Shown: one piece after another, positions 1-40,298 of the stretch
Layout: each line of letters begins with the position of its first letter
Numbering within the stretch: the stretch's first letter is position 1
Assembly (NCBI GenBank): GCA_021809805.1
Contig: JAJZKA010000013.1
Location: 1-40,298 of the forward strand
Direction: 5' to 3'
Length of the DNA: 40,298 nt
From: Actinomycetes bacterium
GTDB taxonomy: Bacteria > Actinomycetota > Acidimicrobiia > Acidimicrobiales > Bog-793
Position numbers and translations under genes: made by a program
Notes under the pieces: model-generated
Databases searched by the model: none
Seen by the model: only the letters and a program-made list of their open reading frames with translations
What the model was told of the DNA's origin: nothing

Positions 1-79
1 GGCGGAAAACGCCGAGGCGTTGGTCGCCCGCTCGGGCCGCGAGGAAGCGTGTCGGAATGTTCCGGATGCGACTCAGGCC

Positions 80-1459
80 TCAAGGAGCAGTGACTGGACC
101 GGGCTCGGGACGTGCTGCGTCGGCTCGGACCCGTGGCATCGAAGCGGCGTGGTGGAGCATCCGCAGCGGGATCACCATCAAGCTCACGACGATGACGAGG
201 CCCGTCGCGGTGAGCAGTGCGCCGGCGATGGCGACGAGCGCTGGCGCTTCGGCAGCGAGCCCTGCGCATAAGCAGGCCACGGCCGCGGTCACCGAACCAT
301 ACGCCGCGCCCGCGGAGGTGTGGTCGTAGAGATCAGAGAACATGAGGGGCTTGCCGGTCGGTCCGGAGGCGATCGAGCGGGAGCGCAGTGCCGACCACAC
401 GACGAATGGGACCACCTTGTAGGAGTGGCCGACCAATGCTTCGAGCAGCCAGCCGCCGAAGGCCGCCAGGGCCGCGGCGGCGAGCGACGTCCCGAGCCGT
501 GCGTCCCCGGTCATCTCGATGGCGGCGGCGAGAGAGAGCGCCGCACCGAGGACCAGCCAGCCGGCCGAGGTGATGACGAAGACGAGGTGCAGGTCGGCCT
601 TCCGGCGGCGATGACGGACGTGGGCGGTGAGGGACACGAGATGCGCACCAAGACCGGTGGTCATGAGGACCGCTCCGATGCCGGCGAGGGGGGCGATGTT
701 CCACGCCAGACCGGGGGTTATCAGCAAGACACCGCCACCAACACCCACGACGGCCACACGTGGGGCCCGCCTCGGTCCGGGGACGTGGGCGAGCATGAAC
801 ATCGGCCAGAGCTTCTCGGCGACGCCGATGTAGGTCATGCCGAGCCAGCCGAACATTCCGAGCACGCCCATCGCGAGATCGACGTGGCCGGCGAGCACAA
901 ACCAGTTCGCTTGACGGTCGCCGATGAAAGTGACGCCCAGGAATCCCGTGAGCAGGGCACCGGCCAGCGCGACGCGAAGGGCGAGGACAGGTACGCCCTT
1001 GCCGCGAGCGCGGAGCGGTCCGGAGAGGTTGACCGCGAGGAGCACGAGGGCGACGCCGGTGAGCGCACCGCTGATCGCCGTCACCGCGACCTGTTCGGTC
1101 GCGACGCCAAGCGGCAGCATCCATGAAGCGGCGAGAAAGCTCACCAAGGTGGCGCGGGCGAGCCGAACAGAACGCAGCGGCCTTCCCGTGATGACGGGGG
1201 CGAACTGATGGGTCGCCCCGAGGATGCCGGTGGCGAGGGTCGCCAGCACGCCGAGGTGGACCGCGGCGACGACCGGGTTCGATGTCGGATCGGTGGCGGC
1301 GGCGCTGCGCGCGAAGACCCAGGCGACACCGCATCCGATGAGTCCGACCGCGGCGGCGAGGAGAAAGCTCAAAGGGACCGATGGAGGCGGGACGGAACCG
1401 GGCACCCCGGAGGGACGCTGCGCCCAGGAGCCAGCCACGGTGCGCGCTTCAGGCGGCAT
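80..1459 (-). CDS. Polytopic heme-copper-oxidase-subunit-I-like membrane protein
   Basis: A 459-residue integral membrane protein with about 12 hydrophobic segments. Histidines sit in or next to membrane helices, for example in the HLGVLATLATGILGATHQF stretch near residue 70 and in an AGHVDLAMGVLGMFGWLGM stretch near residue 190. This spacing resembles the subunit I / NnrS-like membrane proteins of heme-copper oxidase relatives, but I do not see the full set of six haem and copper ligands, so oxidase activity is not claimed. The ATG at 1459 lies inside the end of the upstream 98-residue gene, so translation is probably coupled, which would explain the weak ribosome site. The divergent neighbours are a DUF2249 and a DUF59 protein, families often found near NO or O2 handling genes. 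The membrane-protein call is firm; the family call is moderate. Confidence 0.75.
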   Translation of the reverse strand: MPPEARTVAGSWAQRPSGVPGSVPPPSVPLSFLLAAAVGLIGCGVAWVFARSAAATDPTSNPVVAAVHLGVLATLATGILGATHQFAPVITGRPLRSVRLARATLVSFLAASWMLPLGVATEQVAVTAISGALTGVALVLLAVNLSGPLRARGKGVPVLALRVALAGALLTGFLGVTFIGDRQANWFVLAGHVDLAMGVLGMFGWLGMTYIGVAEKLWPMFMLAHVPGPRRAPRVAVVGVGGGVLLITPGLAWNIAPLAGIGAVLMTTGLGAHLVSLTAHVRHRRRKADLHLVFVITSAGWLVLGAALSLAAAIEMTGDARLGTSLAAAALAAFGGWLLEALVGHSYKVVPFVVWSALRSRSIASGPTGKPLMFSDLYDHTSAGAAYGSVTAAVACLCAGLAAEAPALVAIAGALLTATGLVIVVSLMVIPLRMLHHAASMPRVRADAARPEPGPVTAP

Positions 1460-1745
1460 CGCCGGTGCTCTGGGACGGTGCCCCAGTCACGCTGTGGGCG
1501 GGCGCGGCTCGCCGCAGTTCGCATGCGCTGCGGTGGATTCGTGACGTTGCACTTGTCTCGTCTCGCAACTCTCGGGCGAAGTCGACCACGCGTCCGAACG
1601 CGCGAGCGCTGACCCTGCAGGGCTGGTGGGGTCCGATGGATGCCGCGACGCCCTGCGCCTGGCCCGCTGCGCGAAGCCCTTCGAGCACTCCCGCACGCTC
1701 GCGCACGTGCGTGGCCCGTGCGATCCGGTCGGTTCTCCTTGGCAA
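1449..1745 (-). CDS. Small basic protein of unknown function
   Basis: A 98-residue arginine-rich protein starting at TTG 1745. The start is supported by a strong Shine-Dalgarno, AAGGAGGAGG, ending about six bases upstream. Its stop at 1449-1451 overlaps the ATG of the following membrane-protein gene, a typical coupled arrangement. The first half looks helical and contains a GVLEGLRAAGQAQGVAAS stretch; two cysteines lie in PHQPC and SAC contexts. I recognise no family. It is the first gene of the minus-strand transcript and sits back to back with the DUF2249 gene, so a regulatory or accessory role is possible. The main doubts are the low-complexity C-terminal third and the lack of a known homologue. 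Confidence 0.45.
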   Translation of the reverse strand: MPRRTDRIARATHVRERAGVLEGLRAAGQAQGVAASIGPHQPCRVSARAFGRVVDFARELRDETSATSRIHRSACELRRAAPAHSVTGAPSQSTGDAA

Positions 1746-1826
1746 CCTGTTCCTCCTCCTTGCCCCGTGGTATAACTCTACTGGAAACTAGACAAAAAGC
1801 TGAGGAGAAGCGAGAGGAGCGGCGAA
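1746..1826. promoter_or_regulatory. Divergent promoter region
   Basis: This 81-base gap separates two divergent genes and is strikingly AT-richer than its surroundings. It holds TATAAC at 1771-1776 followed by an A-rich run. On the opposite strand TTGTCT and TATACC lie about 15 bases apart. A loose inverted CTA...TAG repeat is present. This is where promoters and any shared operator for both operons must lie; the exact boxes are inferred. Confidence 0.5.
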
Positions 1827-2048
1827 ATGGCCGTTGTTGATGCCCGCCCGATCATCGCCGCGGGCGACGAGCCTTTCGAGACGATCATGGCTGCCGTCGC
1901 AGGGCTCGGGGAACTCGAGGAGCTGGTAGTGCTCGCTCCCTTTGAGCCCGTTCCGCTCGAGGGGGTCCTGTCCTCCCAGGGTTTCACCTACGAGGCGGTT
2001 CACCTCGAAGGCGAGGACTGGCAGGTGACCTTCAGGCGCGAGGCATGA
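1827..2048 (+). CDS. DUF2249 domain protein
   Basis: A 73-residue protein that matches the DUF2249 fold from end to end: an N-terminal DARP-like strand (VVDARPI), a central helix, LVVLAPFEPVPLEGVLSSQG, and a C-terminal strand ending in WQVTF. DUF2249 proteins are small TusA-like domains found beside hemerythrins, nitrite/NO reductase genes and Fe-S assembly factors; their chemistry is not settled. A GAGGAG ribosome site precedes the ATG. The gene overlaps the next one by four bases (ATGA), so the two are translationally coupled and the pair is likely one functional unit. No catalytic cysteine is visible, which argues against a sulfur-carrier role of the TusA kind. Confidence 0.85.
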   Translation: MAVVDARPIIAAGDEPFETIMAAVAGLGELEELVVLAPFEPVPLEGVLSSQGFTYEAVHLEGEDWQVTFRREA

Positions 2049-2428
2049 GCATTCCCGAGGGCGCTCCTGTGCCGCGCAGCGCGAAGCTCTCCATCGGCCC
2101 GACACGGGAGCGCGGCGAGCCGTCTTCGACCGTCGAGGCGGTGTGGCGCGCGCTCGGGTGTGTCTATGACCCAGAGCTTTGCCTGGACGTCGTCGCCCTG
2201 GGCCTCATCTACGGGGTGCAGGAGGACGAGAGCGGCGTGCACGTGGAGATGACGCTCACGACTCCGGGCTGCCCGGCTGCCGAGGCGATGCCGGAGATGG
2301 CGAGGAGTGCGGTGCAAGACGCCGTTGGTCAACAGGTGCAGGTTGAGGTGCGGCTCGTCTGGGAGCCACCGTGGAGCCCGGCGATGATGCAGGAGAGTGC
2401 CGCCGTCGCGCTCGGCTTGCGGCGCTAG
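2045..2428 (+). CDS. MIP18/DUF59 family Fe-S assembly protein (SufT/PaaD-like)
   Basis: A 127-residue protein of the MIP18 (DUF59) family. Hallmarks are the DPELCLDVVALGLIYGV segment near residue 40, the TTPGCPAAEAMPEMA segment with the conserved cysteine near residue 77, and a WEPPWSPAMM end motif. Members help mature Fe-S proteins (SufT) or form part of phenylacetyl-CoA epoxidase (PaaD); with no paa genes nearby, the Fe-S assembly role is favoured. The family signature usually reads DPEIPVNIVDLGLIY, so the cysteine in DPELC is slightly unusual. It is coupled to the DUF2249 gene by an ATGA overlap. Confidence 0.85.
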   Translation: MSIPEGAPVPRSAKLSIGPTRERGEPSSTVEAVWRALGCVYDPELCLDVVALGLIYGVQEDESGVHVEMTLTTPGCPAAEAMPEMARSAVQDAVGQQVQVEVRLVWEPPWSPAMMQESAAVALGLRR

Positions 2429-3273
2429 CCCAGCCGCAGGACGTCCGCACCAACAATGGTGGCCATGACCTCCCCGAGCGCGTGGTGCGCGCAGGCCATC
2501 CCCTGCGCCTCCTGGTAGAGATTTCACAGGCCCGGAGGCGGTCTGTGGTGTCGGTGGCCGGAGGAGATCGCCGATCGCGCGTTCGACGACGCTCAACCGC
2601 CCAGACCCCCGCGCCGGCGCGCATGTGGTCGCTCGCCACGAGCTCTGAGCAGAACCTGGAGAGCCCGAGGTGGAGCCAATGGTCTCTCCCGACGCCTCTG
2701 GCGAGCGATCACGGGGCTCGATCCATGCGCACTGCCCTCGAGCCGCGAGCGGTGCTGGCGGCTCGATTGGGTGATCGACTCGATCGCCGGGCGTCTCGGA
2801 CGCCATCCCCCGGGGACCTCTCGTGCGACGGTGTCGCAAAGCACGCCGACCAGCGTTTTGTCCTCCTCTGGGTGGGTCCCGGCAGGCGTCCGGGCGCTGG
2901 CACTGGTGGGAACGATCGCGGCGTCGCGACCACACCAATGGGGATGATCCTGCACCAGCACGAGAGCGCCTTGGTTGCCTCGGCGCTGTAGTGCTTGAGC
3001 AGCCCGTCGCTCGTGAGGGAAGCGATGTATTGCGGGAGCCTCCGTGCGGATCGACCCGGGCCATCTGGACCCAGCCTGGTCGGCACGTCGCCGAGCGTCG
3101 AGGCGAGCAGGGTCCCGGCACCGAGCGTTCGCTTCCACAGCCTGGGAGGCTCGCCAACGCGCGACAGCGGTGCGACAATCGTCGTCCGTGTCGGGCGGTG
3201 TGGTTGGGGGGTTCAGGGCTCGATGGGCCGCTGCCGCGGCGTCGGTCCAGCGTCACGTCGAGGAGACGCTTCG
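2429..3273. other. Gene-poor stretch, possible decayed coding DNA
   Basis: 845 bases without a gene I can support. All three minus-strand frames hold medium-length open stretches, and protein-like runs hop between two frames around 2960-3040 (SLTSDGLLKHYSAEATKA in one frame, ALVLVQDHPHWCGRDAAIV in the next). This is what a frameshifted remnant would look like, but I cannot name a parent family. A 24-codon minus-strand reading frame with a good ribosome site lies at 2425-2499. Confidence 0.35.
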
Positions 3274-4095
3274 GTGGGCCAGGTGACCGCCAGCATCGAG
3301 AGGACCGCGCGGACCGCATCGCGGCGGCGCTTGTTCCGGCGCGTCGCGATCGAGACAGCCCTGGCCGTGGCCGGCTCGACCGCCGCGTGCTACCTCTTGT
3401 ATCTGGCGCTCGGCCTGCAGTTCCCCCCCGGGGGGATCAACGGGGTGGTGATGCTCGTGGCGCCGATCGCCACACCCTTGGTCGTTGCTCCCTTTGTCGC
3501 CCTTCCCTTCGCTCGGTCAGGCGAGCGGATCGCCCGGCTGCTGGAAGAGGTCGACGAGACCCGACGCCAACTCGCCCGGGAGGTCACTGAGCGGACCGCG
3601 GTCCAGCAGCGCCTCGAGGAGCTGGTCTGGTGCGACCCGCTCACTGGACTGCTCAATCGACGGGGGTTCTTCAACCTCACCGGCGCCCGCGCCGCTCGCG
3701 ACCTTGCGCTCTTTGTCCTCGATGTCGATGACTTCAAGCGAGTCAACGATAGTTGGGGCCACGCGGCCGGTGACGCCGTCCTGCGCAGCATCGGCACGGA
3801 GCTCTCAAACGCCGTACCTGGTTGCGAGGTGGCCCGTCTTGGTGGCGATGAGTTCGCCGTCATCGTCGATGTGGCCCATGCCGAGGCGCTCGCGCAGGTC
3901 GCCGTGCACCTTGCCGGGGTGCAGGTCGTCCTCCCAGACGGCAGTGAGACGACTGTGAGCTGTTCCGCAGGCTGGGCGCCGCTGCCATCTCGCGGGTCGG
4001 TGGACTCTGCCCTCGCAGCTGCCGACGAGGCGATGTACGCGGCCAAGCGTCGGCGTGCCAATGCCCTCCGCTTGGCGGACGAAGCCCTTGGCTGA
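3274..4095 (+). CDS. Membrane-anchored diguanylate cyclase (GGDEF domain)
   Basis: I choose GTG 3274 because GAGGAG lies eight bases upstream; the open frame extends to 2995 but that part is low-complexity. The 273-residue product has two transmembrane helices at about residues 24-48 and 55-78, a short linker helix (about 81-115) and a GGDEF domain from about 119. The catalytic signature is intact: DPLTGLLNRR, LDVDDFKRVNDSWGH and GGDEF at 190-194, so synthesis of cyclic di-GMP from two GTP is expected at the inner face of the membrane. The product-inhibition I-site (RxxD five residues before GGDEF) is missing; the residues there are VPGC. No sensor domain is visible apart from the membrane segment. 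The gene appears monocistronic. Confidence 0.88.
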   Translation: MGQVTASIERTARTASRRRLFRRVAIETALAVAGSTAACYLLYLALGLQFPPGGINGVVMLVAPIATPLVVAPFVALPFARSGERIARLLEEVDETRRQLAREVTERTAVQQRLEELVWCDPLTGLLNRRGFFNLTGARAARDLALFVLDVDDFKRVNDSWGHAAGDAVLRSIGTELSNAVPGCEVARLGGDEFAVIVDVAHAEALAQVAVHLAGVQVVLPDGSETTVSCSAGWAPLPSRGSVDSALAAADEAMYAAKRRRANALRLADEALG

Positions 4096-4160
4096 TGCGT
4101 ACGCCCTGACAGCTGGACGCCCGGACGTCATGGCTAGGGTCTGAGCGGGCGAATGCCGAC

Positions 4161-4730
4161 TTGAATGATGCGATGACTCCCTTTGACGGTCGCAGCTACC
4201 AGGAGCGCTTCGACGCGCTGGCGGCATCGGGTAGCGATGTCCATGGCGAAGCGGCATTCGTGGCTTCGTTTGCACCAGCGAGCGTCCTCGACGCCGGATG
4301 CGGGACGGGGCGGGTAGCGATCGAGCTCGCGCGCCGCGGTATCGAGGTAGTCGGTGTCGACCTGGACGCCTCGATGCTCAGCGAGGCGCGCCGACGCGCT
4401 CCGTCGCTCTTGTGGATTGAGGCGGACCTCGCTCAGCTCGCACTTGGCCGCGTCTTCGATCTCGTGGTGCTCGCTGGCAACGTGCCCTTGTTCTGCCCTG
4501 AAGCCGGCCGCGTGGCGCTTTGTTCGGCATGTGCTGCCCACGTCGCTCCCGGCGGTCGGCTCGTCGCGGGTTTCCAGCTCGGAAGGGGTTTCCAACTCAG
4601 CGACTACGACGACGCACTGGCCGACCGCGGTCTCGTGCTCGCCGAACGCTATGGGACCTGGGACCGCAAGCCTTTCGAGAGCGATCGCGAGGACTATGCG
4701 GTATCGGTGCACCACCACGCCGCGCCCTGA
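4161..4730 (+). CDS. Class I SAM-dependent methyltransferase
   Basis: A 189-residue protein (TTG 4161; ATG 4173 is an equally plausible start) with the Rossmann-type methyltransferase core. Motif I reads VLDAGCGTGRVAIELARRG, followed by VVGVDLDASML at the end of strand 2 with the acidic residue that binds the ribose. A FDLVVLAGNV strand 4 and an APGGRLVAGF post-motif complete the SAM site. The substrate cannot be told from sequence; the protein is short with no extra domain, as in small-molecule methyltransferases. It follows the GGDEF gene after a 65-base gap and is convergent with the molybdopterin oxidoreductase, so it is probably transcribed alone or with the cyclase. Confidence 0.85.
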   Translation: MNDAMTPFDGRSYQERFDALAASGSDVHGEAAFVASFAPASVLDAGCGTGRVAIELARRGIEVVGVDLDASMLSEARRRAPSLLWIEADLAQLALGRVFDLVVLAGNVPLFCPEAGRVALCSACAAHVAPGGRLVAGFQLGRGFQLSDYDDALADRGLVLAERYGTWDRKPFESDREDYAVSVHHHAAP

Positions 4731-5343
4731 GCGCCCTGAGCGCACCGGGCTCGTCTGGCGCGTGCTGGCGATGGCGCGTGCCGGGCGAGAGCTACCGGAT
4801 TTCCGTGGTCGTCGGCGCCTTCTCGCGACGCGCGGCACCGGTGTTCCGCGCTTGATGTGGACGATCGTTGCCGTGCTTCGCCGACGCGCGGGCCGTGCGC
4901 GAACGCCGGGGCAGCGAAAGGCCATCGTTGCGGCGCTTATCGGCGACGGCTGAAGACTGCCCCTCTTTCGACGGGCGGATTCGAGGAGGGTCAGTATTCA
5001 GCCATCGCCGACCGCGCCGAGGACGGCTCTCGGGCGCGCACCGCCAGCTGCAGGGGTGTTCGCGCACCTCAGGTGCAGGTGGTCCTGGAGCGTCACGCCG
5101 CGAGATGCGCCATGCACCGGCGACGCTGGCGCGCGCCCTTTGCGTCGCGGGCTGGCCGCGCTCGCCTTCACCGGATGGCTACGTCGCCTGTTGCGCGGCG
5201 CAGGCCGATCCCACGGCGTTCACGGGCTCACTGGATCGAGGCGCGCTGGCGACGCGTCCGAGTACCAGATGCGCGTCAGATCTTGAGCACCTGGTGGCCA
5301 TGCGGACGTTGGTGCTGGTGGCGGCCTGACGGCGGTCGATACC
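4731..5343. other. Non-coding stretch between convergent genes
   Basis: 613 bases between the 3' ends of the methyltransferase and the molybdopterin oxidoreductase. I see no gene with a ribosome site and a recognisable product. A 60-codon plus-strand frame at 4771-4953 lacks a ribosome site. A perfect small hairpin, GCACCT-C-AGGTGC, lies at 5064-5076. Nothing else structured was found. Confidence 0.4.
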
Positions 5344-8193
5344 TCAGGTCGGGCGGAGGAAGGCGCGGCGTTTGGGCTTGACGGGCCGCATCAAGAACTC
5401 GGGTCGCCGCTCGCCACCCGGCCCGGTCGTGGCCCGAGCCATGGCGAGCCACTCGCGATAGACGGCCCGTGAGCGCTCGCGGTCCACGTAGACGTCGCCG
5501 TAGTGGTCATCGGGCGCCGCCGCCGAGAGCGTCACCTTCTGCAGCCAGCAGTGCATCCCCGACCAGGGGTCGGGCTGGACGGCAAAGGCGAGGTTCTGGT
5601 GCACGCCAGGATCGCTCCAATAGATCCGTTCGGAGTCTGGATCGCTCGAGGTGAAAGGCTGGACGTGGCTGCGGTAGCGCAGCAGCCAGGTATTGGGGCC
5701 ATCGGGGTGGCTCAAGTCGACCTGTCCAGTCACCCAGTGGCTGCCTTCGCCCTCGTGCAGGCGCCAGCGCCCCATGTGGTGGCTGAGGCCACACACACCG
5801 GGGCGGATCGCCTCGGTGAGCCACGCTCGGACCACGAGGTAGCCGATCGAGGTCGTGAGGCGGACGAGATCGCCGCTGTTGACCCCTTGGCGCGCCGCGT
5901 CGGTCGGGTTGAGCCACAGCGGATGGGCGTTGGCGAGCTCGTTCAGGTATTTGGCATTCCCCGAGCGGGTATGGATCAGTACGGGCAGGCGGAAGGTCGG
6001 CACGAGGACGAGCTCGCCGGCGTCGAGGTCGATGTGCCGGCGCGAGACGTGCGAGTCGATCGAGCCCGGGGTGCTGTGTTCGGCCCAGCCCCAGTCGCGC
6101 ATCGCGCTCGAGTACACCTCGAGGCGCCGAGACGGTGTGGGGAAACCGGCGGTGACCGTGCCGTCCTCGTGGGTGACCCCGACGGACCCGGCTTCGCCGA
6201 TGAGGGGTGGCTCGTCGTCTAGGCCCACAAGACGGCGCCGCACGCCCCGCTCATCGGTGACCGTTCCCTCGAGCTCGTGCTCGCCAAGGACGCGCTCGTC
6301 GAGGCGGTAGGCGGGACCACCGACCTCGACGGCACCGAACTTGCGCATGTAGGCGAGCGGCGTCAGGCCGGCCGCTGCGGCCTTGTCGGGGAGGCCGGGG
6401 ACCTCGTGCTCGAAGATCCAGCGGTAGTACTCGTCGACGGTGACCTTCTCGCCCGGCCGGTACGGCGACTCGAAGTGCCGACGGATGCCGAGGCTCCCGT
6501 CGGGGTCAATGCGCCAGGACAGCTCGATGAAGAACTCGTTCTCCTCCCACACCTCGCCGGGGTTGGCGTCGCGGGTGTCGGTGAAGGGAAGGCCGAGCTT
6601 GTCCATGGCAACGCGTCGCACGGGTTGGCGAAAGCTGAGCCACTTGCCCGTGTGGGTCTCGTAGGACATGGTGTCGTGTCGCTCGGGTGAGTGCCCCATC
6701 GGCAGCACGTAGTCGGCGAACTCTGCCGTCTCCGACCACGTCGGCGTGAGCGCCACGTGCAGTCCCACCTTGTCGGGGTCGCACAGTGCCTCGAGCCAGG
6801 TAAAGCCGTCCGGGGCCGTCCAGATCGGGTTCCAGACCCGCGAGAAGTAGACCGACAGCTTGCCGCGGCCCTCCTCGAGGAAATGCGGGAGCAGGATCGA
6901 CATCTCGTTCGTCGCGAGGGGGTACTCGGCCGGCCACGTGAGCTCGTTCCAGTGGTCGTGCGCCTCGGGGATCGTGGGACCCTTCGGGATGAACTTGTTC
7001 CAGCCGTTCGGACTCGTCCCGCCGACCGTGCCGATCGACCCGGTGAGCGCGAGCAGGAACCACAGCGAACGCGCAACCTGCCAGCCGCCGAGGTTCCCGG
7101 CACAAGCCGAGCGCCAGACGTGCGCAGAGAGGCGATGGTCGCAGTTTGCGACCAGCTTGGCGAGCGCCTCGATCTGTGCAACATCGATGTCCGCTTCGGC
7201 TGCTGCTCGCTCGAAGCTGTAGGGCGCGTAGTCCTGCTCGAGGTGCTCGAGGAACACCTCGAAGCTCATCTCGGCGTCTGGATGCAAGTTCTCCAGGTAC
7301 TCACGCCAGTTGAACCAGCGCTGCACGTAGTCGCGGTCGATCTGGCGGGTGCGGATCAGGTACGAGGCGATCGAGAGCAGGATTGCCGCCTCGCTGCCCG
7401 GCCAGGGCGAGAGCCAGAGATCCGCATGCGATGCGGTGTTGGAAAGGCGCGGGTCGACGACGACGAGCTGCGCCCCGTTGGCTTTGGCTTCCATGATCCG
7501 CTGGGCATGGGGGTTGAAGTAGTGCCCGGTCTCGAGGTGGCTGGAGAGCAGCAAGATGACCTTGGCGTTGGCGTGGTCGGGACTGGGGCGGTCGTATCCG
7601 GTCCACAGCGTCATGCCGAAGCGCGCCCCTGCGGAGCACACGTTGGTATGGCTGTTGTGGCCGTCCACACCCCACGCCTGCAAGAAGCGCTCGGCGAAGC
7701 CGTCCTCACCGGGGCGGCCGACGTGGTACATGACCTCCTCGGGCCGCCCGGCAGCGATCGAGGCGCGAATGCGCCCGGCGATGTCGTCGAGCGCCGTGTC
7801 CCAGCTCACCTGTTCCCAGGCGCCACCGCCGCGCTCGCCGGTGCGGCGCAGCGGGTGAAGGATGCGCTCGGGGTCCTCGAGCTGGCTGATCGTTGCGGGG
7901 CCCTTCGCGCAGTTGCGGCCGCGCGAGCCGGGATGCGCGGGGTTGCCTTCGAGCTTTTTGATCGACAGATCGCTCTTGTCGACGTAGGCGAGCAGCCCGC
8001 ACCCGGACTCGCAGTTGAAACATGTGGTCGGCACGAGCATGTACTCGTGGGCGACCTTTCTCGGATGTGCCTTCGCGTCGTGCTCGACGTGATGGTCCCA
8101 CTCCTCGACGGGTGGGAAGTTGGCGAGGTGCTCGTGGCGGTGCGCGCCTGGCAGCGGCGTCTCGCCGAGCGTGTCGGGGGTGATCCTCGGCAT
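5344..8193 (-). CDS. Molybdopterin oxidoreductase catalytic subunit (DMSO reductase family)
   Basis: The start is ATG 8193, preceded by AAAGGACGGAG; the frame stays open upstream but overlaps the next gene. The 949-residue product has an N-terminal [4Fe-4S] motif C58-x2-C61-x3-C65-x29-C95 (TCFNCESGCG ... RGRNCAKGPA), bis-MGD binding segments and the C-terminal molydopterin dinucleotide-binding domain. The Mo ligand is probably C186 in the NSHTNVCSAGARFG segment. There is no twin-arginine signal, so the enzyme should face the cytoplasm. Directly upstream on the same strand is its fused ferredoxin/NrfD partner, making a two-gene CISM complex of the polysulfide/tetrathionate/sulfite type. The substrate is not decidable from sequence; the adjoining rhodanese protein favours a sulfur compound over nitrate or arsenate. 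Confidence 0.9.
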   Translation of the reverse strand: MPRITPDTLGETPLPGAHRHEHLANFPPVEEWDHHVEHDAKAHPRKVAHEYMLVPTTCFNCESGCGLLAYVDKSDLSIKKLEGNPAHPGSRGRNCAKGPATISQLEDPERILHPLRRTGERGGGAWEQVSWDTALDDIAGRIRASIAAGRPEEVMYHVGRPGEDGFAERFLQAWGVDGHNSHTNVCSAGARFGMTLWTGYDRPSPDHANAKVILLLSSHLETGHYFNPHAQRIMEAKANGAQLVVVDPRLSNTASHADLWLSPWPGSEAAILLSIASYLIRTRQIDRDYVQRWFNWREYLENLHPDAEMSFEVFLEHLEQDYAPYSFERAAAEADIDVAQIEALAKLVANCDHRLSAHVWRSACAGNLGGWQVARSLWFLLALTGSIGTVGGTSPNGWNKFIPKGPTIPEAHDHWNELTWPAEYPLATNEMSILLPHFLEEGRGKLSVYFSRVWNPIWTAPDGFTWLEALCDPDKVGLHVALTPTWSETAEFADYVLPMGHSPERHDTMSYETHTGKWLSFRQPVRRVAMDKLGLPFTDTRDANPGEVWEENEFFIELSWRIDPDGSLGIRRHFESPYRPGEKVTVDEYYRWIFEHEVPGLPDKAAAAGLTPLAYMRKFGAVEVGGPAYRLDERVLGEHELEGTVTDERGVRRRLVGLDDEPPLIGEAGSVGVTHEDGTVTAGFPTPSRRLEVYSSAMRDWGWAEHSTPGSIDSHVSRRHIDLDAGELVLVPTFRLPVLIHTRSGNAKYLNELANAHPLWLNPTDAARQGVNSGDLVRLTTSIGYLVVRAWLTEAIRPGVCGLSHHMGRWRLHEGEGSHWVTGQVDLSHPDGPNTWLLRYRSHVQPFTSSDPDSERIYWSDPGVHQNLAFAVQPDPWSGMHCWLQKVTLSAAAPDDHYGDVYVDRERSRAVYREWLAMARATTGPGGERRPEFLMRPVKPKRRAFLRPT

Positions 8194-8222
8194 GGCTCCG
8201 TCCTTTGGGGTCGAAGGTGGGC

Positions 8223-9767
8223 TCACGACAGCGGCACGTCTTGTCCGGCGCGCACGAACACCGACTCGTAGGCGAGCAGACCGGCCTGGCCGGCGAGGCC
8301 GCCGATGGCAGCGAGCGCCAGGTGGCGGCCACGCACCGCTGGCGCCGCGAGCAACGCGCCGGCCGCCGTCAGGCCGAGCGCCCCGGCGAAGAACCGCTTG
8401 CGGTAGCGGCCCTTGGTGATCATCTCGGCGGCAGCAGCCGCATGCTTGGTCGGATGGGGGGTCCCGTACTCTGCGGCGAGTGTCGCGAGGTTGGCGGCAC
8501 ATGCGCCAACGAAGGTTCCGGCGAGCAGCTTGGTGATCTGTGCCGGCCCGCGCCCGAACACCGACAGTGCCAAGAGCACGCCCGATCCCGCCTCAACGGC
8601 CTGGACGAGCAGGTGCGGTGCGAGAAGGCGCGATTGCCAGAGGTCTCGGCCCTCGGCCTGGCCGAACAGCAGCGCCGTGTAGCCGGCGGCAGCGGCTGCT
8701 GTCGGGGCGGCAAGCCAGCGCAGCACTGCGATGGCGGACTTGAAGCCGGCCGGGCTGAGCACGCCCGTCGACTCCCCGATGGCGGCCGCGAGCCATCCCC
8801 CGGCGATCGCCGAATACCCGGCGAGGCAGGCCGAGCCGAGGAAGAGCCACGAGGTGCGATTCGCCTTGGCGAAGATGTACCAGAACCGCTCTGGCCGCTT
8901 GAGGTCGGCGATGAGGAGGGCGCCGGTTGCGGCGGTGAAGCCGACACCGAGGCCCGGGGCGGCGAGCTTCAGCACACCCTCTGCGGGCGCGCCGGCAATC
9001 AGGGCACCGGCGGTGACGAGGAGGGCGCCGGAACCGACGCCCTTGGTCCACAGATAGGTCGTGACCTTCCACCCCCACGGGCGGGGGTGTGCGGTGTTGT
9101 GAGTGGTGCGTGCCCCGGTCGTCGCGTCGCCCGCCAGGTCGACGGCAACGGCGGAACGATGTGGATCGGGGGTCGCGAACAGGTACGAATCGGCGACGGG
9201 GGCCGCAAGTGGGTCGAGGACGGTGCGGTCGGCACCGAGGTAGAAGACGTTCGGGCTGGTGTTCTGCTCGGACGCGCGAATGGCGGTCGGGTTGGACGCC
9301 ACGAGCTTCGCGATGCCGCTCGTGGGATCGTCCAGGTCGCCGGCCCAGATCGAGCGGGTCGGACAGACGACGACGCAGGCGGGCTGGAGCCCGTCGTCGA
9401 CGCGGTGTGCGCAGAAGTTGCACTTGGCAGCGGTGTGGGTGTCCTCGTCGATGTAGATCGCGTCGTAGGGGCAGGCCTGCATGCAGCTCTTGCAGCCGAT
9501 GCAGCGCTCCTTGTCGAAATCGACGATGCCGTCATCGCGCTGATAGAGCGCCTTGGTCGGGCAGATCTTGACGCACGGTGCGTTGGTGCAGTGGTTGCAG
9601 CGCATCACCCCGAACGAACGCGACGAGTTCGGCCACGTGCCCTTATCGACGTACTTCACCCAGGTGCGGAACTGTCCGAGCGGGACCTCATGCTCAGTCT
9701 TGCAGGCAACGGTGCAGGCGTGGCAGCCAATGCAAGTCCGCTGATCGATGGCGAAGCCGTACCGCAA
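8223..9767 (-). CDS. Fused four-cluster ferredoxin and NrfD-type membrane subunit
   Basis: A 514-residue protein that joins two normally separate CISM subunits. Residues 1-140 are a PsrB/NrfC-type ferredoxin with four cysteine quartets (C12/15/18/22, C57/60/65/69, C89/92/95/99 and C116/119/131/135), enough for four [4Fe-4S] clusters. Residues from about 235 form an NrfD/PsrC-like membrane domain with eight or so helices, expected to exchange electrons with the quinone pool. A linker of about 95 residues joins them. Translation starts at TTG 9767 behind GGGAGGG. The gene ends 30 bases before the molybdopterin subunit, so the two form an operon. No signal peptide is seen, matching a cytoplasm-facing complex. 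The single-chain fusion of electron-transfer and anchor subunits is known in some actinobacterial complexes. Confidence 0.9.
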   Translation of the reverse strand: MRYGFAIDQRTCIGCHACTVACKTEHEVPLGQFRTWVKYVDKGTWPNSSRSFGVMRCNHCTNAPCVKICPTKALYQRDDGIVDFDKERCIGCKSCMQACPYDAIYIDEDTHTAAKCNFCAHRVDDGLQPACVVVCPTRSIWAGDLDDPTSGIAKLVASNPTAIRASEQNTSPNVFYLGADRTVLDPLAAPVADSYLFATPDPHRSAVAVDLAGDATTGARTTHNTAHPRPWGWKVTTYLWTKGVGSGALLVTAGALIAGAPAEGVLKLAAPGLGVGFTAATGALLIADLKRPERFWYIFAKANRTSWLFLGSACLAGYSAIAGGWLAAAIGESTGVLSPAGFKSAIAVLRWLAAPTAAAAAGYTALLFGQAEGRDLWQSRLLAPHLLVQAVEAGSGVLLALSVFGRGPAQITKLLAGTFVGACAANLATLAAEYGTPHPTKHAAAAAEMITKGRYRKRFFAGALGLTAAGALLAAPAVRGRHLALAAIGGLAGQAGLLAYESVFVRAGQDVPLS

Positions 9768-9827
9768 AGGTCCCTCCCAACTTGTCGAGTAATGGCAAGA
9801 TGCGTGATACGTGTCCGCCGGCCGGAC

Positions 9828-11207
9828 TTAGTGGCTTGTGGTGATGGAAAGCCCGAGTGGGTCAGCGCGCTCCCAATCGTCGTCGATGAGGACGCAAGCT
9901 CGCCCGGCTCGATCAAGTAGTGACGCCGCGATCGAGGCGCGAAATCCACTCTTGCAGTGCACCCAAATTTCGCGGTCAGGGAGCTCGCCGACCCGCTCGG
10001 CGAGCTCGAAGAAGGGGATGTGAAGCGCGCCGGTGAGATGGCCAGTACTCCACTCGTCCGCGCGCCGTACGTCAAGCACGACGCGGTCCTCGCGCTCGGG
10101 CGCGATCGCGAGATCCTCGAAACTGGCGACGGGGTACCCCTTCAACTCTCCACCGAGCGCCTCGAGCGGCTCGAGCGCTGCACCGTTGAGCGCGTCGAAT
10201 CCGATGCGGACGAGCTGGCGGCGAGCCTCGCCGACCTGCTCGATGCTCTCGCCGATAAGGGTGATCGGTGCTTGCCAGGGGAGCGTCCAGCCGAGATAGA
10301 CGCCAAAGGAGTCCCCGAGCTCGATCGAGACCGTGCCGGAGAGGTGCGAGCGCGCAAAGGCACGGCGGCTTCTCAAGTCGACGACCCACTCGCCCGTGGC
10401 GAGCCGGTGGCGCAGCAGCTCGGGATCGATCACCTCGGGCGAGGAAAGGTCGGGCGCCGCCGGTCCCTTGGCGTTGGTGGGAGCCATGTGCGCGTAGTAG
10501 CGCGGATAGGCGCCGAGGCCGCCCAGCAGTTCGTTGACGAAGCGGTCTTCGTCGTCGATCACGAGGGCGATGTTGCGGTCACGCTCCTCGGCGATCGTCG
10601 AGGCGTCGCCCGAGGTCTCCGTTGCCGAGCAAAAGCTCCCAAATCCGTGCGTGGGATGCACGGCAACGTGGCCGGGTAGCTCGTGCGCGAGCCGGCGCAC
10701 GGAGCGGAACTGGGCCCGGGTGAGCTCCTCGGTGCGCTCCTTCGCGATGAGGTCCGTTCTGCCGACTGCGCCGAAGAGCATCGAGCCGCCGGTGAAGACG
10801 GCGATCGGATCGGCTCCGGCGCGCATGATGTAGGCCATGTGATGAGGGGTGTGGCCGGGCGTGTGGCGAGCAACGAGCGTCAGGCTGCCAGCCGCGAGCT
10901 CCTCACCCTCACGGACCGGGGTGCGTTCGAACTCCACGTGGTCGCCGGCAGGGACGACGTAGCGAGCGCCCGTCTCCTCAGCGAGCGCCAGCCCACCGGT
11001 GACGTAGTCGTTGTGGAGATGGGTCTCGAGCACGTGGGTCACGTGGACCTGCAGGCCTTCGGCGACGTGCAGGACGCGGTCGATGTCGCGCTGGGGGTCA
11101 ATGACAAGCGCGCTCGAGCCGTCGTGCACGAGATAGCTGCGGTCCCCGAGCCCTGGGGTATCGATGGTGATTACTTCTGCTCTCGCCGTCGGTTCTCGAT
11201 CGCTCAT
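9828..11207 (-). CDS. MBL-fold hydrolase with two rhodanese domains (ETHE1/CstB-like)
   Basis: A 459-residue, three-domain protein. Residues 10-240 are a metallo-beta-lactamase domain with THLHNDYVTGG (H63, H65, D67) and HTPGHT (H119). Residues about 260-350 form a first rhodanese domain whose active-site cysteine is absent (ITLIGES in its place). Residues about 370-459 form a second rhodanese domain with the persulfide-carrying C418 in HCKSGFRA. Such fusions oxidise or transfer persulfide sulfur. In ETHE1-type dioxygenases an aspartate in FTGD completes the iron site; here the motif reads FTGGSMLF, so dioxygenase activity is uncertain. The gene lies 60 bases upstream of the ferredoxin/NrfD gene on the same strand and is probably part of the same sulfur operon. 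Confidence 0.88.
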   Translation of the reverse strand: MSDREPTARAEVITIDTPGLGDRSYLVHDGSSALVIDPQRDIDRVLHVAEGLQVHVTHVLETHLHNDYVTGGLALAEETGARYVVPAGDHVEFERTPVREGEELAAGSLTLVARHTPGHTPHHMAYIMRAGADPIAVFTGGSMLFGAVGRTDLIAKERTEELTRAQFRSVRRLAHELPGHVAVHPTHGFGSFCSATETSGDASTIAEERDRNIALVIDDEDRFVNELLGGLGAYPRYYAHMAPTNAKGPAAPDLSSPEVIDPELLRHRLATGEWVVDLRSRRAFARSHLSGTVSIELGDSFGVYLGWTLPWQAPITLIGESIEQVGEARRQLVRIGFDALNGAALEPLEALGGELKGYPVASFEDLAIAPEREDRVVLDVRRADEWSTGHLTGALHIPFFELAERVGELPDREIWVHCKSGFRASIAASLLDRAGRACVLIDDDWERADPLGLSITTSH

Positions 11208-11398
11208 GCCGTCACCTGCCCCTCAGTGCCGGCGCTCCGCCGGTCGATGCTGCGCCAGGAGCGGCCGTATCCAGGTGGCATCGTGCGCCCCCGGTGCGAC
11301 TCGCGTCGTAGCGAACTGTGAGGGTACGTTACCCCGGTCGGTATGCGCCATGCGCGGCACCTCGGCGCGCCGGCGCCTCGACACGAGGCCGGGACTGC

Positions 11399-11608
11399 GC
11401 CGGGGCGTTCGCGCTCGTCGGGGCCGCGGCGATGATCGGCGCGGCCCTCCAGGCGCCACTGGCAGGGCTCGTCCTTGCAGTCGAGCTCACTCACCCCACG
11501 ATGTCGATCATCGTGGCGATGATGGTGGCCACCTTCCCTGCCACTGCGCTCAGCCGTGCCATCGACGGCTACTCGATCGACACCGCGCGCCTGCCCGCGC
11601 CCGATTGA
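11399..11608 (+). pseudogene. C-terminal fragment of a ClC chloride channel
   Basis: About 69 residues that match the end of ClC-family transporters: GAFALVGAAAMIGAALQAP, then LAGLVLAVELTHPTMSIIVA and a final membrane stretch ending near YSIDTARLP. The conserved GAFALVG...QAPL segment normally forms part of the anion pathway, and the A-x-x-FELT-like element follows. Everything N-terminal of it is missing; the sequence before 11399 does not continue the family in any frame. It is a truncated relic without a credible start. Confidence 0.7.
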
Positions 11609-11727
11609 GCGGCGCCTTCCCCATGGCTTGAAGCGGTGATGCATTGGCCCGGCCAGAGACCCGCCACCCGGCGTCGGCCCGGCGCTGCTCGTCACGGCCG
11701 GCCGGCGCGGTCACGCCCTCGGCTACC

Positions 11728-11874
11728 TCAACGGCGAGGACCTCCGGGCCTCTCAAGAACAAGACCACGCGCAATACGGGCCGTCTTCTTCGTGGGCACC
11801 GCCCAGCGCTCAAGCTCGCTCAGGACCTTGGCGTGCCTGGAGAGATCGGCGACGGGGCACGCGAAGCGCTGCAT
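11728..11874 (-). CDS. Small 48-residue protein, unknown
   Basis: A 48-codon frame with ATG at 11874 and an excellent ribosome site, AAGGAGA, six bases upstream. The product is basic and partly helical, including SRHAKVLSELERWAVPTKK. It overlaps the last 65 bases of the MprF-like gene in another frame on the same strand, so it could be a coupled downstream gene. Alternatively it may be the true reading of a frameshifted tail. I recognise no family; the call rests on the ribosome site and protein-like composition. Confidence 0.35.
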   Translation of the reverse strand: MQRFACPVADLSRHAKVLSELERWAVPTKKTARIARGLVLERPGGPRR

Positions 11875-13798
11875 CGCAGCTCTCCTTGCCCTGGAGCAAT
11901 CTGCGCGTTCGCGAGCCGGCTGCGCCGAGGTTCCTTGGCCATCTCTGCGCCGCACGCCATGGCGCCGAGGTGACCAGGCCAGGTCGAGCCAGTCGACCGG
12001 CGCCTGGTCGTGGCGCCAAGAGGCGGCCGATCAGTGGGAGCTCCCACAGCGACTCGGCGCGGGCGATGGCGAGCGCGGCCGAAAACGCGTGCCCGGGCGC
12101 ATCGCAATAGACATAGCGGGGCAGCCAGCGAGGGTGGTACTTGGCGTTGAAGCGCCACAGCGACTCTGCCTGGGACGTGCTCGCGAGCCTTCGGGTCGTA
12201 CGCGCCCAGGCCCGGTGCAACAGGCCGTCGCCCGACTCGCCGGCGAGCACCGCGCGCATCACCGCGAAGTTCAGCGCGAGGCCGTGCGCGCCCTGCTCGG
12301 CGAGGTGCCGGATGGTCTCGACGACGGCAAAGTCGATGAGGCCGTTCGGGTACGAGCCGCGGGCCCGGCGCATCACGTCGAGCGAGTAGCCACCGATCTG
12401 GGGAGCCGGCACGTAGTGGCAGAACGCGACGGGCCGCCCCAACGCCTGGCCGGGTGCTGGCGGTGCGTGGACGATCGCCAGCAGTAATCCCTCGTCGTTG
12501 GGGTCAAAGAGTCGCCCGAGGGTCATCGAGAACCCGCGCTCGCCGTTGCCGCGGCGACTGCTCGTCGCGATCTCAAGCAGTTGGTCCCGCAGGGCGTCCT
12601 CGAGGTTGGCGGGGTCGTGGAACGAGACCGTGTAGCCATGGCGCGCCACCCGGCCGACGGCCTGGCGGACGCTCTTCATCCTGCCGCCCTCGAGGCTGAA
12701 GGTGGCGAGCTCGACGACGGCTTCGTCGCCGATGTAGAACTCCCGCATCCCCCCCGAGCGGTAGAGGTCGCGCCACGTGTCGCCTCCCGCCAGCACGCCG
12801 AGCGCCCAGCCCTGGTTGTCGACGAAGGCGCGGAAGTCCTGCCAGATCGTGCCACGCTCCTCGGCCGGGCCGATCGGGTCCGGGGACACGAGACAAAAGG
12901 TCCCATAGACGGCGTAGGCGACGAGCGAGTCGCCACGGAAAAAGAAGCGCTTGTCGGTGCGCAGTGCGAAGTAGTCGAGTGTCCCACCGCCGTGGCGCGC
13001 CACGATGGCGCGGGCGCGCGCGACGCGCTCGAGCGCCTCGTCGCGGCCGTAAAAGTGCGCGACCACCGGCCGGAAGACGAGCACGATGGCGCCGAGCGCA
13101 ATCGCCGTCGAGGCCGCCGAGATTGCCGGGTCGAAGAAGGCCGCGAAGTGGTGTGGCAGCGCCACGGCTCGCACGCCGACGAGCCGCCCGGCGGTGGCCT
13201 GGAACGCATGGCCGACAGAGACGCCGGTCGCCCGGTGGCCCCGTAGGCGGTCGAAGATAAAGCTGAGCTCGATGCCAAGCGTTCCGGCGCCGAGCGTGGT
13301 GAGCGCGCACAGGGCGAGCGCCGGGACGCCTCGGCGCAGTGACGGCAAGTCGGCGAACGCCCGGAAGTGCTCTCGGCGCACCCACAAATAGCCGGCGACG
13401 GCCGCGGCGACCGCGCCGTCACCGAGGTTGAGCCCTTTCAGCAGGTGCAGGACCACGGACGCGCTGAGCAGCGCCATGCACACGGCCCAGGCGCGCCGCT
13501 GGCCGCGGCGCACGCCGCGGGCAAGGATCAACAGTCCGAGCCCGGTCAGGGCGGCGAGGGCGCCGGCGGTCTGCGGCACGCTGATCGGCAGGATCTCCGT
13601 GAGGATCCGGAGCCGGTCCGAGAGCGGCTCGGAGAGCGCGCAGGCGAGGGTGTCGAAGCCGACGAGCGCGACGAGGCCCGCCGCGAGGCGGCGAGTTCGG
13701 CGCTGGTGGGCGAACGACGTCGGGGAGTCGTGAGGGGGCAGGAAGCGAACGCTAGTCGTGCGACGTGCTGCAAGGTGGACGTGGTGGCCACTTCGCAC
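11810..13798 (-). CDS. MprF-like DUF2156 membrane protein (aminoacyl-phospholipid synthase family)
   Basis: About 660 residues from GTG 13798, chosen because the longer frame to 14023 overlaps the divergent gene and looks low-complexity. The N-terminal third has about six membrane helices. From roughly residue 270 a GNAT-fold DUF2156 domain follows: TDKRFFFRGDSLVAYAVYG, a PIGPAEE turn, FYIGDEAVVELATFSLEG, GRMKSVRQAVGR and a FNAKYHPRWLPRYVYC end motif. These are hallmarks of the C-terminal catalytic domain of phosphatidylglycerol lysyl/alanyl transferases, which use aminoacyl-tRNA to modify membrane lipids and resist cationic peptides. The last ~65 residues are arginine-rich and outside the family, so the 3' end may be shifted. 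No lysyl-tRNA synthetase domain is attached. Confidence 0.82.
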   Translation of the reverse strand: MRSGHHVHLAARRTTSVRFLPPHDSPTSFAHQRRTRRLAAGLVALVGFDTLACALSEPLSDRLRILTEILPISVPQTAGALAALTGLGLLILARGVRRGQRRAWAVCMALLSASVVLHLLKGLNLGDGAVAAAVAGYLWVRREHFRAFADLPSLRRGVPALALCALTTLGAGTLGIELSFIFDRLRGHRATGVSVGHAFQATAGRLVGVRAVALPHHFAAFFDPAISAASTAIALGAIVLVFRPVVAHFYGRDEALERVARARAIVARHGGGTLDYFALRTDKRFFFRGDSLVAYAVYGTFCLVSPDPIGPAEERGTIWQDFRAFVDNQGWALGVLAGGDTWRDLYRSGGMREFYIGDEAVVELATFSLEGGRMKSVRQAVGRVARHGYTVSFHDPANLEDALRDQLLEIATSSRRGNGERGFSMTLGRLFDPNDEGLLLAIVHAPPAPGQALGRPVAFCHYVPAPQIGGYSLDVMRRARGSYPNGLIDFAVVETIRHLAEQGAHGLALNFAVMRAVLAGESGDGLLHRAWARTTRRLASTSQAESLWRFNAKYHPRWLPRYVYCDAPGHAFSAALAIARAESLWELPLIGRLLAPRPGAGRLARPGLVTSAPWRAAQRWPRNLGAAGSRTRRLLQGKESCDAALRVPRRRSLQARQGPERA

Positions 13799-13983
13799 GG
13801 TCCAGCTCGTGTGCCGCGACGGCGTTCCGCCCTGCCGGGCGGTCGTGATCGGCACCGGCCAGAGCGGGCCCAACGGCCGCGCGAGAGGGACAAAGGCCCC
13901 TGGTGATGGCCGTCCGGGCTCGCCCATACTCGCATGCGAACAGGGGGTCGGCGGGCACCCGGCACGCAAGGAGGATTGCGGCG

Positions 13984-14658
13984 ATGCCAGGTCTGCGATG
14001 GAGCTCAGGCGAGCAGCGAACAAAGGCCAGCCAGGTACCGAGTTGGCCGGTCTGGCTCACGCCGAGGCGGACGACGGTGCTGATCGCGACGCTCTTTAGC
14101 GCGATCACGGTGCTGCGGTGGTACGTCGATGGGGCTGGCCAGGCGGTTGCCGTGTTGTACGTCGTGCCGATCGTCATCGCCGCGCTCAGCTTCGGCCACC
14201 GTGGCGGCCTCGGTCTCGCGGCGTGCGGTGCAACCGCCTTCGCCCTGCTGGCCGGCGTCCACGAACACGGTGATCTCGACGTGACCGGCTGGCTGGGCCC
14301 GCTCCTCGCGATGGCACTCGCCGGTGGGCTGGTCGGCTACCTCACCGACCTGCTGGCGCACCGCGCCGAGGCGGGCGAGGCGCTCGTCGAGCACAGCAGG
14401 CGGCTCGAGGAGGTCTGCAGCGCGCAGCACGCCGCGCTGAGCGTCAGCGACTCGATCACTCAACAGGTCGCCGCGGCGCGTTGGATGCTCGAGGCCGGCC
14501 GCACGGACGAGGCGCTTGCCGTGCTTGGCAGCTCGGTGGCCGCGAGCATCGCGAGCTTGAACCCGAGTTCCAGCCTGACGGCCGCCTCCGTATCGCCCGA
14601 TGGCCCATTGCCCGCCGTGCCCGGGCGCGAGGCGGTGGGCCGCCCGAGCCGCCGCTAA
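13984..14658 (+). CDS. Membrane protein with degenerate histidine-kinase-like dimerisation segment
   Basis: 224 residues from ATG 13984, set by AAGGAGG nine bases upstream. After a basic start there are about four membrane helices (residues 30-125), of a type that often anchors sensor kinases (LYVVPIVIAALSFGHRGGLG). A coiled-coil/dimerisation-like segment follows (RLEEVCSAQHAALSVSDSI, then TQQVAAARWMLEAG), which resembles the HisKA_3 helix pair, but the phosphorylatable histidine position reads serine (SVSDSITQQ where kinases have xxHDxxxQ). No ATP-binding domain follows; the protein ends in about 45 low-complexity residues. It may be a membrane adaptor or the remnant of a kinase. It is divergent from the MprF-like gene. 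Confidence 0.7.
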   Translation: MPGLRWSSGEQRTKASQVPSWPVWLTPRRTTVLIATLFSAITVLRWYVDGAGQAVAVLYVVPIVIAALSFGHRGGLGLAACGATAFALLAGVHEHGDLDVTGWLGPLLAMALAGGLVGYLTDLLAHRAEAGEALVEHSRRLEEVCSAQHAALSVSDSITQQVAAARWMLEAGRTDEALAVLGSSVAASIASLNPSSSLTAASVSPDGPLPAVPGREAVGRPSRR

Positions 14659-14822
14659 CGCGCATCCAGCGAGCGTCATCGGCCAGAAAAGCCAGTTCAA
14701 CGGTGCGTAGGTTCGCCGTGAACACGAAACTGAGACGGGGCGTCGCCCGAAACGGGATCCCCCCGGCGTCGAAGCACCCTGCGCCCTCCGGCTTCCCGGA
14801 GCTCGTCTGGCCGGTGTCCGAT

Positions 14823-15281
14823 TCAGCGAGTTGCGTGCGCGTTCGCTGTGTCGTGGGCCGCCGCCACCTTGGCCCAGGCGAGGTCGTCGAGGATCAGTCG
14901 GCTGGCGGGGAAGAGGTCGTACTCCTCGGTCTGGATGTGCTCGCTCAGATCATCGAGGGCCGCCAGCACCTCAGGTGCCGACATCTGGACGGCGTCGGGC
15001 GAGAGCAGGCTCGAGCGTGCCCGGGCGTGCTCGCCATGCAGTTGCTCGACGTACCACGCGAATCCCGGCCGGCCCTCGAGCTGGGCGAACAGCCCGATCT
15101 CCTCCTTGGCGAGGTGGGGGCCGAGCGCCGCCTGCAGCGCGCTGAGCGCCGCGGCGCGATCAGGTGAGCCCGATTCGACTTCGCGACGCAGGAGGGCCGC
15201 GAGGCTGCCGATGCGCTCGTGCTCTGTCGAGAGCTCACCGATTGGTGCAAGTTCGCGGCAGTCGCAGTGGTCGCACATCAT
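14823..15281 (-). CDS. Hemerythrin domain protein
   Basis: 152 residues, starting at tandem ATG codons (15281 and 15278) behind AAGGAG. It begins with a cysteine/histidine cluster, MCDHCDCREL, and then shows the hemerythrin four-helix pattern: STEHERIG, LGPHLAKEEIGLF, LHGEHARARSS and LSEHIQTEEYDLFPAS. These supply the HxxxE and H residues for a non-haem di-iron site that binds O2 or NO. The N-terminal CxxCxC is extra to the domain and could bind metal or act as a redox switch. The gene is monocistronic and convergent with the preceding membrane-protein gene. Related hemerythrins commonly accompany DUF2249 and nitrosative-stress genes, which fits the cluster at the start of the window. Confidence 0.9.
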   Translation of the reverse strand: MMCDHCDCRELAPIGELSTEHERIGSLAALLRREVESGSPDRAAALSALQAALGPHLAKEEIGLFAQLEGRPGFAWYVEQLHGEHARARSSLLSPDAVQMSAPEVLAALDDLSEHIQTEEYDLFPASRLILDDLAWAKVAAAHDTANAHATR

Positions 15282-15505
15282 TGCTCCTTGTTGCCTGCCC
15301 GTGTCCGTTTCAGTCGTTTCGACTCGCGCCGTTGCGCTTCGCCAGTGACTAGGGCCGAAGGTTACTTGCCGGACCGTCGTCATCAAGGGAGCCGAGCGCG
15401 ATGGACGTCATCGCGCTTCTCCGCGCGCCGGCCGTGGCGGCGCGGCCCGGGCGGTTGAAGATCGGGGCGAGCCTCCCCAAGGCCGTGATGGGGGTGAGCC
15501 TCGTG

Positions 15506-16435
15506 CTAGCTGGGCTCGGGGGAAAAGAGCGGGGTGCTGAGATAGCGCTCGCCGGTGTCGGGCAAGATCACCACGACGGTCGAACCAGCGAGCTCCGGCC
15601 GCCCGGCGACGAGTGAGGCGGCGTGCAACGCGGCGCCGCCGGAGATGCCGGCGAGGATCCCCTCTGTTCGCCCGAGCGCTCGCGCCGCCGCCATTGCCTC
15701 GTCGCTCGAGACGGCGATCACCTCGTCATAGACCGCCGTATCGAGCACGGCGGGGACGAAGCCCGCTCCGATCCCCTGGATCTTGTGGGGGCCCGGGCTG
15801 CCACCGCTCAGCACGGGTGACTCGGTCGGCTCGACGGCCACGATGCGGATGTTGGGGTCGTGCTCTCTCAGCACCTGACCGACGCCCGTGATCGTCCCAC
15901 CGGTGCCCACGCCAGCCACGAAGGCGCCGATCTCGCCCCCGAGGTCGCGCAGGATCTCCTGCGCGGTCTGGCGCCGGTGAACCTCTGGGTTCGCCGCGTT
16001 CTGGAATTGCTGGGGCATGAACCACCCCTGTGTTTCGGCGAGCGTCCGGGCGCGCTCGATCGCGCCGCGCATCCCTTCGCCGGCCGGGGTCAGGACGAGC
16101 TCGGCGCCGAGCGCCGCGAGGATGGCGCGCCGCTCGACGCTCATCGACTCGGGCATCGTGAGCACGACCCGATAGCCACGTGCTGCGCCCACCATCGCGA
16201 GCCCGATCCCGGTGTTGCCGCTGGTTGGCTCCACGATGCCGGCTCCGGCACCGAGCAGACCGTCCGCCTCGGCGGCCTCGATCATCGCCAGCGCGATCCG
16301 GTCCTTCACGCTGCCACCGGGATTGGCGCTCTCGAGCTTGGCGACGATCTGGCCCGCCAGATTGGCACCAAAGCGCGCCAGGCGCACGTGGGGAGTGTCG
16401 CCGATGAGGGACGTCACATCGTCGTGGACTGCCAT
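15506..16435 (-). CDS. cysK: Cysteine synthase (O-acetylserine sulfhydrylase)
   Basis: A 309-residue PLP enzyme of fold type II. The Schiff-base lysine is K44 in NPGGSVKDR, the substrate loop is [13 protein letters not shown] (about 69-81), and the phosphate loop [12 protein letters not shown] lies near 175. The C-terminal [14 protein letters not shown] segment is typical of O-acetylserine sulfhydrylases. It condenses O-acetyl-L-serine with sulfide to give cysteine. Length and motifs agree with CysK rather than cystathionine beta-synthase (no CBS domains). It lies 30 bases downstream of cysE on the same strand, giving a cysE-cysK operon. Confidence 0.95.
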
Positions 16436-16465
16436 GTCTCCGCCTCTCGGGTCCGAGCCGCTGGC

Positions 16466-17230
16466 TCAGTGGGTGTGGTCGTCGTCGCCTTGCTCGTCAC
16501 CTTCGCCGGCGCGCCGGCTCTTTGCGCCGAGCCACTCTGGCGCAAGCAGCTCGCCCCGGCGAGGATGGCTCTGGCGCACTCCGGTGGTGATGATGCACCG
16601 ACCGCGTTCGGCGACGACCACCGAGTCGGCCGGCACGTCGTCGACGACGAGCGCATGGGGACCGATCCGGCAACCCTCACCGACATGCACCGCTCCCAGC
16701 ACGGACGCACCGACGCCGATCGTCACTCGGTCACCGATGATCGGGTGCCTCCGCTCTCCCTTGGCGTCCGCCCACCATCCGTGCCCGCCGAGGGTGACAC
16801 CGTGGTAGAGCATCACGTCGTCGCCGATTACGGCGGTCTCGCCGATGACGACGCCGGCGCCGTGATCGATGAAGACGCGGCGTCCGAGCGTGGCCCCGGG
16901 GTGGATCTCGATGCCGGTGAGCGCACGGGCCAGCTGGGAGACCAACCGCGCGGGAAAACGTGCGCCAGCCTGCCACCAGCGGTGGGCGAGGCGGTGCGCC
17001 CACAGCGCCCAAAGCCCCTGGTAGAGAAGTGCTTGCAGCGCAGTCGCCGGGGTGAGCGCGGGATCCTTGTCGTAGGCGACGGCGAGGTCCTCGCCGACGC
17101 GGCCACGAGACGACAGCACCGCGAGCACTCGTTGCTGCCATGCGCCCGAGCTTGGCCGACCATCGTCCCCGCCGGTGCCGGGTTGGCTGGCGGCGCCTCC
17201 GAAGTGCGCCACGTGCCGAGCTGCCATCAC
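16466..17230 (-). CDS. cysE: Serine O-acetyltransferase
   Basis: A 254-residue protein with an N-terminal helical domain and left-handed beta-helix hexapeptide repeats from about residue 105 to 190. The catalytic region reads IDHGAGVVIGETAVIGDDV (H123) and MLYHGVTLGG (H143). It acetylates L-serine with acetyl-CoA, the committing step of cysteine synthesis. The start is either GTG 17230 or the adjoining ATG 17227. The C-terminus (about 60 residues past the repeats) ends in a histidine/aspartate-rich tail rather than the terminal isoleucine that docks CysE into the CysK active site, so the usual cysteine synthase complex may not form. Confidence 0.93.
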   Translation of the reverse strand: MMAARHVAHFGGAASQPGTGGDDGRPSSGAWQQRVLAVLSSRGRVGEDLAVAYDKDPALTPATALQALLYQGLWALWAHRLAHRWWQAGARFPARLVSQLARALTGIEIHPGATLGRRVFIDHGAGVVIGETAVIGDDVMLYHGVTLGGHGWWADAKGERRHPIIGDRVTIGVGASVLGAVHVGEGCRIGPHALVVDDVPADSVVVAERGRCIITTGVRQSHPRRGELLAPEWLGAKSRRAGEGDEQGDDDHTH

Positions 17231-17418
17231 TGCCGCCTCGCCTCGAGCTCCTGCGCGGCGAGCGGGGGCCGCGTCGCTGCCGACCCTACCAACCAGTTCA
17301 CCGGCCCTGAGTCCTGGGCGGCGCGAGTGATCGCCAAGATGGCTATTTCGGCCTCGCCGGGATCAGTGCGCGAGATGGTTCGGCCATCGCCCTCGCTCCT
17401 CGCCGGGCCGACGACCGA

Positions 17419-17823
17419 TCAGGCGCCAGGGTGCTCGGCGGCGAGCTGGTTCAGTGCGGCGCCGATGAGCCGGCTCGCCTCTTCGGCGATGGGGCCGAGT
17501 GCTGCATTGCCTGTGAGGGTCGACATGATCGACGGGTCGAGGGCATCGACGATGACCCCGGCGCCCGAGGCTCGGACCACGACATTGCACGGCAGCAACG
17601 CGCCGATCTCGCGCTCTGCATCGAGCGCGCGGTGCGCGAGGCGCGGATTGCACGCGCCAATGATGAGGTAGGCCTCCATCTCCGCATCGATCTTCTCCGC
17701 AAGCGTCGCCTGGACGTCGATCTCGGTGAGTGCACCGAATCCCTGTGCCTTGAAGGCTTCTTTCACCAGCGGCACGGCTTCCTCGAAGGAAAGCGGCAGT
17801 TTGATCGACGTGGTGTAGTTCAT
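17419..17823 (-). CDS. DUF302 family protein
   Basis: A 134-residue protein of the DUF302 fold: a start like MNYTTSIKLPLSFEEAV, the helix PLVKEAFKAQGFGALTEIDV, then AYLIIGACNPRLAHRAL and a LPCNVVVRASGAG strand with a cysteine. DUF302 proteins are small dimeric alpha/beta proteins of unknown activity, often found beside sulfur and heavy-metal genes. A GAGGAGCAG ribosome site precedes ATG 17823. The gene lies 188 bases upstream of cysE on the same strand. A CsoR/CstR-like palindrome lies about 100 bases ahead of its start, and it is divergent from the MMPL exporter that carries a second such site. Confidence 0.9.
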   Translation of the reverse strand: MNYTTSIKLPLSFEEAVPLVKEAFKAQGFGALTEIDVQATLAEKIDAEMEAYLIIGACNPRLAHRALDAEREIGALLPCNVVVRASGAGVIVDALDPSIMSTLTGNAALGPIAEEASRLIGAALNQLAAEHPGA

Positions 17824-17919
17824 GGCTGCTCCTCGGGAAAAGGACGCATGGTGATGCGTAGGAAGCGCTGAAGCGGTCGCCGCGCTCGTCGTGCACAGTG
17901 AGGCGGGCGGACCACATCA

Positions 17920-17942
17920 CGACACTACCCCCTGGGGTGTCG
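17920..17942. promoter_or_regulatory. CsoR/CstR-like palindrome upstream of the DUF302 gene
   Basis: A 23-base site with perfect six-base arms, CGACAC and GTGTCG, around a core TACCCCCTGGG. A run of C followed by G flanked by A/T-C edges is the shape of CsoR-family operators (consensus-like TACCCC...GGGGTA). It lies in the DUF302/MMPL divergent gap. Identification as a CsoR-type site is inference from shape. Confidence 0.5.
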
Positions 17943-18045
17943 ACTCCGGACAGACCGATCGCTTCGATGCCTGACTGCGCCGGTGGCGACCCCGAAGCTT
18001 CTTGAGGGCACCGGGCGGTCTCGTGTCGAAGCCGGACGCAGCGAC

Positions 18046-18076
18046 TTGCATGGCTACATACGGTGGGGGGTATAGT
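18046..18076 (+). promoter_or_regulatory. Promoter with overlapping CsoR/CstR-like operator
   Basis: TTGCAT (18046-18051) and TATAGT (18071-18076) are spaced 19 bases apart, a plausible housekeeping promoter. Overlapping the -10 is ATACGGTGGGGGGTAT (18058-18073), with inverted ATAC/GTAT ends and a G-rich core, as in CsoR-family operators. A repressor bound here would block the promoter. The transcript would carry a roughly 215-base leader to the MMPL gene. Confidence 0.5.
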
Positions 18077-18296
18077 CGTTGCGACCCAGAGGTCGTCCGT
18101 GACCACTCTCGTTGGGCTCGCGCGTCCCTGCGCGTGAGCTGGTCGAGTGTGGCATGGGGCGGGGCTCCGGGCGCGAGGGCGAGCAAGGGGGCAGTGGCGC
18201 GCACAGCGCGTTTTGTTGCTCTTGGGCTGCCTGCACCGAGTTGAACGGCCGCGCCGGCTCGCGGGGCGAGCCACTCACGGATAAGGAAAGGACACC

Positions 18297-20486
18297 GTGC
18301 TAACCCAACCGCCGCCCGTGCTCGAGCGCATCGAGCCGTCCGACGATCATCCGCGCGGAGCGTTCGCGCGACTCGGCGCTTGGAGCGCCTCGCACCTGCG
18401 AGCCGTCTTGCTTGCCTGGCTCGTCATCGTGGGGGTGTTCGGCGTGTTCGCGCCCAAGGTGGAGTCTGTCCTCGCGGGAGCTGGCTGGCAGGACTCGACC
18501 AGCCAGTCGGTCCAGGCGCGCCAGGTCATTCGCCAACATTTCTCCGGCCTTGGTTCGAGCGCCCTCGAGGTGGTCGTGGTCGATCGTGCCCGGCCGATCG
18601 CAGCGGACCCCGCCGCCAAGCGGGCGATCGCAGAAGTCACCAGGCTGCTGAAGTCCAATCGTGACGTCTCAACCGTGGTGCCGCCACGTCCTGGCGCGTC
18701 GATCTCTCGCAACGGTCGGACAGCGGTCGTGATGGCAGGTGCGGCAGCAGGGACCAATGAGATGGTGACGGCTGCAGGAAAGCTCGCGACCCCGATTTCT
18801 CGGCTCGGCGACGGCCACATCACCGTGACGCTCACCGGCGACAGCGCGCTGTGGGCTGACTTCAACAGCGCCAACCATTCCGCCATGATGCGCTCGGAGA
18901 TGCTCTCGTGGCCGGTGACGCTCGGGATCTTGGTCATCGCGTTCGGGAGCGTCATCGCCGCGGGCTTGCCGCTGATGTTGACCATGGCAGGGCTGCTCGT
19001 CGCGGCCGGTGCACTCGTGCTGGTGAATCACCTCACTCCGGTCTCGATCTGGGCGCTCAACTTTGCGTTGATGTTCTCCCTCGCGCTCGGCATCGACTAC
19101 GCGCTCTTCCTCGTTCAGCGCTTTCGTTCGGCGCTCGAGCGCCGCGGGGGCAAGGACGGAGAACGCGCCGGAGTGGTGGCCGCAGTCGCCGAGACCCTTG
19201 CGACTGCCGGTAAGGCGGTCGCCTTCTCGGCGCTCACCGTGCTGGCGTCGCTGGCGTCGATTCTCGTTGTCCCGAGCCCCGCATTCCGCTCGATGGCACT
19301 CGGCATCATGCTGTCGGTGATCGCAGTGCTCGCCGCGACCTTGACGCTGCTGCCGGCGGTGCTGGGGCGCCTCGGCAACCGGATCAACGCCGGGCGGGTT
19401 CGCCTCCGCAAGAACGCACCGTTGCGCCCGCACGGGCATCGCCTAGAAGCGCAGCTGCACCGCTGGGGGCGCTGGGTCTGGAGCCACCCCTGGCCCGCGG
19501 CGGCCGCTGGGCTCGCCGTGCTCGTGCTGGCGGCGGTTCCCGTGTTCGGCCTCAGGACCTCGATGCCCTCGATCACGATCATCCCCGCATCGGCGAATGC
19601 GAGAGTGGGCTATCAGCAGGTGAGCGCGGCGTTCGGCCCCGGGTTCCCCGGAACGCTCCAGGTGCTCGTACCCGAGTCCCGCTCGGCCGCGGCGCTGCAC
19701 GAGCTCAAGGGGACGCCGGGCGTGGCGGCCGTCCTTCCCGGACCGAGCGCTGCGGGGCGCACGCTTGACCAGGTCGTCCCGACGACGGGCCCATCGACCA
19801 CCGAGACGGGGGCGACCATCGCTCGTATTCGCAACGAGCTCCCAGCCGGCTCGCTCGTCGGCGGGGCGGCGGCCGAGAACTACGACCTGCAGAACGCACT
19901 TGCTGCCAAGACGCCAATCGTGTTCGCCATGTTGGCGGGGCTGGGCTTCTTGCTGTTGCTGATCGCTCTCGGCGCACCGCTCGTCGCCTTTGCGGGCGTC
20001 GTGATCACCGGGCTCTCGGTGGCGGGTGCGTTCGGGGTGGCACGGCTCATCTTCCAGAACGGCGATCTGTCTGGACTGCTCCACTTCACCCCGCAGGGCT
20101 TTGTGGACGCCTGGGCGCCATTGTTCTTCGGGGCGATGGTCTTTGGTGTGGCGATGGACTACACGCTCTTCTTGCTCTCTGCGGCCAAGGAGCGCTATGA
20201 GACCCACGCGGATCCCGAACACTCGATGGTCGGATCGATCCGTACCTCGGGGCGAGTCGTCGTCTCGGCGGCAGCGGTGATGATCGCCGTGTTCTTGACG
20301 TTCGCGCTCTCCGGGCCGCTCGCCCCGAAGGAGATGGGCGTCATCCTCGCCGTGGCGGTGGCGCTCGATGCCTTGGTGGTGAGGCTTGTGCTCTTGCCCG
20401 TGCTGTTGCGTCTCGCGCATCACGCCGCATGGCATCAGCCGCGCTGGCTCGCAAAGATCATGCCCAAGGTGCGTTTCGCCCACTGA
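18297..20486 (+). CDS. MMPL-family (RND) membrane exporter
   Basis: A 729-residue protein with two halves of about six membrane helices each, separated by extracytoplasmic loops, the build of MmpL/HpnN RND transporters. The two conserved Asp-Tyr pairs that carry protons are present: D267-Y268 in LGIDYALFLVQRF and D621-Y622 in AMDYTLFLLS. It starts at GTG 18297 behind AAGGAAAGG. MMPL proteins export lipids, siderophores or drugs; the cargo cannot be told here. It lacks the long C-terminal tail of mycobacterial MmpL3. The gene seems monocistronic, ending in a strong hairpin, and its upstream operator suggests control by a CsoR/CstR-type metal or persulfide sensor. Confidence 0.92.
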   Translation: MLTQPPPVLERIEPSDDHPRGAFARLGAWSASHLRAVLLAWLVIVGVFGVFAPKVESVLAGAGWQDSTSQSVQARQVIRQHFSGLGSSALEVVVVDRARPIAADPAAKRAIAEVTRLLKSNRDVSTVVPPRPGASISRNGRTAVVMAGAAAGTNEMVTAAGKLATPISRLGDGHITVTLTGDSALWADFNSANHSAMMRSEMLSWPVTLGILVIAFGSVIAAGLPLMLTMAGLLVAAGALVLVNHLTPVSIWALNFALMFSLALGIDYALFLVQRFRSALERRGGKDGERAGVVAAVAETLATAGKAVAFSALTVLASLASILVVPSPAFRSMALGIMLSVIAVLAATLTLLPAVLGRLGNRINAGRVRLRKNAPLRPHGHRLEAQLHRWGRWVWSHPWPAAAAGLAVLVLAAVPVFGLRTSMPSITIIPASANARVGYQQVSAAFGPGFPGTLQVLVPESRSAAALHELKGTPGVAAVLPGPSAAGRTLDQVVPTTGPSTTETGATIARIRNELPAGSLVGGAAAENYDLQNALAAKTPIVFAMLAGLGFLLLLIALGAPLVAFAGVVITGLSVAGAFGVARLIFQNGDLSGLLHFTPQGFVDAWAPLFFGAMVFGVAMDYTLFLLSAAKERYETHADPEHSMVGSIRTSGRVVVSAAAVMIAVFLTFALSGPLAPKEMGVILAVAVALDALVVRLVLLPVLLRLAHHAAWHQPRWLAKIMPKVRFAH

Positions 20487-20513
20487 GCCGGTGGTTCGGA
20501 CGCCGAGCGCGTC

Positions 20514-21155
20514 TTGGTGAGCTCCTCCCTGCCCCAGCGCCGCGTCACGGCGCTTGGGGCAGGGAGCTGCGATACTTGCTCGACGGGCCGGGTCTATGAA
20601 CAGATCGATGAGCGCCTGGCACGCTGGATCGTGGCCCAGCCGGTGTTCTTCGTCGCGACCGCACCGCAGTCGACCGAAGGGCTGGTGAACTGCTCGCCAA
20701 AGGGCAATCGCCAGGAGCTGGCGGTGCGCGGCCCGTCACGTGTCGGTTCTCTCGACCAGACCGGGAGCGGCGCGCAGACGATCGGACACCTGCGGGAAAA
20801 TGGTCGGATCGTCTTGATGTTCTGCGCCTTTAGCGGACCGCCGCGGATCGTCCGCCTCCATGGCAAGGGCAGGGTGCTCGTCCCTGGAGGCGGGGAGTTC
20901 TCAGAGGTATCGGGCAACTTCGCTGGTGCCGACGGGATTGGACGACGCGCGATCGTCTTGATCGAGGTCTCCCGGATCTCCGACTCGTGTGGCTACGGCG
21001 TCCCGCTCATGACCTTTGACGGGCACCGCTCCACCATGGATGAGTGGGCCGAACGCAAGGGACGCTCCGGCGTGGTCGCGTACCAGCAGGCGAAGAATGC
21101 CGAGACCCTTGACGGGTTGCCGGCGCTCGGCGGACTCCGCACCGCGACGCCCTGA
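20514..21155 (+). CDS. Pyridoxamine-phosphate-oxidase-like flavin-binding protein
   Basis: A 213-residue protein whose family match starts near residue 27 (VYEQIDERLARWIVAQPVFFV). It then shows NCSPKGNRQELAV, a LHGKGRVLVPGG strand and a C-terminal MTFDGHRSTMDEWAERKG segment, as in PNPOx-fold proteins of actinobacteria that bind FMN or F420. Substrate unknown. The start is a problem: the family begins just before VYEQ, yet no ATG, GTG or TTG lies there in frame, and the only in-frame starts (TTG 20514, GTG 20517) precede a large hairpin at 20520-20568. Either the N-terminus is extended through the hairpin or a non-standard start is used. Confidence 0.8.
   Translation: MVSSSLPQRRVTALGAGSCDTCSTGRVYEQIDERLARWIVAQPVFFVATAPQSTEGLVNCSPKGNRQELAVRGPSRVGSLDQTGSGAQTIGHLRENGRIVLMFCAFSGPPRIVRLHGKGRVLVPGGGEFSEVSGNFAGADGIGRRAIVLIEVSRISDSCGYGVPLMTFDGHRSTMDEWAERKGRSGVVAYQQAKNAETLDGLPALGGLRTATP
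20520..20568. terminator. Long hairpin after the MMPL gene
   Basis: An inverted repeat of about 20 pairs: the left arm (20520-20542) holds CTGCCCCAGCGCCG and the right arm (20548-20568) CGGCGCTTGGGGCAG, with a five-base loop and small bulges. It lies 34 bases after the MMPL stop. There is no U-tract, as is common for actinobacterial hairpin terminators. It overlaps the apparent start of the next gene. Confidence 0.65.
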
Positions 21156-21431
21156 CGCATCCGTCCCGAGGGGACGACGCTCCGTCGCACGGCTTTGCTG
21201 GCGGGAAGCTTCCTGGTGGGGACGCTTATTTCGATCACCGAAGGGACCTTTCGCACCGGCCTCGCGTGCGGCGCGGCGGCGACCAAGGTCCCCCCGGCTC
21301 GCGCCAGAGGTCCCACGTCGTGGCGACCAGTGCACGAAACCCGGGGACGTTCGCCCATCGCCGCGATCCCGCGCGCGATGAAGCGTGGGGCCTGGTCTGG
21401 GGGAGCCGGACCAGGAAGAAGGTTGAGGCGC

Positions 21432-22025
21432 ATGAGGTACGTGACGGCATTGATTGGCGAACCCGCCGAGCGGCGGACTCCCAAGGTGCTGCAGTGGCTC
21501 GCCACCTCGCAATCGGCGGCGGTCGTCTGGACCGCGGCGCGGGTCTGGCTCGGGATCATGTGGATCCAGGCCGGCGTGTCCAAGGTGTGGGGAGCTGAGA
21601 ACCCGGGGTTCATGCACAATGGCGGAGCGGGTGTCGCTGGCTTCGCGGCGCACGGCGCGGCGAGCTACAGCTGGTGGGCGAGCTTCTTGCACAGCTTTGT
21701 CGTCCCCAATGCTGGATGGATCGGCGTGCTGGTTTCCTTCAGCGAGCTGGCGGCGGGCATCGCGCTGGCCCTCGGCTTCCTGACGCCCGTCGCGGCCGGA
21801 GGAGCGCTGTTGTTGAACGTCACCTACATGCTCTCAGGTACCGCCGGCGTAAACCCCGTCTATGCGCTGTTCGCCATCTTGTTGCTGGCCACCTGGCGCA
21901 CGTCGGGCTGGATCGGCATCGACGGCCTGCTCCTCGGATTCCGCCAGCACCACCACGTGCACTGGTACCTGTTCGGGCGGGACAGGGGTGTTGTCGAGAC
22001 GTTGGCCGACCGCACGGCCGCATAG
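21432..22025 (+). CDS. DoxX/DoxD-like membrane protein
   Basis: 197 residues from ATG 21432; the open frame begins at 21195 but the extra part is low-complexity and the AAGG/GAGG ribosome elements favour 21432. It has four membrane helices typical of DoxX: AARVWLGIMWIQAGVSKVW, then a loop with HNGGAGVAGFAAHG, VSFSELAAGIALALGFLTP, and GALLLNVTYMLSGTAGVNP. DoxD is the membrane half of thiosulfate:quinone oxidoreductase; DoxX relatives support other small redox systems. A separate DoxA subunit is not adjacent. Given the sulfur genes in the window a sulfur-related role is possible but unproven. The 276-base gap upstream shows no gene. Confidence 0.82.
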   Translation: MRYVTALIGEPAERRTPKVLQWLATSQSAAVVWTAARVWLGIMWIQAGVSKVWGAENPGFMHNGGAGVAGFAAHGAASYSWWASFLHSFVVPNAGWIGVLVSFSELAAGIALALGFLTPVAAGGALLLNVTYMLSGTAGVNPVYALFAILLLATWRTSGWIGIDGLLLGFRQHHHVHWYLFGRDRGVVETLADRTAA

Positions 22026-22050
22026 CGCCCGCTGCTCCCATCGCGCCCCT

Positions 22051-22081
22051 CCGATGCGGCCTGCTCCTCGGGTCGCATCGG
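22051..22081 (+). terminator. Hairpin after the DoxX gene
   Basis: Perfect eight-base arms CCGATGCG (22051-22058) and CGCATCGG (22074-22081) with a 15-base loop, starting 25 bases after the DoxX stop. No U-tract follows. It likely separates the DoxX transcript from the IclR gene. Confidence 0.4.
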
Positions 22082-22155
22082 CGCGCGCATCGCTCGGGTG
22101 GGGTGCCCCACTGCATGCGGGGCGGGGATGTCGTGGGCGCCGATCCTGCACCTGT

Positions 22156-22170
22156 TAGAACCGCGGTCTA
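22156..22170. promoter_or_regulatory. Palindromic operator at the IclR promoter
   Basis: TAGAACCGCGGTCTA is a near-perfect palindrome around ACCGCGGT. It is followed by TACTAT (22169-22174), a possible -10 box, about ten bases before ATG 22184, so the IclR transcript may be leaderless. IclR proteins commonly repress their own promoters through such sites, so autoregulation is inferred. Confidence 0.45.
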
Positions 22171-22183
22171 CTATTTGGAACGC

Positions 22184-23005
22184 ATGGATGCCGCCGCTGC
22201 CGACCAGGGGGGCGACGAGCGCGTCGTCGGTGCCGACCGCGTCCTCAAAGTGCTCAAGCACCTCGGCGAGTACCCCGACGGGGTCGGGGTCGAAGAGCTG
22301 GCCCGGGCGGTAGAGAGTCCGAAATCAACGGTGCACCGGGCGCTCGGAGCGCTGCGACGAGCCGGCCTTGCCGAACAGGACACCGGCGGCCGCTATCGCG
22401 TCGGTGTGGAACTCCTGCGCATCGCCTTCGATTACCACGCGCGGCGACCCGAGCACATTGCGGTTCAGCCGCTCCTCGAGGACCTCGCCGCGCGATTCGG
22501 TGAGACGACGCACCTCGGGGTGCTCGAGGGGCGTTCGATCGTCTACCTCGCCAAGGTCGATCCGGCTGTTGGCGCGGTGCGGCTGAGCTCGAGCGTCGGC
22601 GGCCGCAATCCAGCGCATCTCACCGGCATCGGCAAGTGCCTCTTGGCCTTCGGCCTTGAGACTCGCTCGAGGCTGCAAGAATGGATCGGAGATCGCCCGC
22701 TTGAGCGGCGCACCCCGAACAGCGTCGTCTCTGTGGCCGGGCTCGCCCGCGAGCTCGAAATCACCCGCCGCCGCGGCTTTGGCACCGACGACCAAGAGAG
22801 CGAGGCGGGGGTCAACTGCATCGCCTTTCCGGTTTGGATGCAAGAGGGCGCGATGCCCTCGGGTGCGGTGAGCGTGAGCGGCATCGCCTATCGCACCGCC
22901 TTGCCCACCTTGATCGAGGCAGCGCCAGAAATCGAAGAGACGATCGAGCGGCACGGGTGGGGGCGGCGCCGCAGCACCCAGCGCGCCAAAGGGGCGCGGC
23001 GATGA
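22184..23005 (+). CDS. IclR-family transcriptional regulator
   Basis: 273 residues from ATG 22184. An N-terminal winged helix-turn-helix (about 18-80; GVGVEELARAVESPKSTVH and ALGALRRAGLAE) is followed by the IclR effector domain with GETTHLGVLEGRSIVYLAKV, HLTGIGKCLLAF and the C-terminal CIAFPVWM...SGAVSVSGIA core. IclR proteins sense small organic acids or sugars and usually control a neighbouring catabolic operon. It lies 79 bases upstream of the FAH-type hydrolase gene on the same strand and is the likely regulator of the FAH-SDR-ADH genes. A palindrome sits at its own promoter. Confidence 0.93.
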   Translation: MDAAAADQGGDERVVGADRVLKVLKHLGEYPDGVGVEELARAVESPKSTVHRALGALRRAGLAEQDTGGRYRVGVELLRIAFDYHARRPEHIAVQPLLEDLAARFGETTHLGVLEGRSIVYLAKVDPAVGAVRLSSSVGGRNPAHLTGIGKCLLAFGLETRSRLQEWIGDRPLERRTPNSVVSVAGLARELEITRRRGFGTDDQESEAGVNCIAFPVWMQEGAMPSGAVSVSGIAYRTALPTLIEAAPEIEETIERHGWGRRRSTQRAKGARR

Positions 23006-23084
23006 CCAAGGCGGGCGGGCGCGCGCCCGGTGCACCCGTCCGAGCGCGGCCCGGTAATGGGCCGGCACAGAAAGGAAAGCGATC

Positions 23085-23939
23085 ATGCAGCTGATGCGCC
23101 TTGGCGCGCCGGGGGCCGAGCGGCCTGCGGTGCGCGTGGATGACCGGTCCTATGTCGATCTGCGCGACGTCATCGACGACTTCGACGCGTCCTTTTTCGC
23201 CCGCCGCGAAGAGGTCCTCGCCGTGGCGGCGGAGCGCAAGGCGGCGGGACAGATCGTTGAGTTCGGCGACGTCCGCGTTGGCGCTCCGATTCCCCGGCCG
23301 CACCAGATCATCTGCGTCGGCCTGAACTACCGCGACCACGCCGCGGAGACTGGCCAGGCGGTTCCCGATGAGCCAATCCTGTTTACGAAGTCGCCGAACT
23401 CGCTGATTGGGCCCTATGACGACGTGCACCGACCGCGGGGCTCGACCAAGCTCGACTGGGAGGTCGAACTTGGCCTCGTGATCGGCACGCGTTGCCGCTA
23501 CCTCGAGTCGCGCGAGGAGGCGGCCGCGTCCATCGCGGGCTATGTCGTCGTCAACGACGTGAGCGAGCGCGCCTTCCAGGCGGAGCGCGGCGGCCAGTGG
23601 ATGAAGGGCAAATCGGCTGAGACCTTCAATCCCGCTGGGCCGTGGCTGGTCACGACCGATGAGGTTCCCGACGTGTCGGGCCTCGCGATGTGGCTCGACG
23701 TGAACGGCACGCGCCGTCAGGCGGGCTCGACCAAGACGATGATCTTCGATCCCTTCACGATCGTTCACTACATCAGCCAGTTCCTCGTGCTGGAGCCGGG
23801 CGACCTGATCAACACCGGAACGCCTCCCGGCGTCGGCATGGGCTACAAGCCCCCGATCTGGCTTCAGCCCGGTGACGTCATGGAGCTCGGCGTCGAAGGG
23901 CTCGGATCGCAGCGACAGCGCGTCGTGGAGGCGCCGTGA
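23085..23939 (+). CDS. Fumarylacetoacetate-hydrolase-family protein, probable diketo-sugar-acid hydrolase
   Basis: 284 residues with a short N-terminal domain and the FAH fold. Metal ligands are visible as E126 and E128 in LDWEVELGLVIG and D158 in VVNDVSER; the NYRDHAAETG segment and the GTPPGVGMGYKPP turn near residue 245 are typical of the FAHD subgroup. Close relatives cleave 2,4-diketo-3-deoxy-L-rhamnonate or -fuconate to pyruvate plus an acid, the last step of the non-phosphorylated deoxysugar pathway. AAGGAAAG precedes the ATG. It overlaps the SDR gene by four bases. With a rhamnosidase and sugar importer downstream, a role in L-rhamnose breakdown is the best inference, but other acylpyruvates remain possible. 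Confidence 0.9.
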   Translation: MQLMRLGAPGAERPAVRVDDRSYVDLRDVIDDFDASFFARREEVLAVAAERKAAGQIVEFGDVRVGAPIPRPHQIICVGLNYRDHAAETGQAVPDEPILFTKSPNSLIGPYDDVHRPRGSTKLDWEVELGLVIGTRCRYLESREEAAASIAGYVVVNDVSERAFQAERGGQWMKGKSAETFNPAGPWLVTTDEVPDVSGLAMWLDVNGTRRQAGSTKTMIFDPFTIVHYISQFLVLEPGDLINTGTPPGVGMGYKPPIWLQPGDVMELGVEGLGSQRQRVVEAP

Positions 23940-24613
23940 CGCGCACGGCGCTCGTCACGGGGGGAGCGAGCGGGCTCGGCGCGGCGAGCGCCGCCCGCTT
24001 GCGCTCCAACGGCCTGCACGTCTACACCCTCGATCTCGCTCCGTCGGCCGACATCGTCGTGGACGTGCGCGACGAGGCGGCGATGAACGTGGCACTCGAA
24101 GGGATCGGGCCGATCGACGTGCTCGTCAACTCCGCAGGCATCGTTGGCCCCGGCCGACCGCTCATCGAGACGACCAATGAGCAGTGGCGCGAGGTGTTCG
24201 AGGTCAACGTCTTGGGAACGCTGAACGCGATGCGCGCCGTGCTGCCCCAGATGTGCGAACGGGGCTGGGGGCGGGTGGTCAACATCGCCAGCATGGCCGG
24301 CAAGGACGGCAATCCGAACCTGTCGCCCTACTCGGCCTCCAAGGCGGCCGTGATCGCGCTCACCAAGTCGGTGGGCAAAGAGCTCGCGACGAGCGGCGTG
24401 CTCGTCAACGTGATCGCCCCCGCCGTGATCGCCACGCCGATCAACGCCGCCACGGATCCAGCGGCCCTTGCGCACATCACGAGCCTCATCCCCATGCGGC
24501 GCATCGGTCGTCCTGAAGAGGTGGCCGAGCTCGTCGCCTGGCTGTGCTCGGATCTCGTGAGTTTCTCAACCGGCGCCGTCTACGACATCAGCGGTGGGAG
24601 AGCCACCTATTGA
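23936..24613 (+). CDS. Short-chain dehydrogenase/reductase
   Basis: 225 residues, starting at GTG 23936 inside the FAH stop (GTGA overlap). It is a classical SDR: TGGASGLG at 8-15 for the dinucleotide, NSAG at 65-68, catalytic S119, Y132 and K136 (PYSASKAA), and a C-terminal SGGRATY end. D33 (TLDLA) after strand 2 favours NAD over NADP. In the oxidative L-rhamnose/L-fucose pathways SDRs act either as the sugar 1-dehydrogenase or as the 2-keto-3-deoxy acid 4-dehydrogenase; tight coupling to the diketo-acid hydrolase favours the latter, as that enzyme makes the hydrolase's substrate. Confidence 0.9.
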   Translation: MTRTALVTGGASGLGAASAARLRSNGLHVYTLDLAPSADIVVDVRDEAAMNVALEGIGPIDVLVNSAGIVGPGRPLIETTNEQWREVFEVNVLGTLNAMRAVLPQMCERGWGRVVNIASMAGKDGNPNLSPYSASKAAVIALTKSVGKELATSGVLVNVIAPAVIATPINAATDPAALAHITSLIPMRRIGRPEEVAELVAWLCSDLVSFSTGAVYDISGGRATY

Positions 24614-24629
24614 GCCAAAAGCCAGTCTC

Positions 24630-25640
24630 GTGAGGGCGTTCGTGGTCTTTGGTCCCGGCCGAGCCGGAGTGATCGACGTCCCCGCGCCGCTGCCGGCTCC
24701 CGACGAGGTGGTCGTCGCGGTCGAGCGCGTGGGACTGTGCGGCACCGATGCCGAGTTCTACACCGGCGACATGGCCTACCTGCGCACGGGCGATGCGACC
24801 TATCCGATGCGCCTCGGTCATGAGTGGGCCGGGCGAATCGTCGCGCTCGGCGCGCGAGTCGAGCCTGTCTGGGCGGGGCGGCGAGTCACCGGTGACACGA
24901 TGCTTGGTTGTCAGCAATGTTCCCGCTGTCGTGCTGGAAAGCAGCACGTCTGTGCCGATCGCGCGGAGGTCGGGGTTCGCCGTGGGCGTCCTGGGGCGCT
25001 CGCCGAGCAGTTGGCGGTGCCGGTCTGGTCGCTGCAGGAGCTTCCTGACGAGGTGGACGCGACCAAAGGAGCGCTGGTCGAGCCTGGCGCGAATTCGTGG
25101 CGGGCTGTGGACGCGTCCGGTGTCGGGGCCGGCAGCCGCTTGGTGGTGATCGGCCCGGGGACGATCGGGTTGCTCTGCGCCATGCTGGCGCGTGCCCGGG
25201 GCGCGAGCGTGGTCGTGGTCGGGATCAACGACGCGTCCCTCGAGTTCGCGAAATCGCTCGGCTTTGGCGTCGCGCGCGCCACGGCAGGCCTTGGCACGGG
25301 TGTCTTCGACGCGGCGATCGACGCGACGAACGCCGCGTCGACGCCGTCTCGTGCGGTCGAGCTGGTGCAGCCAGGCGGGCGGGTGGTCTTCATCGGCCTC
25401 TCGGCCGAGCCGAGCCTCATCGACTCAAGAGCGCTCGTCCTCGCCGACCTCACCGCGGTCGGGATCCTGAGCGGCTCCCCGGCGCTCGCTGCGACCGTCT
25501 CCGCCTACCGTGACGCCTTGGTGGACCCCTCACTGCTCGTCTCGGCGACCGTCGGTCTGGCCGAGGCGGAAGCGGTGCTCGCCGGGCGACGCCCCGCACC
25601 GGACCGAGGACCGAAGATCCACGTCGACCCGAGGCGCTGA
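24630..25640 (+). CDS. Zinc-dependent medium-chain alcohol/sugar dehydrogenase
   Basis: 336 residues from GTG 24630 (GTG 24594, overlapping the SDR end, is the alternative). Catalytic zinc ligands are C37 (LCGTD), H64-E65 (GHEW) and E151; the structural zinc loop has four cysteines C94, C97, C100 and C108. The nucleotide-binding GPGTIG is at 175-180. The protein is like sorbitol, threonine or glucose dehydrogenases and would oxidise a sugar or polyol with NAD(P). It follows the FAH and SDR genes in the same direction, so it may supply the first oxidation of the pathway. No lactonase or dehydratase gene is in the window, so the pathway is incomplete here. Confidence 0.88.
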   Translation: MRAFVVFGPGRAGVIDVPAPLPAPDEVVVAVERVGLCGTDAEFYTGDMAYLRTGDATYPMRLGHEWAGRIVALGARVEPVWAGRRVTGDTMLGCQQCSRCRAGKQHVCADRAEVGVRRGRPGALAEQLAVPVWSLQELPDEVDATKGALVEPGANSWRAVDASGVGAGSRLVVIGPGTIGLLCAMLARARGASVVVVGINDASLEFAKSLGFGVARATAGLGTGVFDAAIDATNAASTPSRAVELVQPGGRVVFIGLSAEPSLIDSRALVLADLTAVGILSGSPALAATVSAYRDALVDPSLLVSATVGLAEAEAVLAGRRPAPDRGPKIHVDPRR

Positions 25641-25748
25641 TCGACGGCGCGCTGCGCGGCGCTCCTGACGTCGCGCGGCGTGGACGACAGGCGTGCTTCG
25701 CGTGATGATGAGAGCGGCCGGGACGCGGAGACCGAGGAGGGGCCAGCG

Positions 25749-26345
25749 ATGGAGCGGGTCATCACCGGATTCCACGAGGACGAGATGGGCGACTATGTCG
25801 CCGAACTGTCCTGCGGGCACAACCAGCACGTCCGGCACCGACCGCCGTTCCAACTGCGCGCGTGGGTTCTCAACGACGCCACGCGACAAGACCGCGTTGG
25901 CGCCGCCTTGGAGTGCCCGTTGTGCGATCGCGCGGAGCTCCCCGATGCCGTCGTCCCGGCCGGCGCGCTGGAGCGCTTTGATGACCAGACGATGCCAGCT
26001 GGCCTGCGCCACCAGCATCGCCTCGGTGCGGGGACCTGGGGCCGACTGGTCGTCGATGAAGGAGAGCTCGAGCTCAGCACCCATGGGTCCGTCACGTTCA
26101 CCACGCGCCTTGGTCCTGGTGCGTGCCGGGCGATCCCGCCGGAGCTCGACCACGACATCGCCCCGGTCGGAGCGGTGCGCTTCAGCCTGGAGCTCCTGCG
26201 GGTGGAGCGTGCACCGGCAATCGCTTCGGTCGACCTCGAAGGGGCGGACGAAGGCGGCGACGCGGCTTGCTGGGTGCATCTCATCTGCCCAGAGTGCGGC
26301 GCCTTCGGCGAAGGTGTGCACGTGTCTGGCTGCGGACTCGCCTGA
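25749..26345 (+). CDS. DUF3565-DUF1971 fusion protein
   Basis: 198 residues from ATG 25749 behind GAGGAGGGG. Residues 1-65 match DUF3565 (ERVITGFHEDEMGDYVAEL, then CGHNQHVRHRPPF and a CPLC motif), a small probable metal-binding domain with Cys/His residues. Residues about 70-155 match the cupin-like DUF1971 / TehB-YeaR type (LPDAVVPAGALERFDDQTMP, RHQHRLGAGTWGRL and IPPELDHDI), with histidines suited to bind metal. The C-terminal tail contains ICPEC. DUF1971 proteins are linked to nitrite/tellurite stress. The fusion of the two domains suggests a metal- or oxyanion-related role; nothing connects it firmly with the sugar genes beside it. Confidence 0.85.
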   Translation: MERVITGFHEDEMGDYVAELSCGHNQHVRHRPPFQLRAWVLNDATRQDRVGAALECPLCDRAELPDAVVPAGALERFDDQTMPAGLRHQHRLGAGTWGRLVVDEGELELSTHGSVTFTTRLGPGACRAIPPELDHDIAPVGAVRFSLELLRVERAPAIASVDLEGADEGGDAACWVHLICPECGAFGEGVHVSGCGLA

Positions 26346-26489
26346 TCCAAGGATCGGGCGGCTTATCTTCGCCGGCCCCGATCCAGACGAGCACGATCGC
26401 GGGGCTGGCAGGTACGGATCTGGTTGAGCCCTCGCGGGTTTTCTGGTGCCGCGCAGTCGGGATGAGGCGCGCTCGCGCGCAACTGAGGA

Positions 26490-26851
26490 GCGCGCGAAGC
26501 GGTGGGTCCCACCAGCTTCGATGCGGAGCGTGAGCGTGCCGGTGAGTCCAGCGAGCTCGCCTATCCCACAGCCGGGGATGAGCGGTCGTCGCGCGCGTGC
26601 GAACCAGCCTGCACCGCGGCGAGCTAAAAGCCACCGCTCCGGCCCAATGGTTGCGCGTCCCGCCTCGATCGCGACGTAGCCCGCTGAGCCGCTGTTGGGG
26701 CGTTGCGACCCGACCGCAGCCCGGCAGTGCCGGAGGCATCGAGATCGCCGCGGAAGTGCTCGCGCAGTTCAAAGCGAGCTGCCACGCCGTCGCGCTTGGG
26801 CGCGGATTGGACAAGCTCGATCTCGAACGTCCCTTGGGCGAGGCTGGCCAT
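26490..26851 (-). pseudogene. Frameshifted DUF3224 gene
   Basis: The 5' part reads from ATG 26851 as an intact DUF3224 start (MASLAQGTFEIELVQSAP, HFRGDLDASGTAGLRSG). After about residue 55 the frame is lost, and the family resumes in another frame with SAGYVAIEAG near 26665 and PGCGIGELAGLTGTLTLRIE near 26530. DUF3224 proteins are about 130-residue single-domain proteins of unknown function. At least one frameshift breaks the gene, and there is no proper stop at the expected end. The remaining bases between this relic and the flanking genes show nothing else. Confidence 0.65.
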
Positions 26852-26971
26852 GACGGGCACGGAAGTCACGGCGGCGCTCGGGAGCGTGTCGCGGGATTCG
26901 CGCCGATTGTGCACCGTGCCCACCGTGCCCGGCTCAGCGGTACGGCCCTTGGGAAGGCTCGGCGACGCCGC

Positions 26972-27958
26972 TCAGGAACCGTGCGATCCGCCGAGTGGAA
27001 GCGCGCCCGCCGCCCAACGGCGACGGCTCTGGAACACCTGGCGATAGCGGGTGGGCGACATCCCGAAGGTCGATCGGAATCGACGGGACATGTAGTTGCT
27101 GTCGCTCCATCCTGTCGTGACACTGATCTCGCCGACGGAGAGGTCACCTTCGAGCAGGAGCTGCGCCGTGTGCTCGAGGCGATGACGCTCGACATAGTGC
27201 AGCGGGCTGATGCCGAGCTCGCGGGTGAACAGACGGCAGAGATAGGACGTCGAGACATGGACTTCGTCCGCGAGCTCGCGCAGCGTCCACGCGCGATTCG
27301 GGGCGTTGTCGAGCAGTTCGGTCGCCGCGATGACTGCGGGGTGAGTTGGCGTGTTCGAAGAACCCGTTGGCCCCGCGCGAAACGCGGGAGCGAGCTCGTC
27401 GAGCACCATCAGCAGCTGACCGAGTCGCGTGAGGCTCCGATCAGGCCGCTCGGGCGGCCGGGAAAGCTGCGCAAGCAACGGCTCGAGGCGCGCCAGGTCG
27501 ACCGTCGGAGGCGCCACGTCGAAAGCAGACGCCGGCCCGCGCTGGGTTGCTTCGCGGGGTGCGAGCCCGCCGTGGGCGGCTCTTGCGGACATCAGCGCTG
27601 CAACCACCGGATGGCTGCGAAGCGCGGTGAGCTCTTTGTCCAGTGTCTTGTAGGGAATGTAGAGGTTCCAGATGCTGAAGTCGCAGGGATCGTCATAGGC
27701 GTGCCATTGACCAGGGCGAATCATCAGCACCGAGCCGGTTGCGATCGGCGCGACACCGGTGCGCATGCGGTGCAGCGCGGTTCCGGTCCGCACCGAGACA
27801 ATCTCCATGAACTCGTGCGCATGGGCGCGCTGGGGCGTGTCGTGATGCCAGAGCTCGCTGGAGGCGACCACGTCTCGTTGGTGGAGCACCGCGCGCTCTG
27901 AGTACAGGTGGACCGACTGGCTCACCTGGGTTGCCTCGCGACTGCTCACGTCGGCCAT
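26972..27958 (-). CDS. AraC-family transcriptional regulator
   Basis: 328 residues from ATG 27958 behind GAGGAG. The N-terminal half is a cupin-type sugar-sensing domain (HAHEFMEIVSVRTGTALHRM and GSVLMIRPGQWHAY), as in RhaS/RhaR and AraC. Residues about 215-315 carry two helix-turn-helix motifs: TLRELADEVHVSTSYLCRLF and VGEISVTTGWSDSNYMSRRF, ending with the FGMSPTRYRQ signature. It is divergent from the rhamnoside ABC transporter/rhamnosidase operon across a 211-base region full of repeated ATCATG elements, and is the likely activator of that operon with L-rhamnose or a rhamnoside as inducer. Confidence 0.93.
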   Translation of the reverse strand: MADVSSREATQVSQSVHLYSERAVLHQRDVVASSELWHHDTPQRAHAHEFMEIVSVRTGTALHRMRTGVAPIATGSVLMIRPGQWHAYDDPCDFSIWNLYIPYKTLDKELTALRSHPVVAALMSARAAHGGLAPREATQRGPASAFDVAPPTVDLARLEPLLAQLSRPPERPDRSLTRLGQLLMVLDELAPAFRAGPTGSSNTPTHPAVIAATELLDNAPNRAWTLRELADEVHVSTSYLCRLFTRELGISPLHYVERHRLEHTAQLLLEGDLSVGEISVTTGWSDSNYMSRRFRSTFGMSPTRYRQVFQSRRRWAAGALPLGGSHGS

Positions 27959-28169
27959 CTCTGCTCCTCGCCTTGAGCGTTGCAACGACAACTCGCGCTC
28001 CTCAAGATCACCGCGATCCGCTCACCTTGTCAAAATCATGCTAGGACTGGCGACTTCCGTCCTAGTCATGATGCCGTTCTGCATGGAAGATCATGACCGC
28101 CGTGTTGCGCGTATGCACGCGGCGACAAGATCATGCGATCTGATGAGGTGCCGGGGGGAGGGACATGAC
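27959..28169. promoter_or_regulatory. Regulatory region between AraC regulator and ABC transporter
   Basis: A 211-base divergent region. It contains an inverted repeat at 28035-28072 (ATCATGCTAGGAC and GTCCTAGTCATGAT, differing by one inserted base, 11 bases apart). The hexamer ATCATG recurs near 28091 and 28132 as AGATCATG. Such repeated half-sites are what AraC-type activators use. The region is lower in GC than the flanking genes. Confidence 0.55.
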
Positions 28170-29153
28170 ATGATCGCCGACCGCAATCCGCCGCGAGGAG
28201 CGGCATTGGCAACCTCGCCCGCGCTCGCGGGCATCGCACCTGGCGGGACGGTCGCCGCTGCGGCCGGCGCACGCCCGCGTCGACGGCGGCGGACGCGTTA
28301 CCGCCCGATCATGGGTGTATTGCTCCTGCCGAGCCTGCTGCTCATCGGCGTGTTCAGCTACTACCCCGCGGTCCGCAGTCTGATCGGCGGCTTCTACGCC
28401 TGGAATGGCTTCAGCCCGCCGAGCTATGTCGGGCTGTCGCAGTTTCGGCAGTACATCCAGTCGCCGACCTTCAGCGCCGAAGTCACCCATGTCGCGATCC
28501 TCGTCGTCGGAAGCATTGCGATCACTCTGGTCTCCCAGTTCACCGCGGCGGAGATCGTGACGCATCTGCCAAAGCGGGTCGGTCAGGTCGTGAAGTACGT
28601 GCTCGTGCTGCCGATCGTCTTCCCGCCGCTCGTGTTGATCGAGGTCTGGGACTATCTCCTCCAGCCCGGCAGTGGTCTGATCGACAGGATCGCGAAAGGG
28701 CTGGGGCTACCGCATCCTGCATGGCTAAGCGATCCCCACACGGCGCTGCTGAGCATCTTGCTGATCGGTTTCCCGTGGATCTCCAACTTGGGCTTTTTGG
28801 TGTTCCTCGGGGGTCTGCAAAACCTTCCCCGCGACATCACCGACGCAGCCAGGGTCGACGGCACGAGTATCTGGCAGCGCACCTTTCGCGTCGACGTGCC
28901 GCTCCTCATGCCCCAGTTCCGAATTGTCGTGGTGCTGTCGGGAATTTTCGCGGTGCAGAACTTCATCCCCATCCTCTTGCTCACCAACGGTGGGCCGGGC
29001 ACCGCCACGCTCGTGCCGGGTCTGGACATGTACCAAGCAGCGTTCCAGAACGACCAGTACGGCTACGGCATGGCGATCGGCACGCTGTTGTTCCTCGCCA
29101 TGCTCATCTTCACGATCGTCGTCATGCGCGCCTTGAGGCCCCGCACCCGCTGA
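28170..29153 (+). CDS. Carbohydrate ABC transporter permease (MalF-type)
   Basis: 327 residues from ATG 28170 with GGGGAG about nine bases upstream. After a basic N-terminus there are six membrane helices (LLLPSLLLIGVFSYYPAVRS first). The cytoplasmic EAA loop that contacts the ATPase reads ITDAARVDGTSIWQRTFRVD, followed by VPLLMPQF. This is the family of CUT1 sugar permeases that import oligosaccharides and glycosides. It is the first gene of the permease - binding protein - permease - rhamnosidase operon. No ATPase gene is present in the window, so a shared MsiK-like ATPase elsewhere must energise it. Confidence 0.93.
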   Translation: MIADRNPPRGAALATSPALAGIAPGGTVAAAAGARPRRRRRTRYRPIMGVLLLPSLLLIGVFSYYPAVRSLIGGFYAWNGFSPPSYVGLSQFRQYIQSPTFSAEVTHVAILVVGSIAITLVSQFTAAEIVTHLPKRVGQVVKYVLVLPIVFPPLVLIEVWDYLLQPGSGLIDRIAKGLGLPHPAWLSDPHTALLSILLIGFPWISNLGFLVFLGGLQNLPRDITDAARVDGTSIWQRTFRVDVPLLMPQFRIVVVLSGIFAVQNFIPILLLTNGGPGTATLVPGLDMYQAAFQNDQYGYGMAIGTLLFLAMLIFTIVVMRALRPRTR

Positions 29154-29212
29154 GCGCTCGAGTCGAGCGCGCGCCTAAGTGTTGTTGACATCACCTGAAG
29201 GGGGAAAGACAA

Positions 29213-30712
29213 ATGCATCATCGTGAACGGCGAGCGTTGCTCGCCTTGGTCGCCGCCGCTGGGCTCGCGGCGCCAGCCGTTGCCATTGGCGGCAGCGGCG
29301 CGGCGAGCGCAACCGCGAAGACGGTTATCAAGGCGGTGCTCCCGCCATCGACGGGACCGATCACCGCCTCGGACAACGCGGGGCTCGCGAAGGTCACCAA
29401 GGAATACGAGAAGGCGCACCCGAACGTCACCATCGAATGGCTGCCGGAAAACGTCGCGAGCATCACCCAGGCGAACGCGACGGTTGAGAGCCAGGCGGCG
29501 GGTGGGGTCGCACCCGACCTCGTGTGGGAGCAGTACGGGCCCGTGACCTCGGGATCGGTTCCTGCGGGCTTGCTCCAGAACATCAGGCCCTATCTCGAGA
29601 AGCCGAACCCTTATGTGCCGGGGAACAAGCACTGGCTCTCGCTGTTTCCTTCCTCCGTCGTTCCGTACATGACCTCGCCCAATGGAAACATCGACGTCAT
29701 CTTGGGATCTGCTGTCGAGACCGGGATGTTCTACAACAAGGCAATGTTCGCGAAGGCAAAGATCTCCGCGGCACCGGCCACCTGGGCGCAGTTCATGGCG
29801 GACCTTGCCAAGCTCAAGGCTGCCCACCTGCAGCCACTCGCATTTGCCGACGGGGGCTTGTGCAACCCGTCATGGTTCGAGCGCCTGGCGACGTCGTCGC
29901 TGCTCGCGAACCAGGTCAGCAAGTTCGACGTCAATCACGCGCAGGTGACCACCGGTCTCGACGTCGCCGTCGGGATCAAAAAGGGCATCATCAGCATGCA
30001 CAACCCCCGCTACGCGGAAGTGTGGAGGCTGCTCGGACAGCTCGCCAAGTACAACTACTCGGGCGCATCGAGCTACGACGCGTGCACCAGCCAGACGTCG
30101 ACGACGCCACCGCTTGATTCCCAGGCGCTGCTCTCCCAGGGAAAGGTCGCCATCGTCTGGGGCGGGAGCTGGTACATCCCGAATCTGAACTCGATCGGAT
30201 TCTCCGGAAAGTACGGCGTGTTCCCCGAGCCCACGATCACTTCGGCAACGACGCGCTTCGCGCTGAACACGGTGACTCGCGGCGTGATCGGTGGTCCGAA
30301 CGGGAACGGACAGTGGGGAGTCACCTCGCAGAAGGCCGACAGCTCGATGACGCGCGCGAAGACTGCGGTCGTCATGAACTTCCTTGCGTGGCTGTTCAAG
30401 CCGGCGAACCTTGGTTACTGGATCAACCAGAGCCAAAAGGGCGGTGAGATCCCCGTTGAGAAGGGCGCGCCGGTGCTCAACCTGCCGGGGCTGAAGAGCC
30501 TTCTGCCGAGCGGAAAGGTCCCGATCGTCGTGGACGTCGTCCTCGACGACGTGCTGGGCACTGCGCCAACGAACTCCGGGCTTCGCCTCGTCCAAGAGTA
30601 CCTTGACGGTTCGTTGTCCTACTCAGGCTTTGCGTCCCAATGGCAGTCGCTGCTGACGTCGTCTGCAGCGTCGTGGGCGTCGCAAAACCACGTGAACCTC
30701 AACAAGTACTGA
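29213..30712 (+). CDS. Extracellular sugar-binding protein of the ABC importer
   Basis: 499 residues with a Sec signal peptide: basic start (HHRERR), hydrophobic core (ALLALVAAAGLAAPAVA) and a probable cleavage after ASA at 31-33. No lipobox cysteine is seen, unusual for a Gram-positive-type binding protein, so it may be retained in some other way. The mature part has the two-domain type I CUT1 binding fold (VTKEYEKAHPNVTIEWLPEN; YNKAMFAKAKISAAPATWAQ; GKVAIVWGGSW). AGGGGG precedes the ATG. It sits between the two permease genes and is expected to bind a rhamnoside, from context only. Confidence 0.92.
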   Translation: MHHRERRALLALVAAAGLAAPAVAIGGSGAASATAKTVIKAVLPPSTGPITASDNAGLAKVTKEYEKAHPNVTIEWLPENVASITQANATVESQAAGGVAPDLVWEQYGPVTSGSVPAGLLQNIRPYLEKPNPYVPGNKHWLSLFPSSVVPYMTSPNGNIDVILGSAVETGMFYNKAMFAKAKISAAPATWAQFMADLAKLKAAHLQPLAFADGGLCNPSWFERLATSSLLANQVSKFDVNHAQVTTGLDVAVGIKKGIISMHNPRYAEVWRLLGQLAKYNYSGASSYDACTSQTSTTPPLDSQALLSQGKVAIVWGGSWYIPNLNSIGFSGKYGVFPEPTITSATTRFALNTVTRGVIGGPNGNGQWGVTSQKADSSMTRAKTAVVMNFLAWLFKPANLGYWINQSQKGGEIPVEKGAPVLNLPGLKSLLPSGKVPIVVDVVLDDVLGTAPTNSGLRLVQEYLDGSLSYSGFASQWQSLLTSSAASWASQNHVNLNKY

Positions 30713-30731
30713 GCACAAGGGGCGTGGCGGG

Positions 30732-31637
30732 ATGAACGGGACCGTCATCGGTGCCCAACGTGGCGCCCACCGGCCGGAGTCGTCCGGCCGGTGGGCGACG
30801 CCCCGGCGCCGCCGCGCCGTCTACGGCTCGATCACCGTCGTGGCGGGCGCCCTGATCGTCCTCATGACGTATTTCCCGCTGGTGTTTGTCGTCTCGAACT
30901 CCCTGAAATCGGGCGGCAACATCTTCACCAACGGGGTGTTCGCGCTGTTCAACCAATTCGATCTGCACAACTACGCCGTCGCGTGGTCGGGGATCGACCA
31001 GTCGTTGCTCAATACCGTGATCGTGGCCACTCTCTCGGTCATTATCGGCGTGCTGGCTGCGACACTGGGCGCGTATGCGTTCTCTCAGCTCCGATTCCGC
31101 GGCAAGTCGATTCTCTTCATGGCCTATATCGGGCTGTTGTTCATTCCCTGGACACTGACGCTGATCCCGCTGTTCTTAACGGTCCAACGATTGCACCTTT
31201 TCAACACATGGTGGGCGCTCATCCTTCCCTATTCGGCATCCGCGCAGCCGTTGTTGGTGTTGCTGTTCCGCGGGTTTTTCGATCAGCTCCCAGATGAGCT
31301 GTTGCAAAGCGCACGTGTAGACGGCTGCAATGAGCGACAGGTGATTATGCGGATCGTGGCGCCGCTCACGCGCCCGATTCTGCTCACCGGCGCAATCTTG
31401 GTCACGATCAACGTCTGGGGGGACTATCTCTGGCCCACGATCGTGATCCAAGATCCCCATCGACTGACGATCTCGGCCGGGATGATCAGCTTCGTGAACA
31501 GCTTTGGCGTGAACCTCAGCCAAGGTGGTGCCGTGTTTGCCGCCTACATCATTGTCACGGCGCCGATGTTCCTGCTCGTTGGCTTCACCATGAAGTACTT
31601 CATTTCGGGACTGACTGAAGGAGCGCTCAAGCTGTGA
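30732..31637 (+). CDS. Carbohydrate ABC transporter permease (MalG-type)
   Basis: 301 residues with six membrane helices and the EAA loop LLQSARVDGCNERQVIMRI followed by VAPLTRP. The late helices (MISFVNSFGVNLSQGGAVFA) and the GLTEGALKL end are typical of MalG-type CUT1 permeases. AAGGGG lies about nine bases before ATG 30732. A perfect 15-pair hairpin occupies codons 11-22. The stop overlaps the rhamnosidase start by four bases, so uptake and hydrolysis are translationally coupled. Confidence 0.93.
   Translation: MNGTVIGAQRGAHRPESSGRWATPRRRRAVYGSITVVAGALIVLMTYFPLVFVVSNSLKSGGNIFTNGVFALFNQFDLHNYAVAWSGIDQSLLNTVIVATLSVIIGVLAATLGAYAFSQLRFRGKSILFMAYIGLLFIPWTLTLIPLFLTVQRLHLFNTWWALILPYSASAQPLLVLLFRGFFDQLPDELLQSARVDGCNERQVIMRIVAPLTRPILLTGAILVTINVWGDYLWPTIVIQDPHRLTISAGMISFVNSFGVNLSQGGAVFAAYIIVTAPMFLLVGFTMKYFISGLTEGALKL
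30764..30797 (+). promoter_or_regulatory. Perfect 15-bp stem-loop at the start of the second permease gene
   Basis: Arms CGCCCACCGGCCGGA (30764-30778) and TCCGGCCGGTGGGCG (30783-30797) are fully complementary with a GTCG tetraloop. The stem starts 32 bases into the coding sequence and 51 bases after the binding-protein stop. It could stall ribosomes or protect the 3' end of the binding-protein message, which is usually made in excess over the permeases. Confidence 0.6.
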
Positions 31638-34399
31638 CCCGGAACGTAGTGATGCCGACGGCGCTGCGCTGCGGCTACCGCGTCTCGCCGCTCGGCGTTG
31701 AGCCCGACCGGGTGCGCTTTAGCTGGCAGCTCGAAGGAGAAGATTCCAGTGCCCGCCAGCGTGCGTACCAGCTGGTGGTGAGACGGACCGGTACCGTTCC
31801 GGCGGCAGATGCGACGTTGTGGGACAGCGGGCGGGTCGACTCAGCAGAGTCGGTGGATGTGGCCTACGGCGGATCACCGCTCGTCGCCGCGGCACGCTAC
31901 TGCTGGGAGGTGCGCGTCTGGGACTCAGCAGAGAGCCTCAGCCCGTGGAGCGCACCGGCCTTCTTCGAAGTCGCGAAAGGCGATGGCGCGCACTGGTCGG
32001 CCGAATGGATCGGCCTCGGGCCCGGCACGGTGCCGCACCCGGTGCCAAGCGGTCCAGGGCTCGGCGACCGCGAGCTCGATGCTCTCGCGCCGGCTCCCTA
32101 TTTTCGTCGCGAGTTCGCTCTCGACAAGGCGATCGCCCGCGCGCGCCTGACGATGACCGCGCTCGGCGTCTATGAGGCCACCGTGAACGGCGGGGCGGTC
32201 GGCGAAGCGGTGCTCGCGCCTGGCTGGACTGATTACGCCAAGCGCTGCCTGTATCAGACCTACGATGTCACCGCGACGCTGGTGCAAGGCGCCAATGCGT
32301 TGGCGGTGACCGTCGCCGACGGCTGGGCGTGCGGCTTCTACGGCTTTGACCCCAAGCGACGCGGATCGCACTACGCGACCGAGCCGTGGCTCCTCGCTGA
32401 GCTCGTCGTGGAGTACGAGGACGGGTCGGAGGTGCGGGTCCCCACCGATTCGAGTTGGCGAAGCGCGACCGGAGCGGTCGTGCATGCCGACTTGTTGATG
32501 GGAGAGCGGCGGGAGTTTGCGCTCGAGCCGGTGGGTTGGCGCCTGGCGGGCTACGACGACGCGAGCTGGCGGCGGGTCGAGACTCGCCAGATCGGCGAGG
32601 TCAAGCTCGTTGCGGACCAAGGCCCCGCGATCGTTCCCTCGATGGACATGCCGGCGCGGACCATCACCCGACTCTCCAACGGCGCCGTGGTTGTCGACTT
32701 TGGGCAGAATCTTGTCGGCTGGGTGGAGCTCGCGCCCCACGCCGAGCCGGGGACCGAGGTGACGGTGCGCCACGGAGAGGTGCTCAACGCTGATGGCAGC
32801 CTGTACGGCGAGAACCTCCGCACGGCGCGGGCGACCGATAGCTACGTGGTGGGCGGCGAGGACGACCGCCTTGCCCCGGGCTTCACCTTCCACGGCTTCC
32901 GCTACGCGGAGATCACCGGGCTTGGGGAGCTCCCCGATTCCGAGTGGGTGCGCGCCGTCGTGGTTCATTCCGACACCCCGCGCACCGGGGAGTTTGCGTG
33001 CTCGTCGGATGAGGTGAACCAGCTCTTCTCGAATATCGACTGGAGCCAACGCGGCAACTTCCTCAGCGTGCCGACAGACTGCCCCCAGCGCGACGAGCGC
33101 CTCGGATGGTTGGGTGACGCGCAGATCTTCGTGCGCACGGCGGCCTACAACCGCGATGTTGCGGCGTTCTTTACCAAATGGCTCGATGACGTGGTCGACG
33201 CCCAAGACGAGAACGGGGCGTACGCCGACTTCGCGCCCCGTCTCGGCTTCGGCTGGACGGGCGCACCGGCCTGGGGTGATGCCGGGGTCATCGTCCCGTG
33301 GACCATGCACAAGATGTACGGCGACCGCGGGATCCTCGAGCGGAACTTGTCGTCGATGGCCGCATGGATGGACTACATCTGCGCGCACAACCCCGATTAC
33401 CGCCGGCGCAGCGAGCTCGGTAACAACTACGGCGACTGGCTGGCACCCCACGGTGACGAGACGCCACGGGAGCTGCTCGCGACCGCCTACTGGGCGCACG
33501 ACGCCACCTTGATGGCCGAGATCGCCGAGCTGCTCGGCCGTGACGACCTTGGGCGGCACTACGCCCACATTGCCGCAGAGACCCGAAGGACATTCTGCTC
33601 GGACTACGTCAGTGCCGACGGGCGGGTGCGCTCGGATACCCAGACGGCCTATGCACTGGCGCTGCATCTCCGGCTCGTTCCCGAGGACCAGCGTGCCGCG
33701 TGCGCGGCCCACCTCGTCGAGGCCATCGCGGCGGAGAAGTGGCGCCTTGCGACGGGGTTCGTTGGTGTTGGCTATGTGCTGCCGGCGCTGAGCGACCACG
33801 GCTACAGCGATGTTGCCTACCGGCTGCTCGAGCAGCGTGAATATCCCTCGTGGCTCTATCCGGTGCGGTGCGGTGCGACGACGATCTGGGAGCGATGGGA
33901 TGGATGGACCGAAGCGCGGGGCTTTCAGTCGCCGAGGATGAACTCGTTCAATCACTACTCGCTCGGTTCGGTCGGCGAGTGGCTGTACCGATATGTGCTC
34001 GGGATCGACCAGGCAGCGGACTCGGCCGGCTTTGCTCGGCTCGTCGTGCGGCCGCACCCTGGCGGCTCGCTTCGGTGGGCGTCAGGGTCGTACCGCTCCG
34101 TGCGCGGGCGGATCGCAACGCGCTGGGCGGTGGAGGACTCGACGTTCACGCTCGAGGTGGAGGTGCCCCCGAATGTCGACGCGAGCGTCCACGTCCCCTC
34201 CGTGGCGCCGCATCGCGTGGTCGGGCCAGGGAACACGGCGCCCGCAACCATCGCGGAGTACCCGGGACGGCGCGGCGCAGCGGAGGCCGTCTTCAACGTG
34301 GGCACGGGGCGCTGGCGCTTCAGCGGCCCGGCCCTCGATGCGACGACGGTGCCATCGCTCGACGATGCCATCGGCGAGGGCCGCCCAACTCCCGCGTGA
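31634..34399 (+). CDS. Alpha-L-rhamnosidase, GH78
   Basis: A 921-residue GH78 enzyme with the full domain order: N-terminal fibronectin-like and beta-sandwich domains (ARYCWEVRVWDS; EWIGLG; PYFRREF), a second beta domain (FGQNLVGWVEL; HGEVLNADGSLY; FHGFRYAEI), the (alpha/alpha)6 barrel from about 440, and a C-terminal beta domain with RPHPGGSLRWASGSY. The general acid is probably E488 in DCPQRDERLGWLGDAQIF, and the base E753 in TIWERWDGW. It releases terminal L-rhamnose from rhamnosides. There is no signal peptide, so it acts in the cytoplasm on glycosides imported by the coupled ABC transporter. It is the last gene of the operon. Confidence 0.95.
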   Translation: MTRNVVMPTALRCGYRVSPLGVEPDRVRFSWQLEGEDSSARQRAYQLVVRRTGTVPAADATLWDSGRVDSAESVDVAYGGSPLVAAARYCWEVRVWDSAESLSPWSAPAFFEVAKGDGAHWSAEWIGLGPGTVPHPVPSGPGLGDRELDALAPAPYFRREFALDKAIARARLTMTALGVYEATVNGGAVGEAVLAPGWTDYAKRCLYQTYDVTATLVQGANALAVTVADGWACGFYGFDPKRRGSHYATEPWLLAELVVEYEDGSEVRVPTDSSWRSATGAVVHADLLMGERREFALEPVGWRLAGYDDASWRRVETRQIGEVKLVADQGPAIVPSMDMPARTITRLSNGAVVVDFGQNLVGWVELAPHAEPGTEVTVRHGEVLNADGSLYGENLRTARATDSYVVGGEDDRLAPGFTFHGFRYAEITGLGELPDSEWVRAVVVHSDTPRTGEFACSSDEVNQLFSNIDWSQRGNFLSVPTDCPQRDERLGWLGDAQIFVRTAAYNRDVAAFFTKWLDDVVDAQDENGAYADFAPRLGFGWTGAPAWGDAGVIVPWTMHKMYGDRGILERNLSSMAAWMDYICAHNPDYRRRSELGNNYGDWLAPHGDETPRELLATAYWAHDATLMAEIAELLGRDDLGRHYAHIAAETRRTFCSDYVSADGRVRSDTQTAYALALHLRLVPEDQRAACAAHLVEAIAAEKWRLATGFVGVGYVLPALSDHGYSDVAYRLLEQREYPSWLYPVRCGATTIWERWDGWTEARGFQSPRMNSFNHYSLGSVGEWLYRYVLGIDQAADSAGFARLVVRPHPGGSLRWASGSYRSVRGRIATRWAVEDSTFTLEVEVPPNVDASVHVPSVAPHRVVGPGNTAPATIAEYPGRRGAAEAVFNVGTGRWRFSGPALDATTVPSLDDAIGEGRPTPA

Positions 34400-34428
34400 C
34401 GCGCGCCGCGCCGGGTGCTGCGAGGTGA

Positions 34429-35691
34429 TCAGGAGGACGACGCCGCGGGATCGGGGTCCTGGGCTTGGCGGGCAAGATGCTCGGGCTCGCGCAGGCGGGT
34501 CGCGGCGAGTGCCGTCGCGGCGAGGCCGAGCACCGCGATGACGGGCCCGGCAAGCGCGATCGGACCGAGCCCGACGACGGCAGAGTCCACGAGTGGCCCA
34601 GCGGTCGTGCCCGCGTCGGAGATCCCTCGCCAGACGGCGAGGAATGAAGGGCGCCCCTCAGAAGGGGTGAGATCGGCGCCGAGGGTCATCACGATGCCAG
34701 CACCCATGCCGTTGCCGAGCGCCAGGACAAAGGACGCCGCGAAGAGCGTGTCGAAGCTCGAGGTCAGCGGAATCAGCAGATGACCCACCGAAAGCAGGAT
34801 GAGGCAGGGCAGCAGGACGGCTCGACGACCGAAGCGATCCGAGATCACCCCGGCCGGGTAGAAGAGCGCGAGGTCGATCACTGACGAGAACGCGAACAGC
34901 ATCGCTGCCTGGCGCGAGTTGAGCCCGAGATGGGCTGCCCACAGCGGCACGATCGCGGTGCGACTTCCCCGCAGCAAGCTGACGGCGAGGACCGCGGTCC
35001 CGGCGACCGCGAGGCCGTTGCGGTGCTTCTTGATGACGTGCCACGGCCGCACTGGCTCGGAGCGCTGGTGGACCGCAGGATCGTTTCGGTCGCGGGCGAG
35101 CACGACCCAGGCGAAGCCGACCACCACGCTCACCAGGTAGATGGCGAACGCCGGTCGCACGTCGTGGCGGCTTGCGATGGCGATGAAGGCGAAGGGCCCG
35201 AGCACGTTCCCGGCGCGCATGATGCCGCCGAACAGGGAGAGCGCGCGCCCCCGGACGAGCACGGGCGCGGCACGGCTGAGGTGCGTGAGGCGAACCAAGC
35301 TCCACAGCGCCCAGCCCATCGCCTGGACCAGCACCGAGACGGCCAGCTCGACGATCGAGCGGGAGGCCAGGCAACCGGCGAGTCCGACAAGAAGCAGAGC
35401 CACGGCCAGCCAGGCGGAGGCCGACTCACCCAGGCGGGCCACGATGCGGCCCGAGGGAAGGTCAAACACCAAGGTGCCGAGGCCGTTCAGGGCCACGAGC
35501 ACCGCGCCGGCGGCCGAGGAGCCATGCACCTCGCGCGCGGCGTAGACGAGGATCGGCAACATCGCACCCTGGCCCGTGGCGATGAGCAGATTGGGCAGGT
35601 AGATCTGCGTCCAGAGCGGCCGGATCGCGCGCGCGACGCCGTGGGCACCGCTCGCCCCTCCTGCGGCGCCCCGGTCCGGGTCGTGCTTCAC
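34429..35691 (-). CDS. MFS transporter
   Basis: About 420 residues from GTG 35691, whose GTGA overlaps the stop of the upstream MFS gene. Twelve membrane helices are visible. The motif-A type loop appears as LPSGRIVARLGESASAWLA in the first half and YPAGVISDRFGRRAVLLP in the second. A GNGMGAGIVMTLGADLTPSEG segment resembles drug-efflux members of the family. The substrate is unknown. It is convergent with the rhamnosidase and is better grouped with the second MFS gene and the MarR regulator as an efflux island than with sugar uptake. Confidence 0.88.
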   Translation of the reverse strand: MKHDPDRGAAGGASGAHGVARAIRPLWTQIYLPNLLIATGQGAMLPILVYAAREVHGSSAAGAVLVALNGLGTLVFDLPSGRIVARLGESASAWLAVALLLVGLAGCLASRSIVELAVSVLVQAMGWALWSLVRLTHLSRAAPVLVRGRALSLFGGIMRAGNVLGPFAFIAIASRHDVRPAFAIYLVSVVVGFAWVVLARDRNDPAVHQRSEPVRPWHVIKKHRNGLAVAGTAVLAVSLLRGSRTAIVPLWAAHLGLNSRQAAMLFAFSSVIDLALFYPAGVISDRFGRRAVLLPCLILLSVGHLLIPLTSSFDTLFAASFVLALGNGMGAGIVMTLGADLTPSEGRPSFLAVWRGISDAGTTAGPLVDSAVVGLGPIALAGPVIAVLGLAATALAATRLREPEHLARQAQDPDPAASSS

Positions 35692-37004
35692 GCGCTCACC
35701 CCGGCGGGGAAGTCCCGCTGGTTTCGCAACGGCGAGGCGAGGAGCCATCCCACCGCGCTCAGCTGACCGATCGCCCCGATCCACAGCGTCGGTCGCAGAC
35801 CGATGGCCGTGCCGAGGGCACCACCCGCGAGCGCCCCGAGCGGCAAGGTGCCCCAGACGACGAAGCGGATGGTGGCATTCATGCGACCGAGCAGTTCAGG
35901 CGGGCACAGGCGCTGGCGGTAGCTGACCTGGGTGATGTTGTAGACGACGATGCCGACCGCGGCGACGCCGTAGCCGAGGCCGAACGCGAGCAGCCCGAAT
36001 CCGGGCTCGGTCAACGGTATGGCCAGGCCGCCGATCGTCGCGCCGGCGCCCAACAGCACCGCGCGGGCCCCGCCCAGCCGCTCGGCGATCCGTGCCGCCA
36101 ACAGCGCCCCCACCAGCCCGCCCACGCCCACGCCGGCGAACAGGAGGCCGACGATCGCCGGGGGAGTGCGCAGCGCGCGGACCAAGAACACGACTTCGAC
36201 GGCGGTCATGATTGCCGAGAAGAAGTTGGCCGTCGCGGTCGTCGCCGTGATCGCCCGCAGGATCTCGTGGTGCGCGACGAAGCGCACGCCCTCGGTGATC
36301 TCTTCCCGCAGGCGCCGGCGGGCGGCTCTGGCGGGAGGCGCCCCCTCCCTTGTGCCGATGGCACCGACCGCGAGCGCCGAGAAGCCGAAGCTGGCCGCGT
36401 CCAGCAGCACGGCGAGCGGAGCGCCGATCGCCTGGATGAGCCCACCGGCAGCGCTCGGTCCGGCGACCTGGGCGAGCTGCGAAGAGCTCGACAGCTTGGC
36501 GTTCGCTTCCACGACCTCGCCGGGCCCCACGAGGCCGGGCACGTAGGACTGATACGCGACGTCGAAGAACACCGTGAGGATGCCGACCGCGAACGCGACC
36601 AGGTACAGCTGGGTCATCGTGAGCGCACCGAGGGCCGCAGTGAGCGGGATCGAACCGAGCGCGGCACCACGGCCAAGGTCGGCGGCGATCATGAGCCGGC
36701 GGCGCGCCATGCGATCCACCCAGGCGCCGGCCGGCAGGCCGATGAGCAAGAAGGCGACCGTGCTCGCGGCGCTCAGCGCGCCGACGGCGAACGTGCTGGC
36801 ATGCAAGGTCCGCACGGCGAGGATCGGGAGCGCCAGCATGCTGATCTGGCTCCCGAGGTCGCTGACGCTCTCGCCGCCCCACAGGCGGAGGAAGTCGCGA
36901 TGCCGCCACAGGCGGCTTGATTGTCGCCTGGTTGAGCTCTCGTGGTCCTGGTCATCAGACGGGCGACGCCTGAACGAGAGGCGCGACCGGAGAGGCATCG
37001 GCAT
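35688..37004 (-). CDS. MFS transporter (EntS/MefA-like)
   Basis: About 438 residues from ATG 37004 (36998 and an upstream start at 37091 are alternatives). Twelve membrane helices; it opens with the WRHRDFLRLWGGESVSDLG segment typical of the EntS/macrolide-efflux group, followed by a motif-A loop GAWVDRMARRRLMI. The VAYQSYVPGLVGPGEVVEAN segment after helix 4 is also characteristic. Members export siderophores or macrolides. It is translationally coupled to the next MFS gene, and divergent from the MarR gene at 37195, which probably represses it. Confidence 0.88.
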   Translation of the reverse strand: MPMPLRSRLSFRRRPSDDQDHESSTRRQSSRLWRHRDFLRLWGGESVSDLGSQISMLALPILAVRTLHASTFAVGALSAASTVAFLLIGLPAGAWVDRMARRRLMIAADLGRGAALGSIPLTAALGALTMTQLYLVAFAVGILTVFFDVAYQSYVPGLVGPGEVVEANAKLSSSSQLAQVAGPSAAGGLIQAIGAPLAVLLDAASFGFSALAVGAIGTREGAPPARAARRRLREEITEGVRFVAHHEILRAITATTATANFFSAIMTAVEVVFLVRALRTPPAIVGLLFAGVGVGGLVGALLAARIAERLGGARAVLLGAGATIGGLAIPLTEPGFGLLAFGLGYGVAAVGIVVYNITQVSYRQRLCPPELLGRMNATIRFVVWGTLPLGALAGGALGTAIGLRPTLWIGAIGQLSAVGWLLASPLRNQRDFPAGVSA

Positions 37005-37163
37005 CGATTTGACCACACCGGCGAGGGACGGCGCCGCTGGGCGATGGATGGACAGGCGGCGGGGGATCCTCCCTGCCCGTCGCAGCCACAACGCTGGGCG
37101 AAACCGACGCCGTGGGCGAGCTCCCGCGGCCCGCGCACGGCGCGTGCCAGCTCCAGAGCATTG

Positions 37164-37194
37164 AGTGCTCTATACAACGCGATATATTCGTGCT
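37164..37194 (+). promoter_or_regulatory. Leaderless promoter of the MarR gene
   Basis: An AT-rich block with TATACA at 37171-37176 and TATATT at 37183-37188. TATATT lies six bases before GTG 37195, so transcription should begin at or next to the start codon. TATA...TATA symmetry makes this a possible MarR operator. ATATATTCGTGCTGTG closely matches the block in front of the DHA2 exporter leader. Confidence 0.5.
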
Positions 37195-37674
37195 GTGACG
37201 AGGGAAGAGCGCACCGATCGCATTGGCGAGGCGCTCTATGGTCTGGTCGTCACCGCGGTTCGCGAGCATGTCCGGGATATCAGCTTGACGGCGGCATCGA
37301 CGCTGTCGACCCTGGCGCAAAGCGGGCCGCGACGCATTACCGATCTCGCTGCGGTCGAGGGCGTGTCCCAGCCCTCGATGACCGTGCTCGTGACGGGACT
37401 CGAGCGCGCCGGACTGGTTGCGCGCCGCGCCGACAGTGCCGATCGCCGGGCGGTGCGCGTGGGCCTCACCGATGAAGGCGAGCGCTACCTGCGCGCGCGT
37501 CGACGCGAGGGCGCCGACGCGTTCGACCGCCTGATCGCGAAGCTGCCACCCGAGGAGGTGGCGGTGCTGCGCGTCGCAGCACCCGCACTGCGGCATCTGC
37601 TCGCCATCGACTCACAGCGCCGCGACGACCAGAACGGACAACGGCGTGGAGGCGGATCCGATGGCGCTCGCTGA
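37195..37674 (+). CDS. MarR-family transcriptional regulator
   Basis: 159 residues from GTG 37195. The winged helix-turn-helix is clear: RRITDLAAVEGVSQPSMTVL, then VTGLERAGLVARRADSADRR with the wing AVRVGLTDEGERYL, and flanking dimerisation helices. MarR proteins repress efflux pumps and lose DNA binding on meeting small phenolic or drug ligands. It is divergent from the two coupled MFS exporters and upstream of a stress protein and a DHA2 exporter, the usual setting for control of all of them. It overlaps the stress-protein gene. Confidence 0.92.
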   Translation: MTREERTDRIGEALYGLVVTAVREHVRDISLTAASTLSTLAQSGPRRITDLAAVEGVSQPSMTVLVTGLERAGLVARRADSADRRAVRVGLTDEGERYLRARRREGADAFDRLIAKLPPEEVAVLRVAAPALRHLLAIDSQRRDDQNGQRRGGGSDGAR

Positions 37675-38164
37675 CCAGGGCGCGTCCAAGCCGCTCGATG
37701 GCGGGGAATCCAACGGGCGCCAGCGACGGACCACGAGCCCGGCCGTCGTCGTCGGCTTCGACGGCTCAGCGAGCTCGCTGGACGCGCTCTTCTGGGCCTG
37801 CGGCGAGGCCCGGCGCCTCGGCGGTCGAGTCGTCGCGGTGTACGTCAGCTCGAATCCCGCGATGGCGGGCCTTGCTGGGGCCGTCGGTGCACCCAGCACG
37901 GACTACATGGTCGAGCAGGCCAACAACGAATGTGCCGAGCGCCTCGCCGCCGAGGCGGCGCGCTGTTGCGGAGACGGACTTCAGGTGCAGTTTGTGCATG
38001 CCCAAGGGACCCCCACTCACGAGCTCCTCGCCGTTGCCAAGGCGGTGCGTGCGGACCTGCTGGTCGTCGGGCGCTCGAAAAAGGCGCGCCATCACCTCGC
38101 GGGGTCGCTTGGGCGGGCGCTCGCCGGAAAGCGTGAAGCGCCGGTCGTCGTCATCGTCCCCTGA
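37646..38164 (+). CDS. Universal stress protein (UspA family)
   Basis: 172 residues from GTG 37646 (or ATG 37661), overlapping the MarR gene by 14-29 bases. A single Usp domain starts near residue 34: AVVVGFDGSASSLDALFWA, a VVAVYVSSNP strand, and the ATP-binding end LLVVGRSKKARHHLAGSLGR followed by APVVVIV. The G-x2-K-x9-G-S-type loop is close to that of ATP-binding Usp proteins. The roughly 30-residue N-terminal extension is disordered-looking. Co-transcription with MarR is likely. Confidence 0.9.
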   Translation: MEADPMALADQGASKPLDGGESNGRQRRTTSPAVVVGFDGSASSLDALFWACGEARRLGGRVVAVYVSSNPAMAGLAGAVGAPSTDYMVEQANNECAERLAAEAARCCGDGLQVQFVHAQGTPTHELLAVAKAVRADLLVVGRSKKARHHLAGSLGRALAGKREAPVVVIVP

Positions 38165-38230
38165 CCTGGCGTCGCGGGCGCATGGGCATCGGACTGTCGG
38201 GATAGCCGCCGACGTCTCGGTGCGCCCGAA

Positions 38231-38260
38231 GATATTTAGCACAGCTATATAGTTCGTGTT
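38231..38260 (+). promoter_or_regulatory. Promoter with inverted repeat upstream of leader peptide and DHA2 exporter
   Basis: ATATTTAGC (38232-38240) and GCTATATAG (38244-38252) form an imperfect inverted repeat (seven of nine pairs) with a three-base spacer, a MarR-like operator shape. TATAGT (38248-38253), a -10 box, lies in the right arm, seven bases before ATG 38261, so the message would start at that ATG. Confidence 0.5.
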
Positions 38261-38302
38261 ATGAGTCAGCCGCATCCCGTCGCCGCCCGCAGGTTGGGGT
38301 AA
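38261..38302 (+). CDS. Leaderless leader peptide, 13 residues
   Basis: ATG AGT ... TAA encodes MSQPHPVAARRLG. Its ATG coincides with the expected transcription start seven bases after TATAGT, so it would be translated from a leaderless message. It ends 59 bases before the DHA2 exporter ATG. Short leaders with Pro/Arg codons ahead of efflux genes often act as ribosome-stalling attenuators; this is inferred from position only. Confidence 0.4.
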   Translation: MSQPHPVAARRLG

Positions 38303-38361
38303 GGGCCGGTGTCCTGGCTGCCAGCCCGGAGAGCTCGCCCCGAACAGGAGGGATCCCGACG

Positions 38362-40173
38362 ATGAGCGCTGACGAGCGACGAGCTTCGGCGCCCCGCCGG
38401 CGACTGCGCGCCCTCGATCATGACGAACGCGACGCTGGTGTCGACAAGGATCGCTACCGGGGAAAGTGGCTGACGCTGTCCAACACGACCCTTGGCGTCC
38501 TTCTCGTGACGGTCAACTCCTCGATCATCTTGATCGCCCTGCCCGACATCTTCCGTGGCGTCCGCCTCAACCCGCTGACCCCTTCGCACAGCAGCCTGTT
38601 CCTCTGGCTGTTGATGGGCTACATGGTTGCGACGGCAGTGCTGGTCGTGAGCTTCGGACGCCTGGGGGACATGTTCGGCCGGGTGAAGATGTACAACCTG
38701 GGCTTCGCCGTCTTCAGCCTCTTCTCCGTGCTGTTGTCGATCGATTGGATGAGCGGCGTCGCCGGCACCATGTGGCTGATCGTGATGCGTATCCTCCAGG
38801 GCATCGGTGGCGCGTTGTTGTTCGCCAACTCCTCGGCGATTCTCACCGACGCCTTTCCCTCGAACCAGCGTGGTCTCGCCCTCGGCGTCAACCAGGTGGC
38901 GGGGATCGCCGGCTCGTTCATCGGCCTCATCCTCGGTGGCCTGCTCGGACCGGTCGACTGGCGGCTCGTGTTCTTGGTCTCGGTGCCGATCGGGATCGCT
39001 GGAACCATCTGGGCTTACTTCAACTTGCACGAAAAGGGCGTGCGCACGCCCTCGCGTATCGACTGGTGGGGGAACCTGACCTTTGGCGTCGGACTGATCG
39101 CCGTCTTGGTCGGGATCACCTACGGCATCCAGCCCTACCACGGCGCGACCATGGGCTGGACGAGCCCGGTCGTGCTCGGCGAGATCGTCGGTGGCGTGGC
39201 CATCCTGGTGGCGTTCGCGTTCATCGAGACCCGCGTGGCGCACCCGATGTTCCGACTCCCGCTGTTCCGCATCCGCGCCTTCACCGCCGGCAACCTCGCC
39301 AGTCTGCTCGCGAGCATCGGTCGCGGCGGGATGATGTTCATCTTGATCATCTGGCTCCAGGGCATCTGGCTGCCGCTGCACGGCTACAGCTTCAGCTCAA
39401 CGCCGCTGTGGGCCGGGATCTACATGGTTCCTCTCACCGTCGGCTTCCTGATCGCCGGGCCGCTCTCGGGCTTCCTTTCCGATCACTTCGGTGCCCGCCC
39501 ATTTGCGACCGGCGGCATGGCCGCGGCCGTCGTGAGTTTCGTGCTCCTCGATTTGTTGCCTGCAGACTTCTCCTACGTGTGGTTCGCGCTCTTGTTGCTG
39601 CTCAACGGCCTCGCCATGGGATTGTTCGCCTCGCCCAACCGCGCCGGGATCATGAACAGCCTGCCGGCAAGCCAACGCGGGGCCGGAGCGGGAATGTCGA
39701 CCACTTTCCAGAATTCCGCGATGGTGCTGTCGATCGGCATCTTCTTCACCTTGATCATCGTGGGCTTGTCGTCACGGTTGCCGGGAGTGCTCGAGCACGG
39801 CCTCGTCACTCAGGGAATCCAGCCCGCTGCGGCACGGCGGGTGTCACACCTGCCTCCGACCGGAGCGCTGTTTGCCGCGTTCTTGGGCTATAACCCGATG
39901 CAGACTCTGCTTGGTCCGGCACTTGACCACCTCAGCTCGGCCAGGGCCGCGTACCTCACCGGAAGGGAGTTCTTTCCCCACCTGATCGCCTCGCCGTTCA
40001 TGGACGGGCTACGCCTCGCGTTCGCCTTCTCGGCCGTGGCTTGCGCAGTGGCCGGCGTGGCATCGTGGCTGCGCGGCGGCAAGTACGTGCACCAAGACGA
40101 GGTCGAGCCAGTGAGCGAGGGACAATCCCCCGAAGTCGCCGCAACCGAGGCGGCGCGCACTTCTCTGGCGTAG
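38362..40173 (+). CDS. DHA2-family drug:H+ antiporter (EmrB/QacA-like, 14 TM)
   Basis: 603 residues from ATG 38362 behind AGGAGG. Fourteen membrane helices can be counted. Family motifs: VTVNSSIILIALPDI in helix 1, motif A GRLGDMFGRVKMY, motif B LIVMRILQGIGGALLFANSS, and the antiporter motif C region GVNQVAGIAGSFIGLILGG. A second motif-A-like loop GFLSDHFGARPFATG lies in the other half. The extracytoplasmic loop between the last two helices is longer than usual (about 90 residues, with GYNPMQTLLGPALDHLSSA). It should export hydrophobic drugs at the cost of protons. Likely regulated by the nearby MarR and a leader peptide. Confidence 0.93.
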   Translation: MSADERRASAPRRRLRALDHDERDAGVDKDRYRGKWLTLSNTTLGVLLVTVNSSIILIALPDIFRGVRLNPLTPSHSSLFLWLLMGYMVATAVLVVSFGRLGDMFGRVKMYNLGFAVFSLFSVLLSIDWMSGVAGTMWLIVMRILQGIGGALLFANSSAILTDAFPSNQRGLALGVNQVAGIAGSFIGLILGGLLGPVDWRLVFLVSVPIGIAGTIWAYFNLHEKGVRTPSRIDWWGNLTFGVGLIAVLVGITYGIQPYHGATMGWTSPVVLGEIVGGVAILVAFAFIETRVAHPMFRLPLFRIRAFTAGNLASLLASIGRGGMMFILIIWLQGIWLPLHGYSFSSTPLWAGIYMVPLTVGFLIAGPLSGFLSDHFGARPFATGGMAAAVVSFVLLDLLPADFSYVWFALLLLLNGLAMGLFASPNRAGIMNSLPASQRGAGAGMSTTFQNSAMVLSIGIFFTLIIVGLSSRLPGVLEHGLVTQGIQPAAARRVSHLPPTGALFAAFLGYNPMQTLLGPALDHLSSARAAYLTGREFFPHLIASPFMDGLRLAFAFSAVACAVAGVASWLRGGKYVHQDEVEPVSEGQSPEVAATEAARTSLA

Positions 40174-40298
40174 CGCTGCCATGGCTCGGGCCGGGTGCGC
40201 CCGAGAGGACCTCGACCCTCACTGCAAGCCGGAAGAGAGCGCCGTGGAGCACGTCGCAGCGACACGGTGACCGAAAACGCGAACGCGACCACCCGGTT

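Follow-up and report, generated by a model that had tools for sequence, protein, structure and literature searches.

The genes from 37195 to 40173 of the window (the whole 40,298-nt stretch of DNA analysed here) very probably form a MarR-repressed efflux module, in which a marR-usp unit and a separately promoted DHA2-like exporter gene share one predicted operator, and a short ORF ahead of the exporter has no demonstrated role. All three genes lie on the plus strand. The first, marR (37195-37674, GTG start at 37195), encodes a 159-aa MarR-family repressor with a MarR winged-helix domain (PF01047, E=3.1e-13; 49.8 bits against a cut-off of 24.6), for which the nearest NCBIfam model is Rv0880, with a score well under that model's cut-off. 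A universal stress protein gene, usp (37661-38164, start approximate; PF00582, E=1.1e-18), overlaps the 3′ end of marR with its 5′ end, so the two are probably co-transcribed. The third gene (38362-40173, ATG at 38362) specifies a 603-aa EmrB-like exporter of the major facilitator superfamily (MFS; PF07690, E=4e-36, 125 bits), which we call DHA2-like because its match to TIGR00711 (E=3e-46) reaches 158 bits against a curated cut-off of 230 bits. Left of marR stand two tandem minus-strand MFS genes (34429-37091), which are also found in the closest relative.

The relatives in the comparison set are Actinomycetes and Acidimicrobiales known from metagenome assemblies, and those with names include Aciditerrimonas; the window thus probably comes from an uncultured acidimicrobial actinobacterium. 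G002, from the same genus, is the closest relative and the only one with the same arrangement that was available for comparison; its exporter and marR are 92% and 82% identical to those of the window, and its gene order, marR-usp-exporter, is the same. In G002 a transposase gene of the IS110 family (L102:14352-15724), broken into two overlapping reading frames, separates usp from the exporter promoter. Beyond this insertion 32 of 38 promoter bases are kept, and we therefore regard the exporter promoter as an independent one.

The predicted operator has the consensus TATAG-N6-CTAT(A/G), an inverted repeat of 16 bp that in most cases has CTA in front, giving CTATATAG. This sequence, followed by N6 and then CTATA or CTATG, recurs in promoters of the same MarR subfamily in other genera and families, with perfect repeats in TATAGATCAGACTATA, TATAGATGTGACTATA and TATAGTTTGCCCTATA. 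It was found within about 160 nt upstream of 18 of the 23 marR genes that belong to the subfamily but come from outside the genus, and upstream of none of six more distant marR genes, the related sequences among these promoters not being independent of one another. In a tree, three of four more distant MarR genes are set apart from the subfamily with full support, and the fourth is long-branched and falls within a fork that is not resolved. In other relatives, marR is predicted to be leaderless, with the right half-site, CTATRNT, itself acting as its -10 box. A literature search gave nothing relevant on CTATATAG with MarR.

A weight matrix trained on 18 subfamily sites, none from the genus of the window, was scanned over 247 kb of the genome, and fixed patterns were searched in the whole 3.57-Mb assembly (G000). 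The best matrix match (19.4 bits) is CTATATAG-TTCGTG-TTATGAG at 38245-38265 on the plus strand; its left arm doubles as the -10 box TATAGT of the exporter promoter, and its right arm (TTATG) contains the ATG of the short ORF. This operator is conserved in G002, and CTATATAG occurs once in the assembly, at this promoter (38245). The second-best match (17.2 bits) is TTGTATAGAGCACTCAATGCT on the minus strand at 37157-37177 (core TATAG-N6-CAATG, 37159-37174), which covers the -35 hexamer of the marR promoter and, with its right arm altered to CAATG, scores below every training site. The next match in the 247 kb has 12.3 bits, and 20 Markov replicates of equal length all stayed below 17 (control maximum, 15.4). 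At the same two places in G002 the scores are 22.2 bits for the exporter and 22.8 bits for marR. A weaker, overlapping reverse-strand operator that shares the CTATATAG core (38232-38252, minus strand) scores 11.4 bits here and 19.9 in G002. The relaxed core pattern TATAGNNNNNNYWATG has two occurrences in the whole assembly, both at this locus, a count that serves as description only, since the pattern, as opposed to the matrix, was relaxed after the sites had been seen. TATA-N8-TATA at 37168, considered as a marR operator, reached only 5.7 bits and was superseded by the minus-strand site. MarR operators are usually 16-20 bp long and overlap the -10 and -35 elements (PMC5401885); here, the predicted 16-bp repeat lies over the -35 hexamer at marR and the -10 box at the exporter. 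That one MarR controls both promoters, as the initial annotation had proposed, is well supported by this subfamily-specific predicted operator at each of them, though not at the bases that it had aligned.

Among 79 DHA2 loci in the genome contigs with enough upstream sequence, the operator is present at all four with an adjacent subfamily marR and at 3 of the 75 without one, including the G002 locus, where marR has been displaced by the insertion; two unrelated DHA2 loci score just above 17 with the matrix. Eight of the 13 copies of CTATATAG in eight genomes fall at these marR/DHA2 promoters, among them the single copies in G002 (the same promoter as in the window) and in G029 (the marR-DHA2 promoter). 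In G042 (L134/L252, G042:C154:46028-46035), CTATATAG lies some 60 nt ahead of a DHA2 gene, and the subfamily marR of that genome is on a different contig, possibly a case of regulation in trans. Many DHA2 relatives without this MarR (L007, L008, L009, L011, L013-L016) have another palindrome, roughly TGACGTNAACGTNA, around the -10 box or start, which suggests a different regulator. Upstream of other DHA2 paralogues (L020, L033, L034) are TTAGCTTGCTAA-like palindromes, which we take to resemble the SlyA consensus.

At marR, the promoter TTGAGT-16 nt-TATATT (37161-37188, plus strand) is the only sigma70-type match within 37100-38400, is retained in G002 and is predicted to be leaderless. Its -10 box (37183-37188) lies 6 nt 5′ of the GTG at 37195, and the exporter-side TATAGT (38248-38253) lies 7 nt 5′ of the ATG at 38261, both within the 6-8 nt taken to mark a leaderless start. 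Judging from this spacing alone, the 5′ ends of both transcripts probably coincide with a start codon or lie very close to it. A TAnnnT motif 5-8 nt 5′ of an in-frame start precedes 9 of 152 genome ORFs of at least 200 aa, as against one in a displaced control; leaderless starts therefore look normal in this genome, and the spacing is not peculiar to the marR/exporter pair.

From these arrangements we infer that a MarR dimer would bind the inverted repeat TATAG-N6-CTAT(A/G) where it overlaps core promoter elements, covering the -35 hexamer at marR and, at the exporter, the -10 box with its left arm and the predicted transcription start with its right. The bound protein would keep RNA polymerase off both promoters, giving autorepression together with repression of the pump, and a ligand that releases MarR would derepress both. 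The exporter transcript would then begin at or close to the start codon of the short ORF, an ATG that arises from the YTATG of the operator half-site, and the exporter would be translated from its own AGGAGG site.

The 13-residue peptide described in the initial annotation is indeed encoded ahead of the exporter, by MSQPHPVAARRLG and a stop codon (38261-38302, plus strand, 13 codons, ATG at 38261), with a 59-nt gap between its stop and the exporter start, but the ORF is probably incidental. Compared with G002, the peptide is identical at 7 of 13 residues, six of the seven changed sense codons are nonsynonymous, and the stop is lost, leaving an ORF of 32 codons; its bases diverge like those of the untranslated gap (25/33 versus 25/34 aligned bases identical). 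A scan of roughly 70 DHA2 loci for a leader found a short ORF at an operator only in G002, and a few other loci have unrelated short ORFs behind TAnnnT. In G019 and G029, which lack a leader, marR overlaps the DHA2 gene and is itself preceded by the same CTATATAGT-N7-ATG; from these and the site arrangements of other relatives, the "leader" ATG of the window belongs to the right arm (TTATG) of the predicted operator. The ORF is thus most likely a by-product of the operator and not a second layer of control.

Two roles for the ORF were weighed against this reading. Translation of the ORF might have no sensing function and yet be coupled to the exporter, with ribosomes that finish near the exporter start assisting initiation there. 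In G002 the end of the ORF does overlap the exporter start as ATGA, and the window has the same frame relation if its TAA is ignored; such an overlap is, however, not unlikely by chance, the window ORF ends 59 nt short, and AGGAGG precedes the exporter ATG in both genomes, so that coupling appears improbable. Less probable still is the attenuation proposed in the initial annotation, by which a leaderless 13-codon leader would be translated and antibiotic-stalled ribosomes would open the exporter ribosome-binding site, on top of MarR control. The ORF does lie at the stated distance from a -10 box, the 59-nt gap behind it holds a good Shine-Dalgarno sequence for the exporter, and the promoter and ATGAGT are retained in G002, but the peptide and its stop have changed beside an exporter that is 92% identical, and the ATG is part of an operator half-site. 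Neither a terminator nor an alternative structure masking the ribosome-binding site was found in the leader region, whose predicted RNA folds differ between the two species and are no better than those of shuffled sequences in either (z-scores of -0.48 and +0.71), and an Rfam search gave no leader match. Conservation of the leader in relatives had been set beforehand as the test of this idea, and the leader is not conserved, on the thin basis of one genome pair.

The same annotation had described two near-identical leaderless promoters, ATATATTCGTGCTGTG (37182-37197, ending with the marR GTG) and ATATAGTTCGTGTTATG (38247-38263, ending with the ATG of the short ORF). The sequences, their -10 boxes and the 6-7 nt spacing are as described, but a one-base gap has to be opened to align them, and the TTCGTG portion of the alignment is lost from both promoters in the only close relative, G002 (TTCGGATCGTG at marR, TTGCTTTTATG at the exporter). 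This unconserved likeness, and the recurrence of leaderless -10 boxes in the genome, would fit promoters that resemble each other only as AT-rich leaderless boxes in a GC-rich genome with no shared operator, which is nevertheless very unlikely, as a matrix built from other genera ranks the two sites first and second and CTATATAG is unique in the assembly. With the shared-operator reading, an uncharacterised MarR subfamily gains an operator and a regulon that can be tested, and a speculative attenuator drops out.

MarR genes of the subfamily are partnered either by a DHA2-like exporter or by another type of MFS pump, one that carries a fused Usp domain at its C-terminus (PF00582; three examples score 68, 47 and 52 bits). 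Such MFS-Usp fusions lie directly downstream of a subfamily marR, mostly with the same operator, at L234, L236-L239, L241-L244, L246 and L247; a literature search on USP-MFS fusions found no relevant description. Unlike these relatives, the window has Usp as a separate gene, and because its product is not closely related to a fused Usp domain (29%, E 0.45), the recurring MarR/MFS/Usp combination is suggestive of a common function but is not proof of it. In Pseudonocardiales (L185, L188), usp is linked to this type of exporter a second time, as a gene divergent from DHA2. We tentatively consider, as a possibility somewhat on the unlikely side, a MarR-MFS-USP module in which MarR proteins recognising TATAG-N6-CTATR control exporters that work with a USP partner, the latter sensing nucleotides or stress and gating or reporting export. 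Universal stress proteins are tied to MFS export by repeated neighbourhood and by gene fusion, which could hint at a role for them at transporters.

Autoregulated MarR repressors with an adjacent efflux pump are known from MprA/EmrR-emrAB and MepR-mepRA. The window resembles these systems in its marR beside an MFS/EmrB-like exporter, its operator over the core promoter and its predicted autorepression, and differs in the separate marR-usp and exporter promoters, the inclusion of usp in the module, the predicted leaderless starts and the TATAG-N6-CTATR operator. The actinobacterial lmrC is governed by ribosome-mediated attenuation with a premature terminator and a mutationally proven short upstream ORF (PMC8546547); it shares with the window a short ORF before a resistance or exporter gene, whereas those two signatures of attenuation were not found here. 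In Corynebacterium glutamicum, the MarR protein CrtR, which is reportedly encoded on a leaderless transcript and has an operator over promoter elements, controls carotenoid genes (PMC5401885); both are actinobacterial MarR proteins with leaderless expression (predicted here) and a promoter-overlapping operator, but CrtR is without such a pump partnership. Streptomyces coelicolor SCO3205 is a MarR with two pseudopalindromic operators upstream of its own gene and few genomic sites (PMC3737563); its consensus, TTnAAnnnTCAA, differs from TATAG-N6-CTATR, and the likeness to the window MarR lies in the pseudopalindromic operator and the small number of genomic sites.
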